NCBI RefSeq assembly: GCF_011762045.1
Contig: NZ_JAASQS010000009.1
Span: 124,001 to 188,000, forward strand
DNA: 64,000 bases
Origin: Rhizomicrobium electricum
Lineage (GTDB): Bacteria > Pseudomonadota > Alphaproteobacteria > Micropepsales > Micropepsaceae
Direction of reading: 5' to 3'
In this document: positions 1-64,000 of the stretch, one piece after another
Position numbering within the stretch: position 1 is the first letter of the stretch
How the letters are laid out: each line of letters begins with the position of its first letter
Notes under the pieces: model-generated
Told to the model about the DNA's origin: nothing
Seen by the model: only the letters and a program-made list of their open reading frames with translations
Databases searched by the model: none
Position numbers and translations under genes: made by a program

Positions 1-375
1 CTGCGCCTCGATTACCGTCTCTATTGGCAGGACCCCGAACCGTTCTTGCCGAAAGGGATTGCGCATGTGGTGGCGACGCGCCGCGGTCGCGCCGGCATCG
101 CGGGCTCGCAAGGCCTGCCGGGATACAAGTTCGCCATCGATTTCGAAGGCGGCCCTCTCTCGGATATGCCGCAGCGCTACGACTTGAAGCCGATCGTGAC
201 GCTGTCGCGCGGGCGCGTCACCAGTGCCTATTCGCTCAAGGTCGTTGGGACGCGACGCTGGCGGGCGGTGTTCGACGCGGTCTTCGACGGACGGGATCCG
301 GTCAATTTGCGGTGCGTGTTGCAGCAGAACGGCAAGCCGCTCACCGAAACCTGGATGTATCAGCTTTTCCCGTAA
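1..375 (+). CDS. periplasmic glucan biosynthesis protein, OpgG/OpgD (MdoG) family, C-terminal part
   Basis: Only the last 124 codons are present; the frame is open at base 1 and ends TAA at 373-375. The visible part reads RLDYRLYWQDPEPF near the edge, then HVVATRRGRAG and FAIDFEGGPL, which are recognisable C-terminal landmarks of the MdoG/OpgG family. Family members are exported to the periplasm and are needed to make or branch osmoregulated periplasmic glucans. I cannot tell OpgG from OpgD without the N-terminus (signal peptide type, glycan-binding face). The gene converges on the polysaccharide deacetylase gene with an 18-base gap and no obvious terminator between them. Confidence 0.85.
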   Translation: MRLDYRLYWQDPEPFLPKGIAHVVATRRGRAGIAGSQGLPGYKFAIDFEGGPLSDMPQRYDLKPIVTLSRGRVTSAYSLKVVGTRRWRAVFDAVFDGRDPVNLRCVLQQNGKPLTETWMYQLFP

Positions 376-393
376 GCGGCGCGATGGGCTCCG

Positions 394-1251
394 CTACTTG
401 ACGTCTTCGTTGCGGACCAGCGTCATTGTGGGGCTGCCGATGTCGCGCGAAGCAATCGCGGGCGCGTTCTGCGGCGTCTCGTACTGCCGGTATTCCGGCA
501 CTTCGTCGAGGCGCACGAAGCGATAGCCCTCTTCCGTCATCGCGGCGACGATGGTGGCGCTCAGTTCTGCCGACTTCGCATAGAGCGAATGGATCAACAC
601 GACGCCGCCGTCGGAGCGGCGGATTTCGCGCAAGTAGCCCTTGGCGCAGGTTTGCGCCGTCCATTTGTGTCGCCAGCAATCCCAGTCGGCGGCGCTCATC
701 ACGTAGCCGTCGCGCATCGAGATCTGTCCGCCGATATCCCAATAGATCGGGCCGACATAGTTGCGCAGCACCGGATCGGAATTGAGGATTTTCGCATGCG
801 CCGCACGCCAGTAGCCGTAGGGAGCGCGGAAGTAGAACTTGTCGCCCGGTTTCATGAAGGGAGCGATCTGGTCGTGCGTGATGCGGATCTGGTCGATCAG
901 CCGCTCCGGAACGGCATCGAAAGAACTGCGCAGCATGGGATGCGTTGCGCTGTGATTGGCGAGCAGATGACCTTCGTTCGTGATGCGCGCCAGTGTGGCG
1001 TGATGGGTCTTGGCAGTGCTGCCGACGACGAAGAAGGTCGCGTGCACATTGTTCGCCTTGAGGGCATCAAGCACTTCGGGCGTATGACCGGCAGGACCGT
1101 CGTCGAAGGTCAGCGCGATCGTGTGCGCCTCGCGCAAACCCGAATAGAAGATGCTCGAACTCTTGAACCAAGCAACCTGGTCGTCGCTGGCGAGAGCCGC
1201 GCCGAACGCCATCACAACCGCTACGACGGCACCAACGGTCGACAGCCTCAT
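394..1251 (-). CDS. secreted polysaccharide deacetylase (NodB domain)
   Basis: A 285-residue carbohydrate esterase family 4-type protein. Residues 1-21 form a signal peptide ending near ALA. The NodB motifs are in order: TFDDGP (Asp50, Asp51), HSATH (metal-binding His100 and His104), FRAPYG, and the late GGVVLIHS motif that supplies the catalytic His. Such enzymes remove N-acetyl groups from chitin-like, peptidoglycan or exopolysaccharide chains; the substrate cannot be read from the sequence. The ATG at 1251 was chosen because it places the hydrophobic stretch directly at the N-terminus; a GTG six codons upstream (1269) is also in frame. It lies beside a CapA-like gene on the same strand, so a cell-surface polymer role is likely. 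Confidence 0.85.
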   Translation of the reverse strand: MRLSTVGAVVAVVMAFGAALASDDQVAWFKSSSIFYSGLREAHTIALTFDDGPAGHTPEVLDALKANNVHATFFVVGSTAKTHHATLARITNEGHLLANHSATHPMLRSSFDAVPERLIDQIRITHDQIAPFMKPGDKFYFRAPYGYWRAAHAKILNSDPVLRNYVGPIYWDIGGQISMRDGYVMSAADWDCWRHKWTAQTCAKGYLREIRRSDGGVVLIHSLYAKSAELSATIVAAMTEEGYRFVRLDEVPEYRQYETPQNAPAIASRDIGSPTMTLVRNEDVK

Positions 1252-1344
1252 GGCCCCCGCACACCCCACAATCCAGGCGGAAGTTTACGGGCGGCACAAC
1301 GCCAGAGCAAGGGCCACCCCGGCATGCTTAACGCCGGTCAGGCC

Positions 1345-2601
1345 TCATTTGGCCGCAGTTTCCGGCGAAAAAACCGATCCCCGGACCTTGCCCTCGGCCG
1401 CGTGCGCAAGCACCGCACCGGTATCGGGGAAGTCGCCGCGCGTCAGATGATAGACATAGCGGGCCGCCTCATCGGCAGGATCGAGCCGCGGCACCCCGGT
1501 GCCGGTCTGGCGGGTCGAGTGAATGGTGAGGCCGGCAATGGTGCCGTCCGGTGCCAGCCAGGCTTCGATCACCGGGCCGAGCCCCCGCACCTCGGTCACC
1601 GACACGCCATCGTAGGTCCAGAAGTTGCCCAGGCTGTAGGCGACGAGATGGCCGCGATAGATTTCCATCGCGCGTGGCACATGTGGCCCCGAGCCGATCA
1701 CGATGTCGGCGCCCGCCTCGATTACGGCGTGGGAAAACCCGATCACGTCGCCGCGGTCTTCGCCGGCGAATTCCTCGTGGCCTTGCGGAATATGCGCGTG
1801 GTCCCAGCCTTCGCCGCCGCCGTGGAACCAGACGATCACGACCGCATGCGTCTTCTTCAAGGCGCGGACCGCATCGGCGGCCTCGCCGATCGCGTTGATA
1901 TCGAGCGTACCGTCGTTGGGTGCAAAGCCGATCACAGCGGCCTGCCGCCCGTCTCGCAAAGCGATCGTGGTGTACCGCGCACCGTCCTGATCGAGCCCGG
2001 CGAAGCCGATACCGCGCCTTTTCAGTTCGGCAATAGTAGTTGTACGACCGGGAACGCCGTGATCGCCGCTGTGATTGTTGGCAAGATTGACGGCGGAAAG
2101 GCGCAGCGATGCCAGAACGTCGGCATAGTATTGGGGGCTGCGGAAGGAATAACACCGCTTGCAACCGCTTTTGGTGCTGGGCTCGGCACCGTCATACAGC
2201 ACGCCTTCGAGGTTGACGAACGCGAGATCGGCGCGGCGAAAGACAGTGGCCAGATCGGGCCCGATCAAGGCTGCAGCATCCACGCCGGGCACGATCGCCG
2301 GATTGAGGCCAATATCGCTGGCGCCCATCATCACGTCGCCGGCGGCCGCGATATTGATGAGTTGCGGGTCGCCCGGCTTGTACCGCTCGGAAAACCAGAG
2401 CTGCGTTTCCGGCGGTGGCGCCACTTCAGCCAGGATAGCGGCCTTCAAGGCGGGCGGCGGACCGTAGGAGATGGCTTGGTAATGCGCCTGCACGACCGAG
2501 GAGGTGGTTAGCACAACGAGACAGGCAAGAAAGATCGTCGTCGCCACCGCCGAACACCGGCCGGCAACGCAGTCGAGATCGAACCCGCACCGGTATCCCA
2601 T
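1345..2601 (-). CDS. CapA-family (poly-gamma-glutamate type) metallophosphatase-like protein
   Basis: A 418-residue protein with a signal anchor around residues 18-39 and a CapA domain from about residue 80. Conserved calcineurin-fold-like motifs can be read: AAGDVMMG, FVNLEG, NLANNHSGDHG, WFHGGGEGWDH and IGSGPHVPRAMEI. CapA proteins accompany poly-gamma-glutamate capsule systems in Gram-positive bacteria, but stand-alone homologues are widespread in proteobacteria and their reaction is not established. No capB or capC is visible here. Read downstream is the deacetylase gene, separated by 93 bases, so the two may be co-transcribed. The exact role is inferred only from the domain. Confidence 0.8.
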   Translation of the reverse strand: MGYRCGFDLDCVAGRCSAVATTIFLACLVVLTTSSVVQAHYQAISYGPPPALKAAILAEVAPPPETQLWFSERYKPGDPQLINIAAAGDVMMGASDIGLNPAIVPGVDAAALIGPDLATVFRRADLAFVNLEGVLYDGAEPSTKSGCKRCYSFRSPQYYADVLASLRLSAVNLANNHSGDHGVPGRTTTIAELKRRGIGFAGLDQDGARYTTIALRDGRQAAVIGFAPNDGTLDINAIGEAADAVRALKKTHAVVIVWFHGGGEGWDHAHIPQGHEEFAGEDRGDVIGFSHAVIEAGADIVIGSGPHVPRAMEIYRGHLVAYSLGNFWTYDGVSVTEVRGLGPVIEAWLAPDGTIAGLTIHSTRQTGTGVPRLDPADEAARYVYHLTRGDFPDTGAVLAHAAEGKVRGSVFSPETAAK

Positions 2602-2715
2602 ACCCCCGTCCCCTGGCGGCGATTGTAGCCGACGGTCGCGTCAAGTCGAGAGCTCTGACGTGGAACTACGGCGCCCGCTCGGTAGTTAATCCGGCGCAAG
2701 AGCGCGGTGGTTGAT

Positions 2716-3294
2716 ATGCGGGCCTCGGCCAGGACAGTGGGAGCAGCGACTTTCGGCTTCCTGGCTTGCGCCGGCTGCGCCATGGCCCAAGGGTATGTGC
2801 AAGGTTCGGCGGGCGGTTCTTGGATGACGTGGCTCGATGTCGGAGGCGTCGGCTACAAGCTCAATACCGGTTTCAATATCGGCGTATCCGGCGGCATCAA
2901 CCTCGTCGACCTGATCGGTCCGTCGTGGGATTTGCGCGGCGACATCATGCATTCGCAAAACCAGTACGAATGCTGCACGGCCCACCTCGGTGGCACCAGC
3001 GTGATGGCGAACCTGATCTATCACATTGACCTCGGCATGCGCCTGAAGCCGTATATCGGCGCAGGCCTCGGTGCGGTGGCGATCAATTTCGGCAACGCCA
3101 CGACAGGTCCGCACGAGACGCGCACCAAGTTCGGCTATCAGGCCCTTGCCGGGATCGAGTATCCGCTGGCGGGAAAGCTGTCGGCATTCGGCGAATACCG
3201 CTACATCGACGCCGGTCACACCGACTTCAGCATCGTGGGACCGGTCGAATACCGGACGCACAACGTGATGATCGGTCTGAAGTTGAGCCTCTAG
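2716..3294 (+). CDS. outer-membrane beta-barrel (porin/OmpA-barrel-like) protein
   Basis: A 192-residue protein with a signal peptide (about residues 1-25, ending AMA before QGYVQGSAG). The rest has the pattern of a small eight-stranded barrel: alternating hydrophobic residues, a central PYIGAGLGAVAINFG segment and a late GEYRYIDAG segment, ending with aromatic/hydrophobic alternation NVMIGLKLSL. These are typical of the outer-membrane protein beta-barrel domain common in Alphaproteobacteria. An unusual Cys-Cys pair occurs in YECCTAH in a likely surface loop. GTG at 2707 is an alternative start; ATG 2716 fits the signal peptide better. No ligand can be inferred. Confidence 0.75.
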   Translation: MRASARTVGAATFGFLACAGCAMAQGYVQGSAGGSWMTWLDVGGVGYKLNTGFNIGVSGGINLVDLIGPSWDLRGDIMHSQNQYECCTAHLGGTSVMANLIYHIDLGMRLKPYIGAGLGAVAINFGNATTGPHETRTKFGYQALAGIEYPLAGKLSAFGEYRYIDAGHTDFSIVGPVEYRTHNVMIGLKLSL

Positions 3295-3422
3295 ACCTGC
3301 TCTCTTCGTCTTAGGACATGTTGGGGGCCGCGTGTACAAGAACGCGCTTTCACTGCTCCGATCCTGTCAATTTTCCTGACACCGGCGCCACGAAAATGCT
3401 GCAAAAGTGCGGCGTTTCCTTG

Positions 3423-3438
3423 TGGTCTGGGACTTGCA
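3423..3438 (+). promoter_or_regulatory. putative sigma-54 (-24/-12) promoter of the PEP-CTERM protease gene
   Basis: TGGTCTGGGACTTGCA matches the sigma-54 layout TGG-N3-G-N4-TTGCA with the invariant GG and GC exactly ten bases apart. It ends 37 bases before the protease ATG, giving a predicted leader of about 27 bases. A short inverted repeat, TGTCA at 3365-3369 and TGACA at 3377-3381, lies about 45 bases upstream where an enhancer-binding activator could sit. PEP-CTERM genes in other proteobacteria have been linked to RpoN and PrsK/PrsR; that link is background knowledge, the site itself is what is seen here. Confidence 0.5.
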
Positions 3439-3475
3439 CTTCGATCAACTCTGCATTGAAAGAGCGAGGGGTCTC

Positions 3476-4717
3476 ATGAAGAAATCTGCACTATTGTGTG
3501 CCGTTGCCGTTGGGGTACTTCTGACTGCCGCAGCGTCGGCCAGTCCGGTGAAAGTGAATACCTTCAAGCCGCAGCCGTTGCTGTCGCTTTCCACGCAGCC
3601 CGATCTTCTTAATCCGAACGGGACCGTGAACAAGTCGAGTCCGTATCTGGCGGGTGTTGGCGGGACGGCTGCTTATACCGGTGTCGGCACCATCCAGATC
3701 AAAAGCGAAAAGAGCGGCGCTGGTGCGTTTTATTGCACCGGCTCGATGATTTCTCCGACGCTCGTCCTGACCGCCGCGCATTGCGTCAACAATCCCGAGA
3801 TCGGCCGCATCAAGCAGATGCAGTTTGCCGTCCCGAACGGGCGTCCGTTGTTTGGCGCCAGCCCGGCCCCCAATACCGGTCCGCTGGCGGTCAGCGTCGG
3901 CGGTGCGTTCACCACCTTGCCGGGCTGGAATTTTTCCACACTTGGTGAGGACCTGGCGGTGGTGAAACTCGATGCCCCAATCACCGGCGTCGAAACCTAC
4001 AGCATCTATCGCGGCGATCCGCTCGGACATCAGACGACTATCGTCGGCACAGGAACCGCCGGTTGGGGCAGCGTCGGCGTCGATAGCGAGACCGGTTACG
4101 CCGGAGGCCTGTTCGATCTGCGCAAGCGCGTCGGCGACAACATCTTCGAACTCTACGCGACACCGTTCTTCGAGGCGATCGCAGCGCATTTCGGCATCAA
4201 TGAAATCCCCACCGGGCCGAGCAATGGCGTCATCATGTACGACTTCGACAGCGGCCTTGCGGCCAATGACGTCTTCGGCCAGCTTTGCTCGTTTGCCGAT
4301 CCGGCGCTGAAGAGCCTCTGCGTCACGCAAACCGGACTTCCCAATGAGGTCGGTGCCGCGCCGGGCGACTCCGGCGGGCCGCTGTTCATCGGCGACCAGA
4401 TCGCCGGCATCACGTCTTGGGGACAAACCGGCGCCATCCTGAGCTTCGACGGCACCTATATTTATTGCGGAGGCCCGCATGACATCGACGTGTCGGTAAA
4501 CGTCGATAACGGCTCCTGCACAGATTCCAGCTTTGGCGAATTCAACGGCGCGACCAATGTGTCCGCCTTCCAAAGCTGGGTCGATGCCGTGCTGGCCGGA
4601 AAGGTCGAGTTCGAGCGGGTGCCCGAGCCCGCCACTCTCGCCCTCGTCCTGGGCGGATTGGCCGGGCTCGTACGCCGCCGTCGGGCTCAGCCGAGCACGG
4701 GCTCCAAAGCCGGATAG
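3476..4717 (+). CDS. secreted trypsin-like serine protease with PEP-CTERM sorting signal
   Basis: A 413-residue protein. Residues 1-23 are a signal peptide. The chymotrypsin-fold triad is visible: His in VLTAAHC, Asp in LGEDLAVVKLD, and Ser in APGDSGGPLF. A cysteine upstream (AFYCTGSM) probably pairs with the one after the catalytic His. The C-terminus is a complete PEP-CTERM signal: VPEPATLALVLGGLAGLV followed by RRRR, the substrate of an exosortase (EpsH/XrtA type) not found in this window. ATG 3476 is preceded by GAGCGAGGGG. Its 3' end overlaps the convergent old-yellow-enzyme gene by 31 bases. Expression is probably sigma-54 dependent (see the site just upstream). Confidence 0.9.
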   Translation: MKKSALLCAVAVGVLLTAAASASPVKVNTFKPQPLLSLSTQPDLLNPNGTVNKSSPYLAGVGGTAAYTGVGTIQIKSEKSGAGAFYCTGSMISPTLVLTAAHCVNNPEIGRIKQMQFAVPNGRPLFGASPAPNTGPLAVSVGGAFTTLPGWNFSTLGEDLAVVKLDAPITGVETYSIYRGDPLGHQTTIVGTGTAGWGSVGVDSETGYAGGLFDLRKRVGDNIFELYATPFFEAIAAHFGINEIPTGPSNGVIMYDFDSGLAANDVFGQLCSFADPALKSLCVTQTGLPNEVGAAPGDSGGPLFIGDQIAGITSWGQTGAILSFDGTYIYCGGPHDIDVSVNVDNGSCTDSSFGEFNGATNVSAFQSWVDAVLAGKVEFERVPEPATLALVLGGLAGLVRRRRAQPSTGSKAG

Positions 4718-5754
4718 TCGGTATAGCCTTCCGCGCCGGGCGCATAGAACGTTGCTGCGTTCCATTCGTTCAACGGCGCCCCGGTGCGGAAGCGCTCGAC
4801 CAGATCCGGATTGGCGATGATGAGCTTGCCAAACGCCACCGCGTCCGCAATGCCGTCCTTCAGCGCCCGTTCGGCGCTCGCCTTGTCGAAGCCTTCGTTG
4901 ACGATATAGACGCCGCCGAATTCATCCTTCAGCCGCGGGCCGATAGAATCGTCCTTGCGGGCCTCACGGGCGCAGAGGAACGCGAGTCCGCGCTTGCGGG
5001 CTTCGCGGGCGACATAGCTGAAGGTGGCGAGCCGGTCGGAATCGCCCATGTCGTGGCTGTCGGCGCGCGGTGCGAGATGCAGACCGACGCGATCGGCGCC
5101 CCATACTTCGGCCGCCGCATCGACGGCTTCGAGCATCAGACGGGCGCGGTTCTCGATCGAGCCGCCGTATTTGTCTGTGCGCTTGTTGGTCGTGTCCTGC
5201 AGGAATTGGTCGAGCAGATAGCCGTTGGCGCCGTGCAGTTCGACACCGTCAAAACCCGCTTTCTTGGCGTTTTCGGCACCCTTCTTATAGGCTGCGATCA
5301 CGCCGGGAATTTCATCCAGTTCGAGTGCGCGTGGCGTTACATAAGCTTTCTCCGGCCGCACCAGGCTGACATGGCCTTTCGGTTGGACCGCACTCGCCGA
5401 CACCGGCGTGGCACCGTTCAAATAAAGCGGATCGGAAATCCGACCGACGTGCCAGAGTTGCAATACGATCCGGCCGCCAGCCTCGTGTACGGCTTTGGTC
5501 ACCTGCTTCCAGCCTTCGGTCTGTTCGTCGCTCCAGATGCCCGGTGTACGCGGATATCCAACGCCCATGGGATCGACGCTGGTCGCTTCGGTGATGATCA
5601 AACCGGCGGATGCTCGCTGCCGGTAGTACTCGGCCATAAGCGGCACGGGAACGCGGCCATCCGGTGTCGCGCGGGTGCGCGTCAGCGGAGCCATGACGAT
5701 TCGATTGGGCAATTCGAGAGCACCCGCCTTCAGCGGATCGAACAATGATGGCAT
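4687..5754 (-). CDS. old yellow enzyme / alkene reductase (NADH:flavin oxidoreductase)
   Basis: A 355-residue cytoplasmic FMN enzyme of the old yellow enzyme family, which reduces activated C=C bonds, nitro compounds and quinones with NAD(P)H. Seen motifs: MAPLTRTRA at the N-terminal strand, a substrate-binding HGANGYLLDQFLQD segment that is very characteristic of class I members such as NemA, TDKYGGSIENR, and a late phosphate-binding region with ADAVAFGKLIIANPD. The ATG at 5754 starts the family's usual MPSLFDPLKAG; a longer reading frame upstream is not needed. Length matches the family. It stands alone, with the protease gene overlapping its 3' end. No TetR/NemR repressor gene is adjacent. 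Confidence 0.88.
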   Translation of the reverse strand: MPSLFDPLKAGALELPNRIVMAPLTRTRATPDGRVPVPLMAEYYRQRASAGLIITEATSVDPMGVGYPRTPGIWSDEQTEGWKQVTKAVHEAGGRIVLQLWHVGRISDPLYLNGATPVSASAVQPKGHVSLVRPEKAYVTPRALELDEIPGVIAAYKKGAENAKKAGFDGVELHGANGYLLDQFLQDTTNKRTDKYGGSIENRARLMLEAVDAAAEVWGADRVGLHLAPRADSHDMGDSDRLATFSYVAREARKRGLAFLCAREARKDDSIGPRLKDEFGGVYIVNEGFDKASAERALKDGIADAVAFGKLIIANPDLVERFRTGAPLNEWNAATFYAPGAEGYTDYPALEPVLG

Positions 5755-5825
5755 GAAAACCTCGGGGTAGAAGGCTGCCCGGAAGAGATAGGAACCGTCA
5801 TCCTGTCCTGCAAGCACTGCATGCA

Positions 5826-5857
5826 AAAACACCCTGCCCTCAGGGACAGGGTGTTTT
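5826..5857 (-). terminator. intrinsic terminator for the glycine-zipper gene
   Basis: Arms AAAACACCCTG (5826-5836) and CAGGGTGTTTT (5847-5857) pair perfectly around a ten-base loop. On the minus strand the stem is followed by five T residues, the expected layout for transcripts arriving from the gene that ends at 5888. The A-rich other side means it could also act on plus-strand transcripts. Confidence 0.75.
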
Positions 5858-5887
5858 CCATAACTTTACTATGGGTAATCGTTTTTT

Positions 5888-6250
5888 CTAGTCGCGGTAA
5901 TCGCGATCCCGGCGGTCGTAGTCGCGGCGGCGTTCACGGCGATCTTCGTAAACCCGCTCGCCGTGCCTATTATACCAGTAGTAGCGGTGGTGGTGCCGGT
6001 CGTAATGGCGCCCCCGATCGCAATCGATATCACGAGCGATCGCATTGCCCGCGAAACCGCCCGCCACAGCTCCGCCGACCGTCCCCAAGGCGCTGCCGCC
6101 GGAAACGGCATTGCCGATCAGACCGCCACCGACTGCACCGATAATGCTGCCGCCCGCATGGCTGCGACCACTGCATCCGTCGGCCCAGGCGGACGAATTC
6201 ATCACGCCGAAGGCGAAAAGCGCCGACACAACCAGCACTGCTTTGCGCAT
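5888..6250 (-). CDS. glycine-zipper 2TM-domain protein (17 kDa antigen-like)
   Basis: A 120-residue exported protein. Residues 1-23 are a signal peptide (cleavage likely after AWA). Residues 30-72 hold a glycine zipper, GGSIIGAVGGGLIGNAVSGG followed by GTVGGAVAGGFAGNAIA, the two-helix motif of the Rickettsia 17 kDa surface antigen family. The C-terminal half is very rich in Arg, Asp, His and Tyr (RHYDRHHHRYYWYNR, then repeated RRD/DYR), giving a charged, probably periplasm-facing tail. The start has a good Shine-Dalgarno (AAGGAGCTAACTC before ATG). Function of this family is unknown; insertion in or tethering to the envelope is likely. Confidence 0.8.
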   Translation of the reverse strand: MRKAVLVVSALFAFGVMNSSAWADGCSGRSHAGGSIIGAVGGGLIGNAVSGGSALGTVGGAVAGGFAGNAIARDIDCDRGRHYDRHHHRYYWYNRHGERVYEDRRERRRDYDRRDRDYRD

Positions 6251-6441
6251 GAGTTAGCTCCTTCAAATGCTGTCACGAGCATTATCGACAAAATGGACGC
6301 GACCGTGGCCGGTTGCTGTAGCATTCCTGTGACTGCGCCTCTTGAGAGACACAGAACGGCCGCAAAATCGGCCGCATGGCTCCGCGGCAGCAAGCCGAAA
6401 CTACACCGGTGTGAAGTCATGCAAGCACTGCGTGAAGATCG

Positions 6442-9150
6442 CTATTGCAGGCGGGTTACCGCCTCTTTCAACCGCGCCGCCAAGGCCTGCGCATCGGCGA
6501 GCTTATCGCGCTGCTCCTGAAGAACGTCCTCGGGAGCGCGCGAAACGAAGTTCTCGTTCGCCAGCTTGGCTTCGAACCGGGCGATTTCGTCGTGCGCTTT
6601 CTTCAGTTCCTTTTCGAGACGCGCGCGCTCCTTGGCAAAGTCGATCACATTGCCGAGTGGCAGCGCGGCGACGGCTTCACCGATCACGAACTGCGCCGAA
6701 CCCGGAGGAATCGCATCCGACGTTCCGGTGGTCGAAAGACGCGCCAAGGTCGACAGGATCGACATGTGAGTGTCGAGGCGATGCTTGGTCTCCGCGCTCG
6801 CATCCTTCAGCACCAAAGCGATCTTGGCCGACGGCGGCACATTCATTTCGGAACGGACCGAACGCACGCCCTGCACCAGTTCGATCACCCAGTTCATTTC
6901 CGCCCGCGCCGCTTCGCTGACCGGCAGCGCCGACAGATCGGGCCATTCCGCTTCGATCAAGAGGCTCTTGCGCGGTGTCAGGTGTTCGACCGTGCGCGCC
7001 CACAGTTCTTCGGTGATGTAAGGCATGAACGGATGCAGCAGCTTCAGAATGGTGTCGCGCACCCAGGCGGCCGTCATGCGCGCTTCCGCCTTGGCGCCCT
7101 CGTCCGTGCCGTTGAGCAACGGCTTGATGAATTCGAGATACCAGTCGCAGAACACGTCCCAGACGAAATGATAGACCGCACCGGCCGCATCGTTGAAGCG
7201 ATAGGCTTCCAGCGCGTCCGTGCACTCGGCCGCCGTCTTGGCGGCTTCCGCCACGATCCATTTGTTGACCGTATGGGTGACCTTGGACGGATCGAAGTCC
7301 TCGCGCGTATCGCAGCCGTTCATCTCGCAGAACCGCGCTGCATTCCACAGCTTGGTCGCGAAGTTACGGTTCACTTCAACGCGTGAGGGACCGATGCGCA
7401 TGTCCTTCGACTGACCGGCAGCAATCGCCACGGTGAAGCGCAGCGCGTCAGCGCCGTATTGGTCGATGAGTTCGAGCGGATCGATAACGTTGCCTTTGGT
7501 CTTCGACATCTTCACGCCCTTTTCGTCGAGGACACGATTGTGGATGTAGACCGTGTGGAACGGCACTTCGTCCATGAAGTGCAGCCCCATCATCATCATG
7601 CGGGCGACCCAGAAGAAGATGATGTCGAAGCCGGTGATGAGAACGTTGGTCGGATAGTAGCGCTTCAGTTCCGGCGTCTGGTCGGGCCAGCCGAGCGTCG
7701 AGAACGGCCAAAGCGCCGAGGAGAACCAGGTGTCGAGCACGTCGGGATCGCGGGTCAGCGAAATCTTCTGCGAGTCACCTCGCCTAATCGTCTCCAGGTG
7801 TTTCCCTTCAGGTGGAACTCCTGAAACTCCATAGTACTTTTCAGCTTGATCAAGAGCTTCGGTTTCGGATTCTGCCACAAATATGTGACCATCCTGTCCG
7901 TACCACACCGGCAACTGATGTCCCCACCAGAGCTGGCGGCTGATGCACCACGGCTGAATGTTCTTCAGCCAGTTATAATAGACGTTGGTCCAGTTCTCCG
8001 GCACGAACTTGGTGCGGCCGTCTTCCACCGCTTTGATGGCCCGCTCGGCCAGCGGCTTCACATTCAGGTACCACTGCTCGGTCAGGTACGGCTCGAGCAC
8101 GACGGTCTTGGTCTTTTCGTCGTGCGGCACGGCGTGAACGATCGGCTCTTTCTTTTCGAAGAAGCCCTGCTCTTCCAGATCCGCCAGCACGACATCACGC
8201 GCCACGAAGCGATCGAGCCCGCGATATTTTTCGGGCACGTTGTCGTTCAGCTTGCCGTCCTTGGTCAGGATATTGATCATCGGCAGGTTGTGGCGCTTGC
8301 CGACTTCGAAGTCGTCGAAATCGTGGGCCGGAGTGATCTTCACCGCGCCGGTGCCCTTCTCCGGGTCGGCATGCTCGTCGGCGATGATCGGGATCAGGCG
8401 GCCGCACAGCGGCAGCTTCACCTGTTTGCCGATCAGGTGCTTGTATTTCGGGTTCTCGGGATGCACCGCGACTGCGGTATCGCCCAGCATGGTTTCGGGA
8501 CGCGTGGTGGCAACGGTAATGAACTCGTCGGTGCCGTCGACCGGATATTTCAGGTACCAGAGGTTTCCCTTCATCTCGATGCTTTCGACTTCGAGATCGG
8601 AAACCGCCGTCTGCAGCCGCGGGTCCCAGTTGACCAGCCGCTTGTCCTTCTTGATCAGGCCCTGGTTATAAAGCGTGACGAACACCTTCAGCACGGCGCG
8701 CGACAGGCCCTCGTCCATGGTGAAACGGGCGCGGTCCCAGTCGGCGGAGGCGCCGAGGCGATGGAGCTGGTCGAGGATGGCACCGCCGGATTCGGCTTTC
8801 CACGCCCAAACGGCTTCGAGGAATTTCTCGCGTCCCATGGCGACACGGCTCTGCTGCTTTTCGGCAAGCTGGCGTTCGACCACGAGCTGGGTGGCGATGC
8901 CGGCATGGTCCATGCCCGGCTGCCACAAGACGTCCTTGCCGCGCATGCGCTGGAAGCGGGTCACCGCGTCCTGCAACGTGTTGTTGAGGGCGTGGCCGAT
9001 ATGCAGCCGGCCGGTAACGTTCGGCGGCGGGATGACGATACAGAACGGGTCGGCATCAGGGCGGCGGCCGCTCCGGAAGGCTCCCGACTGGACCCAGAGC
9101 CGGTAGATCCGGCTTTCGACGTCGTGCGGATTGAAGGTCTTGTCGAGCAT
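6442..9150 (-). CDS. valS: valine--tRNA ligase
   Basis: A 902-residue class I aminoacyl-tRNA synthetase that charges tRNA-Val. HIGH signature is present as LHIGHALNNT near residue 50, KMSKS as VKMSKTKGN, plus the ValRS-typical DVLDTWFSSALWPF and the tRNA-binding C-terminal coiled coil (FAKERARLEKELKKAHDEI). Between them is the large editing domain. ATG 9150 was chosen over an upstream start because GAGGGGAATTTC directly precedes it and homologues begin with MLDKTF-like sequence. A patch at about 7790-7900 is clearly poorer in GC than the rest of the gene. It follows popZ on the same strand; a stem-loop (ATCCGGG/CCCGGAT, 9249-9268) lies in the 129-base gap. Confidence 0.97.
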   Translation of the reverse strand: MLDKTFNPHDVESRIYRLWVQSGAFRSGRRPDADPFCIVIPPPNVTGRLHIGHALNNTLQDAVTRFQRMRGKDVLWQPGMDHAGIATQLVVERQLAEKQQSRVAMGREKFLEAVWAWKAESGGAILDQLHRLGASADWDRARFTMDEGLSRAVLKVFVTLYNQGLIKKDKRLVNWDPRLQTAVSDLEVESIEMKGNLWYLKYPVDGTDEFITVATTRPETMLGDTAVAVHPENPKYKHLIGKQVKLPLCGRLIPIIADEHADPEKGTGAVKITPAHDFDDFEVGKRHNLPMINILTKDGKLNDNVPEKYRGLDRFVARDVVLADLEEQGFFEKKEPIVHAVPHDEKTKTVVLEPYLTEQWYLNVKPLAERAIKAVEDGRTKFVPENWTNVYYNWLKNIQPWCISRQLWWGHQLPVWYGQDGHIFVAESETEALDQAEKYYGVSGVPPEGKHLETIRRGDSQKISLTRDPDVLDTWFSSALWPFSTLGWPDQTPELKRYYPTNVLITGFDIIFFWVARMMMMGLHFMDEVPFHTVYIHNRVLDEKGVKMSKTKGNVIDPLELIDQYGADALRFTVAIAAGQSKDMRIGPSRVEVNRNFATKLWNAARFCEMNGCDTREDFDPSKVTHTVNKWIVAEAAKTAAECTDALEAYRFNDAAGAVYHFVWDVFCDWYLEFIKPLLNGTDEGAKAEARMTAAWVRDTILKLLHPFMPYITEELWARTVEHLTPRKSLLIEAEWPDLSALPVSEAARAEMNWVIELVQGVRSVRSEMNVPPSAKIALVLKDASAETKHRLDTHMSILSTLARLSTTGTSDAIPPGSAQFVIGEAVAALPLGNVIDFAKERARLEKELKKAHDEIARFEAKLANENFVSRAPEDVLQEQRDKLADAQALAARLKEAVTRLQ

Positions 9151-9279
9151 GAAATTCCCCTCTGACGGCTGGGCGGGCCCTGAACGGCCCAAAACGAAAG
9201 TGCCCGGACTGGGTGAAACCAGCCCGGACACCAATCCGTCAAGGGGTTATCCGGGCTGATCCCCGGATTACCCGAAAAA

Positions 9280-9921
9280 TCAGCGCTTTGTACCGCGCGC
9301 CTTGGCGACGCGGGCGACTTCCTCGCGTACCGCGCCTTCCAACAGAGCCGGGAAGTGCTCGTCCATCCATTCGCGGATGATCGGCTTCATCTTTTCCACG
9401 ACGAAGGAGGCGTTGTCGCCGAGCCACTCCTTTGCGACAGGTTCGAAGGCATCGCGGACGGCCTTTTCGAACACCGCCTCGACCGATCCCCCGGACGCTG
9501 CGGCGGGCATGGCACGCGACACAGGCGCGGCGACCTCTTCTTCCGGCTCGTCCAGAGCGGCAAAGGCATCGTCGATCGACTGGCGCGTCTTGTCGGAGAA
9601 GATATCGTTGTTCTGCTGTGCCATCGCCTCGGGTGCAGCCTCTTCTTCGATCGGCTCGAACACCACATCCTGTTCCGGGACGGCCTCCATGGCTGGTTCT
9701 GGTTCCGGTTCGGGCTGCGGCGCCTGCATCGGCTCGTCGACGACCACCTGGGTCAGATCCAGGATGTCGGCCTCGGGCTCCGGCTCGGGAATCGGCTCAG
9801 AAACCGGGGCGGGTTTGGCCTCCGCGGCAGGCTGCTGCTCGGTAGAATCCTCGGAGATGATCTTGCGAATGGAGGCGAGGATTTCCTCCATTGTCGGTTC
9901 GTGCTGAGGACTCGAAACCAT
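9280..9921 (-). CDS. popZ: polar organising protein PopZ (DUF2497 family)
   Basis: A 213-residue protein with the PopZ layout: a short conserved N-terminal helix EPTMEEILASIRKIISED (residues 8-25), a long acidic, proline-rich disordered linker (repeated EPEPEP, about residues 35-100), and a conserved helical C-terminal oligomerisation region from about residue 150 (VFEKAVRDAFEPVAKEWL, then VVEKMKPIIREWMDEHFP). In Caulobacter PopZ forms a polar condensate that anchors the ParB/parS centromere and recruits cell-cycle regulators; the N-terminal helix binds clients. The order tolC-popZ-valS is commonly seen in Alphaproteobacteria. The linker length varies greatly within the family. Confidence 0.88.
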   Translation of the reverse strand: MVSSPQHEPTMEEILASIRKIISEDSTEQQPAAEAKPAPVSEPIPEPEPEADILDLTQVVVDEPMQAPQPEPEPEPAMEAVPEQDVVFEPIEEEAAPEAMAQQNNDIFSDKTRQSIDDAFAALDEPEEEVAAPVSRAMPAAASGGSVEAVFEKAVRDAFEPVAKEWLGDNASFVVEKMKPIIREWMDEHFPALLEGAVREEVARVAKARGTKR

Positions 9922-10032
9922 GCGAAACTCCCGGCCGCCAGACTATTCAGTAAACCCTAGAACAGTTGACCATGGAAGGCAAAGAAGCAGTTAACGTTCA
10001 GCATGATAACTGCGAAATATGTCGGAATGCTT

Positions 10033-11412
10033 TCATTCGCCGAAGCCGACCCAACGAGCCGCGTTGTCCTCGTAATGAGCTAATGGATCGTAAACTGTAA
10101 CCTTCAGCCCCAGATTTTTTGCGGTCAGGAGCCCGGAGGCCGCCAGCACTTGGAATGCAGCCACTGTCGCATCCCGGCGCGACGTCACCACCGCAACTTG
10201 GGCATTGAGCAGCTCCTGCTGCGCGTTGAGCACGTCGAGAATAGTGCGACCGCCGACCCGCTGTTCCTTGCTGACGCCGGTAAAGGCGATCTCGTTTGAC
10301 TTGGCAGTGGCTTCATTGGATTCGATGTTGGCGAGAGCCGCCTGATACGCGTTCCAAGCGGAAGCGACGGTCGAGTGCACCTGCCGGTCGGTGACGGACA
10401 CGTTGAGCTGCGCCTGGGCGCGGAGCTGCTTGGCTTGGCGAACGGCGGCTTGTTCTCCGCCACCCTGATAGATTGGGATGTTCACCTGAAGCTGAGCACC
10501 GACCCCTTGGGTCACCCCTCCACCGCCACCCAACGCCGAGGCGTAGGATTGTTGCGAATACTGGTAGCCGCCCTGAAGATTAACCTCCGGCAGTAATGCC
10601 CCGATCGCTTCATCAACGGCGTAGTCGGCTGCCTTTTCGTATTCCTGGGCCTGGACCAGGGCCGGATTGGCATGGACGGCGCTCTGCTGTGCCGCGTCCT
10701 CGTTCGCCGGAACGGCTGGGGGCGTCGCGGGGCGCTCTTCCAATGTTTCAGCGGGACGGCCGATCACTTGAACGAAAGTCGCCCTGCTGATCGCAAGCTG
10801 ACCTTCCGCAGCCGTCAATGCCGCCTGCGCGCCGGCGAGCCGGGCCTCTGCTTGGGCAACGTCAGTCCGGGTCAGCGAACCAGCCTTGAATTCCAACGCG
10901 GTCGAATCCTTCTGCCGGCGCAAGACATCGACATTGTGATGCCGCAAGTTGACGATCGCCGCGTCGCGCACCACGTCCATATAGGCGGTTGCCGCCGCCA
11001 GAAGAACCGTCTGCTCGGAGGCAACGAGTTCGGCGCGCGCGGCCCGGACATTGGCTTTGGCCTTGCCGATTTCAGCGTAGGTGCGTCCGCCACGGAACAG
11101 TTCCTGCTGCAACCCGACTTGGCCCTGAATTGGATAAGTGACTGAGCGGCCCAGGCCGCCTACCTTCAGGTTATTATAGGAGTAGGTCCCGGTGGCGCTG
11201 ATGCTCGGCCGCCATTTGGCATTCGCCATCGCGACGGTCTCGTCGGTAGCCCGCAAGCTGGCCTGCGCCGCTCCCAATTGAGGGTTGGTTGTGTATGCGA
11301 TGCCCAGAGCTTCCAGCAGTGAGAAGTTGGACGATGCCGCCGGATCGGCATACGCCGTTCCACACAACATCAAGGCGGCCGCAGCCCAGGCCAGGCGGCG
11401 CGAAATTCCCAT
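10033..11412 (-). CDS. tolC: TolC-family outer-membrane efflux/secretion channel
   Basis: A 459-residue exported protein (signal peptide 1-22, ending AYA). It has the two internally duplicated outer-membrane efflux protein domains: long amphipathic helices rich in Ala/Gln (for example ANVRAARAELVASEQ and AYQAALANIESNEATAKSNE) and the family landmark GGRTILDVLNAQQELLNAQ near the C-terminus. TolC trimers form the outer-membrane tunnel of type I secretion systems and RND/ABC/MFS efflux pumps; inner-membrane partners are not encoded nearby. Downstream lies popZ after a 111-base gap. The start ATG is preceded by a GAGGGG-like Shine-Dalgarno sequence (CCGGAGGGGTTAGCT). Confidence 0.92.
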   Translation of the reverse strand: MGISRRLAWAAAALMLCGTAYADPAASSNFSLLEALGIAYTTNPQLGAAQASLRATDETVAMANAKWRPSISATGTYSYNNLKVGGLGRSVTYPIQGQVGLQQELFRGGRTYAEIGKAKANVRAARAELVASEQTVLLAAATAYMDVVRDAAIVNLRHHNVDVLRRQKDSTALEFKAGSLTRTDVAQAEARLAGAQAALTAAEGQLAISRATFVQVIGRPAETLEERPATPPAVPANEDAAQQSAVHANPALVQAQEYEKAADYAVDEAIGALLPEVNLQGGYQYSQQSYASALGGGGGVTQGVGAQLQVNIPIYQGGGEQAAVRQAKQLRAQAQLNVSVTDRQVHSTVASAWNAYQAALANIESNEATAKSNEIAFTGVSKEQRVGGRTILDVLNAQQELLNAQVAVVTSRRDATVAAFQVLAASGLLTAKNLGLKVTVYDPLAHYEDNAARWVGFGE

Positions 11413-11610
11413 AGCTAACCCCTCCGGTTCGAATCACACGAGCCGCCCTATTCCGCGGCTGGTTCTTCGGCTGGCCCCTCGGCCTCGCCCGCACGCATAT
11501 AGGAACCACCTACGGAAGGAGCAACGCCCCGCGACCACACGTGCCAATGTTTCAGCCGCATCCCGGCATGGCGTCCTGCGCAGGCATCTGATATAGGCCG
11601 TTCCCCTTGG

Positions 11611-11684
11611 GGCCACGTGGCGGAGTGGTTACGCAACGGTCTGCAAAACCGTGTACTCCGGTTCAATTCCGGACGTGGCCTCCA
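11611..11684 (+). tRNA. tRNA-Cys (GCA)
   Basis: Full cloverleaf with acceptor stem GGCCACG/CGTGGCC, discriminator U, encoded CCA, T-loop GGTTCAATTCC and anticodon GCA at 11643-11645 in the loop CTGCAAA. Length 74. A TATAGG box lies about 20 bases upstream and could be its -10 element, without a convincing -35. Confidence 0.97.
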
Positions 11685-11750
11685 CTCTACTTTCCTTAAA
11701 AATCAGCTTGTTGCCGGGACACCGATTCGTTCGGTGTTCGCCCGTATAAC

Positions 11751-11863
11751 GCGAATTCAGAAAAATAACCCAACGATCCCAGGCGTTAAGGGTTTGTTAA
11801 CCTTATGGGGGCATCCTCCCCACCGTCTTCCCTTGAAGACACCCCACCATTACCCAACGCCTT
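11751..11863 (+). ncRNA. candidate small RNA or structured tRNA-Cys 3' trailer
   Basis: No reading frame explains this stretch, yet it ends in a textbook intrinsic terminator. Local pairing is visible, such as GTTAA/TTAAC around GGGTTTG (about 11784-11800), and just upstream a stem ACACCGA/TCGGTGT at about 11719-11737. A TATAAC -10-like box is at 11745-11750, but no good -35 accompanies it. Either the tRNA-Cys transcript continues about 180 bases to the terminator, or an independent small RNA starts here. No known RNA family was recognised. Confidence 0.3.
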
Positions 11864-11896
11864 GGGGCCGGGTTCAATCCCGGCCCTTTCTTTTTT
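11864..11896 (+). terminator. strong intrinsic terminator downstream of tRNA-Cys
   Basis: GGGCCGGG (11865-11872), loop TTCAAT, CCCGGCCC (11879-11886), followed by TTTCTTTTTT. Eight uninterrupted GC pairs and a long U tract make this one of the clearest terminators in the window. It points away from any upstream protein gene, so it must serve tRNA-Cys or a small RNA. Confidence 0.85.
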
Positions 11897-11905
11897 GGGT
11901 TTTGG

Positions 11906-12187
11906 TCAGCCCTCATCCTCACTCGATTGTGAAGCGCTGCGCTGCTTACGCCAGCGTCCCCAACCCACTTCCAGACGCCGACGGCCTCGCCGAACGGCCT
12001 TGCTATCGACCGATAGAACCATCAGCCCGAGCGGCAGCATCCAGAAGCCGACCACAGGCAGGAAGCCGACGATTCCCCCTGCCACCAGCCCCGAACCTAG
12101 AAGCACACGGCTCTTCCGGGACCCCGGAAGGGGGATCTTGCGACGGCCGATCCGGACGCTGGCGCGTTTGTCGCGGTTTTTTGTCAT
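11906..12187 (-). CDS. small two-helix membrane protein, conserved in Alphaproteobacteria
   Basis: A 93-residue protein: basic N-terminus (MTKNRDKRASVRIGRR), a helical hairpin of about residues 28-60 (VLLGSGLVAGGIVGFLPVVG, then FWMLPLGLMVLSVD) and a basic cytoplasmic tail (AVRRGRRRLEVGWGRWRK). The central FLPVxGFWMLPLGLxxLSVD pattern is familiar from short uncharacterised proteins in rhizobia and relatives, usually beside tRNA genes. Function is unknown. The start at 12187 is chosen because the upstream extension is low-complexity and covers the tRNA-Asn promoter. It is transcribed away from tRNA-Asn and towards the 11864-11896 terminator. Confidence 0.6.
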   Translation of the reverse strand: MTKNRDKRASVRIGRRKIPLPGSRKSRVLLGSGLVAGGIVGFLPVVGFWMLPLGLMVLSVDSKAVRRGRRRLEVGWGRWRKQRSASQSSEDEG

Positions 12188-12195
12188 CAAGTGGT

Positions 12196-12224
12196 TTGGT
12201 AAGCGGCAACGAGTTTGATATAGG
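12196..12224 (+). promoter_or_regulatory. putative promoter of tRNA-Asn
   Basis: TTGGTA (12196-12201) and TATAGG (12219-12224) are separated by exactly 17 bases. Transcription would start near 12231, about 35 bases before the tRNA. The box lies just upstream of the divergent small membrane-protein gene. Confidence 0.45.
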
Positions 12225-12265
12225 CACGCCCCACGAGATGCGCTAGACAACGCGCCCTCAAGTGT

Positions 12266-12340
12266 TCCCCGGTAGCTCAGCGGTAGAGCAACCGGCTGTT
12301 AACCGGTTGGTCGGCGGTTCGAATCCGTCCCGGGGAGCCA
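12266..12340 (+). tRNA. tRNA-Asn (GTT)
   Basis: Acceptor stem TCCCCGG/CCGGGGA, discriminator G, encoded CCA, D-loop AGCTCAGCGGTAGAGC, T-arm GGTTCGAATCC, anticodon GTT at 12298-12300. Length 75. A small CAGCCCC-TTC-GGGGCTG hairpin at 12370-12386 downstream lacks a U tract and is only a weak terminator candidate. Confidence 0.97.
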
Positions 12341-12486
12341 TTCTTTCTTCCACCGCACTGCCGAATAGCAGCCCCTTCGGGGCTGGACGCATGATTCTGC
12401 GTAAGGGGGTTGTGCGTAGGGCGGCTTGTTTTCGGGGCGGGAGGCGCCGAGCCTTGGTGGCGTTACGTCATCAAAAGGCACCTTCC

Positions 12487-13263
12487 ATGCCCCTCATCCG
12501 CACCGAGATCGCCGATAGCATCGGGACACTCTTCCTCGACCATTACGCCAAGCGCAACGCCTTGAGCCGCGAGCTGGTGGAAGACGTTCACGCGGCCGTG
12601 GACCAGTTCCGCAAAGAGCGCGTGCGGGCCGTCGTGCTGCGATCGGCGACGAACGAAAAGGTGTGGTCGGCGGGGCATGATGTGGACGAGCTGCCGAAAG
12701 CAGGCATCGACCCTCTTCCCTATGGCGATCCGCTGGAGCGGCTGCTCAGGGCCATCAAGACCTATCCGGCGCCGGTGATCGCCATGCTGCATGGATCGGT
12801 CTGGGGCGGCGCCTGCGAGCTGGTGATCGCGTGCGATATCGTCATGGCCGACGAGACCGTCACCTTCGCCATTACTCCGGCCAAACTCGGCGTGCCGTAC
12901 AACGCGGCGGGGTTTCTGAATTTCATCAGCCGCCTCCCCCTTACCGTGGTGAAAGAGATGTTCTTCACCGCCGATCCGATGCCTGCGGAACGGGCGCTCA
13001 GGGTTGGGATCATCAATCACCTGGTGCCCGCGGCCGAGTTGGAGGCACGGACCTACGCCATGGCGCGCACCATCGCCAAGCGCTCGCCGTCGGCGATCTC
13101 GGCCTACAAGGAAGCGATCCGGGTTTTGAGCGAAGCGGTGGCGATCAATCCCGATACCTACGAGTACCTGCACGGGCTCAGGCGCGAGGTCTATTTCGGA
13201 CCCGACTACCGCGAAGGCATCGCGGCGTTCCGGGAAAAGCGCGAGCCGGATTTCGGGAGATAG
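12487..13263 (+). CDS. scpB: methylmalonyl-CoA decarboxylase-like enoyl-CoA hydratase family protein
   Basis: A 258-residue crotonase-fold protein that closely follows E. coli ScpB (YgfG): KVWSAGHDVDELP with the key His, a DPLxYxDPLxxxxRxI-like segment, GSVWGGACELVIACD forming the oxyanion hole, GVPYN with the catalytic Tyr, then GIINHLVPAAELE and a C-terminal EKREPDF. ScpB decarboxylates methylmalonyl-CoA to propionyl-CoA. The lack of the usual hydratase Glu pair and the presence of His/Tyr favour decarboxylase over hydratase, but substrate remains inferred. ATG 12487 follows AAAAGGCACC. No propionyl-CoA transferase or mutase gene lies beside it; its neighbour upstream is tRNA-Asn. Confidence 0.8.
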   Translation: MPLIRTEIADSIGTLFLDHYAKRNALSRELVEDVHAAVDQFRKERVRAVVLRSATNEKVWSAGHDVDELPKAGIDPLPYGDPLERLLRAIKTYPAPVIAMLHGSVWGGACELVIACDIVMADETVTFAITPAKLGVPYNAAGFLNFISRLPLTVVKEMFFTADPMPAERALRVGIINHLVPAAELEARTYAMARTIAKRSPSAISAYKEAIRVLSEAVAINPDTYEYLHGLRREVYFGPDYREGIAAFREKREPDFGR

Positions 13264-13279
13264 TACCCCTGGAAAAGCA

Positions 13280-13307
13280 CAAGGCCCGCGGGGGCACGCG
13301 GGCCTTG
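13280..13307. terminator. bidirectional terminator between convergent genes
   Basis: CAAGGCCCGCG (13280-13290) pairs perfectly with CGCGGGCCTTG (13297-13307) around a six-base loop. It sits in the 57-base gap between the decarboxylase gene and the convergent secreted hypothetical, and can end both transcripts, although U tracts are short. Confidence 0.7.
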
Positions 13308-13320
13308 CGTCTTTACCGGT

Positions 13321-13935
13321 TCAGATACCTTGCCGCGTCGAGGGGGAGGAACTCCGCGGCTGATAGGAGATAGTCTGAATCGGTACCTTCGGACTTGGAG
13401 ACGCCGCCGTTGCTGCCGGCGCCTTGAGTTGCGGCGAAGGGGATCCGCCGCAATTGCCTTCGGTATGGGACACGACTTTCGGCGCGCCGCCGTTCGGCGA
13501 CGCCGTGATCTGTACCGACCGCATGCAATAATTGTTTCCCGACGAGGTCGAGACGAAACGCATGGCGTTGTCGCCGGCGGGTGCGCCGTTGAACGTTGCC
13601 GAATAGAGCGGATCGCGCATCGCGGCTGCCTGCATCTGGCGAGCCTGGATCATCATCGCCGCCATCTGGCGATCCATCAGTGCCTGAACGCGTTCGATTT
13701 CCGCAAACGGCGACTCCGGGCCGAAGCCGGGACCGAAGGCGGTCATCACGAACGGACTGGCCGGACCTTGGACGAAATTTACTTTCGGGGCGACATCGCC
13801 GGTGTAGCGGATATGGGCGGTTCCGCCGTTGGGCATCGCGACGGTCATCTCATGGACCGCGGGCCCTGCCGCGAGAGCCAGCCCCGTCACACCGGCCACA
13901 GCCGCGCCGATCAGAAGTACGGATGCTAGACGCAT
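13321..13935 (-). CDS. secreted hypothetical protein
   Basis: A 204-residue protein, not recognised. Residues 1-25 are a signal peptide (LLIGAAVAGVTGLALAAG). The mature part begins with a short beta-rich segment (VHEMTVAMPNGGTAHIRYTG), then a Met/Gln/Ala-rich helical segment (IERVQALMDRQMAAMMIQAR), a region with two cysteines (NNYCMRSVQI and EGNCGGS), and a low-complexity Pro/Ser/Ala tail. The two cysteines could form a periplasmic disulfide. ATG 13935 places the signal peptide at the start; the longer open frame upstream is probably not translated. Neighbours give no functional clue. Confidence 0.65.
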   Translation of the reverse strand: MRLASVLLIGAAVAGVTGLALAAGPAVHEMTVAMPNGGTAHIRYTGDVAPKVNFVQGPASPFVMTAFGPGFGPESPFAEIERVQALMDRQMAAMMIQARQMQAAAMRDPLYSATFNGAPAGDNAMRFVSTSSGNNYCMRSVQITASPNGGAPKVVSHTEGNCGGSPSPQLKAPAATAASPSPKVPIQTISYQPRSSSPSTRQGI

Positions 13936-14535
13936 GGGGGACTCCGTTGTTGCAGGACTAGAGATAGTCCCCGCAGGTTTCGGCAGTCTGTAGGGCGGCT
14001 GAAAACGGCGTAAGGAACGCCGACAACATAAGTTTTTTTCCGATGTCGCGCTTTCGGCCGGTCTCCGCCTGCTTGTGCTCCATATACCAAAGGCGGAATC
14101 GAGAAATTCCGCCTTCAGCCTCAAGCCCGCCGCCGCCTCCGGAGGCCGTTTTCAGGCGGCGATCGACAGGCGCATTGGTCTCATTCTGCGGAGTGCTCGA
14201 GCAAACCGGCCGCCTTGTGATACGGCCGATGCCGCTATAGCGGGCTTAGACGGACTTACGTATCCTCGCGGGGGTCATGCCTTTGCAGCGCGTGCGGGCG
14301 CGATACTCCTGTATTTGCGCAGATAGTTTAGGCCGAAGCCGAAAGCCGTCCTCCATTGTCAAACACCGCATTTCGATGTGGGTATGCGGTGCCAACAATT
14401 CAAGACGTGAGGAAAACTATTTTGCATCGCTAAATGCGAGACGCAACCGCAATAATTTCCGCAAGATGGACGAATGAAACTCGTCACAATGATGAACGGA
14501 GTTGGTTCACGCGAAGGCGCGGAGAGAGTGCGCGT
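13936..14535. other. non-coding stretch with a strong hairpin
   Basis: No convincing gene was found in these 600 bases. The clearest structure is a ten-base-pair stem, AAGGCGGAAT (14090-14099) with ATTCCGCCTT (14106-14115), not followed by a U tract. The part next to 13935 must carry the promoter of the secreted hypothetical. Short open frames here have poor codon use and no Shine-Dalgarno. Confidence 0.5.
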
Positions 14536-14714
14536 TTTTTTCTGCTCCACGCGGGCGCGACAATCTCTCAATGCGCACTAGAACCTCGGGGGGAAGTGTC
14601 TGCCGTCGCGCGCAGCGCGCAAGACGATCCCCCCTTCCCGCGCTTCGCGCGGACTTCCCCCCACGGTCCTAGTGCCCAGTGTGAAAAGCCTTGCGCCCGT
14701 GGAGGGCAGAAAAG
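14536..14714. repeat. palindromic intergenic repeat element, copy 1
   Basis: The left edge TTTTTCTGCTCCACGCGGGC and right edge CCCGTGGAGGGCAGAAAAG are inverted copies. Inside them CGCACTAGAACC... and GGTCCTAGTGCCC, and then GGGGGGAAGT and ACTTCCCCCC, are also inverted, giving imperfect arms of about 65 bases around a GC-rich centre. A second copy with the same arms but a different centre lies at about 48048-48252. There is no reading frame for a transposase; the layout suggests a MITE-like or REP/BIME-like element. Confidence 0.7.
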
Positions 14715-14747
14715 GACGCGCGGCACCGCGTGAATCGTTCTATTGCG

Positions 14748-16298
14748 CTAGTCCTGCGTTTCCACGGTCAGGCGGAGGTCTTTGAATTCGCCGGGCGGGA
14801 TGTGGAAGGTCCAGGTCATGCCGTTGGCGGTCACGGTGTGGGACTGGCTTTCGTCGATGATTTTGACCTTGTCGCTCACCGGCAGACGCAGTTCGAAATC
14901 GACGGCGGCGGCCTTGTGGTTTTCGATCCGCACCGAACCGGAGGCCCGTGTCCGGTTGTCGTGTTTTCTCCGGATGACTTCCCGGTCGATTTGCTTGGCC
15001 CGAACATAGACGTCCATCGCACCGCCGATCTCCACCTCGATCGGGCTGTCGACGGAGAAATCGCGGAATTCGGTGCGCTTCAAAACCACCGGCGCATGGT
15101 CGTCCGACACTTCGGTTGCGGTAAACATGCCGGCCGGAAGCGCCAAGCCGAGATTGTTCTTTTTCGAGTTCTTCATCCGCAGCATCACCGACGCGGCGTG
15201 CTGTTCTTCATCGGAAGGAAGTTCGGCGTAATAGATCCGCGCGAACGGTACGTCTTTCTGATCGAGCAATTGAAGCTGCTTAGTCTGGCGGGCGTTCACG
15301 TCGGTCGTGCCGTTCAGACTGTAAAGCTTGTAGTCGCCGAGGTCCTGCGAAGCACGCATGCCAGTGACGGCAACGGTTTCCATGCTGTCCGCCATCAATG
15401 CCGGTGCGGCTGCCGGGGGCGGTGGCGGGGGTGGAGGTGGCGCCATCCGCATCAGCTTGTCCCGGAACTCAAGCAGCTTGTGCCAGCGTATGTTGGTCGG
15501 CCAGCAAGCATCCGCACGATAGAGGTGCGTCGGTTCGACCGCTTTGTCCTCGTCCTCCTGGCGCGCAACCGTACCAGCCACAATGTCGAGCGGCACGTCT
15601 TTGAAGCTGGTGTCACCCGCGTTGACCAGCGTGACCCAGCCCGACAGATCGAGGCGGTCGCCATGCAGGCGCGCGACGTAATTCGCCGCCCAGTTCACAT
15701 TGGCGGCGAGATAGCTGAGCTTGATCGTATAGCGGCCGGCTTGGCGCGCATTGGTGCGGATCGACAGTGTCGGACTATCGCGCAAACCGTCGGGCACCTT
15801 CGAGAAGACGAGCCGCTCCGGCAAGCCGCTGCAATCGAGGGCCTCGTAGCTGCCGCCGAAATCGAGCACGACGCCACTCGGGCCGGTGCGGATCACGGCT
15901 TTGCGTTCGGTGGTCTTGCCGGTCTTCTTGTCGGTGCGTACCAGCGTCACCGTTTCGCCGATGGATTTGCCGATCAGAGAACCGGGGCTCAAAAGGTCGT
16001 AATCAAAATTGCGCTCGAGGAGCGGCACCGGCAGACCGTCGACGGCGGCAGTCTGCGGAATGATGGTCGACGCGACGCCGCGAAATTCGATTGTCGCAGG
16101 TCCGGCGGGCACGTCGATGGTGCGCGTCTCGGTGATAAAGGCGAGCCCTTCGTCGGGTTCGGGATCGCGGAAGGAGGACGGATCGCCCTCGCCGCCCGAA
16201 TGATAGACGGTCACGCGCACGCCGTCGGGCCGCTCCGAAACCTGGGCGGCAGAAGGTGTCAGGGCGACAAGCCCCGCGAGGACGAGCGCGCGCCACAT
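14748..16298 (-). CDS. secreted DUF4139-domain protein (paralogue A)
   Basis: A 516-residue exported protein (signal peptide about 1-19). It carries the DUF4139 region: LERNFDYDLLSPGSLIGKSIG, ERLVFSKVPDGLRDSPTLSI, IKLSYLAANVNWAANYVARL and GWVTLVNAGDTSFKDVPL, then a C-terminal beta-sandwich part ending HIPPGEFKDLRLTVETQD. A run of about nine prolines and an Ala-rich stretch (around residues 300-315) interrupt the domain and are absent from the neighbouring paralogue. DUF4139 proteins are of unknown function and probably beta-rich surface or periplasmic proteins. It lies eight bases downstream of paralogue B, so the two are surely one transcript. Confidence 0.8.
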   Translation of the reverse strand: MWRALVLAGLVALTPSAAQVSERPDGVRVTVYHSGGEGDPSSFRDPEPDEGLAFITETRTIDVPAGPATIEFRGVASTIIPQTAAVDGLPVPLLERNFDYDLLSPGSLIGKSIGETVTLVRTDKKTGKTTERKAVIRTGPSGVVLDFGGSYEALDCSGLPERLVFSKVPDGLRDSPTLSIRTNARQAGRYTIKLSYLAANVNWAANYVARLHGDRLDLSGWVTLVNAGDTSFKDVPLDIVAGTVARQEDEDKAVEPTHLYRADACWPTNIRWHKLLEFRDKLMRMAPPPPPPPPPAAAPALMADSMETVAVTGMRASQDLGDYKLYSLNGTTDVNARQTKQLQLLDQKDVPFARIYYAELPSDEEQHAASVMLRMKNSKKNNLGLALPAGMFTATEVSDDHAPVVLKRTEFRDFSVDSPIEVEIGGAMDVYVRAKQIDREVIRRKHDNRTRASGSVRIENHKAAAVDFELRLPVSDKVKIIDESQSHTVTANGMTWTFHIPPGEFKDLRLTVETQD

Positions 16299-16306
16299 CG
16301 CAGGGA

Positions 16307-17671
16307 TCAGCCGGTGACGACGGTGAAGGTCAGAACCGTTTCGCCGTTGGCCGGAACCGGCACGCTCCAGCCGAGAGTCGACGCGTCGATACGGCGGCTC
16401 TTCAGACTTTCCTTCTCGACGTCGGCGTCGCGCCAAAACCCGCCTTGGCGGAATTCGACCGTTGCCGGTGTCGATTTGGCGTTGCGGAACACGTAGGACA
16501 TCGAATAGCGGGTTTTCTTGCGGCTCGACGTCAATTCCGACGACACCACCGTCGCCTGCGCGGTGACATCGAACGCCTCGCCGATCTTGACCGCCACTTC
16601 CGAACCGCCCGGCGAATGGTCGATGGCATTCTCGCCGAGGAATTTCGCTTCACCGGAAGCATCGCGCATGTAGACGCGAATGGTGCCTTGCGGCAACGCA
16701 CGTTCGCGGTTGATGAAATTCAACACCACATCGGCGTGGTTGGGGTTGGGATCGCTGTTGAACCAGCCGGCGCGGTATTCGTAGACCTTCTGCGTCTTGA
16801 CGCCTTGCAGATCGAGGAAGCTCACCTGCTTGGTCTGGTTCTCGGCGACGGTCAGCCGTTCCGGCAGATCGTAGATGAGATAATCGGCCAGTTCCTTGTC
16901 GCCCGAAGGCTTGGTGCCGGCCTGGCGCGTGCTGTTCCGGGGCCGATTGTAATTGTAGTTGTAGGTATCGCTGCCGGTCTCCATGGCACCGGCCACAAGC
17001 TGGGTCTTGGCGTTCTTATAGGAGACGCCGGACTGGTTGGTGAGCGTGATCCAGCCCTGCAACGTCATGGCGCTGCGACCTTCGTCGAACAGGGCGACGT
17101 AATCGGCCTTCCAGTTCATGCCGGTGGTCAGATAACTGAGAGTCACGTCGCGCGCGCCCGCCTCGCGCGCCTGCACCGTCACCGACAGCGTCGGATTGGC
17201 GCGCAGATTCTCGGGGATCGAGGAGAACACCACGCGGGTCGGAATGCCGTCACTGCGCAACACTTCGATGCGGTCGCCGATTTTCAGCACCACGCCGTCG
17301 TTGACACTGAGGACGGTGGCGAGTTCGGGCGTTTCATGTCCGGTCGCCGGATTGGTGCGGATGATCTTGATCTGCTTGCCGACCGCCTTCTCCATCATCT
17401 TGGACGGCGTCAACAAGTCGTAATCGAAATTCTGCTCGACCACGCCGAGGTCCTTGCCGGTCAGCGCCACGGTTTCGGGACGGATCTGGGCGGAGACGTT
17501 CTTGAACTCCAGCCGCTGGCGGCCCGCGGTAATGTCGAGCCGGCGCATGTCCTGCACCAGAGCGAGGTTCGAGTTGTAGATGGTCAGCGAGATCGTCTGA
17601 GCCGGATCGGCGGCGACCGCCGCAGCGGCAAGTGCCATCATCGAAACGGCCGAGAACACCATGCGACGCAT
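16307..17671 (-). CDS. secreted DUF4139-domain protein (paralogue B)
   Basis: A 454-residue exported protein with signal peptide 1-21 (ending AVAAD). Its landmarks parallel paralogue A: TIYNSNLALVQDMRRLDI, EQNFDYDLLTPSKMMEKAVG, TRVVFSSIPENLRANPTLSV, VTLSYLTTGMNWKADYVALF, GWITLTNQSGVSYKNAKTQL and the late WSVPVPANGETVLTFTVVTG. It is the more typical member of the pair. ATG 17671 gives MRRMVFSAV and the signal sequence. The unrelated cysK gene diverges from 17826, leaving 154 bases for both promoters. Role unknown; the tandem duplication suggests that the two products work together. Confidence 0.82.
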   Translation of the reverse strand: MRRMVFSAVSMMALAAAAVAADPAQTISLTIYNSNLALVQDMRRLDITAGRQRLEFKNVSAQIRPETVALTGKDLGVVEQNFDYDLLTPSKMMEKAVGKQIKIIRTNPATGHETPELATVLSVNDGVVLKIGDRIEVLRSDGIPTRVVFSSIPENLRANPTLSVTVQAREAGARDVTLSYLTTGMNWKADYVALFDEGRSAMTLQGWITLTNQSGVSYKNAKTQLVAGAMETGSDTYNYNYNRPRNSTRQAGTKPSGDKELADYLIYDLPERLTVAENQTKQVSFLDLQGVKTQKVYEYRAGWFNSDPNPNHADVVLNFINRERALPQGTIRVYMRDASGEAKFLGENAIDHSPGGSEVAVKIGEAFDVTAQATVVSSELTSSRKKTRYSMSYVFRNAKSTPATVEFRQGGFWRDADVEKESLKSRRIDASTLGWSVPVPANGETVLTFTVVTG

Positions 17672-17825
17672 GAAGGCCCCCCAGTTCGCATCCAGAGTCA
17701 GATTCGCACCGGACCATGGTTTTGTCGAGGCCGCCGCTGGTGACGGATTTTCCATTTTTGCGAACGTCTTGCGGGCAAAACGGGCCGCCGGTACGGTTCG
17801 ATCGGATGCCTCCCGGAGCCGACGC

Positions 17826-18863
17826 ATGGATTTTCGCCCCGACGCCCTCGCCGCCATCGGCAATACGCCGTTAATCCGGCTGCGCCGCGCCTCCGAGGAA
17901 ACCGGTTGCGAAATTTTCGGCAAGGCGGAGTTCTTCAATCCCGGTCAATCGGTCAAGGACCGGGCCGCGCTGTACATCGTCAAGGATGCCATCGCCCGCG
18001 GCGCCCTGAAGCCGGGCGGCGTGATCGTGGAAGGCACCGCCGGCAACACCGGCATCGGGCTCGCCATGGTCGCCAACGCGATGGGCTTCCGTACCGTGAT
18101 CGTCATCCCCGAAACCCAGAGCCAGGAGAAGAAAGACGCGCTCCGGCTCTATGGTGCCCAACTGATCGAAGTGCCGGCGGTGCCGTATCGCGATCCTAAC
18201 AACTACGTGAAGATTTCGGGCCGCATCGCCGACGAGCTTGCCAGGAGCGAACCGGCGGGCGCGATCTGGGCCAACCAATTCGACAACATTGCCAACCGGC
18301 AAGCCCACATCGAGACCACCGGCCCCGAAATCTGGACGCAGACCAAAGGCCTCGTCGACGGGTTCGTGGCGGCGGTCGGCACCGGCGGCACGCTGGCGGG
18401 CGTCGGCATCGCCTTGAAGGAGAAGAGCCCGGCGATCCGCATCGCGGCGGCCGACCCGCTCGGCGCCGCGGTCTATTCGTGGGTCAAGACCGGCGAACTC
18501 AAGGCGCACGGCTCGTCGATCACCGAAGGCATCGGCCAGAACCGCGTCACCGCCAATCTCGACGGCGCCCCAATCGACGACGCCTATGAAATCCCCGACG
18601 AGGAAATGCTGCCGATCGTGTTCGACCTCATGGAGCACGAAGGCCTGTGCGTCGGCGGCTCGACCGGCATCAATGTCGCAGGCGCGATCCGCATGGCGAA
18701 AGAAATGGGACCCGGCCATACCATCGTAACGGTTCTCTGCGATTACGGAACGCGCTATCAATCCAAGCTGTTCAATCCGGAGTTTCTCCGCTCCAAGAAC
18801 CTGCCGACGCCGCCCTGGCTCACCGGGCCCCGGCCAACCATCAGGGTCCCATTCGAAAAATGA
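17826..18863 (+). CDS. cysK: cysteine synthase A-type O-acetylserine sulfhydrylase
   Basis: A 345-residue PLP enzyme that makes cysteine from O-acetylserine and sulfide. It has IGNTPLIRL at the N-terminus, the PLP-lysine motif NPGQSVKDRAA, the substrate-binding GTAGNTGIGLA loop, the phosphate-binding GTGGTLAG loop and the late GGSTGINVAGA. Length is slightly longer than E. coli CysK because of the C-terminal tail (PEFLRSKNLPTPPW), a form frequent in Alphaproteobacteria. It is the first gene of a sulfur run: its TGA overlaps the ATG of the sulfurtransferase gene (ATGA). Cystathionine beta-synthase is a possible alternative activity, but no regulatory domain is present. Confidence 0.9.
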   Translation: MDFRPDALAAIGNTPLIRLRRASEETGCEIFGKAEFFNPGQSVKDRAALYIVKDAIARGALKPGGVIVEGTAGNTGIGLAMVANAMGFRTVIVIPETQSQEKKDALRLYGAQLIEVPAVPYRDPNNYVKISGRIADELARSEPAGAIWANQFDNIANRQAHIETTGPEIWTQTKGLVDGFVAAVGTGGTLAGVGIALKEKSPAIRIAAADPLGAAVYSWVKTGELKAHGSSITEGIGQNRVTANLDGAPIDDAYEIPDEEMLPIVFDLMEHEGLCVGGSTGINVAGAIRMAKEMGPGHTIVTVLCDYGTRYQSKLFNPEFLRSKNLPTPPWLTGPRPTIRVPFEK

Positions 18864-19699
18864 ACCCGCTCGTAACGCCCCTCTGGCTCGCCGAACGTCG
18901 TGCCGATCCTCTCGTGAAGGTGCTCGACTGCTCCTGGTACATGGCCGCGCAAAAGCGCAATCCCTCCGCGGAATTCGCCGCCGGGCACATTCCGGGAGCG
19001 CAGTTCTTCGACATCGACGCGCAGTCGGATTCCTCCAGCCCCTACCCGCACATGCTGCCGCCGCCGGATAAGTTCGAAACCGCGATGGCGGCGTTCGGCA
19101 TCGGCAACGACACCACGGTGATGGTCTACGACACCGCGCCGATGTTCTCGGCCCCACGGGTGTGGTGGATGTTCCGCGCCTTCGGCCATGACAAAGTGGT
19201 GATCCTCGACGGCGGCCTGAAGGCCTGGACGGCGGTGGACTATCCACTCACCACCCACGCCACGCCGCAGCAGCCGGCCACGACCTTCACCGCCCGGCCG
19301 AACCCGGCGCTGGTGCGCTCGTTCGACGACATGATGCGAATCGCCCGCGACGGCTCGGCCCAGATCCTCGACGCCCGCGGCGAACCGCGCTTCTTCGCCC
19401 GCGAGCCGGAACCGCGGCCGGGCCTGCGCGGCGGCCACATTCCGGGCGCCAAGAACGTCCACTACGCCACCCTGATCGCCGCCGACGGGACCCTGAAGCC
19501 GGCGGGCGAGCTGAAGCGCCTGTTCGAATCGAAGGGGGTCGATCTTGCGGCCCCGATCGTCACCAGCTGCGGCTCGGGTGTAACCGCCGCCATCGTGATG
19601 CTGGCGCTCGTCGTCGCAGGAGCGCAGGATGTCGCGCTGTACGACGGCTCCTGGTCCGAATGGGGCGCCCGGCCCGACGCGCCGGTCGAAACGGAATAA
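18860..19699 (+). CDS. sseA: 3-mercaptopyruvate sulfurtransferase
   Basis: A 279-residue tandem-rhodanese protein. The N-terminal inactive rhodanese domain spans about residues 5-145 (VKVLDCSWYM, GHIPGAQFFDID, VWWMFRAFGHDKVVILDGG). The active C-terminal domain has GGHIPGAKNVHY and the active-site loop SCGSGVTAAI with the catalytic Cys. CGSGVT is the signature of mercaptopyruvate sulfurtransferases, as opposed to CRKGVT of thiosulfate rhodaneses. It moves sulfur from 3-mercaptopyruvate to thiols or cyanide. It overlaps cysK by four bases and precedes a GNAT gene by five, so it is translated as part of the same operon. Confidence 0.92.
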   Translation: MNPLVTPLWLAERRADPLVKVLDCSWYMAAQKRNPSAEFAAGHIPGAQFFDIDAQSDSSSPYPHMLPPPDKFETAMAAFGIGNDTTVMVYDTAPMFSAPRVWWMFRAFGHDKVVILDGGLKAWTAVDYPLTTHATPQQPATTFTARPNPALVRSFDDMMRIARDGSAQILDARGEPRFFAREPEPRPGLRGGHIPGAKNVHYATLIAADGTLKPAGELKRLFESKGVDLAAPIVTSCGSGVTAAIVMLALVVAGAQDVALYDGSWSEWGARPDAPVETE

Positions 19700-19704
19700 G
19701 CGCC

Positions 19705-20229
19705 ATGGCGAAATCGAAACGCTTCCTGCCGATGACAGTGACCTTCCTGGAAATGAAGGCCAAGCCGGCCGTGATCCCGCCGCCGCATCCCTCCACCAAG
19801 ATCGCGATCCTCAGGGCGGAAAAGCCGCCGGTGCATTTCTATCGCTATCTCTACAACACGATCGGCGAACCCTATTACTGGGTCGACCGCCGCCGGATGG
19901 ACGATTCCTCGCTCAAGGAGCTGATCCAGAGCCCGACGCAGGAGCTTTACGTCCTCTACGTCGACGGCAATCCCGCCGGCATGGCCGAACTCGATTTCCA
20001 CGAGGCCCACATCGGGCTGCTTGCCTACTTCGGGTTGATGCCGGAGTTCATCGGACGGCACCTGGGATACTATTTCCTGTACCACACGGTGCAGAACGCC
20101 TGGACCCGGCCGATCTCGACGCTTCTGGTTAACACCTGCACCCTGGACCATCCTCGGGCGCTGCCGCTCTACCAGCGGATGGGTTTTGTCCCATATTCCC
20201 GCGAGGACCGTAGCGTCGAGTTGCTTTAA
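19705..20229 (+). CDS. GNAT-family N-acetyltransferase
   Basis: A 174-residue protein with a GNAT acetyltransferase fold. Visible are the beta4-beta5 region AELDFHEAHIGLLAYFGLMPEFIGRHLGYYFL, in which GRHLG stands in for the acetyl-CoA pyrophosphate loop (R/Q-x-x-G-x-G/A), and the late segment LDHPRALPLYQRMGFVPY, typical of the alpha4-beta7 end of the domain. Homologues of this type occur directly after sseA in several Alphaproteobacteria (from memory). The substrate is unknown. Start ATG 19705 lies five bases after sseA. The 91 bases before the POT gene hold no clear terminator. Confidence 0.82.
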   Translation: MAKSKRFLPMTVTFLEMKAKPAVIPPPHPSTKIAILRAEKPPVHFYRYLYNTIGEPYYWVDRRRMDDSSLKELIQSPTQELYVLYVDGNPAGMAELDFHEAHIGLLAYFGLMPEFIGRHLGYYFLYHTVQNAWTRPISTLLVNTCTLDHPRALPLYQRMGFVPYSREDRSVELL

Positions 20230-20319
20230 CGGCAAATTTACCGCAACACTGGCCCCCAAAAGACGACGGTGCCCGGCCGAAGAGCCCTGGAGCGCGCCGC
20301 GTCGCATTGAGGGGTTCCG

Positions 20320-22152
20320 ATGAACACGACTGAAACCGCCGCGCCGGTGCAACCACAGAAGCTCTGGCACGGTCATCCGCATTTGTTGAAATTGCTGTTC
20401 TCCACCGAGATGTGGGAGCGGTTCGGTTATTACGGCATGCGGGCGGTGCTGGTCCTCTATCTGGTCCAGCATTTCGTGTTCTCGGATCAGGTCGCCAACG
20501 GCCTCTACGGCGCCTTCGCCTCCCTCGTCTATCTCACCCCGCTGATCGGCGGCTTCATCGCCGACCAGTTCATCGGTCCCAAGCGGGCGGTGAAGACCGG
20601 CGCCATCCTGATGTCGGTCGGCTACATGATGCTCGCCTTCACCGGCGGCGACGCGGCCAAGCCGTTCGTCACCATCGAGAACCAGCGCTACGAAGTGACG
20701 ATCAAGGGCCGCGGCGAAGAGGCCGTGCAGTACCTCGTCGACAAAGGCGCCGAGTACAAGATCGTCGGCAATTCGGACAAGTCGATCTCCATCGTCGGCG
20801 CCAAGGGCGACGTTCCTGCCAAGATCGCCGACGGCCATTACAAGTTCGACGGCGAGCGCAATTCGCTCAACGTGATCCTGCTGTTCGTCTCGCTGGCGCT
20901 GGTCATCGTCGGCAACGGCTATTTCAAGCCGAACATCACCAACATCCTCGGCACCCTCTACGACCGCACCGACCGAAAACGCGATGCCGCCTACACGATC
21001 TTCTATATGGGCATCAATCTCGGCTCGATCATCTCGCAGTTCTTCGTGCCGCTGTTCGCCATCTGGTTCGGCTATCGCTGGGGCTTCGTCCTCGCCGGTA
21101 TCGGCATGTGCTTTGCCTGGGCGCGCTTCCAGTTCGCCGGGCCGCAACTCGAGCCCTACGGCAATCCGCCGGCGAACGCCAAGAACATCAACTTCCTGTT
21201 CTACGTCGGTACCCTGTGCGCCGTGCCCGTGGTCTGGTTCCTGCTCAACAACACCATGACCACCGCCGCCGTCGCCCACCAGGTCGCCGCGACCGGCGTC
21301 GTCGGCTTCCTGATGAGCCAGCCGATCCTCGGGCAGGTCATGTTCGTCGCCTTCTTCGCCGCCATCATCGGCCTGCCGGTGTGGGCCTTCTTCACCCTCA
21401 AGCCGGAAGAACGCGACCGCATGATCGTCGCCTGCGTCCTGACCTGCTTCTCGGTGGTGTTCTTCACCCTGTTCGAACAGGCCGGTTCGTCGCTGACGCT
21501 CTACGCCGACCGCAACACCGACCTCGTGATCCTGTCGCCCTTCCGCGTGTTCGACCACGACATGAACCTGTTCGGCGTCGTCATTCCGGCCGTCTGGGGC
21601 TATGTCATGCCGGCCGGACAGGTGCAGATCTTCAATCCGCTGTTCATCGTCGCCTTCGCGCCGCTGTTCACGCTGACCTGGAACTGGCTCAACAAGCGCA
21701 ACGCCGAGCCCAACGTGCCGGTCAAATTCGCCATCGGCCTGATCCTGGTCGGCCTCGGCTTCCTGGCGCTGGTGTTCGGCTCCAAGTTCCACGGCGCCGA
21801 CTTCAGAGTGCCGCTGTTCTGGCTGGTGTTCGCCTATTACCTGCACTCGATGGGCGAGCTCTGCCTGTCGCCGGTCGGCCTTTCCGCCGTGTCGAAACTG
21901 TCGATCCCGAAGCTGGTCGGCATGATGTTCGGCGTCTGGCTGATGGCCTCGGCCGTGGCGCAGTACGTCGGCGGCATCGTCGCCCAGTTCGCCTCGACCG
22001 AAACAGTCGGCGGCAAGGTCCTCAACCCCGAGGTCTCGCTGCACACCTACATGGGCGTGTTCCAGACCATCGGCATCGCCGGCATCATTGCCGGTGTGGT
22101 CGCCATCCTGCTTTCGCCGGTCCTCAAGCGGGGAATGCACGGGATTAAGTGA
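20320..22152 (+). CDS. POT-family proton-coupled oligopeptide transporter
   Basis: A 610-residue inner-membrane MFS protein of the POT/PTR2 family. The proton-coupling motif EMWERFGYYGMRAVL (ExxERFxYY) is in TM1, followed by FGAFASLVYLTPLIGG-type helices, GNGYFKPNITNILGTLY, and the late YYLHSMGELCLSPVGLSAVSKL. About residues 110-185 (from TIENQRYEVTIKG to FDGERNSLNV) form a hydrophilic, beta-like insert between early helices, not found in short POT proteins such as E. coli DtpA. It imports di- and tripeptides. The product ends with a stem-loop at 22179-22214 before metC. Confidence 0.92.
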   Translation: MNTTETAAPVQPQKLWHGHPHLLKLLFSTEMWERFGYYGMRAVLVLYLVQHFVFSDQVANGLYGAFASLVYLTPLIGGFIADQFIGPKRAVKTGAILMSVGYMMLAFTGGDAAKPFVTIENQRYEVTIKGRGEEAVQYLVDKGAEYKIVGNSDKSISIVGAKGDVPAKIADGHYKFDGERNSLNVILLFVSLALVIVGNGYFKPNITNILGTLYDRTDRKRDAAYTIFYMGINLGSIISQFFVPLFAIWFGYRWGFVLAGIGMCFAWARFQFAGPQLEPYGNPPANAKNINFLFYVGTLCAVPVVWFLLNNTMTTAAVAHQVAATGVVGFLMSQPILGQVMFVAFFAAIIGLPVWAFFTLKPEERDRMIVACVLTCFSVVFFTLFEQAGSSLTLYADRNTDLVILSPFRVFDHDMNLFGVVIPAVWGYVMPAGQVQIFNPLFIVAFAPLFTLTWNWLNKRNAEPNVPVKFAIGLILVGLGFLALVFGSKFHGADFRVPLFWLVFAYYLHSMGELCLSPVGLSAVSKLSIPKLVGMMFGVWLMASAVAQYVGGIVAQFASTETVGGKVLNPEVSLHTYMGVFQTIGIAGIIAGVVAILLSPVLKRGMHGIK

Positions 22153-22178
22153 CCTTGCACCGGGTCAAAATCAGGGTT

Positions 22179-22214
22179 ACGGCTGCCGTTTGAAGCTTTT
22201 CAGGCGGCAGCCGT
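22179..22214 (+). promoter_or_regulatory. stem-loop covering the start codon of metC
   Basis: ACGGCTGCCG (22179-22188) pairs perfectly with CGGCAGCCGT (22205-22214). The right arm includes the first two bases of the GTG start codon and the place where a Shine-Dalgarno should be. With no U tract it is a poor terminator for the POT gene; translational control or coupling is possible. Confidence 0.45.
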
Positions 22215-23376
22215 GAATTCCAGATCGAAGAAACCCGAGACCATTGCCGTGGGCGCCGGACGGATGAGCGCCGAGCATTTCGGCACCGTCAACACGCCCG
22301 TCTACCGCACCTCGACCATCCTGCATCCCACCCTCGCCTCGCTGCGGAACGAAGAGGCGGCGCGCTATCAGTATGGCTGCCTCGGCACGCCGACGACCGA
22401 GAGTTTCGAAAACGCCGTTGCGGAAATCGAGGGGGCCGCTCGTACCGTCAGCGTTCCCACCGGGCTCAACGCCATCACGACCGCCATTCTGACGGTTGTT
22501 GCCGCCGGCGATCACATCCTGATGGTCGACAGCGTCTATGGCCCCACCCGCCGCTTCTGCAACGGCGCGTTGAAGCGCATGGGCGTCGAGACCACCTATT
22601 ACGACCCTCTGATCGGCGCCGGCATCGAAGCGCTGTTCAAGCCCAACACCAAGCTGGTGTTCTGCGAAAGCCCCGGCTCGCTGACCTTCGAGGTGCAGGA
22701 CATTCCGGCCATCGCCGAGGTGGCACACAAGCACGGCGCCGCGGTCCTGATGGACAACACCTGGGCGACTCCGGTCTATTTCAACGCCCTGAAGCACGGC
22801 GTCGATCTGTCGATCCAGGCAGCGACCAAGTACATCGGCGGCCATTCCGATGTGATGCTGGGCACCGTCAGCGCCAACGAAACCTACGCCAAGCGGCTCG
22901 AGACGTTCGTCCACGACATGGGCCTCTATGCCAGCGGCGACGACTGCTTTCTGGCGCTGCGCGGCCTTCGCACTCTGCCCGTTCGCCTCGCCCGTCATTG
23001 GGGTAACGGCCTGAAGCTGGCGCGCTGGCTGATGGAACGGCCGGAAGTCTCGCGCATCCTGCATCCGGCCATCGAGACCGATCCCGGCAACAAGATCTGG
23101 CGGCGCGATTTCACCGGCGCCTGCGGCCTGTTCGGCGTCGTGCTGAAGCCGATCAGCGAAGCCAAGCTTACGGCCTTCATGAACGGGCTGAAGCATTTCG
23201 GCATGGGCTATTCCTGGGGCGGGTTCGAAAGCCTGATCATCCCGGCGAATTACGTGCGCACGGTGAAGACGTTCCAAGCCGAAGGCCCGGTCCTTCGCAT
23301 CCACGCCGGACTGGAAGACACCGGCGACCTGATTGCCGATCTCGAAGCCGGATTCGACCGTATGGAGGCCGCATGA
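22213..23376 (+). CDS. metC: cystathionine beta-lyase
   Basis: A 387-residue PLP enzyme of the Cys/Met metabolism family that cleaves cystathionine to homocysteine, pyruvate and ammonia. Visible are [23 protein letters not shown], the [15 protein letters not shown] substrate region, [30 protein letters not shown] and the PLP lysine in [19 protein letters not shown]. The GTG at 22213 is the only start that retains the conserved TIAVGAGR beginning; ATG 22264 would remove it. The GTG is part of a hairpin. The last four bases overlap hisI (ATGA). The C-terminal [14 protein letters not shown] supports beta-lyase rather than gamma-synthase. Confidence 0.92.
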
Positions 23377-23717
23377 CCGACACGATCAGCCGCGAGAAAT
23401 TCCTCAACGCCGTGAAATTCAATGCCGACGGACTGGTGCCCGCGATCGCGCAAAGCTGCTCCACCGGTGCGGTGCTGATGATGGCGTGGATGACCCGGCA
23501 TACACTGGAGGAAACGCTGGCGACCGGCCACGTGACCTACTGGTCGCGCTCGCGCCAGAAGGTGTGGCGCAAAGGCGAAAGTTCGGGACACGTTCAGCGG
23601 CTGGTGGAAGCGTTTGTCGATTGCGACGGCGATACGATTTTGCTCCGGGTCGACCAGATGGGTCCCGCCTGCCACACCGGCGCGCCGACGTGTTTCTTCC
23701 GGAAGCTGGGGGAATAA
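23373..23717 (+). CDS. hisI: phosphoribosyl-AMP cyclohydrolase
   Basis: A 114-residue enzyme for the third step of histidine biosynthesis, opening the purine ring of phosphoribosyl-AMP. It is the stand-alone form without a HisE domain. Seen are [52 protein letters not shown], and the zinc/magnesium site [13 protein letters not shown] with the two Cys of [13 protein letters not shown]. It overlaps metC by four bases, so it is translated from the sulfur operon although its pathway is different; histidine genes are otherwise not seen in the window. Confidence 0.95.
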
Positions 23718-23739
23718 CGGAGCCGAGAGGTTTTTCTGT

Positions 23740-23789
23740 CCCCCCTCCGTCCCTGCTTCGCCGAGGCTACGCAGGGCCACCTCCCCCGC
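23740..23789. repeat. inverted repeat downstream of hisI
   Basis: CCCTGC (23751-23756) and GCAGGG (23771-23776) form the core of a longer imperfect dyad between CCCCCTCCGT and ACCTCCCCC. The loop CTTCGCCGAGGCTACG resembles the CTTCGCCGAAC(C/T)GGCTACG sequence found downstream of tRNA-Arg and tRNA-Pro. It could act as a transcription or mRNA 3'-end barrier. Nothing else was recognised in the 247 bases before the methyltransferase. Confidence 0.45.
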
Positions 23790-23964
23790 TGTTTCAACGC
23801 CGTGCGGCTCCGCCGATGGAGATCCGCGAGGGAGGAAAAGAATATGGACAAGGCGGCGTTCACCGCTTAATTATCGGCTCGTGCTGTGGCGCTGCGGGCT
23901 CCTTCGGGACCGATAATAATACGCTCCTCGGCGGCAGGTCGTCCGTCGTTTGCGGAGCTGTGCC

Positions 23965-24630
23965 ATGAATCCTTCTTCCGAAAATCGCCGCGGTTACGAC
24001 CGCTGGGCCGCCATCTATGACGGGTACGTCAATTCGACCGTCTTCACCGACGACATCTTCTTTCCGCCGGTCTGGGCGCATCTCAAGGGTCGCAAAGTCC
24101 TCGAACTCGGTTGCGGCACGGGCCGGCATACGGTGCGCCTCGCGCGCGCCGGCAATGCGGTAACCGGCCTCGATCTCTCACCGGGAATGCTGGCAGAGGC
24201 GCGCAAGAAGCTCGCGGACTTTTCCAACGTCACCCTGATCGAAGGTGACCTACTGTCCACGCCGCTCGAAGGCTTCGATGCCGTGGTGACGGCGCTGGTG
24301 CTCGAACACATCGCCGACCTCGACGCGTTCTTTCTTGCCGCCGGCCGCGCCTTGAAGGACGACGGAGCGATGTTCCTGTCGGAAATCCATCCGGACCGCA
24401 TTGCGGGCGGCACCCAGGCCAACTTCGTCGATGCGCAAACCGGAGAGACGGTCCGCCTGAGAAGTTTTGCGCATCCGGAAGCGGACATCGTGGCGGCCGC
24501 AACACGCGCCGGCCTGCGGCTCACGGCACAGCAGGACGTCATCGGCGACGAACGCCTGCCCCGCCACAATCCCGATTGGGCGCGTCACGTCGGAAAGAAG
24601 ATGATCCGGATATGGGTGTTCGAGAAATGA
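23965..24630 (+). CDS. class I SAM-dependent methyltransferase
   Basis: A 221-residue Rossmann-fold methyltransferase. Motif I is VLELGCGTGRHTVRLA (near residue 50), the acidic end of beta2 is GLDLSPGML, motif around beta4 is FDAVVTALVLEHIADLD, and a late RIWVFEK strand closes the fold. The N-terminus YDRWAAIYDGY resembles UbiE/small-molecule methyltransferases, so the acceptor is probably a small metabolite; nothing in the neighbourhood identifies it. ATG 23965 was preferred to a TTG five codons upstream. It is separated by 247 bases from hisI and is probably a single-gene unit. Confidence 0.85.
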   Translation: MNPSSENRRGYDRWAAIYDGYVNSTVFTDDIFFPPVWAHLKGRKVLELGCGTGRHTVRLARAGNAVTGLDLSPGMLAEARKKLADFSNVTLIEGDLLSTPLEGFDAVVTALVLEHIADLDAFFLAAGRALKDDGAMFLSEIHPDRIAGGTQANFVDAQTGETVRLRSFAHPEADIVAAATRAGLRLTAQQDVIGDERLPRHNPDWARHVGKKMIRIWVFEK

Positions 24631-24680
24631 GGGAATAATCGGCGCAGAAGTTCTGCACGACCGCCCAATCGCATCAACCG

Positions 24681-24769
24681 TCATGGCCGGCCTCCGAGCC
24701 GGCCATCCATGCCGAAACCGGCACAATGAGTGAGATATCGAGCACCGCCTGGATGGCCGGGTCGAACGC
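24681..24769. repeat. double palindromic intergenic repeat
   Basis: Two adjacent hairpins, ATGGCCGGC-CTCCGA-GCCGGCCAT (24683-24706) and ATGGCCGGG-TCGAACG-CCCGGCCAT (24743-24767), are themselves linked by an outer dyad CCGGCCATCCA / TGGATGGCCGG. This is the familiar type of GGCCATGAC-rich intergenic repeat in Alphaproteobacteria. It fills most of the 300-base gap between the methyltransferase and the oxidase genes, which converge. Confidence 0.75.
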
Positions 24770-24930
24770 CCGGCCATGCCGAGGGGGGTAAATGCGGCAC
24801 TCCTTGCGGAGATTAGTGCGAGGCTCACCGGCATCACCACGCGCGTGACTACACCTGGATTCCCTTCCCCTTCGCGCTATGCGCTTCGGCCGGGAACGCC
24901 ACTAAGATGTAGTTTTGAGCAACTTCGGTC

Positions 24931-26235
24931 CTATCCGAAATACTTCGCCAGATACTCGTTGAGGAATTTGTCCTTGGGATCGAGTTTCTTGCGCAGGGCG
25001 ATGAAGTCGCCGAATTTCGGATAGAGCGCTTCGGCCTCGCCGCGCGTCATGGTGTGGAACTGGCCCCAATGCGGCCGGCCGCCGTAGCTTTTCAGAATGG
25101 CTTCGCAGGTGGCGAACAACGGACCGGCATGAACCTTGGCGTACTGGTGCACCGCGATGGTGGCACTGTTGCGGCCGTAGAACGGACTGAGCCAGACGTC
25201 GTCGCCCTTCACGGTACGGAACGCAAGCGGAAAGCTGGTGGACAACTTCTTCTTGCGGATGGCCTCGACGATTTCCTGTACCGCTTCGACACCCTTTTCG
25301 TAAGGCAGCGCGTATTCCATGCCGTTGAACTTGACGGTGCGCGGCGTCGGAAACACTTCGTGGCTCCAGCGGACCTTCTGCTTGCGCCGCATCAGCGCCG
25401 CGAACAGCCGATGCGCCGGGCGAACCAACTGGGGCATCATCCGCACCAGTTCGGCGCCGCCGGCAAACGCATATTCCTGCGGCCGCCGGATTTCGCCGCG
25501 ATTGTAGAGCGTGCGCGCGCTGTGACGGGTCGGAGCATGCGCCTCGGTCTCGTTGAGCGACTTGCACACCACCACGTCGCTGTGCGGGAACCAGTAGAAT
25601 TCGAAGTGCCGGTTGGCTTCGACCAAGCCGTCGAGCTTGCGCAGGATTTCCTTGGCCGGGCTCTGGAAGTAGCGCCGCTGCAGCTTGTAGATCGGCCGCA
25701 CCGCCATATCGATTTCGGTCATCACGCCGAACAACCCGAGCGCCAGCCGCCCCGCGGCGTAGATCTCGGCATTTTCCTCGGGCGAGCAATGCAACACCTC
25801 GCCGGAGGCCAGCAGCAGACGGAAGCTGGCGACGGCGCCGGAAAAGCTGGTGTGCCTGAGACCGGTGCCGTGCGTACCGGTGGCGACCGCACCACCGAGC
25901 GTCTGGCGATCGGTGTCGCCCATGCTGTCGAGCGCGTAGCCGAGGGGGTGAAGCAGCGAACCAAGGCCCCACAGAGGCTGCGCGCCTCCGATCGAGGCAA
26001 CCTCGCGCTCGGGATCGAATCCCTTGAGGCCGGCGAAGGCCGCCAGATCGATCAGCGTGCCGTCGGTTTGGTTAAGCGGCGAAAACGAGTGACCGGCGCC
26101 GGGAAAGCGGACATGCCCTTCCGCCTTGCGGACGGCGGCGGCGAGATCGACGTCGTCCTGAGGCGTCACGACTTCGCGCGGGCGGAAGCTGACGCTCCCC
26201 GACCAGTTGGTCCACCTGCCACCGACGATTTTCAT
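24931..26235 (-). CDS. FAD-linked lactone oxidase (D-arabinono-1,4-lactone oxidase family)
   Basis: A 434-residue flavoprotein with a vanillyl-alcohol-oxidase-type FAD domain at the N-terminus (RPREVVTPQDDVDLAAAVRKA; RFPGAGHSFSPL, in which the His sits where the family attaches FAD covalently; GALGYALDSMGDTDRQTLGGAVATGTHGTG) and the ALO substrate domain at the C-terminus, ending PKDKFLNEYLAKYFG. Relatives oxidise L-gulono-, L-galactono- or D-arabinono-1,4-lactone or act as sugar oxidases. The precise sugar cannot be read. It is a single-gene unit, divergent from nothing nearby, with about 300 bases of upstream sequence in which no clear promoter was seen. Confidence 0.88.
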   Translation of the reverse strand: MKIVGGRWTNWSGSVSFRPREVVTPQDDVDLAAAVRKAEGHVRFPGAGHSFSPLNQTDGTLIDLAAFAGLKGFDPEREVASIGGAQPLWGLGSLLHPLGYALDSMGDTDRQTLGGAVATGTHGTGLRHTSFSGAVASFRLLLASGEVLHCSPEENAEIYAAGRLALGLFGVMTEIDMAVRPIYKLQRRYFQSPAKEILRKLDGLVEANRHFEFYWFPHSDVVVCKSLNETEAHAPTRHSARTLYNRGEIRRPQEYAFAGGAELVRMMPQLVRPAHRLFAALMRRKQKVRWSHEVFPTPRTVKFNGMEYALPYEKGVEAVQEIVEAIRKKKLSTSFPLAFRTVKGDDVWLSPFYGRNSATIAVHQYAKVHAGPLFATCEAILKSYGGRPHWGQFHTMTRGEAEALYPKFGDFIALRKKLDPKDKFLNEYLAKYFG

Positions 26236-26491
26236 GACACCCGTTTAATCAGGATCGGCGCGGCTTTTAGCCTGTCGGCGCGCCACGTCAACGGGCGGAA
26301 GCGGGTCGCGACAACATGGTGTTGCATAACTGGGATGCGAAAGACCGAGGGGAACACTCCTCCGCAAGCGATTCTCAGTGAAATCCGCCAGCAAACCGCG
26401 AAAATTTCGCCTAACCAAAGCGGAGCGCGCAGCCGCCGCACACTGTGACAGTTTCTCTTGGGGCCGGCTTGCCAAGACGCCGTGCTGCCCG

Positions 26492-26513
26492 GCTTCGCCG
26501 AACCGGCTACGCG
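26492..26513. repeat. short repeat downstream of tRNA-Arg
   Basis: GCTTCGCCGAACCGGCTACG here and CCTTCGCCGAACTGGCTACG at 27101-27120 are near-identical and each begins 40 to 60 bases beyond the 3' end of a tRNA gene on the minus strand. The remaining bases of the 26236-26538 gap contain no gene; a GCGAAAATTTCGC palindrome is at about 26398-26410. Confidence 0.45.
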
Positions 26514-26538
26514 GTTTTCGCACGCTGCGCGCGAAGAC

Positions 26539-26615
26539 TGGTGACCCCGGCGTGACTCGAACACGCAACCTGCGGCTTAGAAGGCAGCTGCTCTATCCAG
26601 TTGAGCTACGGGGCC
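26539..26615 (-). tRNA. tRNA-Arg (TCT)
   Basis: Read on the minus strand: acceptor GGCCCCG/CGGGGTC, D-arm GCTCAACTGGATAGAGC, T-arm GCGTGTTCGAGTCACGC, encoded CCA; anticodon TCT (plus-strand 26579-26581) in the loop CTTCTAA. The anticodon stem reads GCTGC/GCCGC, with a T-C mismatch at the middle pair (29-41). Length 77. Confidence 0.93.
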
Positions 26616-26686
26616 GAAACATTTCCGGAGCGCGGCCGGAAATAGCGTGAAGCGGTTTTCCGACAAGCCGCGCGACCATCAATGAC

Positions 26687-26992
26687 TCAATGCGACCAGG
26701 GAACCTTCCTATCATAACGGAAGTTGTCGGCGTAGGCCTTGGGTCTGGGTGTCGGCCGCAGCGGTTCGAACAGATCGTAGGGGATATTGTGCTTAACGGC
26801 GTAAGCCGTCGCCTCTTCCCGCGTGTCGAACTCGAGCTGCACCTGGCTCAGCATGTCCGACGAGCTGGTCCAGCCCATCAAGGGATCGATGCGGCGGGGC
26901 GACGCCGGCTCGAATTCCAGCACCCACGCCTTGGTGCGAGCCTTGCCCGACTGCATAGCGTTCCGGGTCGGCTGATAAATCCGCGCGCGCAC
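26687..26992 (-). CDS. NADH-quinone oxidoreductase accessory subunit, NDUFS4 family
   Basis: A 101-residue protein of the ETC complex I subunit (NDUFS4/18 kDa) family, an accessory subunit of complex I found in mitochondria and Alphaproteobacteria. The family signature is nearly complete: RARIYQPTRNAMQSGKARTK, WVLEFEPASPRRIDPLMGWT, SSSDMLSQVQLEFDTREEA and the late YADNFRYDRKVPW. It should bind near the NADH-oxidising arm. The start is a GTG at 26992, chosen because AGGAGG lies five bases before it; a GTG nine codons upstream at 27019 has no comparable site. It is placed between tRNA-Arg and tRNA-Pro on the same strand. Confidence 0.88.
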   Translation of the reverse strand: MRARIYQPTRNAMQSGKARTKAWVLEFEPASPRRIDPLMGWTSSSDMLSQVQLEFDTREEATAYAVKHNIPYDLFEPLRPTPRPKAYADNFRYDRKVPWSH

Positions 26993-27100
26993 GAAAGCCT
27001 CCTGATCGATCCAAATCACGTTCCGCCATCTTACACGAAGATGGCTTGTCAGTACGAAGGCCTCGGGCTTGCCGAGCCGAAGCTCGCGGCAACCAGCCCG

Positions 27101-27122
27101 CCTTCGCCGAACTGGCTACGGC
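27101..27122. repeat. short repeat downstream of tRNA-Pro
   Basis: CCTTCGCCGAACTGGCTACG matches the sequence beyond tRNA-Arg at 26492. Between it and the tRNA 3' end is the palindromic CTCTCGCTTACGCGAG (27133-27150), probably a processing or terminator hairpin. Confidence 0.45.
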
Positions 27123-27156
27123 GCGGCAGCCTCCTCTCGCTTACGCGAGCGAAGGC

Positions 27157-27233
27157 TGGTCGGGGCGGTGCGATTCGAACGCACGACCCTCTGCTCCCAA
27201 AGCAGATGCGCTACCAGGCTGCGCTACGCCCCG
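27157..27233 (-). tRNA. tRNA-Pro (TGG)
   Basis: Minus-strand cloverleaf: acceptor CGGGGCG/CGCCCCG, D-arm GCGCAGCCTGGTAGCGC, anticodon stem TCTGC/GCAGA with loop TTTGGGA and anticodon TGG (plus-strand 27197-27199), T-arm GTGCGTTCGAATCGCAC, encoded CCA. Length 77. Confidence 0.97.
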
Positions 27234-27290
27234 CGACGGTCTCAACGCCGTACACGAAATCGAGGTCCCCGCGCAACCCTCGGGGCCGAT

Positions 27291-27755
27291 TTAGGGGCCG
27301 TTGCCGAAAATCTTGGCGTGGACTTTTGCGCCCGCCTCGATGCCGAGCGCGCGGGCGCGGCCGCCGTTGATCTCAAGCACCGCCTGGACCGGCTCGCTCG
27401 ACGGCACCGGCACTTCGGAATACGGCACGGCATTTTCCGCGATGGTCGAAATGGTGCCGTCTGCCTTGATGAAAAGCATATCGAGCGGCAGCACCGTGTT
27501 CTTCATCCAGAACGAGGCGTACTGCTCCTTGCGGAAGTCGAACAGCATGCCCTCGTCCTCGCCCATGGTCTTGCGGAACATCAGGCCGACGCGGCGGCTT
27601 TCGTCGGTATTGGCCAGATCGACGGTGAATTTCACCGGGCCTTTCGGCGTATCGACCTCGATCGGGATTTTCGGCAGACCGGTCTGCGGCTGCTCCGCCG
27701 GCGAGCACCCGGACAGGAAAACCAGGGCCGCCAAAGCCACCAGCAAACGACGCAT
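27291..27755 (-). CDS. DUF192 lipoprotein
   Basis: A 154-residue protein with a lipoprotein signal (LVFLSGCS, lipobox Cys17). The DUF192 domain follows: FTVDLANTDESRRVGLMFRKTM, GMLFDFRKEQYASFWMKNTVLPLDMLFI, STIAENAVPYSE and VLEINGGRARALGI. Such domains are beta-rich and uncharacterised; they are found attached to the periplasmic side of the inner or outer membrane. It lies 53 bases downstream of the double cold-shock gene and directly upstream of tRNA-Pro, a neighbourhood I have seen in other Alphaproteobacteria. Confidence 0.87.
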   Translation of the reverse strand: MRRLLVALAALVFLSGCSPAEQPQTGLPKIPIEVDTPKGPVKFTVDLANTDESRRVGLMFRKTMGEDEGMLFDFRKEQYASFWMKNTVLPLDMLFIKADGTISTIAENAVPYSEVPVPSSEPVQAVLEINGGRARALGIEAGAKVHAKIFGNGP

Positions 27756-27808
27756 GACACACCTTCCGCCCAAGAGGAGGCGGATTCCATACGCCAATTC
27801 CGCCGAAT

Positions 27809-28342
27809 TCAGGAGTCCAGAACGGTAATTTCCGCCGCCAGTTCGCCCTTCGGTCCGTCGCCGGCGCGCACCCGCACCCGCTGACCCTGACGCAGTTCGC
27901 GGATGCCGCTCCGCCGCAAGGTTTCCATATGGACGAAGACGTCGGGCGTATCCGGTCCGCGGCTGACGAAGCCGTAACCCTTGCCGCGGTTGAACCACTT
28001 GACGGTGGCGTCGAACGCCGGCCCGCGCGGCTCGGCGGTGTAATGGGTGGCCCTTTGTGCCGAGGGCTCCGACGGCTGGGCCGTCGAGTTGTCGAGCGAG
28101 ATCAGCCGGCGCGCCTGCAGACCCTTGGGGCCCTGAATGGCTTCGCACACCACCTTGGCCCCCTCATAGGCGGCCTTGAAACCGGATTGGCGCACGCAGG
28201 TTTGATGCAGAAGGATATCGCCCTGCGTTCCGCTCGAGGGCTTGATGAAACCGTAGCCTTTGGTGAGGTCGAACCATTTGATCTGTCCGGTGACCTCAAG
28301 AGTCGCATCTACCGCCGCTGCGGTCGCAATGTTCGTTTCCAT
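27809..28342 (-). CDS. cold-shock protein with two CSD domains
   Basis: A 177-residue protein with two nucleic-acid-binding cold-shock domains: residues about 17-82 ([17 protein letters not shown] and DILLHQTCV) and about 110-175 ([18 protein letters not shown] and DVFVHMETL). RNP1 (KGYGFI/KGYGFV) and RNP2 (ILLHQ/VFVHM) motifs are intact in both. They are joined by a Ser/Pro/Ala linker. Double-CSD proteins are typical of Alphaproteobacteria and act as RNA chaperones or regulators in stress and stationary phase. The start is preceded by GGGGACGGGG. Confidence 0.9.
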
Positions 28343-28492
28343 CCCCGTCCCCGAACTTATGGTCCCATGCCTTGCACGTTAAAATAAGGTTAACATAGCT
28401 CCCCAGGGGAGTGAAGCCAAACTGTCGCATAGTCATCATCAAACTTCAATCTGAGATTGCATCTCAGCGACCAAAAATCACGAAGGGATTCC

Positions 28493-29113
28493 ATGGACAT
28501 AGCCGGTTCCATCGCAATCAAGGCACCGCCGGAGAGCGTTTGGGCGGCCCTGAACGACCCCGTCGTCCTGGCCCAGTGCGTCTCGGGATGCGACAGTTTT
28601 GAGCAAACTGCTCCTCACAATTATGCCGCAATTGCGACGGTGAAAATCGGCCTCGTACGATCACGGATCACCGTCAACATTACATTCACGGAGAGACATC
28701 CTCCTCATCACGCCATTCTTGCGATCCGTGCGAAAGGCGCCGTTGGATCGGCAGACACACATGTGTCACTGCACCTCGATGCGAACGTCGGCGGGACCAC
28801 TCTCAATTACAACGCACAAGCGAACCTCGAAGGACAACTCAGGCGCTTTGCCAAACACTGGGGCCGCGACGCGGCGCAGGAATTGGTCGAGGAATTCTTC
28901 TGCCGCTTCGCTGCCGCCGTTCCTCCGGAACCCATTGCGCCGCAGACCGCGCCGGCCTTCGCGCCCATAAAATCACCGGCAGTCACAACGCCAACCGTTC
29001 ATCGCGAGACCCCGATGCGCAAAAAAGCGCTGTGGATCGGGATCGGAGCGGCGGCGGGAGCGGCCGTAACCACCATGGCCGCTCTCCTGCTGACACGCCG
29101 CGGACCGCGTTGA
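28493..29113 (+). CDS. CoxG-like SRPBCC protein with C-terminal membrane anchor
   Basis: A 206-residue protein. Residues 1-145 match the CoxG (carbon monoxide dehydrogenase subunit G) branch of the SRPBCC fold: MDIAGSIAIKAPPESVWAALNDPVVLAQCVSGC, VKIGLVRSRITVNITF, GTTLNYNAQANLEGQLRRF. A Pro/Ala/Thr linker (about 146-175) leads to a single C-terminal helix (ALWIGIGAAAGAAVTTMAALLL) and a basic end, so the domain is tethered to the cytoplasmic face of the inner membrane. No CO dehydrogenase or molybdenum hydroxylase genes are nearby; the ligand is unknown. AAGGGA precedes ATG 28493. Confidence 0.8.
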   Translation: MDIAGSIAIKAPPESVWAALNDPVVLAQCVSGCDSFEQTAPHNYAAIATVKIGLVRSRITVNITFTERHPPHHAILAIRAKGAVGSADTHVSLHLDANVGGTTLNYNAQANLEGQLRRFAKHWGRDAAQELVEEFFCRFAAAVPPEPIAPQTAPAFAPIKSPAVTTPTVHRETPMRKKALWIGIGAAAGAAVTTMAALLLTRRGPR

Positions 29114-29118
29114 ACGGT

Positions 29119-29931
29119 TCAGCTCTGATCGGCTGCTCGGTTCTTGGTGCGGACCGTACGCGGCTGGAGTTCGGCCGGCGTGAGAACGCCATCGTGGTTC
29201 TTGTCGATCCGGTCGAACAGCGCTTCGTCCTGCGCCGCGAATTCCTTGATGCCGAGCAAGCCGTCTTCGTCGGTGTCGAGCCGCCGGAACAGCCGCACAT
29301 TGGCGGTGGCGTAGCGCTCCTCCTCGCCCTTCACGAACGCTTCGAGACCCATGGTCTGCGCGCCGCCGGCGCCTTGCGCGAAGCGCTTGGCAATGGCCGC
29401 ATCGAGTTCCGCCCGCGTGACGCGGCCATCCATGTTGGTGTCGTTATCGCGGCAGAAGCCGGACACTCCGCGACCGTAGCCGCCCATCACCTGATCGCGC
29501 ACCGAACACGAGACGAAACCGGCGCCGTCGCGGTCAAGCTGGACCAGGCGCACGCGCTGGGCGGCGCCATACTCGGCAAGAGAGAGTTTGCCGTCGCCAT
29601 TCCAATCGAGGCGATGAAACATGGCTTCGTTCGACTTGCGATATTCGGCCGTGCGCTCGGCCATGAACTGCTCGAGCGACATGGTCGGACTGCGATGCGT
29701 CGCCGAAGCGAAGCGATAGCCGAGCACATTATTCATCTCGGCCCTGGTCACCCGGCCATCCTTGTTGCGATCGAAATCGCGAATCATCCGGACGGCACCG
29801 CGCTCGCTCGTCCGCTCCAGACCCTGCATCGGGCCGTCGTTGGCGGGTTTGTCGCCGGCAGCCCACATCCCCGTCGCCGCAACGCCAGCCATCAGCACCG
29901 TACCCATTACCAGTCTCGTGGTCCTGTTCAT
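29119..29931 (-). CDS. exported EF-hand calcium-binding protein
   Basis: A 270-residue protein with a signal peptide (about 1-25). Five EF-hand loops can be read: DFDRNKDGRVTRAE, DWNGDGKLSLAE, DTNMDGRVTRAE, DTDEDGLLGIKE and DKNHDGVLTPAE; an additional degenerate one, DRDGAGFVSCSV, lies in between. Each retains Asp at positions 1, 3 and 5 and a Glu at 12, so Ca2+ binding is likely. It is divergent from an OmpR/histidine kinase pair, with 185 bases between starts. Functional role unknown; possible calcium buffering or sensing in the periplasm. Confidence 0.85.
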   Translation of the reverse strand: MNRTTRLVMGTVLMAGVAATGMWAAGDKPANDGPMQGLERTSERGAVRMIRDFDRNKDGRVTRAEMNNVLGYRFASATHRSPTMSLEQFMAERTAEYRKSNEAMFHRLDWNGDGKLSLAEYGAAQRVRLVQLDRDGAGFVSCSVRDQVMGGYGRGVSGFCRDNDTNMDGRVTRAELDAAIAKRFAQGAGGAQTMGLEAFVKGEEERYATANVRLFRRLDTDEDGLLGIKEFAAQDEALFDRIDKNHDGVLTPAELQPRTVRTKNRAADQS

Positions 29932-30116
29932 CGTGCCAACCCTCAATTCAAGTGCGCGACCAATATCGCGCATAGGTTGTCGCGGAACTTTTCCAGAACA
30001 AAAATCTTCCTTCGCAAACCCGGCGCCGATTTGCCTGTCGACAAACTTCGTCACAATTGCACCTTTGCGGCCGACAGGCGCCGCGCCGACAATGGGGCAT
30101 GCTAGAATTGTCACCG

Positions 30117-30845
30117 ATGAAACCCGACGAATCGAAGCCCCATATCCTGGTGGTCGAGGATGCGCGCGACATCCGCGAGCCCTTGGGCAGATACCTGCGC
30201 GAGAACGGCTACCGCGCCACCACAGCCCCCGACGCCGCCGCCGCGCGCAAAGTGATGAAAGCCTCCGGCATCGACTTGGTGGTCCTCGACATCATGATGC
30301 CGGGCGAAGACGGGCTGTCGCTCTGCCGCTCGATCCGCGAAACCTCGCAAACGCCGGTCATACTGCTGACGGCGCGCGGCGAAGAAGTCGACCGCATCAT
30401 CGGCCTGGAAATGGGCGCCGACGACTACATGCCGAAGCCCTTCTCTCCGCGCGAACTCATCGCCCGTATCGCCGCGGTGCTGCGCCGGACCCAGGCCCTG
30501 CCCCCGCGCCAGAAGCCGCCCACCGCCGCCATGATCAAATTCGGCGATTGGACGCTGGACACCGGCCAGCGCGAACTGATCGGCCCGGATGGCGTCGCCC
30601 TGCCGTTGTCGAGCGGCGAATTCCGTCTGCTCACGGCGCTGATCGAACGGCCCAAGATCGCCCTGTCGCGCAACCAGCTTCTCGACCTCACCAAAGGCCG
30701 CGACGCCGACCTGTTCGACCGCTCGATCGACAACCATGTCAGCCGCCTGCGCAAGAAGATCGAGCCGGATCCCAAGAACCCGCGCTACATCAAAACGGTG
30801 TGGGGCGGCGGTTATATCTTCGCCGTGGATCCGGTAACCGAATGA
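30117..30845 (+). CDS. OmpR-family response regulator
   Basis: A 242-residue regulator: receiver domain 1-125 with the acidic pair ED (residues 14-15), phospho-acceptor Asp58 in LVVLDIMMPG, Thr in ILLTARG and Lys in YMPKPFSP; then a winged-helix DNA-binding domain (LPLSSGEFRLLTALIERP, SIDNHVSRLRKKIEPDPKNPRYIKTVWGGGYIF). ATG 30117 was chosen; ATG 30099 six codons upstream is possible. Its stop overlaps the kinase start (ATGA), so the two are co-translated. Targets unknown; the divergently transcribed EF-hand gene is a reasonable candidate. Confidence 0.92.
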   Translation: MKPDESKPHILVVEDARDIREPLGRYLRENGYRATTAPDAAAARKVMKASGIDLVVLDIMMPGEDGLSLCRSIRETSQTPVILLTARGEEVDRIIGLEMGADDYMPKPFSPRELIARIAAVLRRTQALPPRQKPPTAAMIKFGDWTLDTGQRELIGPDGVALPLSSGEFRLLTALIERPKIALSRNQLLDLTKGRDADLFDRSIDNHVSRLRKKIEPDPKNPRYIKTVWGGGYIFAVDPVTE

Positions 30846-32218
30846 TCCCGCGTTTCCGCTTTTGGCCGCGGACTCTGGGCGCGCAGCTTATCGTGGTCAT
30901 CTCGCTGGCCATCTTCCTCAGCAACGGCGCCGTCGCCTTGTGGTTCGAGCTCGGAGCCGAACGCCTGAACGAAGCCGATCTGGTCCAGCGCATGCTTGAA
31001 CGCACCAGGGACCTTTCGAGCCTGATGACCTCCATTCCACCCAAGGCGCGAATGGCGGCCGCGACCGCAATGGAAGGGCGGTTCTGGCGTTACCGGGTGC
31101 AGCCGACGGCGCATGACCGTGCGCCGATGACGTCCCGAGAAGCCAAGCTTGCCGCCCGCCTTGAAACCCTTTTGCCGCCTCGCCATGCGCAAGGGCCGGT
31201 CGAAGTCCACATTCACTATGGCAAGCCTCCGGGCGTGGAGTTGCCGCCCGATATGCAGCGGCCCGATACGATGTCGCTCATCATGACCGTGCCGATCGTT
31301 CGCGGCAGCGAATTGGTTGCCACCTATATTCGTCCTCCTGGTCCGCCATGGCCGACGGAAATGATCCTGGCGGCACTGCTATCGGTGCTGATTACCTCCG
31401 TAGCCGGCGCCTATATCGCCCGTAACATGGCACGTCCCCTGACAAAATTGGCGGAGGCGGCAGCGGCGACGGCGCGTGGCGAGCCAGCGCCACGGGTGCC
31501 TGAAGTCGGACCCGATGACGTGCGCCGGGCGGCGGAGGCGTTCAACACGATGACCGATCAGGTGACGCGAACCCTGGAAAGCCAGCGCCACCTCCTCTCG
31601 GCCGTCGGGCACGACCTGCGCACGCCCATCACCGCCATGCGGATCAACATCGAGTTCGTCTCCGATCCCGAATTACAGGAACGGTTACAGAAGAACCTCG
31701 AAGAACTGCAGGTGCTGACCGAAGCGGTGCTGTCGGCGGCCCGCGGTACCGGCGGCGAGCCGTCGCGCCAAATCGACCTTTCGGCGCTGGTCGAGAGCAT
31801 CTGCGCCGATCTCGACGATCTGGGCGAGCCGGTGGACTGGGCCGGGCACGCGGCAGCGCCACTGTCCTGCCGCGCCGGCGAAGTACGCCGGGCGATCCGC
31901 AATCTGGTCGAGAACGCGGTGGCCTACGGCGGCAAAGCGGAAGTCTCGCTCCACGACGTGCCGGGAGGATACGAAGTCCGGGTCGAGGATCGCGGCCCCG
32001 GCATTCCACCCGAAGAGCGTCAGCGGGTGTTCGAACCCTTCGTGCGATTGGAAATCTCGCGCAATCTGGAAACCGGCGGCACCGGTCTCGGGCTCACGCT
32101 AGTGAAGGCGATTGCCGAAGGCCACGGCGGCCGCATCATGCTGGAAGATCGCGACGAAGGTCACGGTTTGCGCGCCCGGCTGTTCCTGCCGCGACCGCCA
32201 GCGAACGCCCATTCGTGA
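30842..32218 (+). CDS. membrane sensor histidine kinase
   Basis: A 458-residue HisKA-type kinase. TM1 is about residues 12-34, a periplasmic sensor of about 135 residues follows (no recognised fold; contains HIHYGKPPGVELPPDM), TM2 is about 171-191, HAMP 192-245, phospho-acceptor His257 in SAVGHDLRTPIT, N-box NLVENAVAYGG, G1 EDRGPGIPPEE, and G2 GGTGLGLTLVKAI. All catalytic motifs are intact. Its domain order matches EnvZ/CpxA-like kinases. It overlaps the response-regulator gene by four bases. The signal is unknown. Confidence 0.92.
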   Translation: MIPRFRFWPRTLGAQLIVVISLAIFLSNGAVALWFELGAERLNEADLVQRMLERTRDLSSLMTSIPPKARMAAATAMEGRFWRYRVQPTAHDRAPMTSREAKLAARLETLLPPRHAQGPVEVHIHYGKPPGVELPPDMQRPDTMSLIMTVPIVRGSELVATYIRPPGPPWPTEMILAALLSVLITSVAGAYIARNMARPLTKLAEAAAATARGEPAPRVPEVGPDDVRRAAEAFNTMTDQVTRTLESQRHLLSAVGHDLRTPITAMRINIEFVSDPELQERLQKNLEELQVLTEAVLSAARGTGGEPSRQIDLSALVESICADLDDLGEPVDWAGHAAAPLSCRAGEVRRAIRNLVENAVAYGGKAEVSLHDVPGGYEVRVEDRGPGIPPEERQRVFEPFVRLEISRNLETGGTGLGLTLVKAIAEGHGGRIMLEDRDEGHGLRARLFLPRPPANAHS

Positions 32219-32413
32219 TGGCGCTACGGCCGGCAGGTATCGCGAAAAGCCCTGTTCTACAGTCTATTTCAAAGCGACGTTCCTACGCCACATGAACAGT
32301 TTCACGACAAACAATCGAGATACCAAACATCTCATGGCGTTGCACGGCGATCTTCTCTATGAACTTGAAGTCGGATTTGGTTCCGGCCTCGTTACCCCGG
32401 AATTCTCCAGCCG

Positions 32414-32827
32414 ATGAGCGATCTGCCCTACACCACCGATCTGTTGCGGCTCGCCGCCGAAGCGCATGGGGCCGGAAGGCTCGAACCGCCATGCCTCAGC
32501 CATACCGAAGCCAATCCCGTTTGCGGCGACCGGACCACGGTCGACCTGCATATTTCCAGCGATAACATCGAGGCCATGGCGCACGAGACCATGGCCTGTG
32601 TGCTGACCCAGGCCTCCGCTTCGATCCTGGGACAGTCCCTTGCCGGGCATTCGCTGGCCGACCTGAAGGCCTTGCGTGAGGCGGTTGCTGCCATGCTGGA
32701 GGGCGGCCCTGCCCCGGACGGAGGCTTCTCGGCCTATCGCCACCTTGCCGACGTCGCCCGTCATCCGGCGCGGCATCGCTGCGTGCTGCTGCCGATCGAT
32801 GCGGCGATCAAAGCGGCGCAAGGCTGA
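32414..32827 (+). CDS. iron-sulfur cluster assembly scaffold (NifU/IscU N-terminal domain) protein
   Basis: A 137-residue protein with the NifU N-terminal fold. The LEPPCLSHTEANPVCGDRTTVDL segment carries two of the cluster cysteines and the hallmark PxCGDxxxV; HETMACVLTQASASIL carries a second conserved cysteine, and HRCVLLPIDAAIKA a late one. The HAETxA-like spacing and short length resemble the SufU/IscU-like stand-alone proteins of Alphaproteobacteria. It would take part in Fe-S cluster handling, but no isc or suf genes are nearby. A 41-codon frame (32292-32417) overlaps its start with ATGA; I do not consider it established as a gene. Confidence 0.75.
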   Translation: MSDLPYTTDLLRLAAEAHGAGRLEPPCLSHTEANPVCGDRTTVDLHISSDNIEAMAHETMACVLTQASASILGQSLAGHSLADLKALREAVAAMLEGGPAPDGGFSAYRHLADVARHPARHRCVLLPIDAAIKAAQG

Positions 32828-32852
32828 CGCCCAGGGATTTTCCTGAAGCGCT

Positions 32853-34454
32853 CTATCCGCGCCCGAACCAGCAGGCCAACGGCCCAAGGTCGAGAGTATC
32901 GCCGCGGACCGTCGCCTCGCCGCAGCCGAGGTCGAGCGGCTGCACAGCGCCGAGCGGATCGAGGTCGAACGAAGCCGGCTGGCGGCTGAGATTGAAAACG
33001 CAGATCAGCCTCTCCTCGCCCAGCTTGCGGACGAACGCGAGCACCGGCAACGGCGCCGGGACGAACTTCATCTCGCCCGTGACGAGGGACGGTTCGGCCT
33101 TGCGGGCGGCCAGGAATCTGCGGGCGTAGGCCAGCGTCGAGTGCGGGTCGTTCTCCTGCTCGGAAACCGCCAGCGCCTTATGGGCCGGGCCCACAGGCAG
33201 CCAGGGCGTACCGGAGGAGAACCCGTAATGGACCGCGGAGGCGTCCCACGGCATCGGCGTGCGGCATCCGTCACGGCCCTTGGCGACCGGGTAATAGAGG
33301 TCGCCGACTGGATCGCGAAGCTGGTCGCGGCGGAGGTCGACGTCGGTCAGACCCAGTTCCTCGCCTTGGTAGAGGCAGACGGTGCCCTTGATGGCGAACA
33401 GCAGCGCCAGCATCAGCTTGGCCAGCGCCGGATCGCCCTCCGGCTTGCCGCCGAAGCGGCTGACGGTGCGCGAGATATCGTGATTGCAGAAGGCGACCAC
33501 CGGCCAGTGCCGCGGATGGCCGCTGAGAAGCGCGTAGTTGCCGGTGATGAAGCCGGGGCTGAGCAGCTTCTGACGCAGCATGAAGAAGGTGTAGCCGCCG
33601 TGCAGGCCCTCGTCCGGCGCGGCATAGGCCCCGGCGCGCTCGTATCCTTCGGAGAACTCGCCGAAGACGAAACGGTCCCCGTGTGCTTCCACGCGGCGGC
33701 GGATCTGCTCCAGCACCAGGACGTTCTCGGGCAGATTGCAGTCGAACAGATGCTCCTGGAGATTGTCGGCATCCGCCCAGGTGGTGTCGGTCCGCATCTG
33801 CTGCGGTACCGGCGGATTATCCCGCAACAGCGTGTCGTGGAGATAGGCGTTGGCGACGTCCAGCCGGTAGCCGTCGACGCCGCGATTGAGCCAGAAATCG
33901 AGCACCTTCAGCCCGGCCTCGCGCGCCTTCGGATGCTGCCAGTTCAGCTTGGGCTGCTGGCGGAGGAATTTGTGGTGGAAATGCTGGCGCCGGGCCGGGT
34001 GATAGGACCATGCCGGGCCGCCGAACGCCGACAGCCAGTTGTTCGGGGCGGTGCCGTCTTCCTTGGGATCGGCCCAGACGTACCAGTCCGATTTCTCGCC
34101 CCGCTGCATCGAATCCCGGAACCAGGGATGCTCGTCGGACGTGTGGCAGAGGACTTCGTCGAGCAGCACCTTGAGACCGCGCGCGTGGGCCTCGGCCACC
34201 AGCCGGTCGAAATCGGCCAAGGTGCCGTAATCGGGGTGGACGTCTTCGTAGTCCGAGACGTCGTAGCCCCAATCGCGGTTCGGCGACGGGTGGATCGGCG
34301 ACAGCCAGATGGCGTCGACGCCGAGCGCCTTGATGTAATCGAGCTTCGCCGTCAGGCCGGCGAAATCGCCCTGCCCGTCGCCGTTGCCGTCCGCAAAGCT
34401 GCGGACATAGACCTGATAGACAACGGCGCCCTGCCACCAGGGTGCGGTCACCAT
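32853..34454 (-). CDS. GH13 alpha-glucosidase / oligo-1,6-glucosidase-like enzyme
   Basis: A 533-residue cytoplasmic glycoside hydrolase family 13 protein. Conserved regions are in order: I (DEVLCHTS), II with the nucleophile Asp in GVDGYRLDVANAY, III with the acid Glu in FGEFSEG, and IV with FCNHDISR. The N-terminus WWQGAVVYQVYVRSFADGNGDGQGDFAGL and the QGEELGLTDVDL region are typical of alpha-glucosidases acting on short malto- or isomalto-oligosaccharides or sucrose. A C-terminal beta domain is complete. Its ATG shares its A with the TGA of the upstream clpP-like gene, so the two are linked on one transcript. No signal peptide. Confidence 0.9.
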   Translation of the reverse strand: MVTAPWWQGAVVYQVYVRSFADGNGDGQGDFAGLTAKLDYIKALGVDAIWLSPIHPSPNRDWGYDVSDYEDVHPDYGTLADFDRLVAEAHARGLKVLLDEVLCHTSDEHPWFRDSMQRGEKSDWYVWADPKEDGTAPNNWLSAFGGPAWSYHPARRQHFHHKFLRQQPKLNWQHPKAREAGLKVLDFWLNRGVDGYRLDVANAYLHDTLLRDNPPVPQQMRTDTTWADADNLQEHLFDCNLPENVLVLEQIRRRVEAHGDRFVFGEFSEGYERAGAYAAPDEGLHGGYTFFMLRQKLLSPGFITGNYALLSGHPRHWPVVAFCNHDISRTVSRFGGKPEGDPALAKLMLALLFAIKGTVCLYQGEELGLTDVDLRRDQLRDPVGDLYYPVAKGRDGCRTPMPWDASAVHYGFSSGTPWLPVGPAHKALAVSEQENDPHSTLAYARRFLAARKAEPSLVTGEMKFVPAPLPVLAFVRKLGEERLICVFNLSRQPASFDLDPLGAVQPLDLGCGEATVRGDTLDLGPLACWFGRG

Positions 34455-35053
34455 CAGAGATCGCAGGCCGTGGGCACGATCTTGGTCACCAGGCCGTATT
34501 CGACCGCCTGCTCCGCGCCCATCCAGAAATTGCGCTCGGTGTCGGCGACAACGCGTTCGATGGTCTGGCCGGTTTCGCGGGCAATGATCCGGTTGAGACG
34601 CTCGCGCATCTTCAGGATCTCTTCGGCTTCGATCGAAATGTCCGACGCTTGGCCGCGCACGCCGCCGAGCGGCTGGTGCAGCAGGAAGCGGGTATTCGGC
34701 AGGCAGAAGCGGCTATCCTTGTTGGCGCCGAGGAAGATGTGCGCGCCGGCCGAGGCGACCCAGCCGGTGCCGATCACCTTCACCCGCGGGCCGACATAAC
34801 GCAGCATGTCGTGCATGGTGTCGCCGGCTTCGACATGGCCGCCGGGCGAGTTGATGATGACCTTGATGTCGTCGTTGTTTTCGGCGGCCAGGGCCAGAAG
34901 CTGGGCGGACACCCGCTCGGCCATCTTCATATCGACTTCGCCGAAGATGAGGACCGTGCGCGACTTGAACAGCGCCTTTTGAACCGGAGCGGACTGCGGC
35001 TCGGGCAGTTCAACCTTGGTCTTCTCGTCTTCTTCTTCGTCGAGGCGGTACAT
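34454..35053 (-). CDS. ClpP-like serine protease subunit (divergent paralogue)
   Basis: A 199-residue ClpP-family protein. The triad is present: Ser101 in GWVASAGAHI, His126 in FLLHQPLGG and Asp171 in VVADTERNFWM. The oligomer-sensor/handle sequence EILKMRERLNRIIARETGQT is conserved. It differs from housekeeping ClpP in having ASAG instead of ASMG, a short acidic N-terminus (DEEEDEKTKVE) in place of the axial-loop sequence, and no typical hydrophobic pocket residues at the start, so interaction with ClpX/ClpA is uncertain. No clpX follows; the GH13 gene does. A second, main clpP-clpX locus is expected elsewhere. Confidence 0.82.
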   Translation of the reverse strand: MYRLDEEEDEKTKVELPEPQSAPVQKALFKSRTVLIFGEVDMKMAERVSAQLLALAAENNDDIKVIINSPGGHVEAGDTMHDMLRYVGPRVKVIGTGWVASAGAHIFLGANKDSRFCLPNTRFLLHQPLGGVRGQASDISIEAEEILKMRERLNRIIARETGQTIERVVADTERNFWMGAEQAVEYGLVTKIVPTACDL

Positions 35054-35190
35054 GTGTGCTCCTATGGGGCGGACCCCCAATCCATACAGCCCCGCCAGCA
35101 TGCCGTCCAGACGCTTAACAGCGGGTTTCGGGCTTTTGCGTCAAGGGCTTGGGCGGGCGACACCGCCGGGAAGCATCGCCCGCGCCGGAT

Positions 35191-35703
35191 TCAGTGTCCC
35201 GCCGGGACCGTGCAGGTCGGCGACAGCCATTTGGCGTCCATGAACATCTCATGGGTCATGGTCTGGCCTTCCCTGGTCATCGTCATGGTCTGGTGGCCCT
35301 TGTAGTGCTCGGGCGAGTCGAAGGTCACCTCGGTATGGCCTTTGCCGTTCATTTCGCCGGTGCAGACGACGTCGGCGCTGAACGTGTTGCCTTTCACGCT
35401 CATGTTGGCGGCCTTGCAGGGGCTGTCCGGACGGGTGAGCTGCGGCTTGTCGTTTTTGACCTGATCTTCGGTCATGCAGTATTTGGTGGTCATGCCGCCG
35501 CCCGGGTTCATCTGAACGCCGTGCGCCTTCATGCGCGCCTGAACCTCCGGCGGCATTTTCGACATGTCGGGCATCTTCACCATGGCATTGTCCATACCGC
35601 CCATCTTGGTGGTGACCTGCCAAGTCCCGACCTTGCCATGCCCTGCCATAGCTGCCGGAGCGAGAAGAACGGCGCAAGCGGCGCCGATAACCAACACACG
35701 CAT
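35191..35703 (-). CDS. exported DUF3617 protein
   Basis: A 170-residue protein with a signal peptide (1-22, ending AMA). The mature part begins GKVGTWQVTTKM and contains TTKYCMTEDQV, DSPCKAANMSVKGNTFSADVVCTGEM and HEMFMDAKWLSPTC, with four cysteines likely in two disulfides; this is the pattern of DUF3617, a family of unknown periplasmic proteins. It is also Met-rich (KMPDMSKMPPEVQARM), which may be relevant to metal binding but is not proof. ATG 35703 was chosen; a TTG two codons upstream is in frame. It follows the large secreted protein on the same strand. Confidence 0.82.
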   Translation of the reverse strand: MRVLVIGAACAVLLAPAAMAGHGKVGTWQVTTKMGGMDNAMVKMPDMSKMPPEVQARMKAHGVQMNPGGGMTTKYCMTEDQVKNDKPQLTRPDSPCKAANMSVKGNTFSADVVCTGEMNGKGHTEVTFDSPEHYKGHQTMTMTREGQTMTHEMFMDAKWLSPTCTVPAGH

Positions 35704-35727
35704 CTGCAAACCTCCCAGTTGAATCGC

Positions 35728-37659
35728 TCAACGCTCGATTCTGTAGGTCCGCCACGAATGGGCCTCAAGCGAAATCGGGAATGCCGTGCCCGAGGGCGCC
35801 AGGATAGGCCGTCCGCGCGCGTCCTTCTGCGGCGGCGGCGGAGCCTTGGCGGCGACGAGCTTGCCGGTTTTGAGGTCCCGCAGCTTGGCGTCGTTGCCTG
35901 GCACCACGATGTTCACCGTCGCCGGAGCGTCGCGGAAGGATTCGACCGCCAGCGTGTTGTTGTCGTAGGCGAACAGCGACACCAGATCGGGCGCATCGAT
36001 CCGCACCGGAAAATCGGCGAGCAGATAATGCTTGATCTGGCTGAGGGCGGCTTGCGGCATGGCATAGAGATCGGCCGCATTGTCGGGAACGTTCAGGAGG
36101 TAGATCGTTCCCTTCGAATAGCCGTTCATCAGCAGCAGCGGATTGCCTTTCGCGCCCGCCGTGCCGCGGATGATCGCCCAGGAGTCGTTTGTGTAGAACC
36201 GCACCTCGGGAAACAGGATCGGCGTTTTCGGCTGTCCCAGCGACTGGCCGTTGCCGGCGCCGAAGCCGTTGACGAACTCGCGGATGCCGATCACCCGGCC
36301 GGTGGTCTCCCATTCGGCGATGGTCTTGAAGCCCTTGTCCTGCATGGCGCGCAGGAAGCCCGAGGTGATGACGACATTGCCGCCGGACTTCAGCTGCGCA
36401 TCGATCTTCTTGACGATGTCGGGATCGTATTTGGCTTCTTCGGTGAGAAGAACGAGCTTGGCGCCTTGCGGGAACGTCGGCGTCATCTCGATCGGAATGC
36501 CGATATTGCCGAGATAATGCTGCAGGAAATCCTCGCCGTCGGACTGATAGGGCTTGTAGCTCGGAATGCCGATCGGCGTGCCGAGATCGCCCAGCGCCTT
36601 GTCGACTTCCTCAAGCGAATAGCCGGCGACGCGGCCCCAACCGAAACTGTCGCCCTTGCCCGCCGGGGTGTAGCCCTTGGCCATGTCGGCCCAATTGAAA
36701 CTGGTCGGCCGTTTCTCCCACGCACCGCGTGCGCCCGCAGCGACCGGATAACGCGGATCGACAAGGTCGTGCCAGTTGAACAGCGTGATCTCGCGCGCCT
36801 TGGCGAACATCGTGTCCCAAAGCTGCTCGGCATAGCGGTCGGCGTATTTGATGCTGTAGGTGTCGACCCAGCCGCCGCCGTTGCCGCCGTTATGGCCGGT
36901 GGGACGGATGTTATCGAAATAGCGGATGATGCCGTAGCTCTCGTACTGCTGCAGCAGTTGGTCGGTGACGAACGGATCGCGCGTCTCGGTGCCGGTATAG
37001 ATGCCGTCGAACATCTGGGCTTCCTTGTCCAAGTCGTAGCCCAGGCCTTGGAAATGCGGATACCAGTTCGGATATTTGATGACCACCTTGACCGACGGGT
37101 TCGCCGCCTTGGCCGGACCGATCACGAGATCCTTGGCCACTTCGCGCATCTTGCCGAGCCGGTAGGCCGTCCAGCTTTTGTCGCCCTTAGCGGCGATATC
37201 GGCATCGGACTTGGCGGTGTAGAAGAAGAAATCGTCGAGGATCACTTCGTTGAAGTGCCGGGCCGCAAGCTCGGACGCTTTCTGGCATTCGGCGCGATCG
37301 GCGGAATCTTCATAATCGAAGGTGCCGAACTGGCCGTTCTTGCCGCCCGCCGCCAGCGTGACGCCGCCCGCCACGATGATGCCTTTAGCCTCGAATGCCT
37401 TCTTCACCGCCTCGGTTTCGGCGTCGGTCGCGAAGATGTGATTGCGATAAACCTCGACATACACTTTGTCGAACTTGAGCTGGCGCTGCATGCGGTCGTA
37501 CTGGCGCGCGAATTCGGCCGGATCGGCGAGCTGCTTGGTGGTGCCCACGACGACGTAGATCGCAGTGCGGAAATTCTTGTATTTGCCGATATCGGCGCCC
37601 GCAGGCCCCAGAGCACCAAAAACCAATACGGCCAGTAACGCGCCAACGAACCTGCGCAT
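35728..37659 (-). CDS. large exported protein of unknown function
   Basis: A 643-residue protein that I do not recognise with certainty. A signal peptide (1-22, ending AGA) precedes a domain that reads like an alternating beta/alpha fold: KFDKVYVEVYRNHIFAT, GIIVAGGVTLAAGG, EVILDDFFFYTAKSD, VKVVIKYPNWYPHF, MFDGIYTGTETRD and ITLFNWHDLVDPRY. The VEVY, LDDFFFY and IYTGTETR strands ends carry acidic residues as in TIM-barrel glycosidases. Residues 330-510 look like a Rossmann-like/GATase segment (GAKLVLLTEEAKYDP, GGNVVITSGFLRAM), and a C-terminal beta-sandwich ends FPISLEAHSWRTYRIER. GGGAGAACG precedes the ATG. A LacI-like site 46 bases upstream and xylA next to it suggest a role in plant-polysaccharide use. 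Confidence 0.55.
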   Translation of the reverse strand: MRRFVGALLAVLVFGALGPAGADIGKYKNFRTAIYVVVGTTKQLADPAEFARQYDRMQRQLKFDKVYVEVYRNHIFATDAETEAVKKAFEAKGIIVAGGVTLAAGGKNGQFGTFDYEDSADRAECQKASELAARHFNEVILDDFFFYTAKSDADIAAKGDKSWTAYRLGKMREVAKDLVIGPAKAANPSVKVVIKYPNWYPHFQGLGYDLDKEAQMFDGIYTGTETRDPFVTDQLLQQYESYGIIRYFDNIRPTGHNGGNGGGWVDTYSIKYADRYAEQLWDTMFAKAREITLFNWHDLVDPRYPVAAGARGAWEKRPTSFNWADMAKGYTPAGKGDSFGWGRVAGYSLEEVDKALGDLGTPIGIPSYKPYQSDGEDFLQHYLGNIGIPIEMTPTFPQGAKLVLLTEEAKYDPDIVKKIDAQLKSGGNVVITSGFLRAMQDKGFKTIAEWETTGRVIGIREFVNGFGAGNGQSLGQPKTPILFPEVRFYTNDSWAIIRGTAGAKGNPLLLMNGYSKGTIYLLNVPDNAADLYAMPQAALSQIKHYLLADFPVRIDAPDLVSLFAYDNNTLAVESFRDAPATVNIVVPGNDAKLRDLKTGKLVAAKAPPPPQKDARGRPILAPSGTAFPISLEAHSWRTYRIER

Positions 37660-37704
37660 ATCGTTCTCCCTCAAGCGCCCGGCAAACCCGAGTCTCGAAA
37701 AAGA

Positions 37705-37719
37705 TGGTAAGCGCTATCA
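37705..37719. promoter_or_regulatory. LacI-type operator-like site upstream of the large exported protein
   Basis: TGGTAAGCGCTATCA is a near-palindrome with the TGRTA...TAYCA ends and central GCGC of LacI-family operators, but with one base more than the 14-base sites upstream of xylA. It lies 46 bases before the start codon, a normal place for a repressor. Confidence 0.4.
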
Positions 37720-37779
37720 AGCGCGCAGACGAGACTACCGCGACGATAGTCTTACTTTACGCTGAAGAGTTGTTGTTGC

Positions 37780-37811
37780 GGGCGCCCTCCCCGGCTCCGG
37801 CGAAGGCGCCC
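37780..37811 (-). terminator. hairpin after xylA
   Basis: GGGCGCC (37780-37786) pairs with GGCGCCC (37805-37811), with an inner CCGG/CCGG pairing. It begins seven bases beyond the xylA stop. There is no U tract on the minus strand, so it may act as a 3'-end stabiliser or weak terminator. Confidence 0.4.
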
Positions 37812-37818
37812 AGCGAGG

Positions 37819-39120
37819 TCAGCTTCCGGCGACGATCGCTTCCGCCAGTTCCTGGCGACCCGATACCGGTTTGGGATCGAGATTCCTGGCAATCGCGAGA
37901 TCGGCCAAGGCGTCGAGGGCAAGAGTTCCCGTCGCAATCGCCTGTCCGAGTTCGCCCTTCCAGCCGGCATAGCGCTCCGCCTTCAACGCCGCGAGACGTT
38001 GCCCGGCGACGATCTTTTCCGCCGCCAGCAATGCCTCCGCCACCACGTCGATGGCGGCGACATGAGCGATGACCAGATCGTCAGGATCGACCGATTGCCG
38101 CCGGATCCGAGCATCGATGTTGAAGCCGCCCGACGGCAAGCCGCCCGCCTCCAGCAGAAGCACCATCGCTGGTGTCAGATCGAGCGCGTTGTGCGGGAAC
38201 TGCGCCGTGTTCCAGTTTGTGCGCGGATCGCCGCGATTGACGTCAATCGAGCCGAGCACGTCCAGGATCTGCGCCGACGCGATCTCATGTTCGAAGTCGA
38301 GGCCCGCCAGCGTGGCGTTGTTGACTTCGACACTGACCTTGACGTCCTTGAGAAGGTCGTAGCGCTGCAAGAATGCGAACACAGTGGCGACATCGCGGCC
38401 GTATTGGGCCTTGAGCGGCTCGAACGGCTTGGGCTCGATCAGGATCGGACCTTTGAAGCCGATACGGTGCTTGTGCTCCACCACCATTGCCAGAAAGCGG
38501 CCGAGGCGATCCAGTTCGGCCTTCAGGTCCGTGTTGAGAAGCGTGTCGTAGCCTTCGCGATGACTGAGTACGGTATAGGCTTCGCCGCCGAGACGGTGCG
38601 TGGTCTCGAGCATGAACCGCACTTGCGCGGCCGCGTAGGCAAACACTTCGGGGTCGGGATTGGTCGCGGCCCCGGCCGCATAGCGCGGATGCTCGTACAG
38701 GTTCGCCCCGCCCCAAAGCAGCTTCACGCCAGAGGCCTGCATCTCCGCAGCAATGGTTTCCGCGATCCGCTCGAGATTTTCCCGGTGCTCGGCAAGGCTC
38801 GACGGCTCGGCAATGGCGTCGTGATCGAGGAAAGTGAAATACGGCACTCCGAGCCGGGCAAAAAAGCCGAATGCCGCGGCGCACCTCGCGTCCGCTTTTT
38901 CCTGCCCCGGACCGAGCCAGGGCCGCGGCAGCGTGCCGTCGCCGAACCATTCCTTGCCCGACCATGCCACCGACGGGCCGTAGGCTGCCGCGAGGCGCAA
39001 CCAGGCTGCCATCGGCTTGCCGAGGACCGGGCGGTCCTTGTCGTATGCCTTGAATGCCAACGTGTTGGTGCTGTCCGGGCCTTCGAACCGGATCGCGTCT
39101 GTTTTTGTGAACGTCGTCAT
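37819..39120 (-). CDS. xylA: xylose isomerase
   Basis: A 433-residue TIM-barrel metalloenzyme converting D-xylose to D-xylulose. Signature sequences are all present: MAAWLRLAAAYGPSVAW near the N-terminus, the active-site His in TFLDHDAIAE, LLWGGANLYEHPRY, SHREGYDTLLNTD, metal-binding Glu in GPILIEPKPFEP, VEVNNATLAGLDFEHEI and LGSIDVNRGDPRTNWNTAQFP. It belongs to the long, class II type (about 440 residues). ATG 39120 begins MTTFTKTDAIRFEGPDS. It is preceded by a pair of LacI-type operators at 39271-39317. No xylulokinase gene is in the window. Confidence 0.96.
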   Translation of the reverse strand: MTTFTKTDAIRFEGPDSTNTLAFKAYDKDRPVLGKPMAAWLRLAAAYGPSVAWSGKEWFGDGTLPRPWLGPGQEKADARCAAAFGFFARLGVPYFTFLDHDAIAEPSSLAEHRENLERIAETIAAEMQASGVKLLWGGANLYEHPRYAAGAATNPDPEVFAYAAAQVRFMLETTHRLGGEAYTVLSHREGYDTLLNTDLKAELDRLGRFLAMVVEHKHRIGFKGPILIEPKPFEPLKAQYGRDVATVFAFLQRYDLLKDVKVSVEVNNATLAGLDFEHEIASAQILDVLGSIDVNRGDPRTNWNTAQFPHNALDLTPAMVLLLEAGGLPSGGFNIDARIRRQSVDPDDLVIAHVAAIDVVAEALLAAEKIVAGQRLAALKAERYAGWKGELGQAIATGTLALDALADLAIARNLDPKPVSGRQELAEAIVAGS

Positions 39121-39270
39121 GGACGTTTTCCCTGTTTGGCCGGCGGCGGGCATGCGTTTGGAGAGCACGCGGACTCGACGTCCGCGCGGCGGGACATGCC
39201 TGATACCGTCCAGTTTAGTCGTGCCCCTCCCGTGAGCACGGCACCGCCCCCGGACTCAGCCGGGTTGGCG

Positions 39271-39317
39271 TGATAACGCTACCATAGCACAACCATGCAG
39301 GGTTGGTAGCGTTATCA
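39271..39317 (-). promoter_or_regulatory. paired LacI-family operators upstream of xylA
   Basis: TGATAACGCTACCA (39271-39284) and TGGTAGCGTTATCA (39304-39317) are exact inverted copies, and each fits the LacI-family half-symmetry TGRTARCGYTAYCA. Centres are 33 bases apart, about three helical turns. CAACC/GGTTG between them extends the dyad. They lie 151 to 197 bases before the xylA start in a 303-base non-coding gap; a sugar-responsive XylR-like repressor is the obvious candidate, but its gene is not in the window. Confidence 0.75.
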
Positions 39318-39423
39318 TTGGTGCAATTAAGAGTGATTATCAGGTTTAGCGGCAAAGCTCCGCCGTGCGGCCGAGCACTGCACCGCTTCGAACGTCAGCG
39401 GGTTCATCCCGTTGAGGCCCCCG

Positions 39424-39819
39424 CTAATCGATGATTGCATCACCCTTCGACAATGCTCGGGCGACGCCATCTTTCATCTGCTGCAATTGTTCGGGCGGGT
39501 GTCCTTGCCACTTGATGACTTCGGCAATGACGCGAAGCGGTTCACGGGAGCGATACGATAACGTCGGATTTCCCGGAAACTTCTTGTCCGTCAGGTTCGG
39601 GTCGTCCTCGATTGGCCCAGTCGGCTCCACAACATAAATTCGTTCTTGGCCATTGCCGGCGGCGAGTTCGGCGCCCCAGATCGCGGCATCCAGCGTACCT
39701 GCGAAATAAACCCAGGATAGCGGCTTCGCCTCGGTAAAGTTGGACTTATAGCCGACGACAATCAGGTCTCCGGGTTTCAGATCGGCCCGCGTGCCGTGAA
39801 AGAACGATCGCGTAAACAT
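39424..39819 (-). CDS. arr: NAD(+)--rifampin ADP-ribosyltransferase
   Basis: A 131-residue Arr protein, which inactivates rifamycins by ADP-ribosylating the C23 hydroxyl with NAD+. The family sequence is easy to see: SFFHGTRADLKPGDLI, VYFAGTLDAAIWGAELA, RIYVVEPTGPIEDDPNLTDKK, FPGNPTLSYRSREPLRV and the end SKGDAIID. It is full length for the family. By eye its base composition is less GC-rich than its neighbours, which would fit acquisition, but no mobile element flanks it. It stands upstream of xylA on the same strand, with the xylA operators between. Confidence 0.93.
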   Translation of the reverse strand: MFTRSFFHGTRADLKPGDLIVVGYKSNFTEAKPLSWVYFAGTLDAAIWGAELAAGNGQERIYVVEPTGPIEDDPNLTDKKFPGNPTLSYRSREPLRVIAEVIKWQGHPPEQLQQMKDGVARALSKGDAIID

Positions 39820-39938
39820 GCTGGCGACTCTGACATCGGCTCTCGCCTCCTTTCATGTGAAATCGAAGAGTATCGTCGAGCAGAACGGCCACGCGGTGCC
39901 CGTTTGACAGGCTGCGTTGTCCGATCACCTGCCGGCGC

Positions 39939-40511
39939 TTACCGCCGGTCGATCATTTTCTTCAGTTCTTCCGCCTGCTCGGCTTGCGGCGGAACCTCCA
40001 ATTCCTTGCGCAGGGCATCCGAGATCAACGAACGATCATACGGCTCTTGCGTCCATGGCCCGCTGGCTTTGGGATCAAGGAACTGGGGCGTGACGTATTG
40101 CGTGCCGAACACCTGCTTCTGACCGATTTTCATGAGATAGCGGTCGAGCGTTGCTGCGGCGATCCAAACCCCATCCTTGTTGCCTTTGTTCACTGCAACT
40201 GTCGCCAAGATATGAGCAAGAAGATAGTCGTTTGCACTGTCGCCGTGCTGGAACACGAATGCGGCTTCAAGGTAATCATCGCCCGAATGCAGCGCTCCTT
40301 GGGACAGAAGCGTAGCCGTACGTGCCCGCCGCACTTTGTCCGCAGCGGCGACGGCCTCCCAATTGACCTTGTCAGCCTGACGCTCGGATTGATCGGCGTC
40401 GAAAATCGCTTTCATCTCGGGATTGGACGGTACGGCAACCGACGCTGCTGAGGCAGGAACCGTAAGTGTCCAGGCTGCAAAAACCAGCAAAAGAACAATC
40501 GCACTGCGCAT
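39939..40511 (-). CDS. exported hypothetical protein resembling DUF6624
   Basis: A 190-residue protein with signal peptide 1-22 (ending ASA). The mature part, EMKAIFDADQSERQADKVNWEAV through HGDSANDYLLAHILATVAVNKG and AAATLDRYLMKIGQKQVFGTQY, has the DQxxR, QHxD-like, and DRxxxxxGxxQxFGTQ pattern that I associate with DUF6624, a mostly helical domain of unknown function. I am moderately sure of that family link. It ends with an acidic/basic helix (AEQAEELKKMIDRR). A 119-base gap separates it from arr; no operon partner is evident. Confidence 0.6.
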   Translation of the reverse strand: MRSAIVLLLVFAAWTLTVPASAASVAVPSNPEMKAIFDADQSERQADKVNWEAVAAADKVRRARTATLLSQGALHSGDDYLEAAFVFQHGDSANDYLLAHILATVAVNKGNKDGVWIAAATLDRYLMKIGQKQVFGTQYVTPQFLDPKASGPWTQEPYDRSLISDALRKELEVPPQAEQAEELKKMIDRR

Positions 40512-40544
40512 CGCATGCCCCTCGCCATCACAACAACGCGGTGA

Positions 40545-42554
40545 CTATACCCTTCGGCGCGGACGGGAGGGAACGTGCTTCGCAGCATGTCCGTGTTTCG
40601 CAGCATGTGGCCCTCGCGACGGTCCCGACGGAACCAGTTGCTGCTTGCCTGGCCCGATCAGATCGGCGCGGCCCATGGCGCGCAGAGCATCGCGCAGCAG
40701 CGGCCAGTTTTCGGGATCGTGATAGCGCAGGAACGCCTTGTGCAAGCGGCGCTGCTTGAGGCCCTTCACGGCATCGACCTTTTCCGACGCGCCGCGGCGC
40801 ACGGGGCGCAGCGGATTGAAGCCAGTGTGATACATCGCGGTCGACAGTGCCATTGGCGCCGCAAGGTAAGTCTGCACCTGATCGGGGCGGAAGTTGTTCT
40901 TCTTCAGCCACAGCGCCAGATTCAGCATGTCCTCGTCGGTGGTACCGGGATGGGCGGCGATGAAATACGGGATCAGGAAATAGTTTTTTCCCGCCGCCTT
41001 CGCCGCCGCATCGAACATCTCCTTGAAGCGCTCGTAGGCACCGATGCCGGGCTTCATCATCTTCGACAACGGACCGGGCTCGGTGTGCTCGGGCGCGATC
41101 TTGAGATAGCCGCCGACGTGATGGGTGACGAGTTCCTTGATGTATTCCGGACTTCTCACCGCGAGATCGTAGCGCACGCCTGAGGCCACCATCACCTTCT
41201 TGATGCCGGGGATCGCCCTCGCCTTGCGGTACAGCACGATCAGTGCGTCGTGGCTGGTGTTGAGGTTCTTGCAGACATCGGGGAAGACGCAAGACGGACG
41301 GCGGCACAGCGCTTCGGTCTCGCGGTCCTTGCACGCCATGCGGTACATGTTGGCGGTCGGGCCCCCGATGTCGGAAATGACGCCGGTAAAGCCTTCGGTC
41401 TTGTCGCGCACTTTCTCGATTTCGCGCAGCACCGAGCCTTCCGAGCGCGACTGGATGATGCGGCCCTCGTGCTCGGTGATCGAACAGAAGGAACAGCCGC
41501 CGAAACAGCCGCGCATGATGGTGACCGAGTTGCGGATCATCTCCCAGGCGGGAATGCGGGCCCCCTGATACGCGGGATGGGGGCTGCGCGCATAAGGCAG
41601 CTCATATACGTAATCCATTTCTTCCGATGTCAGAGGAATGGGCGGCGGTGTCAACCAGACATCGCGGTTGCCGTGGCGCTGGACCAAGGGATGCGCATTG
41701 CCGGGATTGGCTTCCTTGTGCAGCACGCGCGAAGTCCGCGCGTAGGCTTCCGGATCGGCCGACACCTGCTCGTAGGATGGCAGGCGGACGACGACCTTGT
41801 CGCCGGGTATGCGGCCTTCGTCGGAGCTATCCAGATCGTCGGCGTGGGCTTCGGTCCAACCTTCGGGAAACTTCGAGCGCGGGAAGGCGACGCCGCGCAC
41901 ATCGGAGAAATCCTGATCGAAGCCATTGGCGGCGACGCGATGGGCCATTTCCACCAATGCCCGCTCGGCATTGCCGTACAAAAGCAGCTCGGCTTTGGAA
42001 TCGAGCAGGATCGAGCGGCGCACTTTGTCGGACCAGTAATCGTAATGGGCGATGCGCCGGAGCGACGCCTCGATGCCGCCGATTACCACCGGCACGCCGG
42101 CGAACGCTTCCTGACACCGCTGCGCATAGACGATCACCGCACGATCGGGACGTTTGCCGCCCTCGCCGTTCGGCGTGTAGGCATCGTCGTGGCGCAAGCG
42201 CCGGTCCGACGTGTAGCGGTTGACCATCGAATCCATGTTCCCGGCGGTGACGCCGAAGAACAGTCTCGGCCGCCCCAGCGCGCGGAACGGTTCCGCCGAA
42301 TGCCAATCGGGCTGCGAAATGATGCCGACGCGGAACCCCTGCGCCTCGAGCAACCGCCCGATGATCGCCATACCAAAACTCGGATGATCGATGTAAGCGT
42401 CGCCGGTGACGACGATCACATCGCACGCGTCCCAGCCGAGTGCCTCCATTTCCGCCCGCGACATCGGCAGAAACGGCGCCGGTTTCTCTTCCCGGAATTT
42501 CCCGTAAGACGAAAGGGGCTTTGGCGTGTGCTCCATCCGGCTTTGATGGCCCAT
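40545..42554 (-). CDS. YgiQ-family radical SAM protein
   Basis: A 669-residue protein nearly colinear with E. coli YgiQ. The N-terminal cobalamin-binding-like domain has [35 protein letters not shown] and [13 protein letters not shown]; the radical SAM centre has [18 protein letters not shown] (CxxxCxxC) and the remainder includes [36 protein letters not shown]. The C-terminal DUF3362 region is followed by a His/Lys-rich tail. The biochemical role is not established. Start choice is uncertain: GTG 42578, abutting the GH28 stop codon, and ATG 42536 are alternatives; none has a good Shine-Dalgarno. Confidence 0.92.
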
Positions 42555-42578
42555 TCGCGGCGGAATGGAAAGAGGCAC

Positions 42579-43970
42579 CTATTCCGGCCAGGGAACAAAC
42601 CGGCCGGCGCAGCTCGTTGGTGTGCCGTTGGAAGGCGCGCCCTTCACCGTCGCGTCGGTACCCGCGGGCAGCGTCAGGTTGCTGCCGCCCTTGCCGTAAA
42701 TCACGTCAGCATGGGTGAACTTGTAGGTGTATTTGGCAGCATCGGTGACGAACACGCCGTCGAGGGTCGCCTCGGCGCGATGGGCTTCGTCATAACCGGA
42801 GAACATGAACTCGCCGCCGCCCGACACCGCGACGTTCTTGAACGTGATGTCTTTGTAGACCGGCGGGAAATCGCCGCGCGACGCGCCGTCGGAGCCATAC
42901 GAACCGGTGAGCTGGATCGGATGCGGCGAATTCCTGATGCAGACGTTTTCATAGGTGATGTCGTGCACCAGTCCGCCGCGATTGCCGGCCGACTTGATGC
43001 GCAGGCCGTTGTCGGTGCCGTCGAGCGTCAGATCGGTGACGAGCACATGCGAGACGCCGCCTTGCGTGCCCGAGCCGATCGACATGCCGTGGCCGTAATA
43101 GAAATGGTTGTGGCTGACGGTCATGTTGGTGAGCCCACCGCCGTCGCCCTTGATCGCGATATTGTCGTCGCCGGTGCGGATAGAACTGTGGGTGACGGTG
43201 ATGTTCCTGGCGCCGTTGCCGGGATCGATGCCGTCGGTGTTGTGCGCCAGCGGCCGGGCCTCGTGCGTAAACCGCTGCGGCGTCTCGACCTTCACGCCCC
43301 AAACCGTGAATCCATCGCCGCCCGAATAGACGACGTGGAAGTTCGGCGAGTTCTTCAGGGTGATGCGATAGAGCGTGAAGTCGTCGGCGTGATTGGCCAC
43401 CACCAGACGCGGCAGGATCTGTCCGCCTTTGCCGCCCGCCGCCAAATCCCAGGCCGAAACCGTCTTGCCGGGAATGGTCACGCCGCCGCGGCCGTCGATC
43501 ACGCCATCGCCCATGATGCCCGCGCCCGCTGCGCGATCGATCGCGATCAACGGCTTGCAGCCTTTGCCCTTGGGCTCAACCGCACCGCAGCTTCCCGGCT
43601 TGACGGCGTACTGGCTGAAATCGAGCGAACCGAACAAGGTCGCGCCCTTGTCGACCAGCAGCGTCACGCCCGCACGCAAGGTCAGCGGACCGGAGACGAA
43701 CGCATCCGCCTTGCCGTTCGAGCGCAGCGCCACCGATTTGCCTTTCGGACAGGCGTCGATGGCACTCTGGATGCGGCCGGTGTCGAGCTTGGATTCATCG
43801 GCGGCCGCGAGGCTGCGATACGGGCCATCGGCGACGGAACTCAGCTTGGCAGCGACCACGGTGCAGACCGGCGGGATGACCGGCTCCGTCACGGCGCGCG
43901 CATCTTGCGCGGCCGCCGAAGCAGCCAGCGACACCGACGTCAACAGCAATGCGGAAGCAAATCTGGACAC
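42579..43970 (-). CDS. secreted GH28 polygalacturonase-family glycoside hydrolase
   Basis: A 463-residue right-handed beta-helix enzyme. After a signal peptide (SRFASALLLTSVSLAASAAAQ) the GH28 catalytic motifs appear in order: HNTDGID (NTD), TGDDNIAIK (DD), YGHGMSIGS (GHG) and GLRIKS (RIK). It hydrolyses galacturonan or a related pectin side chain. The GTG at 43970 is favoured because AAGGA lies nine bases before it and it puts the signal peptide at the start; ATG 44006 is twelve codons upstream. The stop TAG directly abuts a possible GTG start of the YgiQ gene, so they share a transcript. Four cysteines may form disulfides. Confidence 0.9.
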   Translation of the reverse strand: MSRFASALLLTSVSLAASAAAQDARAVTEPVIPPVCTVVAAKLSSVADGPYRSLAAADESKLDTGRIQSAIDACPKGKSVALRSNGKADAFVSGPLTLRAGVTLLVDKGATLFGSLDFSQYAVKPGSCGAVEPKGKGCKPLIAIDRAAGAGIMGDGVIDGRGGVTIPGKTVSAWDLAAGGKGGQILPRLVVANHADDFTLYRITLKNSPNFHVVYSGGDGFTVWGVKVETPQRFTHEARPLAHNTDGIDPGNGARNITVTHSSIRTGDDNIAIKGDGGGLTNMTVSHNHFYYGHGMSIGSGTQGGVSHVLVTDLTLDGTDNGLRIKSAGNRGGLVHDITYENVCIRNSPHPIQLTGSYGSDGASRGDFPPVYKDITFKNVAVSGGGEFMFSGYDEAHRAEATLDGVFVTDAAKYTYKFTHADVIYGKGGSNLTLPAGTDATVKGAPSNGTPTSCAGRFVPWPE

Positions 43971-44090
43971 GACGAATGATCCTTGAAAGTCATTGAACGC
44001 GATCATCGCTTTTCGCCGTCGCGCAAAGTTGTGGCGTTCCGGTGCAGAATAGAGCTTTCCGCAGACCGTCAAAAGGCGCAGCCTGGACGC

Positions 44091-44747
44091 ATGCCCTGGA
44101 CCGAGATCGACACCGCGCGATTGCCGGACGGCGACGTGATGACGTTGCGCCGCAACGGCGAAGCATTCGAGATCCGCGTCGGGCTTTACGAATTGATGTC
44201 GAGCCGCAATCCGGTGTCGGAACGCGCCATGGCGGCACTGGTCGTTTCGCGGTTGGAGCGGCCGATAGGACACGCGCTGATCGGCGGGCTCGGGCTCGGC
44301 TACACGGTGCGCGCGCTGCTCGATGCGGCGCCGCTGGCCTGCATCACCGTCGCCGAACTGGTGTCCAAAGTGGTGGACTGGAACCGCGGACCGCTGGCCG
44401 GCCTCGCCGGACGGCCGCTGGACGATGCGCGCGTGTCGGTGTTCGCGGGCGATGTCGTCGAGGCATTGCACGCCAACCCGCGCGGGTTCGATGTCATCCT
44501 GATGGATGTCGACAACGGGCCGGAAGCGGTGATGTTCGACGGCAACCGGCCGCTGTATGCCGCGGACGGGCTGGCGCTGGTTCTAGCCGCGCTGGCGCCG
44601 GGCGGAATCGCCTGTTTCTGGGCGGCGGACCCGTCGCCGGGGTTTGAGCGCCTGCTGGCGGGCGCGCTGGCCACCTCGGAACGGCACGATATCGCGGTCG
44701 AAGGCCGCATCGGCCACACCCTCTATCTGGTGCGACAGGACGGCTGA
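44091..44747 (+). CDS. spermidine synthase-like methyltransferase-fold protein
   Basis: A 218-residue protein with a spermine/spermidine synthase-like Rossmann fold. Motifs are LIGGLGLGYTVRALLDA (nucleotide loop), ITVAELVSKVVDWN (acidic beta2), ARVSVFAGDVVEAL and FDVILMDVDNGPEAVMF (catalytic-loop position). The N-terminal region is short, lacking the usual beta-hairpin tetramerisation domain, as in the many uncharacterised homologues. The YDAILLDVDNGP-type motif is typical of them. Aminopropyltransferase activity is unproven. It diverges from the GH28 gene and is followed by tRNA-Glu. Confidence 0.8.
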   Translation: MPWTEIDTARLPDGDVMTLRRNGEAFEIRVGLYELMSSRNPVSERAMAALVVSRLERPIGHALIGGLGLGYTVRALLDAAPLACITVAELVSKVVDWNRGPLAGLAGRPLDDARVSVFAGDVVEALHANPRGFDVILMDVDNGPEAVMFDGNRPLYAADGLALVLAALAPGGIACFWAADPSPGFERLLAGALATSERHDIAVEGRIGHTLYLVRQDG

Positions 44748-44779
44748 GCGGCGCCGCCAAAATGCCCTGCTTCCGGCGC

Positions 44780-44808
44780 TTGCAAACCGGCGCGGCGGCC
44801 TATATAGC
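44780..44808 (+). promoter_or_regulatory. putative promoter of tRNA-Glu
   Basis: TTGCAA (44780-44785) and TATAGC (44803-44808) are separated by exactly 17 bases, with a GC-rich discriminator. Predicted start near 44815, about 28 bases before the tRNA. Confidence 0.6.
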
Positions 44809-44842
44809 CCCGTCCTCCGCGGGGAAACCCGAGGAACCGGCA

Positions 44843-44917
44843 GCGCCCTTCGTCTATCGGTTAGGACTCAAGATTTTCAATCTTGCAAGAGGAGTTCGAC
44901 TCTCCTAGGGCGCGCCA
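44843..44917 (+). tRNA. tRNA-Glu (TTC)
   Basis: Acceptor GCGCCCT/AGGGCGC, discriminator G, encoded CCA, anticodon stem CAAGA/TCTTG with loop TTTTCAA and anticodon TTC at 44876-44878, T-arm GGAGTTCGACTCTCC. Length 75. Confidence 0.97.
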
Positions 44918-44920
44918 ATC

Positions 44921-44950
44921 ACCCGCCATTTCGGCGGGTTTTTCTTTTTT
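44921..44950 (+). terminator. intrinsic terminator of tRNA-Glu
   Basis: ACCCGCC (44921-44927) pairs with GGCGGGT (44933-44939) around five bases, followed by TTTTTCTTTTTT. It begins three bases after the tRNA CCA. Confidence 0.92.
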
Positions 44951-44959
44951 ACCAACAAC

Positions 44960-46714
44960 TTACGGGGCAGCCGCGGCCGCATCGTCGAGGTGTAGTTGTA
45001 CCCGCGCTTGGCCGTTCCATTCTTCGGCGCGGAGGCGGCCGACGGCGTGGATATTGGCGCCGCGGGACTTGAGCAGCGCGTCTCCCAGCGGGGTTTCGGC
45101 CACACGGAAGGCAATGGCATCAAGGCGAGCACCGTCACCGCCGACAAGCCGCAGGCGGACATGACCTCTGCCGACCACATCGGCGAACCCCACCCGGACA
45201 TCGGGAATGGCCAGCAGCGGCTCGGGATTGCCCGAACCGTACGGCCCCGCCAGTTGCAGATCGCGCGCCAAGCCGAGCGTCGCCCCGCCAGGCGAGACGG
45301 TCGCATCGATCGCCAGCGGCACGTCGGCAATGGGACCGCCTTTGGCGAACGCTTCGGACAAGAAGAGACGGAACGGTTCCACCTGGGCCGGGGTGAGGCC
45401 GAAGCCCGCCGCCATAGCGTGGCCGCCGCCGGACTCGATCACGCCGGACTCGTGCGCCGCGCGCACCATCACCCCGACATTCGCTCCCGGCACCGAACGC
45501 GCCGAGCCGCGGCCCAATCCGCCCTCGAACCCGGCCACGAAGGCAGGCTTGCCGAAACGTTCTTTGAGCCGTCCGGCGACGATGCCGACGACACCCGGAT
45601 GCCAGCCTTCGCCCGCGACCAGCACGAACGGACTCGCCTCCTGCTGCGCCGCCAGCGCGGTCGCTTCATCGAGGATCATCTTCTCGATCGCCTGCCGCTC
45701 GCGATTGTGGGTGTCGAGCGCGAGCGCGTGTTCTTCGGCCATCGCCGCGTCGAACGTGGTCAAGAGATCGACGCCGAGACTGCACCGCCCTACCCGTCCG
45801 CCGGCGTTGATACGCGGTCCGAACACGAAGCCGAGGGTGTAGGGCGTGAACGGCGGCGCCACGTCGGCAATGCGGGCCAGAGCCTTGAGACCGGGCCGCT
45901 CCAGATGTCCGAGCCGCGCCAACCCGGCCCGAACGAACGCCCGGTTGACGCCGGTCAGCGGGACCACATCGCACACCGTGGCAAGGCCGACGAGATCGAC
46001 GGCATCCATCAAATTCGGCTCGGGATGCTTGGCGTAAAACCCGGCCTGGCGCAGAGCGCGGTTGAGCGCCACCAGGAACAGGAACGTGATCCCGGCGGCG
46101 CAAAGATGGCCGAGGCCGGAGTCGTCGCCGCCCGCATTGGGATTGACCTGCACCAGCGCCGGCACGACGTGTTCGCTGGCGTGATGATCGAGCACGACGA
46201 CATCGAGCCCCGCCTCATGCGCCGCCTTGAGCGCGACGTGCGCGCCCGCTCCGCAATCGACGGTGACGACCAGCGAAATGCCTTCGGCCTTCAGCTTCAA
46301 CAAGGCCGCGGAATTGGGGCCGTAGCCTTCGGTGAGGCGGTCGGGAACGTAAACTCGCGGCGGTTCGCGAACGGCGGCCAGAAAGCCGACCATCAGCGCG
46401 GCGGAACACGAACCGTCGACATCGTAATCGCCGAACACCGCGATCTTCTCGCCGGTCTTGAGCGCCGCCACCACGCGGGCGACCGCCTCGTCCATGTGCT
46501 TCAGCACGCACGGTTCGGGCAACAACCGCTTCAGTGTCGGATTGAGGTAATCCATCGCCGCGTCGCGTTCGACGCCGCGCGACGCCAGCAGCCGCGCAAT
46601 CACCGCCGGAATCTGGTGATCGAGCTGGATGCCGCGAGCGAGATCCTCGTCGCAGCTTGCGAGTTCCCAGCGGCGGCCGGAAAAGGAGTTTTCGACGTGC
46701 ATGGCTTCAGACAT
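44960..46714 (-). CDS. recJ: single-stranded-DNA-specific exonuclease RecJ
   Basis: A 584-residue DHH-family 5'-3' exonuclease for recombination, mismatch and base-excision repair. DHH motifs: I VFGDYDVDGSCSAALM, II VTVDCGAGAHVAL, III VVLDHHASEHVVPAL, and IV GLATVCDVVPLTGVNR; the DHHA1 domain has SGGGHAMAAGF, and a C-terminal OB-like domain follows (VRLRLVGGDGARLDAIAFR). ATG 46714 begins MSEAMHVENSFSGRRW, the usual alphaproteobacterial start. In many relatives recJ adjoins glpX and hom; here three small genes and a repeat are placed between. Confidence 0.95.
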   Translation of the reverse strand: MSEAMHVENSFSGRRWELASCDEDLARGIQLDHQIPAVIARLLASRGVERDAAMDYLNPTLKRLLPEPCVLKHMDEAVARVVAALKTGEKIAVFGDYDVDGSCSAALMVGFLAAVREPPRVYVPDRLTEGYGPNSAALLKLKAEGISLVVTVDCGAGAHVALKAAHEAGLDVVVLDHHASEHVVPALVQVNPNAGGDDSGLGHLCAAGITFLFLVALNRALRQAGFYAKHPEPNLMDAVDLVGLATVCDVVPLTGVNRAFVRAGLARLGHLERPGLKALARIADVAPPFTPYTLGFVFGPRINAGGRVGRCSLGVDLLTTFDAAMAEEHALALDTHNRERQAIEKMILDEATALAAQQEASPFVLVAGEGWHPGVVGIVAGRLKERFGKPAFVAGFEGGLGRGSARSVPGANVGVMVRAAHESGVIESGGGHAMAAGFGLTPAQVEPFRLFLSEAFAKGGPIADVPLAIDATVSPGGATLGLARDLQLAGPYGSGNPEPLLAIPDVRVGFADVVGRGHVRLRLVGGDGARLDAIAFRVAETPLGDALLKSRGANIHAVGRLRAEEWNGQARVQLHLDDAAAAAP

Positions 46715-46824
46715 GGGGCGATTCGCCTTGAGACGGCCAGTGGTACCGTGAAAACACGAACACCAACGACAATTTTCCCCGCCAGTTACGCTTGTATCCC
46801 AATACAACCAAGTCAAATCCGGCT

Positions 46825-47226
46825 ATGCTGACTCGCATGGAACAGACCGACGGCGACGGCCGTACGCCTCTCTTCTATGCGGTGGCAAAAGACGACGCCA
46901 ACCGGGTCCGGACGCTGCTAGAAGCCGGCGCCAACGTCAATGTCCGCGACAAGAACGGCGAAACGCCCCTGCATCTCGCCGCCAAGGACTTCCGGCTCGC
47001 CGCGGCGGCGATGTTGCTCGCTTACGGCGCCAAGGTCGATGCCCAGGACAATCAAGGCAACACGCCGCTGTTTCGCGCCGTGTTCGAATCCCGCGGCCGC
47101 GGCGAGATGATCCAACAGCTGTTGAGCGCGGGCGCCGACAAGACGCTGCTCAATCGCTACGGCGTTTCGCCGGAAATGGCGGCGCGCAGCATCACCAATT
47201 ACGACGTGGCGCGGCATTTCAAGTGA
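46825..47226 (+). CDS. ankyrin-repeat protein
   Basis: A 133-residue cytoplasmic protein made of about four ankyrin repeats: DGRTPLFYAVAKDDANRVRTLLEAGANVN, then DKNGETPLHLAAKDFRLAAAAMLLAYGAKVD, DNQGNTPLFRAVFE with QQLLSAGADKTL, and NRYGVSPEMAARSITNYDVARHF (each given only in part). TPLH/TPLF helix caps are conserved. Such proteins bind partner proteins; the partner is unknown. ATG 46837 is an alternative start. The gene diverges from recJ and overlaps the 3' end of the HGR-type gene by eight bases. Confidence 0.82.
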   Translation: MLTRMEQTDGDGRTPLFYAVAKDDANRVRTLLEAGANVNVRDKNGETPLHLAAKDFRLAAAAMLLAYGAKVDAQDNQGNTPLFRAVFESRGRGEMIQQLLSAGADKTLLNRYGVSPEMAARSITNYDVARHFK

Positions 47227-47422
47227 CGGTGTCCCCGGCACGCGACCTCTCGCAGCCGTATTCGGTCCACAGTAACGCTTGCGCAATTGCGCGCCGCGCG
47301 GCGGCCACACGCGCCCGTACGGCCCGGCGGCGGGCCTTGGTGGCGCCACTGTAGCGACCGTGGATCAGCCGGTTGCTGTTTCCCTTCGGAGCGCCGCGCG
47401 GTTTTCCGGTTCGCTTGCCCAA
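47219..47422 (-). CDS. small basic HGR-motif protein, phage/mobile-element type
   Basis: A 67-residue, strongly basic protein. Its N-terminal part KPRGAPKGNSNRLIHGRYS is the GAPxGNxNxxxHGxYS motif seen in many small proteins of Alphaproteobacteria and in phage terminase-associated proteins; a basic helix follows (ATKARRRAVRARVAAARRAI). The start is uncertain: TTG 47422 has GAGG five bases upstream, while GTG 47455 would overlap the upstream gene. Function unknown, DNA binding plausible. It is seven bases downstream of the hypothetical gene at 47430, so both are one unit. Confidence 0.5.
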   Translation of the reverse strand: MGKRTGKPRGAPKGNSNRLIHGRYSGATKARRRAVRARVAAARRAIAQALLWTEYGCERSRAGDTVT

Positions 47423-47429
47423 TTGAACC

Positions 47430-47846
47430 TCACTTTTCGGCAGGGGTACCCCCACCGTCCTTACAATGACAGGCGATCGTCTTGGCGATCGCTTCGTCGA
47501 GCGAGTCCTGCGACGGGATCGCATCTTCGACGGTCTGCGGTTTGGCGACCGGGCGGCTCGGCGGCGGCCAGATGTCTCCATGCAGCACATTGATGTTATG
47601 GCTGGAACGGCCGCGGATCTTGGCAATGGCGTTGCCGAGTTCGGCACTGACCGCCAACAACCTCACGGCATCGTTCACCGCCGCGGAGCGCTTGTGGCCG
47701 AACTCGTCGAGGCTGCGGCCATTGCTCTCATCGAACTTGCGGACTTCGGCAAACGAACTGCCGACGGCAGCCAGGGTTTCAGCCAGTTCGGCTTCCAGAA
47801 GCGAAACGGCGTCGCTCTTAGGATCGGAAAGAGGTTGATTGGTCAT
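47430..47846 (-). CDS. hypothetical protein paired with the HGR-motif protein
   Basis: A 138-residue protein, not recognised. It is predicted helical: SVLLEAELAETLAAVG-like region (about residues 18-35), KRSAAVNDAVRLLAVSAELGNAIAKI (about 55-85), then a Trp/Pro-containing segment GDIWPPPSRPVAKPQ and an acidic helix with CHCKDGG near the end. GAGGAGCCC lies before ATG 47846, a good Shine-Dalgarno. Together with the HGR gene it forms a two-gene accessory unit between recJ and glpX. Confidence 0.6.
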   Translation of the reverse strand: MTNQPLSDPKSDAVSLLEAELAETLAAVGSSFAEVRKFDESNGRSLDEFGHKRSAAVNDAVRLLAVSAELGNAIAKIRGRSSHNINVLHGDIWPPPSRPVAKPQTVEDAIPSQDSLDEAIAKTIACHCKDGGGTPAEK

Positions 47847-48047
47847 GGGCTCCTCGTGTTTCGGAGCCATAGAATCTAAGCCCGTTTTCGCGCAGGGGGA
47901 TAGATTTTGCCGATTATTTTTGATGCCGCGATGAAAGCGCAAACGCATCATCGCGATAGCGGACGTGCGTTGGCGAGTGCCGGTGTGGGATAGACATTTT
48001 CGTGCGCCACACTGCCCGGTTCGTGGCCGAAGAAATTCACGCGGAGG

Positions 48048-48306
48048 CTTTTCTGCCCCACGCGGGCGCACCAGTTTTGCGCTGGCACTCAGAACGCGGG
48101 GGGAAGTGCTGAGCGCAGCGAAGCAAAGGGGGGATCGCTCTTGCGCGGGATAAGCCCCCCTTTGTCATCCTGCGCCTACGCGCAGGATGACACTTCCCCC
48201 CACGGTCCTAGTGCCGGTGTGAAAAGCCTCGCGCCCGTGGAGGGCAGAAAAGAGGGCGCGCGCATGGGGCAGAAAAGAAAAGCGCGCCCGCGTGGGGCAG
48301 AAAAGA
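48048..48306. repeat. palindromic intergenic repeat element, copy 2, with extra terminal motifs
   Basis: Edges CTTTTCTGCCCCACGCGGGC (48048) and CCCGTGGAGGGCAGAAAAG (to 48252) and the inner GGGGGGAAGTG / CACTTCCCCCC plus CACGGTCCTAGTGCC match copy 1 at 14536-14714. The centre differs and includes ATCCTGCGC/GCGCAGGAT, another palindrome. The terminal GGGCAGAAAAG motif recurs at 48266-48276 and 48296-48306. Region 47847-48337 otherwise contains no gene. Confidence 0.7.
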
Positions 48307-48337
48307 AGGCCGCGGGCGCGTCCGGAATGACAGCGTG

Positions 48338-49303
48338 TTATCGCGTCGCCCTTCTGCGCGGGTGTTTCGCGGTGATCCAGCGGACGGTGCCGGAGGTCGA
48401 GCGCATTACCACGCTGTGGGTGACGATATAGTCCGGCGTGCGGTGGATGCCTTGCAGCATGGCGCCGTTGGTGACGCCGGTGGCGGCGAAGATCACGTCG
48501 CCGCTGGCCAGTTCTTTCAGGCCGTACTTGCGCTCGAGATCGGTGATGCCCCATTTGGCGGCGCGTTCGCGCTCGGCGTCGTCGCGGAAAACCAGCCTGC
48601 CCTGCATCTGGCCGCCGAGGCAGCGCAAAGCCGATGCCGCCAAAACGCCTTCCGGCGCCCCGCCGCGGCCGACATAAATGTCGATATCGGTTTCGGACGG
48701 CGATGTGGTGGCGATGATGCCGGCGACGTCGCCGTCGGTAATCAGGCGCACGGCCGCACCGACGCTGCGGATCGCGGCGATATGGGTTTCGTGGCGCGGA
48801 CGGTCGAGCACCAGCGCGGTGATCTCGCGCGGATGCACGCCCTTCGCGCGCGCCACGGCGAGAATGTTTTCTTCGATCGGAGCATCGAGATCGATGGTGT
48901 TCTCGGCATAGCCGGGACCGACCGCGATCTTGTCCATGTAGACGTCGGGCGCGTTGAGCAGCGTGCCGGGCTCGGCGATCGCCAGCACCGCCAGCGCGTT
49001 GGGCAGCGCCTTCGCGGTCAGTGCCGTGCCTTCGAGCGGATCGAGTGCGATGTCGACGGCAATGCCGCCGGTACCGACCTTCTCGCCGATATAAAGCATC
49101 GGCGCTTCGTCGCGCTCGCCTTCGCCGATCACCACCGTTCCGGTGATGGGCAGAAAATTGAAGGCGCGGCGCATCGCTTCCACCGCGGCGTGATCGGCGG
49201 CGTGTTCGTCGCCGCGTCCGATCTGATCGGCCACTGCCGCGGCAGCCGCCTCCGTTACCCGCACTGCTTCCAGCGCGAAGGCACGGTCCAACCAATTCGA
49301 CAA
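48338..49303 (-). CDS. glpX: class II fructose-1,6-bisphosphatase
   Basis: A 321-residue GlpX phosphatase for gluconeogenesis. The metal/phosphate-binding signatures are TVVIGEGERDEAPML and the Li+-sensitive-phosphatase motif DIALDPLEGTAL; others are ITDGDVAGIIAT, GRGGAPEGVLAASALRCLGG and the late ATGVTNGAMLQG. The start codon is TTG at 49303, supported by GGGAG eight bases upstream; no ATG fits the conserved MSNWLDRAFALEAVRVTEAAA beginning. It follows hom by 57 bases on the same strand and is probably co-transcribed with it. Confidence 0.94.
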   Translation of the reverse strand: MSNWLDRAFALEAVRVTEAAAAAVADQIGRGDEHAADHAAVEAMRRAFNFLPITGTVVIGEGERDEAPMLYIGEKVGTGGIAVDIALDPLEGTALTAKALPNALAVLAIAEPGTLLNAPDVYMDKIAVGPGYAENTIDLDAPIEENILAVARAKGVHPREITALVLDRPRHETHIAAIRSVGAAVRLITDGDVAGIIATTSPSETDIDIYVGRGGAPEGVLAASALRCLGGQMQGRLVFRDDAERERAAKWGITDLERKYGLKELASGDVIFAATGVTNGAMLQGIHRTPDYIVTHSVVMRSTSGTVRWITAKHPRRRATR

Positions 49304-49360
49304 GCCATAACTCCCGTCATAGGCAGCGCCGATGAAGGCACTGCGTGTGTCGGCGGAGAG

Positions 49361-50641
49361 TTATTTCGCTTCCATCGGGATCTTCACCGGTGGCGCCACG
49401 ACGTTGCTCGTTCCGGCAATCGTCTGAAGCGCACCCTCGACGGCCGCGTAGGTCGTTTCGTGCGTAATCATGACAATCGACACGGCTTCCCCAGGGGCAC
49501 GTCCGCGCTGAATCATGCTTTCGATCGAAACACGCCACTTCGCCAGATGGCTGGCGATCTCCGCCAATACGCCAGGCACATCCAGCACCTGGAACCGTAG
49601 ATAAAACGCACTCGATGCGCCAGCCGCGGGTGCGGGTGACAGCGCTGACAGTGATGCAGCAGGCACACCGAATACCGATCCGACGTTACCGCGCGCAATA
49701 TCGACGATATCGGCGATGACAGCGTTGGCAGTCGGATATTCACCGGCGCCACGGCCTTCAAAGAAGAACGGACCGGCCTCGTTAGCGTTCACAACCACGC
49801 CGTTGAGTACGCCATCGACGTCGGCCAGCGGCGTTCCGGCGCACACCATCGCCGGCTGAACGCGCTGAATGATACCGTTATCGGTCTGACGCGCGATTCC
49901 AAGCAGCTTGATGCGATAGCCGAATTCGCGCGCGAACGAGATGTCGTCCGGCGTGATGGCGCGAATGCCCTGCACCGACACCGCATCGAGATCCGGCGCG
50001 ACGCCGAACGCCAATGCGGTCAACAGCGCCAGCTTGTGCGCAGTGTCGCCGCCACCGACATCGAGTTCGGGATCGGCTTCGGCATAACCGAGCGCCTGCG
50101 CATCCTTCAACACGTCGTCGAAGCTGCGGCCGGTCGCTTCCATCTGCGTGAGGATATAATTGCAGGTGCCGTTGAGGATGCCGCGCACGGCCTTGATGCC
50201 GTTGACGATCAGACTCTCGCGCAGCGACTTGACGATCGGAATGCCGCCCGCCACCGCCGCTTCGAACTTCAGCGCCCGGCCGTTCTTCTCGGCCAGCGCC
50301 GCCAGACGGGCGCCGTGGCGCGCCATCATCGCCTTGTTGGCGGTGACGACGTGCTTGCCGGCCTTCAACGCTTCTTCGACCAGCATCGGCGCGGCGCCGT
50401 TCTCGCCGCCGATCAGTTCGACAATGAGATCGGCCTTGGACGCGGCCAGCGCCTTGATGTCGTCGAGCTTGGCCGGCGCATCGAACGCCTCGCGCTTGGC
50501 CGGATCGCGGTCGCACACCGCCACCAGCTCGAGCGGCGTGCCGGCGCGCGCATCCAGCATCTCGCCGTGCACGCGCAAACCCTTGGCGACCCCACCCCCT
50601 ACGGTGCCGAGGCCGGCAATGCCGATCTTCATTGCATTCAT
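49361..50641 (-). CDS. hom: homoserine dehydrogenase
   Basis: A 426-residue enzyme reducing aspartate semialdehyde to homoserine for threonine and methionine. The NAD(P)-binding loop GIAGLGTVGGGVAKGL is at the N-terminus, the catalytic domain shows GTCNYILTQM, EADPELDVGGGDTAHKLALL with the catalytic Lys, and SFAREFGYRIKLLGIA. A C-terminal ACT domain (about 350-426, YLRFQVLDVPGVLAEIASHLAKWRVSIESMIQ; given in part) suggests feedback by threonine. It overlaps the aminotransferase stop codon (ATGA at 50638-50641), so both are translationally coupled. Confidence 0.95.
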   Translation of the reverse strand: MNAMKIGIAGLGTVGGGVAKGLRVHGEMLDARAGTPLELVAVCDRDPAKREAFDAPAKLDDIKALAASKADLIVELIGGENGAAPMLVEEALKAGKHVVTANKAMMARHGARLAALAEKNGRALKFEAAVAGGIPIVKSLRESLIVNGIKAVRGILNGTCNYILTQMEATGRSFDDVLKDAQALGYAEADPELDVGGGDTAHKLALLTALAFGVAPDLDAVSVQGIRAITPDDISFAREFGYRIKLLGIARQTDNGIIQRVQPAMVCAGTPLADVDGVLNGVVVNANEAGPFFFEGRGAGEYPTANAVIADIVDIARGNVGSVFGVPAASLSALSPAPAAGASSAFYLRFQVLDVPGVLAEIASHLAKWRVSIESMIQRGRAPGEAVSIVMITHETTYAAVEGALQTIAGTSNVVAPPVKIPMEAK

Positions 50642-51849
50642 TTCGAGATGTCCAGCGATGGTGGTTCGTTGAGGCGCAGCGACAGGAACTTCTTCACGTT
50701 CCGCGCCGCTTGGCGGATGCGGTGCTCGTTCTCGACCAGGCCGATACGAACATAGCCTTCGCCGTATTCGCCGAAACCGATGCCCGGCGCGACCGCGATC
50801 TTGGCGTGCACCAGCAATTGCTTGGCAAACTCCATCGAGCCGTGCTCGCGATACTGCTCGGGCAGCTTAGCCCAGGCGAACATCGACGCCGGCGGGACAT
50901 CGATTTCCCATCCGGCCCGGCCCATGCTTTCGACCAGCACGTCGCGGCGCGACTTGTAGATGGCGCGGATCTCGTCGACGCATTCCTGCGGGCCGTTGAG
51001 CGCGGCGGACGCAGCAACCTGGATCGGCGTGTAGGCGCCGTAGTCGAGATAGCTCTTGATGCGCGCCAGCGCGCTGATCAGCGTCTTGTTGCCGGCGGCA
51101 AAGCCCATGCGCCAACCCGGCATGGCATAGGTCTTCGACAGCGACTGGAACTCGATGCAGATGTCCTTGGCGCCTTCGAGCTGCAGGATCGACGGCGGCG
51201 GCTCGATGTCGAAATAGATGTCGGCATAGGCCAGATCCGACAGCACCCACATCTGATGCTTGCGGGCGATGGCGAGCAGCTCTTTGTAGAAATCGAGCCC
51301 GACCACCTGCGCCGTCGGATTGGACGGATAGTTCACCACCACCGCCAGCGGCGACGGGATCGAATGGCGCGCCGCGCGATCGACCTGACGCAGATATTCT
51401 TCCGGATTGGTCGCCGGGATGTGCCGGATGGCGGCGCCCGCGATGATGAATCCGAAGGCGTGGATCGGATAAGCCGGATTGGGCACCAGCACGACGTCGC
51501 CGGGCGCAGTGATCGCGGCGGCGAGGTTGGCGAAGCCTTCCTTCGAGCCGAGGGTGGCGATCACTTCGGTATCGGGATCGACCTGCACGCCGAAGCGGCG
51601 CTCGTAATAGGCGGCCATCGCCCGGCGCAGGCCCTTGATGCCGCGCGACGCGGAATAGCGGTTCGACTTGGGATCGCGCGCGACTTCGCACAGCTTGTCG
51701 ACGATGTGCTTGGGCGTGGGCATGTCGGGGTTGCCCATGCCGAAATCGATGATGTCGTCGCCCGCAGCTCGCGCCTGCGCCTTGAGCCTGTTCACTTCTT
51801 CGAACACATAGGGCGGCAGTCGTTTGATGCGGTGGAAGTCGGTTTGCAT
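50638..51849 (-). CDS. alaC: AlaC/LL-diaminopimelate-type class I/II aminotransferase
   Basis: A 403-residue PLP aminotransferase. Visible are DFGMGNPDMPTPKHIVDKL, the SNRYSASRGIKGLRRAM segment, NPAYPIHAFGF, NYPSNPTAQVV, LSDLAYADIYFD and the PLP lysine in SLSKTYAMPGWRMGF. In Alphaproteobacteria this protein is variously called LL-diaminopimelate, alanine or aspartate aminotransferase; E. coli AlaC is a close relative, and the location before hom argues for a role in amino-acid nitrogen transfer. The exact amino donor cannot be read. ATG 51849 begins MQTDFHRIKRLPPYVF as in homologues. Confidence 0.88.
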   Translation of the reverse strand: MQTDFHRIKRLPPYVFEEVNRLKAQARAAGDDIIDFGMGNPDMPTPKHIVDKLCEVARDPKSNRYSASRGIKGLRRAMAAYYERRFGVQVDPDTEVIATLGSKEGFANLAAAITAPGDVVLVPNPAYPIHAFGFIIAGAAIRHIPATNPEEYLRQVDRAARHSIPSPLAVVVNYPSNPTAQVVGLDFYKELLAIARKHQMWVLSDLAYADIYFDIEPPPSILQLEGAKDICIEFQSLSKTYAMPGWRMGFAAGNKTLISALARIKSYLDYGAYTPIQVAASAALNGPQECVDEIRAIYKSRRDVLVESMGRAGWEIDVPPASMFAWAKLPEQYREHGSMEFAKQLLVHAKIAVAPGIGFGEYGEGYVRIGLVENEHRIRQAARNVKKFLSLRLNEPPSLDISK

Positions 51850-52071
51850 GGAATTACAGGTGTGAACCATCTCCTTGGGGATTACGAAGCCGCAAAACAC
51901 GGCAGATTTCCCGCCGCGTCAATGGCTATCGAGACATTTTTGACATGGCGTGTTGCGCCAATCCCGCGCATAGGGTGCGCGGCAGCGTCTTCCAGCGCAA
52001 TTTCCTGAGCCTCTGGACCTTTACTTCCGCGCTTGCGGACGGAAAACCGGTTCCCACTTTTCCTGCAAGCG

Positions 52072-53406
52072 CTAGCCTTGCAGGAAAATTTCGGCCCGGC
52101 GGTTGCCGTCCTCACCCTTGGGCATGGATTCGTAGAAGACCGGCTGGGTATCGCCGACCGCCTCGACCAGCACCTTGTCCGCCGGAATCCCGGCACGGAT
52201 CAGCTCCCGCGCCACTGCGTTGGCGCGCGCCTGGGACTTCTTGAAGATGAGCTCGAGGTGCTTCTCGGCCGACATGTTGGGCGTCCGGCTGGACGAGTGG
52301 CCGACCACACGGACATAGCCCTGCCCGCCGGCGGCCTTGAACTGCTCGGCGGCGGCACGAACCTGGAGCTTCGCCGCGGCATTCAGCGCAACGGCGTCGC
52401 CGGGGAAATAGACGACGGCATTGGCGCCATTGACGTTGGCCATCGGCTGCACGGCAGGCGCCGACCCCAGCGTATCGAGATTGGCGACGACCTTGCCTTC
52501 CATCTTTTCCGGACCGCCCATGGCCACATCCGTGGCCGGCGCACGATGGCGGACGGCCTTGTGGCGGGGCGTGGCGGCAGCATAGCCCGAGGGGCCGCTG
52601 CGCATGCCGGCGTTCGAGGCCGTGGCGCGGTAATGATTGACGATCGGCGCGGCGACGAATTGCGACACCGACGGGTCCAGCGGCGGTGCGCTCGACGGCT
52701 TGAAGCCAAGTTCGGCGTCGCTGGGCGAAACGCTGTTGACGGGCGCCTGCGGAACCGCCTGAGGCTCGGGAGCCGGAGTTACGCGCGGCGGCGGTGCGGC
52801 CTCGGCGACCTGAACCGGCTTGGCCTTGACCTTCTTCGCCGGCTTTACCGGTGCCGGAGCGGGCGCGGGTTCGGCCAGTTCGGCAGTCTTCACCGCTTCG
52901 GGAGCGGCTGCGACGGCCGTCACGGGCGCACCGGCGGGCGGCGGCGGCAACGTTCCGGCCGTGGTGGTTCCGGCCGGATCCTGTGCCAGCGAGCGATCGA
53001 CCGCTGCGACCTGGGTCGGCGCCGGCGCCGCGGGCGCCTTGGCCTTCGGTGCTACCGGCGCGTCTTCGGCAACCTTCTCGGCGGGAAGATCGGGAGGCGG
53101 TGCGGCGGCCGGTTCGGAACCGCCGCGCAGAGCTTCCGCGCTGTACTTCGCATTGTTGCGATCGGCCGAAAGCGACTCCGCAACCTTCTGCTGCTCGTCC
53201 GCGGCCGGCGCGACAGGCGCATCTGGCACACTGGCCAGATCGGGGGTCTGTGCGTTGTCGACCGGCTCATCGCTACCGCCGAACCACGTCGTGGGATCGA
53301 CCCAATCGGGCACGGTCGGCAGGCTGGAGCAGCCCGATGCACCCATGGCAAGGAGGGCCACGGTAGCAACGCCCAGTAGTTTCATCTTGCGAACGCCCAG
53401 CGTCAT
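52072..53406 (-). CDS. OmpA-like peptidoglycan-associated lipoprotein with long disordered region
   Basis: A 444-residue lipoprotein (signal and lipobox LLAMGASGCSSLP). About residues 35-230 are low-complexity Pro/Ala/Lys/Glu (repeated APAPAP, PAKKVKAKPV), probably spanning the periplasm. The C-terminal 110 residues are OmpA-C-like: VVYFPGDAVALNAAAK, YVRVVGHSSSRT, KSQARANAVARELIRAGIPADKVLVEAVGDTQPVF and NRRAEIFL, which retain the Asp-to-Arg peptidoglycan-binding pattern (final NRRAEI), although the usual GHTD is replaced by GHSS. It most likely links the outer membrane and cell wall. It stands alone; 222 bases upstream of alaC. Confidence 0.85.
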   Translation of the reverse strand: MTLGVRKMKLLGVATVALLAMGASGCSSLPTVPDWVDPTTWFGGSDEPVDNAQTPDLASVPDAPVAPAADEQQKVAESLSADRNNAKYSAEALRGGSEPAAAPPPDLPAEKVAEDAPVAPKAKAPAAPAPTQVAAVDRSLAQDPAGTTTAGTLPPPPAGAPVTAVAAAPEAVKTAELAEPAPAPAPVKPAKKVKAKPVQVAEAAPPPRVTPAPEPQAVPQAPVNSVSPSDAELGFKPSSAPPLDPSVSQFVAAPIVNHYRATASNAGMRSGPSGYAAATPRHKAVRHRAPATDVAMGGPEKMEGKVVANLDTLGSAPAVQPMANVNGANAVVYFPGDAVALNAAAKLQVRAAAEQFKAAGGQGYVRVVGHSSSRTPNMSAEKHLELIFKKSQARANAVARELIRAGIPADKVLVEAVGDTQPVFYESMPKGEDGNRRAEIFLQG

Positions 53407-53663
53407 GGAGTGCTCCTGGATGCCTTGTTGGCACCGGTTTGCCATATACAAGGCCGCTTTGTCCGTTCCAAGCCGTCATACCCCCGCAAGGGCATGAAAT
53501 CGGTGATAAACTTGGTGCGGCGTCCCATAATGTCGCAGCAGATTACCACCATTTCGGCGCGGAATCGGGCGAATCGCACGGCCGCCTCGCGTTTACGCCA
53601 GCATATGACAGTGTCACCCGAAAGAGCGCCCGGCATGGGTGCGATGCTTTGCCAAGCGCCGGA

Positions 53664-55607
53664 TCAGCGCGACACGGCCGTGATGTGCACGACGGACGGT
53701 TCGGCGAGCGGCGTTCCCGCCGCCGCCTGCCAGCGCGCCGCCGGATCCAGCTTGCGGGTGTCGTCGATCAGGATTTTGGCGTTGCCGTCGCGCGTATCGA
53801 AACCGAGCGCGTAGACCGTTCCCGGCTTCAAATACGGGGTCAGCGAAGCGGTGAAGGCGGCGTTGTGCTTCTTCAAGTACTGGATCGAGAACCACAGGTC
53901 GGCATCCCGCCGGTCGGTGAAGTTGAGCGAGCGCTGCTCCGAAACCCGCACCATCGCGCTGGGATAGAGATGCATCGTACGCGTTGCATCGGGTGATTGC
54001 AGCGGCCGTGCCGGCAGCCACACCGCCGCGAGCACGACAACGGCCGCGAAGCCAAGCGGCAGCCCAGCGAGCCCCCTGCCCGGAAGCCGCATAAGCGGCC
54101 GGCCCTCCCGCAAACGCCACAGCGCCGTGGTCACGGCGATAAAGGCCAACGTCGCCGTCTCGACCTGATGGGCCTGGGTGATCCAGGGCGGCGTGAACGG
54201 CGCCGACAGCAACACGCCGGCCATCGCCCAACGCAACAGCGTCCGGTAACGGTCGGCCGGACGACGGAACAGCGAAACCAGCGCCGCAATCGTCACTCCG
54301 ACCCACGCGACCGCCATGACCGCCATCGCCAGCGCGTTGACAAGGCTGTAGACGCCGCGCTGCGCGATCCAGATCTGGAAGGGCCCGAGGATGCTGTAAT
54401 GCGCCATCGCGGCCCGCACCGCGGCGCCGTTCTCCAGCACCATGTCGTCGGGATTGCGCCAGACGAACCCGAACAGGCCGTTGGGCGTGTAGAACAACTC
54501 CGCCAGCGAACGCAGCAATCCGACGACCACCAGACCGGGCTGTTTCAGCGCTTCGGCAATGACGATCTGCCAAGCCGCCGAGGCCTGCGCGGCACCGGAC
54601 AGCGCATTCAACTCGGGATGCAATTCCTTGAGCAGCGTGAAATCGCGGTGGTGGATCAGCCCGAACACGATGGCGGGGTAATCGGAGAAACTCATGCCGC
54701 TGGCCGCCGCATGCAGCACGATCTCGTGGACCGCCGCCCCGGCCACGATCGCCGCCACCGCCATGCCGAAATGACGAAGACGGGCATTGCGCTGCGCCGG
54801 AACCAGATGCAGCGCGCTCCAGATCGCCAGGGCCGGCAGGATGAAGAACGCCCCTGCCCGCGCCATCAATGCGATGGTAATGGCGAACAGTCCGGCCAAC
54901 ACCCTGACGCGCGCCGCGGCGGGATCGACATCGCCGGCGGCGGTGGCACGCCAGATCAGCGTGAAGCCGATCAGGCCCAGCGGCAGACCGATGTCTTCGG
55001 TCTGAATCACACCCGCCCAATGCCGCTCCGAGAACAAGAGGATCGCCAGCACGATCAGCGCGGCCCGCCGCCCGTGGGTCGCCCAGACGGCATTGGTCGC
55101 CAGCGCGACCGTCCATGCCGCGAAGGCGCTTAACACCAGCAGCGCCAAACGCAGATCGCCGCCGAACAGCCGCAGCAACGCCGCCAGCGTCGTCGGGAAA
55201 ATCGGCCGCTTGGCGCTCATCTCCAGCATATGGCCGTGCGTCAGGCGCAAGGCGTCGTTCAAAAAGCCGAACGAGTCACTCCAGGGCAGGATGCCGCCGA
55301 ACACGGCGCTGCGCCCTTCGTAGCCGAGGGTCCAGAGGTTCATCACCCAGGACAGCACGATCATCTGGACGATGGCGTGCAGAGCCAGCCTGCGCGTTCG
55401 CCCGGAACAGCGATCGAGCAAAAGCACGATCACGATCAGGACGCCGGAAAACGCCAGCGCATCGTTCAGCGGCAGGAGTTTGCACACCGCCAGCACGAGA
55501 CCGTAGGTGAGTGCGAGAGCCAGCGCAGCGGCCGCCGAGGCACGCTCGGTGGGGAACATCCGGCCGAGGATTTCGCTCGACCTATCGATCCAAACTCGCA
55601 GTCTCAT
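53664..55607 (-). CDS. polytopic membrane protein, possible GT-C-type glycosyltransferase
   Basis: A 647-residue inner-membrane protein with about 11 to 13 hydrophobic helices (for example LALALTYGLVLAVCKLLPL, LLVLSAFAAWTVALATNAVW, IVAGAAVHEIVLHAA, LVNALAMAVMAVAWVGVTIA). After the third helix is a periplasmic loop with ILPWSDSFGFLNDALRL, containing acidic residues after a TM as in the GT-C superfamily (ArnT, PMT), and a C-terminal soluble domain of about 110 residues (from LQSPDATRTMHLYPS). No known family was recognised, and no lipid-linked sugar genes lie nearby; the GT-C assignment is inference. Confidence 0.6.
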   Translation of the reverse strand: MRLRVWIDRSSEILGRMFPTERASAAAALALALTYGLVLAVCKLLPLNDALAFSGVLIVIVLLLDRCSGRTRRLALHAIVQMIVLSWVMNLWTLGYEGRSAVFGGILPWSDSFGFLNDALRLTHGHMLEMSAKRPIFPTTLAALLRLFGGDLRLALLVLSAFAAWTVALATNAVWATHGRRAALIVLAILLFSERHWAGVIQTEDIGLPLGLIGFTLIWRATAAGDVDPAAARVRVLAGLFAITIALMARAGAFFILPALAIWSALHLVPAQRNARLRHFGMAVAAIVAGAAVHEIVLHAAASGMSFSDYPAIVFGLIHHRDFTLLKELHPELNALSGAAQASAAWQIVIAEALKQPGLVVVGLLRSLAELFYTPNGLFGFVWRNPDDMVLENGAAVRAAMAHYSILGPFQIWIAQRGVYSLVNALAMAVMAVAWVGVTIAALVSLFRRPADRYRTLLRWAMAGVLLSAPFTPPWITQAHQVETATLAFIAVTTALWRLREGRPLMRLPGRGLAGLPLGFAAVVVLAAVWLPARPLQSPDATRTMHLYPSAMVRVSEQRSLNFTDRRDADLWFSIQYLKKHNAAFTASLTPYLKPGTVYALGFDTRDGNAKILIDDTRKLDPAARWQAAAGTPLAEPSVVHITAVSR

Positions 55608-55691
55608 CCGGCGCGCACCCGTGTTTCGCGAGGGGCGCGAGAATGCCCGCGCCGCCCCGCGCTCACAAGAACCGATCCTGCGACGGAATCG

Positions 55692-56633
55692 TCAGAGAAG
55701 TCCGGTCGTTTCGGGCAGACCGAGCATGATGTTCAGGTTCTGCACCGCCGCCCCGCCCGCGCCCTTGCCGAGATTGTCGAGCAGCGCCACCAGACGCACC
55801 TGCCCGCTGGCGTCGTTGCCGAACACGAACAGCTTGATCTTGTTGGTGCCTTTCAGCGCTTCGGCATCGAGGTTCGCCACCTTGAGATCGGCCGGTGCAA
55901 CTTCGACCAGAGGCTGGCTGGCATACGCATCCGCCAGGACGCGATGCAGATCGGCCGACGACGGCACGCCCGGCAGCGCCCACAGCGCCAGCGGCACTTC
56001 CACCAGCATACCGCGGTAGAAGCGTCCGACGAACGGCGCGAACACCGGCGTGTGCGCGAGGCCGGTATGGGCCTTCATCTCCGGCAGATGCTTGTGCGTC
56101 AGCGTCAGCGCGTAATTGCGCACCACCGTTTCGGTGTAGTCCGGCGCGTCCTTCTTCTCGAATTCCTCGACCATCTTGCGGCCGCCGCCCGAATAGCCGG
56201 AGACGCCGTTGGCGGTGACCGGAAAATCGACCGGCAGCACGCCGGCGCGCACCAGCGGACGCACCAGGCTCACGAACGCCGTCGCCCAGCAGCCGGGATT
56301 GGAAACGCGCTTGGAGGCCGCGATCTTCTCGCGCTGGCCCGGTTCGAGTTCGGCAAAGCCGTAGGTCCAGCCCGGCGCAGTGCGATGGGCGGTGGAGGCA
56401 TCCACGACGCGCACGTCCGGGTTCTCGATCAGCGATACGGCTTCGCGCGCCGCATCGTCGGGCAGGCACAACACCACGAGGTCGGCATCGTTGAGGGCGC
56501 GCGCACGGGCCTTGGCATCCTTGCGATCGGCCTCGCCGAGCTGCACGACCGTCAAGTCGCGTCGCCCGGACAGCCGCTCGCGGATCTCAAGACCTGTCGT
56601 TCCCGCTGCGCCGTCGATGAAGACCTTAGCCAC
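55692..56633 (-). CDS. argC: N-acetyl-gamma-glutamyl-phosphate reductase (type 2)
   Basis: A 313-residue enzyme of arginine biosynthesis that reduces N-acetylglutamyl phosphate to the semialdehyde. It is the shorter, type 2 form: FIDGAAGTTGLEIRERLSGR at the nucleotide-binding N-terminus, DASTAHRTAPGWTYGFAEL, active-site Cys in VSNPGCWATAFV, GVSGYSGGGRKMVEEF and a C-terminal VQNLNIMLGLPETTGL. The start codon is GTG (56633), with AGAGGGAC upstream. No other arg genes are nearby. The Sel1-repeat gene ends 69 bases upstream on the same strand. Confidence 0.95.
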   Translation of the reverse strand: MAKVFIDGAAGTTGLEIRERLSGRRDLTVVQLGEADRKDAKARARALNDADLVVLCLPDDAAREAVSLIENPDVRVVDASTAHRTAPGWTYGFAELEPGQREKIAASKRVSNPGCWATAFVSLVRPLVRAGVLPVDFPVTANGVSGYSGGGRKMVEEFEKKDAPDYTETVVRNYALTLTHKHLPEMKAHTGLAHTPVFAPFVGRFYRGMLVEVPLALWALPGVPSSADLHRVLADAYASQPLVEVAPADLKVANLDAEALKGTNKIKLFVFGNDASGQVRLVALLDNLGKGAGGAAVQNLNIMLGLPETTGLL

Positions 56634-56702
56634 TGTGGTCGCTGTCCCTCTTTGAAATTGCGGGCCCCTTCTACTCGTCCTGGCCGCGCTGGCAAGAGGA
56701 TT

Positions 56703-58361
56703 TCAGCCCTTGGTGGCAGGGGTATCGTTGGCGGCGGCATCGACCGCGGCCGGGCGGAACGCCATCGCCGCCGCATCGGCCGCTTCGCGCTCTTCCGGCG
56801 TCAGTTCGACGGCCAGCGTCTGGGCGCGCGCGGCGGCATTGCGGTCGCCGAGCCGGGCGGCGACGGCATACCATTTGTAGGCCTGCGGCCGGTTGCGCAC
56901 GACGCCCTCGCCGCGCTCGTAGAGGATCGCCAGATCGAAGGCGGCATCGACTTCGCCGAACGCCGCGGCCTTGGCGAACCATTCCGCCGCCTTGGCGAAA
57001 TCGGTGCCTTCCGGCCAGCCGCCGGCATACAGCTTGCCGAGATTGGTCATCGCCTTGAGATTGCCCGCCTTGGCGGCGCCCTCGTACCAGCCGATCGCCA
57101 CCGGCATGTTGGCGCCGACGCCGGTGCCGGTCTGGTAGATCACGCCCATCAGGTTCTGCGCCACCGGCTGGCCGCGCAAAGCCGCGCGCCCGATCCACAG
57201 CCGTGCCTTGTCGAGGTCGACCGGTACGCCGGTGCCGTTCAAATACTTCAGTCCGCGGACGAGTTGGGCGCGCGGGCTCCATTCGGGTTTGGCGGTGACC
57301 GGCGGTGTGAGCTTCGTGACGGCGGCCGGAACGTCCGCCCCTTGGGCCGGCTGATAATGCGCGAAAACGTAGATATCGAACCACGCGACCAGCGCTGCCA
57401 CCGCCGCCAGGATGGCCCAGCGGCGCTTGCCGAGAAACCGCAACCATGCCGGCCGGTGCTTCGCCGGATGGTTGGCCCTCCGCACTGCCGCATCGTTGGC
57501 GGCGCGACGCGCCGAGACGAGGTAATCGGCCACGCGAACGGTTGGCTCCGTGGCGGCGGGCTCCGCTTCCACGGCCGGCTCGATATCCGAGGCCTCCGGC
57601 GCGACCACTTCGGGCTCATAGGGCTGCGGCTCCGGCACCAGCGCTTCCATGCGGACCGGCTCGAGCAGCGGCCCGCCGCTGCGCAGATTGTGGACGTCCA
57701 GCCGAATCTGGGCCAACGCCGACGTCTGCCTCTCCTCGAACTTCTCCAGCCGCTGCCGCAGGCCGTGCAGCCGTTCCGCCAAGGCGCCGGTGTCGACGTC
57801 GACGCTCTTCAGCCGCTCGCCCATGCGCTGCTCAAGGCTCTGCAGCGATTTCTCGGCCACACTGAGACGGGCATCCAAACGCGCCAGCGCCGCATCGGTC
57901 GCGGTGCGCGGCTTGGGGACGATGACCTGCTTGGTGATTTCCTGCAGCGCTTCGGCCTGGGCCCGCATCAGCGCATCGTAGCTTTCCGCCTCCTTCGGCG
58001 GCTGCGGTTCGTCGGCAGGAACAGCGTCCGGCTGCACTTGGGCCGACGGCGGATCGTCCGGCAGCGGCTCGGCGGACGGCACGATCTCCAGTACCGGTTC
58101 CTCGGGCGGCACGGCATCCGTCACCAATTGGACTGACGGCACGGCTTCGAGCGAGGGCGTGGCCGACGGCAACGCGATCGGCGGCACGGCGTCCGGCGGC
58201 GCCACCATAGCGATCAATTCCTGCCGGCTCGCGAAATGCGCGTATATCACGCTGCGGGCGAAATTCACCTCGCGCGCGACCGCGCTCAAAGTCACCGCGT
58301 CAGTCCCGCCGCGACGATACAGTGCCTCGGCCGCGGCGATGATCGCCGCCCGGACATTCAT
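56703..58361 (-). CDS. membrane-anchored TetR-HTH / coiled-coil / Sel1-repeat protein
   Basis: A 552-residue multi-domain protein. Residues 3-52 are a canonical TetR-type DNA-binding domain: AAIIAAAEALYRRGGTDAV and VAREVNFARSVIYAHFASRQ. Residues 53-130 are a Pro/Glu/Val-rich linker, about 154-225 a coiled coil (ARLDARLSVAEKSLQSLEQR), followed by a second acidic linker, a basic juxtamembrane patch (KHRPAWLRFLGKRR), a single TM helix at about 315-334 (AILAAVAALVAWFDIYVF), and a periplasmic region with about four Sel1-like repeats (364-514: YLNGTGVPVDLDKARLWIGR, AAKAGNLKAMTNLGKLY). The TetR ligand domain is missing. The C-terminal two-thirds resemble PodJ-type polar proteins. TTG 58394 and two GTGs are alternative starts. 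Confidence 0.75.
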   Translation of the reverse strand: MNVRAAIIAAAEALYRRGGTDAVTLSAVAREVNFARSVIYAHFASRQELIAMVAPPDAVPPIALPSATPSLEAVPSVQLVTDAVPPEEPVLEIVPSAEPLPDDPPSAQVQPDAVPADEPQPPKEAESYDALMRAQAEALQEITKQVIVPKPRTATDAALARLDARLSVAEKSLQSLEQRMGERLKSVDVDTGALAERLHGLRQRLEKFEERQTSALAQIRLDVHNLRSGGPLLEPVRMEALVPEPQPYEPEVVAPEASDIEPAVEAEPAATEPTVRVADYLVSARRAANDAAVRRANHPAKHRPAWLRFLGKRRWAILAAVAALVAWFDIYVFAHYQPAQGADVPAAVTKLTPPVTAKPEWSPRAQLVRGLKYLNGTGVPVDLDKARLWIGRAALRGQPVAQNLMGVIYQTGTGVGANMPVAIGWYEGAAKAGNLKAMTNLGKLYAGGWPEGTDFAKAAEWFAKAAAFGEVDAAFDLAILYERGEGVVRNRPQAYKWYAVAARLGDRNAAARAQTLAVELTPEEREAADAAAMAFRPAAVDAAANDTPATKG

Positions 58362-58584
58362 CTGCACCACACTGTTTGTCTGTGCGCCGGACAATTGGCT
58401 CGGGACCCTTGACGTCCGCGTCTACTTTGAGCCGTGTTGGTGAAGAAAGTCTTGGCCCTAATATCGAGTTAGGAAAGCGGTAAACAATTCCGTTACTGGG
58501 ACCCCGGCGATTGAAACGTCAACGACCGGTTAAGCAGAATTTTCTAGCCTAGAGTCGCCCAGCGCTATCCGGAGTGCCGTCGCC

Positions 58585-59664
58585 GTGTCGTCAGCCGCCC
58601 AACTCGATCACGCCCGCGGGTTCTCCATGCTGAAGCCGGACGAACTCGACCGTATACTGATGGAGCACAAGGCGTTTCTGGCCAACGCCCGCAACGGCCG
58701 TCGCGCGACGCTGATTTCGCATTTCCTGGCACAAGCCGATCTATCGAACTGCATGCTGGCGAAGGCCGACCTCTCCGGCACGATACTGACCGGCTCGAAC
58801 CTCAAGTTCAGCAACTTCTCGGAAGCGACGCTCTATTGCTGCGAGATGGGCAACGTCGATGCGCGCTACACCAACTTCGCGCGCGCCGACATGCGCGGCG
58901 TGACTCTCAGCGGTTCCAATCTCAGTCACGCGCGGCTCGACGGCGCCGATTTCCGCTCCGGCCGACTGCTCAAGAACAGCGCCGGCATCGAAGCCGTGAT
59001 CGATCGCAACGGTTCGGCGGCCGGTGTCGACTTCAGCTATTGCTCGCTCAACGGCGCGACCTTCGAAGGCGCCGATCTCAAAGGCGCCGATTTCACCGGG
59101 GCGATGCTGATCGGCACCAAGTTCAAGGGCGCCAAGATGAACGGCGTCGTCCTCAAGGACGCGGTTCTTACCGATGTCGACGTCAGCGAAATGCAGTTGC
59201 CGCCCGAAGCATTCAAGGACTGCATCATGCCGCCGACCAGCGCGGCGGTCGCAATCCGGCCACAAATCCTGTTCCGCCTCACCTCCCACCAGACATGGGT
59301 CGAGTCCGATGCGCAGCTCGGAACCTTCGCGGTGCTCGACGGCATGGATCTTCGCCCCGTCGCCACGCAGATCGGCAAGTACAAGCTGACGGCCATTTCG
59401 GCAAAAAATGTCATTGCTGCCGGCGTCGACTTCTCCTGCACCGAACTGCAAGGCGCCAATTTCGAAGGCGCCGATCTCAGGGGCGCGAGCTTCGAAGGCG
59501 CCGATCTCCGCGGCGTGCGTTTCAAGGGCGCCTTGCTCCACCACGCCAGATTCCTGGGCGCCGATATGCGACCGCTGGTTCTCAAATCGGGCGAAATTTT
59601 GGAAACCGATATTTCCGAGACAGCGTTTACCGCCGGGCAGCACGCCGAGGCAGTGTTCTCATAA
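58585..59664 (+). CDS. pentapeptide-repeat protein
   Basis: A 359-residue cytoplasmic protein with two blocks of pentapeptide repeats (A[DN]LxX). Block one is about residues 50-185 (ADLSNCMLAKADLSGTILTG, then ADFTGAMLIGTKFKGAKMNG), block two about 280-345 (CTELQGANFEGADLRGASFE). Between them about 85 residues (KDCIMPPTSAAVAIRPQILF and on) lack repeats. The right-handed quadrilateral helix of such proteins sometimes mimics DNA (Qnr/MfpA), but most have no known role. Start GTG 58585 is preceded by GGAG; ATG 58627 is possible. It diverges from the TetR/Sel1 gene (223 bases between starts). Confidence 0.82.
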   Translation: MSSAAQLDHARGFSMLKPDELDRILMEHKAFLANARNGRRATLISHFLAQADLSNCMLAKADLSGTILTGSNLKFSNFSEATLYCCEMGNVDARYTNFARADMRGVTLSGSNLSHARLDGADFRSGRLLKNSAGIEAVIDRNGSAAGVDFSYCSLNGATFEGADLKGADFTGAMLIGTKFKGAKMNGVVLKDAVLTDVDVSEMQLPPEAFKDCIMPPTSAAVAIRPQILFRLTSHQTWVESDAQLGTFAVLDGMDLRPVATQIGKYKLTAISAKNVIAAGVDFSCTELQGANFEGADLRGASFEGADLRGVRFKGALLHHARFLGADMRPLVLKSGEILETDISETAFTAGQHAEAVFS

Positions 59665-59923
59665 AGCCGCAGTCCTGGTCTAAATCAACATCGTCCCAAA
59701 ATGGTACGGCACGCATTAAGTGTTTCCGCCGTACACGGACGACCATCCGATTCGCGTTGACGCTTGAATCGTCGCGAAAATTTTCCGACGCGCAGCAATA
59801 GCGGAATATCCCCACTATGATTGACGGGACACTCCGTACGCGGAACTACCAGCTTTCGATTCGGTAACCATGCGGTCAGGCTCGCCCCAATACCGGTTGT
59901 GACAAAAACGGGATGGGAACGCG

Positions 59924-60634
59924 ATGACATCGACTGCAGTACGCTTACGCGCAGTGGCCGACGACGACCTTGTTTCTGCCGACGTCCAGCATCTTGGAAT
60001 TTCCGGCCATCTCGAGCGTTTGAAGGACTATGCAGTCCGTTTGCGCTTTCATCGCGGCGATACGATTGCGGCAGCCGGCGATGCCGCCGCCCACATTTAC
60101 GCCGTGAGCGCCGGATGTTTGCGCCTTACCCATCACGGCAATGACGGCCGCCGCCACATCGCCGATTTCCTGTTCGGCGGCGATCTCTGGGGACTGGGCG
60201 ACGCCGACAACTTTGCCTTGTCGGCGGAAGCGGTATCGCCGACCACGATTACGGCCTATCCGCGGCAGCAATTCGACCGGCTTGGGGAAGGCAATAATCG
60301 TCTTCGTTCGGAAATTTTCGCGCACCTTTCCGCCTCCATCCAGCGCGCACACCGGCATCTCTACCTGCTCAGCTGCCTCAGCGCCCGCGAACGCGTCGCG
60401 ACGTTCCTTACGCGGATGATGCAGAAGTCACAGCTTGTTTACGGCGCCCGCCTCGATCTGCCCATGGGACGCCAGGATATAGCCGATCATCTCGGCCTCA
60501 CCGTCGAAACGGTGTGCCGGGCGTTAGCGGCCTTGAAGGCCGAGAGCGTAATCGAGGTGCCGAATGCGCACCTCGTGGTTGTGCGGGACGGCTCGGCGCT
60601 TTCGGCCGTAGCCGGCGAGCCGTCCCTTTCCTGA
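59924..60634 (+). CDS. Crp/Fnr-family transcriptional regulator
   Basis: A 236-residue regulator. A cyclic-nucleotide-binding-type beta roll covers residues 30-120 (LRFHRGDTIAAAGDAAAHIYAVSAGCLRLT, in part), then the dimer helix (IFAHLSASIQRAHRHLYLL) and a Crp-type HTH with MGRQDIADHLGLTVETVCRALAALK. It lacks the N-terminal cysteine cluster of Fnr, and the cAMP-binding signature is not intact, so it is closest to the FixK/NnrR group; the effector is unknown. Recognition helix sequence VETVCRAL resembles FixK/Fnr, predicting TTGAT-N4-ATCAA-like targets; none was identified nearby. Confidence 0.88.
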   Translation: MTSTAVRLRAVADDDLVSADVQHLGISGHLERLKDYAVRLRFHRGDTIAAAGDAAAHIYAVSAGCLRLTHHGNDGRRHIADFLFGGDLWGLGDADNFALSAEAVSPTTITAYPRQQFDRLGEGNNRLRSEIFAHLSASIQRAHRHLYLLSCLSARERVATFLTRMMQKSQLVYGARLDLPMGRQDIADHLGLTVETVCRALAALKAESVIEVPNAHLVVVRDGSALSAVAGEPSLS

Positions 60635-60693
60635 GTTTTCGTGTAGCTGTTGCCCGCTCTTGCGCGTTGTAGGGGGGCCAGATGGGTTGAGCC

Positions 60694-62358
60694 ATGCATA
60701 CGGCCTTCGAAATCATAATGGGTGCATACCTGTTCGTTCTGTCCAGCGTCTCGCGGCTGGCGAACTGGCTTACCGTCCTCGGCGACGATCCCGCACATCA
60801 CTACAGCCTCGCTGCCGTGGTGGTGACGTCGCTGCTTCTCGGTCTCGGCTGCAGTCTGTGGGCGATCGTGACTCATTTGCGCCACAGATCTTACCGCGCC
60901 TCGATGCGCGCCGCCCTCGCCCGCGCCCAATCCGACGTGCGCTTCCGCGAAGCCATGATTTCCGCATGTCCCGAAGCGATCGCGGTGCTCGGCTCCGATA
61001 TGAACGCACCGCTCAGCTATCGCGGCGGCGCCGGCCTGTTGCAGTCATGCCTCGACGGCCCCGACGCGCCTGCCCTCGCCGCCAAGCTTGAAGATCTGCT
61101 GGCGTCCGGAACCGGATTCGCCGCCACCGTGCGCACCGCAAGCTTCCCGCAGGTTGCCGTGCGCGGCTGTGCCGTCGGCTCCCGTGCTGCCGTCTTCTTC
61201 CGCATCGATCGCGCCAGCGACGAACCGGACCACGATTTTGCCGCAATCCTCGACGCCCTGCCGCTGCCGATCTGGATCCGCAACCGGCACCTGGTGCTGA
61301 CCTGGGCCAATCGCGCGTTTCTGGCGGCGACCGGCTCGGCGACGCTGCGCGAAGCCCTGCTCACCGATGCCAGCCTCGATCGCTCCGAACGCGATCTGGC
61401 GCGCACCGCCAGCGAAGGCCGCGACGTGACGGCCGCCAAGCGCTATGCCGTGGTCAACGGCGAGCGGCGCTCGCTGTCGATGGATTTGAAGCGGCTGAAC
61501 GACCGCTCCATCGCCGGGTTTGCCGTCGACACAACGGCGCTGAGCCGGGCGGAGGCGCAGTTGCAGCTTTCGATCGATGCCTTCGGGGCGGTGCTCAACA
61601 CGCTTGAAACCGCAGTCGCAATTTTCGGTGCCGATCAGAGACTGGTCTCCTACAACAGCGCTTACGTGCGTATGTGGCATCTGCCCGAAGCCTGGCTCGA
61701 TGCCCATCCGACCTTCAGCGACGTGCTCGATCGCCTGCGCGAGATGCGGCGCGTCCCCGAACAGCGCAATTTCGCCGCCTGGAAAAAGGAACACCTGCAG
61801 CAGTTCCACGAAGCGGGCCAGCATGTACTCGAGACCTGGCACCTGCCGACCGGCATGAGCGTGGACGTCCGCTCGGTGCCGTATCTGCTGGGCGGGACCG
61901 TGTATCTCTTCCGCGACATCAGCGAGCGGCTGCGCATGGAAACGACGCACCAGCTCCTCCTCAATACGCAGCGCGCGCTCGTCAACACCGTCGATCAGGC
62001 CTTGGCCCTGTTCGGCCCGGACGGCCGGTTGCGCATGCACAACGACGCTTTCACCAAGCTGTGGCAGTTCGCAGAGAGAGAACTCGCGGGCGAGCCGCAC
62101 CTGACCAAAATCGCCGATCTGTGCGCCGCGCGCATCGGTCGGGACGGCATTTGGAGCATGATCGCGGCCGGCGTGAACGCCAGCGAACCCGAACGCCTCG
62201 GAGAATGGGGCGATCTCGCACGGGCCGACGGCAAAGCCCTGTCGCTGGACGTGACCCGCCTGCCCGATGGCGCCACCTTGGTGACGTTCACCGACAACAC
62301 CGATCTCGCCCAGTTCACCGAAACGCTGTTGAAGCCGAAGGTCGTCACCGCAGCGTGA
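60694..62358 (+). CDS. membrane PAS-domain protein lacking a kinase domain
   Basis: A 554-residue protein. TM helices are at about residues 5-25 and 38-60; three PAS-like domains follow, centred at about 180-270 (ILDALPLPIWIRNRHLVLTWANRAFLAATG), 290-410 (LETAVAIFGADQRLVSYNSAYVRMW; TVYLFRDISERLRME) and 420-545 (QALALFGPDGRLRMHNDAFTKLW; ATLVTFTDNTDLAQFTE), shown in part. In alphaproteobacterial homologues this arrangement leads into HisKA and HATPase domains, but here the frame stops directly after the last PAS, and no kinase remnants are found downstream. It follows the Crp/Fnr gene by 59 bases, so co-transcription is likely. Confidence 0.8.
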   Translation: MHTAFEIIMGAYLFVLSSVSRLANWLTVLGDDPAHHYSLAAVVVTSLLLGLGCSLWAIVTHLRHRSYRASMRAALARAQSDVRFREAMISACPEAIAVLGSDMNAPLSYRGGAGLLQSCLDGPDAPALAAKLEDLLASGTGFAATVRTASFPQVAVRGCAVGSRAAVFFRIDRASDEPDHDFAAILDALPLPIWIRNRHLVLTWANRAFLAATGSATLREALLTDASLDRSERDLARTASEGRDVTAAKRYAVVNGERRSLSMDLKRLNDRSIAGFAVDTTALSRAEAQLQLSIDAFGAVLNTLETAVAIFGADQRLVSYNSAYVRMWHLPEAWLDAHPTFSDVLDRLREMRRVPEQRNFAAWKKEHLQQFHEAGQHVLETWHLPTGMSVDVRSVPYLLGGTVYLFRDISERLRMETTHQLLLNTQRALVNTVDQALALFGPDGRLRMHNDAFTKLWQFAERELAGEPHLTKIADLCAARIGRDGIWSMIAAGVNASEPERLGEWGDLARADGKALSLDVTRLPDGATLVTFTDNTDLAQFTETLLKPKVVTAA

Positions 62359-62405
62359 GCGGCTTTAGTCGGGCGTCCCAGCCAAAATCGGCGCAGCGCG
62401 GCGCC

Positions 62406-62990
62406 TTACGCCCAGAGCTGGGCCACAGTCCGGTCGATCATGTCCGCAAAGGCTTGAACCCGCGACGGCACGACGGCGCTGCCAAACCGCGAGCGTTCGC
62501 CGTATTCGCGCAAGGTCTCCAGCCAGTCGCGGCGCTGTTCGAGGCTGATCGAAGAGACGCAGCCGATCAGCACCGGCTCTTCCGGTTCGATGCCCGGTAC
62601 GGCCAGCATCGGCGACCGCTCCGGCCCGCGCAGGATCGAGCGATATGCAAAAGCCGGCATATCCATCGTCACCACAATGTGCGCCTTGCGCGGTGCCACG
62701 CGGGAAAACAGCGTGGTCAGCGGTGCCGGCGGTTTGTCGAACCACAGCGGAAAGACCAAGGCGAGACGGTCCGCCTGCTCGATTTCCGACAGCATGGCGG
62801 CGGCGGCCGCATCGGGCTGATCGCCTTCCGCCAGACATTGCAACGAGGACAGGGCCAGTTCGCCGACGCTCACGGACGATGCGTCCCACCCGCCGGTCTT
62901 GCCTCCGCGCACATACGCCTGGGTCAGCGCGGCGCAGAACCGCTCCTGGCGCGGATCGGGATGACCATTGACGACGATGAGGCGATGCAT
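62406..62990 (-). CDS. flavodoxin-fold NAD(P)H dehydrogenase (quinone)-like protein
   Basis: A 194-residue protein of the flavodoxin_2 family (NQO/MdaB/KefF type). The FMN-phosphate loop is LIVVNGHPDPRQERFCAAL near the N-terminus; the isoalloxazine-binding loop is RLALVFPLWFDKPPAPLTTLFSRV (in part). It probably reduces quinones or electrophiles with NAD(P)H. The C-terminal half (GCVSSISLEQRRDWLETLREYG) is less conserved. It converges on the PAS gene and is divergent from nothing immediate; a degenerate receiver gene lies upstream on the same strand. Confidence 0.82.
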   Translation of the reverse strand: MHRLIVVNGHPDPRQERFCAALTQAYVRGGKTGGWDASSVSVGELALSSLQCLAEGDQPDAAAAAMLSEIEQADRLALVFPLWFDKPPAPLTTLFSRVAPRKAHIVVTMDMPAFAYRSILRGPERSPMLAVPGIEPEEPVLIGCVSSISLEQRRDWLETLREYGERSRFGSAVVPSRVQAFADMIDRTVAQLWA

Positions 62991-63117
62991 ACTGGCCTTT
63001 TACTCTGGTGGCGGTTCCTATCCGGTTACCGGCTCAGCCGATCCGGCGGCCTTCCATGCCGTAAGCGGACGATCCGCTGCGTTTCACCGGTAGAACGCCG
63101 CAGGAGCGCCGGCGGTT

Positions 63118-63501
63118 TCACGCCGACAGGCGTTGCGCCTGATCGAGCACGCTGCGCGCCGCGACCATCGACTGAATCCATCGCATGATCCGCAGCGGAC
63201 TGGCATCGCGCGGAATGACATCCATCACGTTGCCGCAATTCAGTTCGGAAATTGCCACTTCCGAGCCCGGATCGACGATCAGGAGTGCCGGCGTGGTAAT
63301 TCCGTAATCGCGGAATAGCCGAAGCGTGCGATAACCGGCTTCGCCTGCCATGTCGATAACCAGGCAAAGCGCGGCCCCATAGATGCCTGCATCCTCAACA
63401 GATTGCGGTGTCCAGACATCCAGACCACATCCCGTGAAGAGTCCGGCAAAGTCCGCGCCGTCGTCATGCCCCGCACTGATCAGACAGATTCCGCGCGTCA
63501 T
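63118..63501 (-). CDS. stand-alone degenerate receiver-domain protein
   Basis: A 127-residue protein with the length and alternating pattern of a single receiver domain: ICLISAGHDDGADFAGLFTG, AALCLVIDMAGEAGYRTLRLFRDYG, PALLIVDPGSEVAI and MDVIPRDASPLRIMRWIQSM. The Asp in CLVIDMAG occupies the phospho-acceptor place, but the acidic pair after beta1 is displaced, the conserved Thr/Ser after beta4 is replaced (IVDPGS) and the invariant Lys is Arg (IPRDASP). It is therefore likely a pseudo-receiver that does not use phosphorylation in the standard way. A FixJ-type gene begins divergently at 63755. Confidence 0.65.
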   Translation of the reverse strand: MTRGICLISAGHDDGADFAGLFTGCGLDVWTPQSVEDAGIYGAALCLVIDMAGEAGYRTLRLFRDYGITTPALLIVDPGSEVAISELNCGNVMDVIPRDASPLRIMRWIQSMVAARSVLDQAQRLSA

Positions 63502-63754
63502 GCGATGCCCTTACCTTCAATCGGGAGATCGTGTCCTCTCCCGAGAGGGTGTACAATGCGGTGTTATGCTTACCGTTCCATTCCGGCACAACAGGTATCA
63601 GTGCTTCCGCGTACTTTCATTGTTAAGTGCCTATGACAGAATCGCACAGGAACGGTCTGGGTTTGTAAGCTTTGCACACTATTAAGCTTAGCGGCTTGGC
63701 GCCGCATGGCGTTTGTCTTGCGCCCGCGGCATTGAAAGCGCGCGAGGCACCGCA
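63502..63754. promoter_or_regulatory. divergent intergenic region with paired TAAGCTT sites
   Basis: No gene was found. TAAGCTT occurs at 63666-63672 and TAAGCTTA at 63683-63690, centres 17 bases apart, and a TATTAA -10-like sequence (63680-63685) is between and within them. The region must hold promoters for the pseudo-receiver (minus) and FixJ-type (plus) genes. Confidence 0.25.
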
Positions 63755-64000
63755 ATGAACACAAATCCTGCAATCTGCATTGTCGACGACGACGGAGACA
63801 TCCGCACTTCATTGCGCGTGCTCCTCGAAGCGGCCGATTTCACGGTGCGCGATTACGCCAGTGCGGTCGAGTTTCTCGATGCCGACGTTTTCACTGCAGC
63901 GTGCGTGATCGCGGATCTCTGCATGCCCGAAATGGACGGGCTCATGCTTCAGCGCGAAGTGGCCCGCCGCCGCGGCGATCTTCCGGTCGTGTTCGTGTCG
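63755..64000 (+). CDS. FixJ-family response regulator, N-terminal part
   Basis: Only the first 82 codons are inside the window. They form the start of a receiver domain: ICIVDDDGDIRTSLRVLLEA with the acidic residues at 11-13, and the phospho-acceptor Asp54 in CVIADLCMPEMDGL, the same position as in FixJ. The continuing VARRRGDLPVVFVS leads to beta4. FixJ-type regulators end in a LuxR HTH and are usually paired with a PAS-containing sensor kinase; here the neighbouring PAS protein has no kinase domain. Confidence 0.85.
   Translation, partial: MNTNPAICIVDDDGDIRTSLRVLLEAADFTVRDYASAVEFLDADVFTAACVIADLCMPEMDGLMLQREVARRRGDLPVVFVS

What the first reader, a model, noticed from the sequence alone, without database searches (positions are those of the whole stretch)
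56703..58361. TetR DNA-binding domain fused to coiled coil, transmembrane helix and periplasmic Sel1 repeats
The sequence shows a clear TetR-type HTH at the N-terminus, no TetR ligand-binding domain, then two disordered linkers, a coiled coil, one TM helix and about four Sel1-like repeats. TetR regulators are normally soluble and about 200 residues. The topology here resembles ToxR/CadC one-component membrane regulators, but with a TetR HTH and a repeat sensor. The coil-TM-Sel1 part resembles PodJ-type polarity proteins, so an alternative is a polar scaffold that has borrowed an HTH to touch DNA. Either would be an unusual link between the envelope and the chromosome.
Basis: partly seen in the sequence, partly recalled or inferred. 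Interest (0 to 1): 0.72.

Follow-up and report, generated by a model that had tools for sequence, protein, structure and literature searches.

The report
Membrane-anchored DNA binder from PodJ-type scaffold
This gene encodes a real, conserved bacterial protein with a TetR-type DNA-binding head, a membrane anchor and a repeat domain outside the membrane; it evolved from a PodJ-like cell-pole scaffold protein and would physically link the cell envelope to the chromosome, although its DNA targets and signal are unknown.

Summary
It is not an artefact: 37 of 43 homologues have TetR_N in the same architecture, and the HTH is under purifying selection. A tree places the family as one clade (99/94) nested inside the PodJ-type proteins of its own order, and its coil matches the last cytoplasmic coil of the PodJ-type paralogue. 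It is therefore a PodJ-type protein whose N-terminal coiled-coil region was replaced by a TetR HTH, once. Full-length matches were not found outside that order. The most likely role is a membrane-tethered one-component regulator; a DNA-tethering scaffold is the main rival. The HTH was lost twice, so the membrane half seems to have a job of its own. In about 19 relatives the gene follows a P19-cupredoxin-FTR1 iron operon with a Fur-box-like promoter, but the window's genome has no FTR1. DNA binding, targets and signal remain untested.

The parts
56703..58394 (-). whole gene, 563 aa, TTG start at 58394, stop at 56703-56705
   Evidence: TTG start conserved in relatives that lack an ATG
58197..58358 (-). 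TetR-type helix-turn-helix (residues 13-66)
   Evidence: Pfam TetR_N 41 bits; AF2 and Foldseek TetR fold; purifying selection
57984..58196 (-). disordered Pro/Glu-rich linker (residues 67-137), fast evolving and variable in length
   Evidence: pLDDT mostly below 50; dN 0.66 against G051
57678..57983 (-). cytoplasmic coiled coil (residues 138-239), homologous to the last coil of PodJ-type paralogues
57537..57677 (-). second disordered linker (residues 240-286)
57471..57536 (-). pre-membrane helix with the motif YLVSARRAA (residues 287-308), resembling SYLAAARRSARAA of the own PodJ-type paralogue
57360..57416 (-). transmembrane helix core (residues 327-345)
   Evidence: hydropathy 2.19; positive-inside charge bias
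56760..57275 (-). periplasmic Sel1 solenoid (residues 374-545)
   Evidence: Pfam Sel1 88.8 bits; AF2 pLDDT above 90; PDB Sel1 matches
58437..58489 (-). conserved non-coding element upstream of the gene (AATTGTTTACCGCTTTCCTAACTCGATATT... CCAAGACTTTCTTCACCAA), presumed promoter; single copy in the genome
58585..59664 (+). divergent pentapeptide-repeat gene, neighbour in the closest relatives only
55692..56633 (-). argC-like (N-acetyl-gamma-glutamyl-phosphate reductase) gene downstream, neighbour in the window's clade

Best explanation
It is a membrane-tethered, one-component DNA-binding regulator built from a PodJ-type scaffold. Shown by sequence and prediction: a cytoplasmic TetR HTH on a long flexible linker, a coiled coil that could replace the missing TetR dimerisation domain, one N-in/C-out membrane helix, and a periplasmic Sel1 solenoid; descent of everything but the HTH from a PodJ-type protein. 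Inferred: two HTHs are brought together by the coil and bind a short DNA site; the Sel1 solenoid binds a periplasmic or peptidoglycan-associated partner; that binding changes the oligomeric state or position of the protein, so that target promoters are switched at the membrane, much as in ToxR/CadC-type regulators but with unrelated parts.
For: TetR_N present in 37 of 43 homologues and held by selection (dN/dS in the HTH about 0.19 for window against G051, 0.07 for G032/G035, 0.08 for G054/G037; linker dN 0.66 against HTH 0.09 in the first pair). HTH ancestral to the clade, since both of its deepest branches have it. Topology N-in/C-out and a coil before the membrane. Transmembrane transcription regulators are common and mostly single-pass (PMC10269533), and in an engineered case a whole TetR protein placed on the membrane protein ChiS in place of its own DNA-binding domain partly restored activation of a promoter carrying tetO (PMC11856585). 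A periplasmic Sel1 protein as a signalling input is known from ExoR (PMC4550343). In about 19 relatives the gene follows an iron-uptake operon on the same strand, as a regulatory gene might.
Against: No DNA binding or regulation has been tested. No dyad was recognised by eye in the conserved upstream element, and near matches to it were not found elsewhere in the genome. The HTH was lost twice (G016+G025; G065+G067) with no remnant found, while the coil and Sel1 stayed constrained in the one HTH-less pair measured, G065/G067. Gene neighbourhoods differ between clades. The 70-residue disordered linker gives no rigid spacing of the two HTHs.
Confidence: 0.5

Rival explanations
1. It is mainly a structural scaffold: a PodJ-type envelope protein that uses the TetR HTH to hold a chromosomal site (or DNA in general) at the membrane or pole, with no direct role in transcription. 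It would work like SlmA, RefZ or Noc in using a DNA binder to give positional information.
For: Direct descent from a PodJ-type protein including its last coil; PodJ of Caulobacter is a polar scaffold with cytoplasmic coils, one TM and a periplasmic repeat region (PMC9684454); the membrane half is kept under selection in the HTH-less pair measured; the TetR-family proteins SlmA and RefZ act in division placement (PMC4117426, PMC6657595).
Against: Varied recognition helices in the family fit specific regulators as well as tethers; polar localisation unknown.
Confidence: 0.3
2. The HTH no longer binds DNA but serves as a protein-protein interaction or folding module on a PodJ-type scaffold.
For: Lost twice without loss of the rest; some clades have HTHs far from the TetR consensus, e.g. 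G070 (24.8 bits with a family-trained model).
Against: The window's HTH fits the TetR_N model nearly end to end (profile positions 1-45 of 47) and is about as constrained as the Sel1 part.
Confidence: 0.15
3. Artefact: two neighbouring genes joined by a frameshift or a misassembly.
For: None beyond the unusual architecture; one relative (G018) does have a frameshift inside its copy.
Against: TetR_N and Sel1 lie in one open frame in 37 homologues, including the single-contig genome G066; the window's assembly is 100% complete and 0.54% contaminated.
Confidence: 0.01

Closest known systems
PodJ (polar organelle development protein of Alphaproteobacteria)
   Same: Last cytoplasmic coil (hhalign 98%, E 1.9e-13), an ARRAA-like pre-membrane motif, one TM helix and a Sel1 domain (44% identity over the Sel1 part to the own-genome paralogue); the clade is nested within PodJ-type proteins.
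   Different: N-terminal multi-coil region replaced by a TetR HTH; no PG_binding_1 domain (nor in the own PodJ-type paralogue); localisation unknown.
Transmembrane transcription regulators (ToxR, CadC, TcpP and others; PMC10269533)
   Same: DNA-binding head in the cytoplasm, flexible linker, single TM helix, periplasmic domain.
   Different: TetR HTH instead of the winged helix of ToxR/CadC; PodJ-derived coil and Sel1 repeats; no evidence yet of regulation.
TetR-family regulators, including SlmA and RefZ
   Same: TetR_N helix-turn-helix.
   Different: No C-terminal ligand-binding or dimerisation domain; membrane anchored; 563 aa.
ExoR and MotX-type periplasmic Sel1 proteins
   Same: Periplasmic Sel1 repeats used for protein partners; ExoR inhibits the sensor kinase ExoS.
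   Different: ExoR is secreted and has no membrane helix or DNA-binding domain.

Membership tests
TetR family of regulators | TetR_N helix-turn-helix at the N-terminus | tested here: met
   41 bits against cut-off 24; TetR fold
TetR family of regulators | C-terminal helical ligand-binding and dimerisation domain directly after the HTH | tested here: not met
   No TetR_C family matched; disordered linker after residue 70
Transmembrane transcription regulators | DNA-binding domain plus predicted transmembrane region in one protein (definition of PMC10269533) | tested here: met
Transmembrane transcription regulators | controls transcription from the membrane | not testable with these tools
   needs ChIP-seq/DAP-seq and mutants
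ToxR/CadC family proper | OmpR-type winged-helix DNA-binding domain | tested here: not met
   DNA-binding domain is TetR_N; no Trans_reg_C match in Pfam
PodJ | TM helix plus periplasmic Sel1 region of PodJ type, common descent | tested here: met
   tree; alignment
PodJ | last cytoplasmic coil before the membrane | tested here: met
   hhalign 98%, column-shuffled controls at or below 0.1%
PodJ | long N-terminal coiled-coil region | tested here: not met
   replaced by HTH and disordered linker
PodJ | C-terminal peptidoglycan-binding domain | tested here: not met
   no match in Pfam; absent in the own PodJ-type paralogue too
PodJ | polar localisation and partner recruitment | not testable with these tools
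   needs microscopy

The most novel reading that the evidence does not exclude
A polarity scaffold exchanged its coiled-coil head for a sequence-specific DNA-binding domain and became a direct mechanical and signalling link between the periplasm or cell pole and chosen chromosomal sites: a new, lineage-specific class of envelope-chromosome connector.
Probability: 0.35. Interest if true: 0.8.

Novelty: new variant of a known kind. Interest (0 to 1): 0.62.

Why it matters
Membrane-bound transcription factors and PodJ-type polarity scaffolds are each known, but a protein that is by descent a PodJ-type scaffold and carries a DNA-binding head was not found in the papers searched. The family gives a natural experiment: relatives with and without the HTH let one ask what the DNA-binding head adds to a polarity-type scaffold, and whether a TetR HTH can work on a long flexible tether without its own dimerisation domain.

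Tried and rejected
Frameshift or misassembly: rejected, 37 homologues carry both parts in one frame. FTR1 iron uptake as the general function: not general, the window's genome has no FTR1 (with control genomes ringing) and the window's clade sits by argC. Operator search: the element upstream is conserved in the closest relatives but I saw no conserved palindrome, and a scan of the own genome (3 and 2 mismatches) finds only this copy. Origin of the HTH from a TetR gene near podJ: in G000 a TetR gene lies about 13 kb from the PodJ-type gene, but the other loci read do not show this consistently. A ribbon-helix-helix in the PodJ-type N-terminus: only E 0.21 to HicB, not claimed. Full-length relatives outside the order: none among 386 genomes spread over the class at E 1e-50; weaker or independent TetR-Sel1 fusions elsewhere are not excluded. 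Literature: no paper on a TetR-Sel1 or TetR-PodJ fusion found in the open library.

Full report
What is there. The minus-strand ORF 56703-58394 encodes 563 residues. Pfam finds TetR_N at residues 18-62 (41 bits, cut-off 24) and four Sel1 stretches (88.8 bits, cut-off 30.7), and no TetR C-terminal domain. AlphaFold2 with 43 homologues gives, in order, the HTH helices (6-64), disorder, helices 138-156 and 165-239, disorder, a helix at 287-308, the membrane helix within 316-346, and ten helices of a Sel1 solenoid at 374-545 with pLDDT mostly above 90. The HTH predicted alone matches TetR-family crystal structures throughout its best hits. The long helix shows a heptad pattern that none of 2000 shuffles reached, and the cytoplasmic flank of the membrane helix holds 10 Lys/Arg against 1 Asp/Glu, while the other side holds 3 against 2. 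The hydrophobic core of the membrane helix is AILAAVAALVAWFDIYVFA.

Start site. The nearest relatives (G051, G027, G020) lack an ATG here and share a TTG at the position of the window's TTG at 58394, several relatives with GGAG-type sequence before it. The protein then begins MSGAQTN.

It is a family, not an accident. Homologues were collected from the same family of genomes and aligned (A1). Pfam TetR_N matches 37 of 43 members and Sel1 all 43. The contig of the window is part of a 16-contig assembly rated 100% complete and 0.54% contaminated, and the fusion is also present in a single-contig genome, G066.

Selection. In close pairs the HTH changes slowly at the protein level and the linker quickly: window against G051, dN 0.09 (HTH), 0.66 (linker 1), 0.08 (coil), 0.11 (Sel1), with dS 0.48 in the HTH; G032 against G035, HTH dN 0.025 and dS 0.38; G054 against G037, 0.10 and 1.27. 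The values are Nei-Gojobori estimates on short segments and are rough; the same table has pairs with weaker constraint (G081 against G024, HTH ratio about 0.6). In the pair without HTH, G065 and G067, the coil (dN 0.11, dS 0.62) and the Sel1 part (0.07, 0.50) remain constrained, so the membrane half seems to have a function that does not need the HTH.

Origin. The tree of the TM-Sel1 part puts all 44 members of this family in one clade (99/94) inside the PodJ-type proteins of the same order, next to the paralogues of its own genus (the support of some outside forks is moderate). Both of the deepest branches within the clade hold members with HTH, so the HTH was most likely there at the start, and its absences need two losses (G016+G025, which are sisters, and G065+G067, which are sisters). 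A profile of the coil region aligns with the last cytoplasmic coil of the PodJ-type paralogue (98% probability, E 1.9e-13; ten column-shuffled controls gave 0.1% or less), at the right place in the order of parts, whereas the HTH profile does not match that protein. Coiled coils can look alike by composition, so the order of parts matters here as much as the score. The own genome's PodJ-type paralogue has an 846-residue open frame on contig C4, with 44% identity over the Sel1 part. It has Sel1 repeats but no peptidoglycan-binding domain, so I call it PodJ-type rather than PodJ. Together: this is a PodJ-type protein with its N-terminal coiled-coil region replaced by a TetR HTH, once, in one lineage.

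Distribution. With the family profile, full-length matches occur in two genera of one family, which is the only family held for its order. In 386 genomes drawn evenly from the class, every match outside that family at E 1e-50 or better covers only the C-terminal part (the earliest begins at profile position 250 of 542), most of the strong ones in frames of about 800 to 1500 residues, as expected of PodJ-type proteins. The organism is an alphaproteobacterium by the named relatives; I did not name it further.

Neighbourhood. In the window's clade the gene has argC downstream and, in the nearest members, a divergent pentapeptide-repeat gene. In about 19 of 40 loci the gene lies downstream, on the same strand, of an iron-uptake operon: Fe2+ transport protein (P19 type), cupredoxin, FTR1, in compact cases about 24 to 157 bases after FTR1. 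These loci fall in two separated branches of the tree (G054/G037 and the larger clade), so the linkage may be old. That operon's upstream region carries a conserved TTGAGAATNAGTTGCA-like site, which resembles a Fur box (resemblance by eye, not scored). The window's genome has no FTR1, so iron uptake cannot be the general target.

Upstream element. In the closest relatives a block of about 55 bases (58437-58489 in the window) is nearly identical between genomes whose surroundings are not; its 3' part is still visible in more distant relatives without the pentapeptide neighbour, so it probably belongs to this gene. It may be the promoter. I saw no conserved dyad of the TetR kind, and the genome has no second copy within the mismatches allowed.

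How it most likely works. The HTH is built and kept like a DNA-binding one; the coil could bring two together; the membrane helix fixes them near the membrane; the Sel1 solenoid should face the periplasm. The best-supported reading is a one-component regulator tethered to the membrane (0.5). A DNA-tethering scaffold is the main rival (0.3), and an HTH that has turned into an interaction module comes next (0.15). An engineered precedent exists: a whole TetR protein on the membrane protein ChiS supports activation from tetO (PMC11856585), though that TetR was the full protein. Nothing here shows DNA binding, sensing or location.

Comparison. It meets the definition of a transmembrane transcription regulator in anatomy (PMC10269533) but is not a ToxR/CadC protein, since its DNA-binding domain is of another family. 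It is not a TetR-family regulator in the full sense, since the second domain is missing. It is related to PodJ by descent but fails two of PodJ's features. Hence 'new variant of a known kind'. That survey found over a hundred DNA-binding domains in membrane regulators; its supplementary tables were not read, so TetR_N may be among them, and only the PodJ-derived architecture is claimed as unreported in the papers searched.

Noticed in passing
L062:3649-6637, L065, L066, L068, L087, L092 and about 13 further loci: In relatives the gene follows a P19-cupredoxin-FTR1 iron-uptake operon on the same strand, whose upstream region has a conserved TTGAGAATNAGTTGCA-like site resembling a Fur box.
   Followed up: partly
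genome G000 (whole assembly): No FTR1 permease in the window's own genome, although control genomes ring, so the linkage seen in relatives does not exist here.
   Followed up: yes
L055, L057, L063, L064: Two independent losses of the HTH (G016+G025; G067+G065) without remnant; in the G067/G065 pair the coil and Sel1 part remain under purifying selection.
   Followed up: partly
L056:4922-6538: The copy in G018 has its HTH in a different frame from the coil and Sel1 part: a frameshift or a sequencing error in that draft genome.
   Followed up: no
L151:7773-10310 and L157:9485-13690: PodJ-type paralogues of this order end after the Sel1 repeats, without a peptidoglycan-binding domain, and begin with PWSVAGISTEAREAARAAARREGLSVGEWL or similar, which looks faintly like a ribbon-helix-helix (HicB E 0.21 for one of them, not significant).
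   Followed up: partly
window 58437-58489: A non-coding block of about 55 bases is nearly identical in the closest relatives; TTYACC-like direct repeats, no recognised dyad, single copy in the genome.
   Followed up: partly
L062:6639-9654: In several relatives a BrkB-family gene (opposite strand, abutting the end of this gene) and an AsmA-family gene follow it: more envelope-related neighbours.
   Followed up: no
L152:1247-1942: A TetR gene about 13 kb from the PodJ-type gene of G000 has an HTH close to this family's; not consistently seen near the PodJ-type gene in other genomes.
   Followed up: partly
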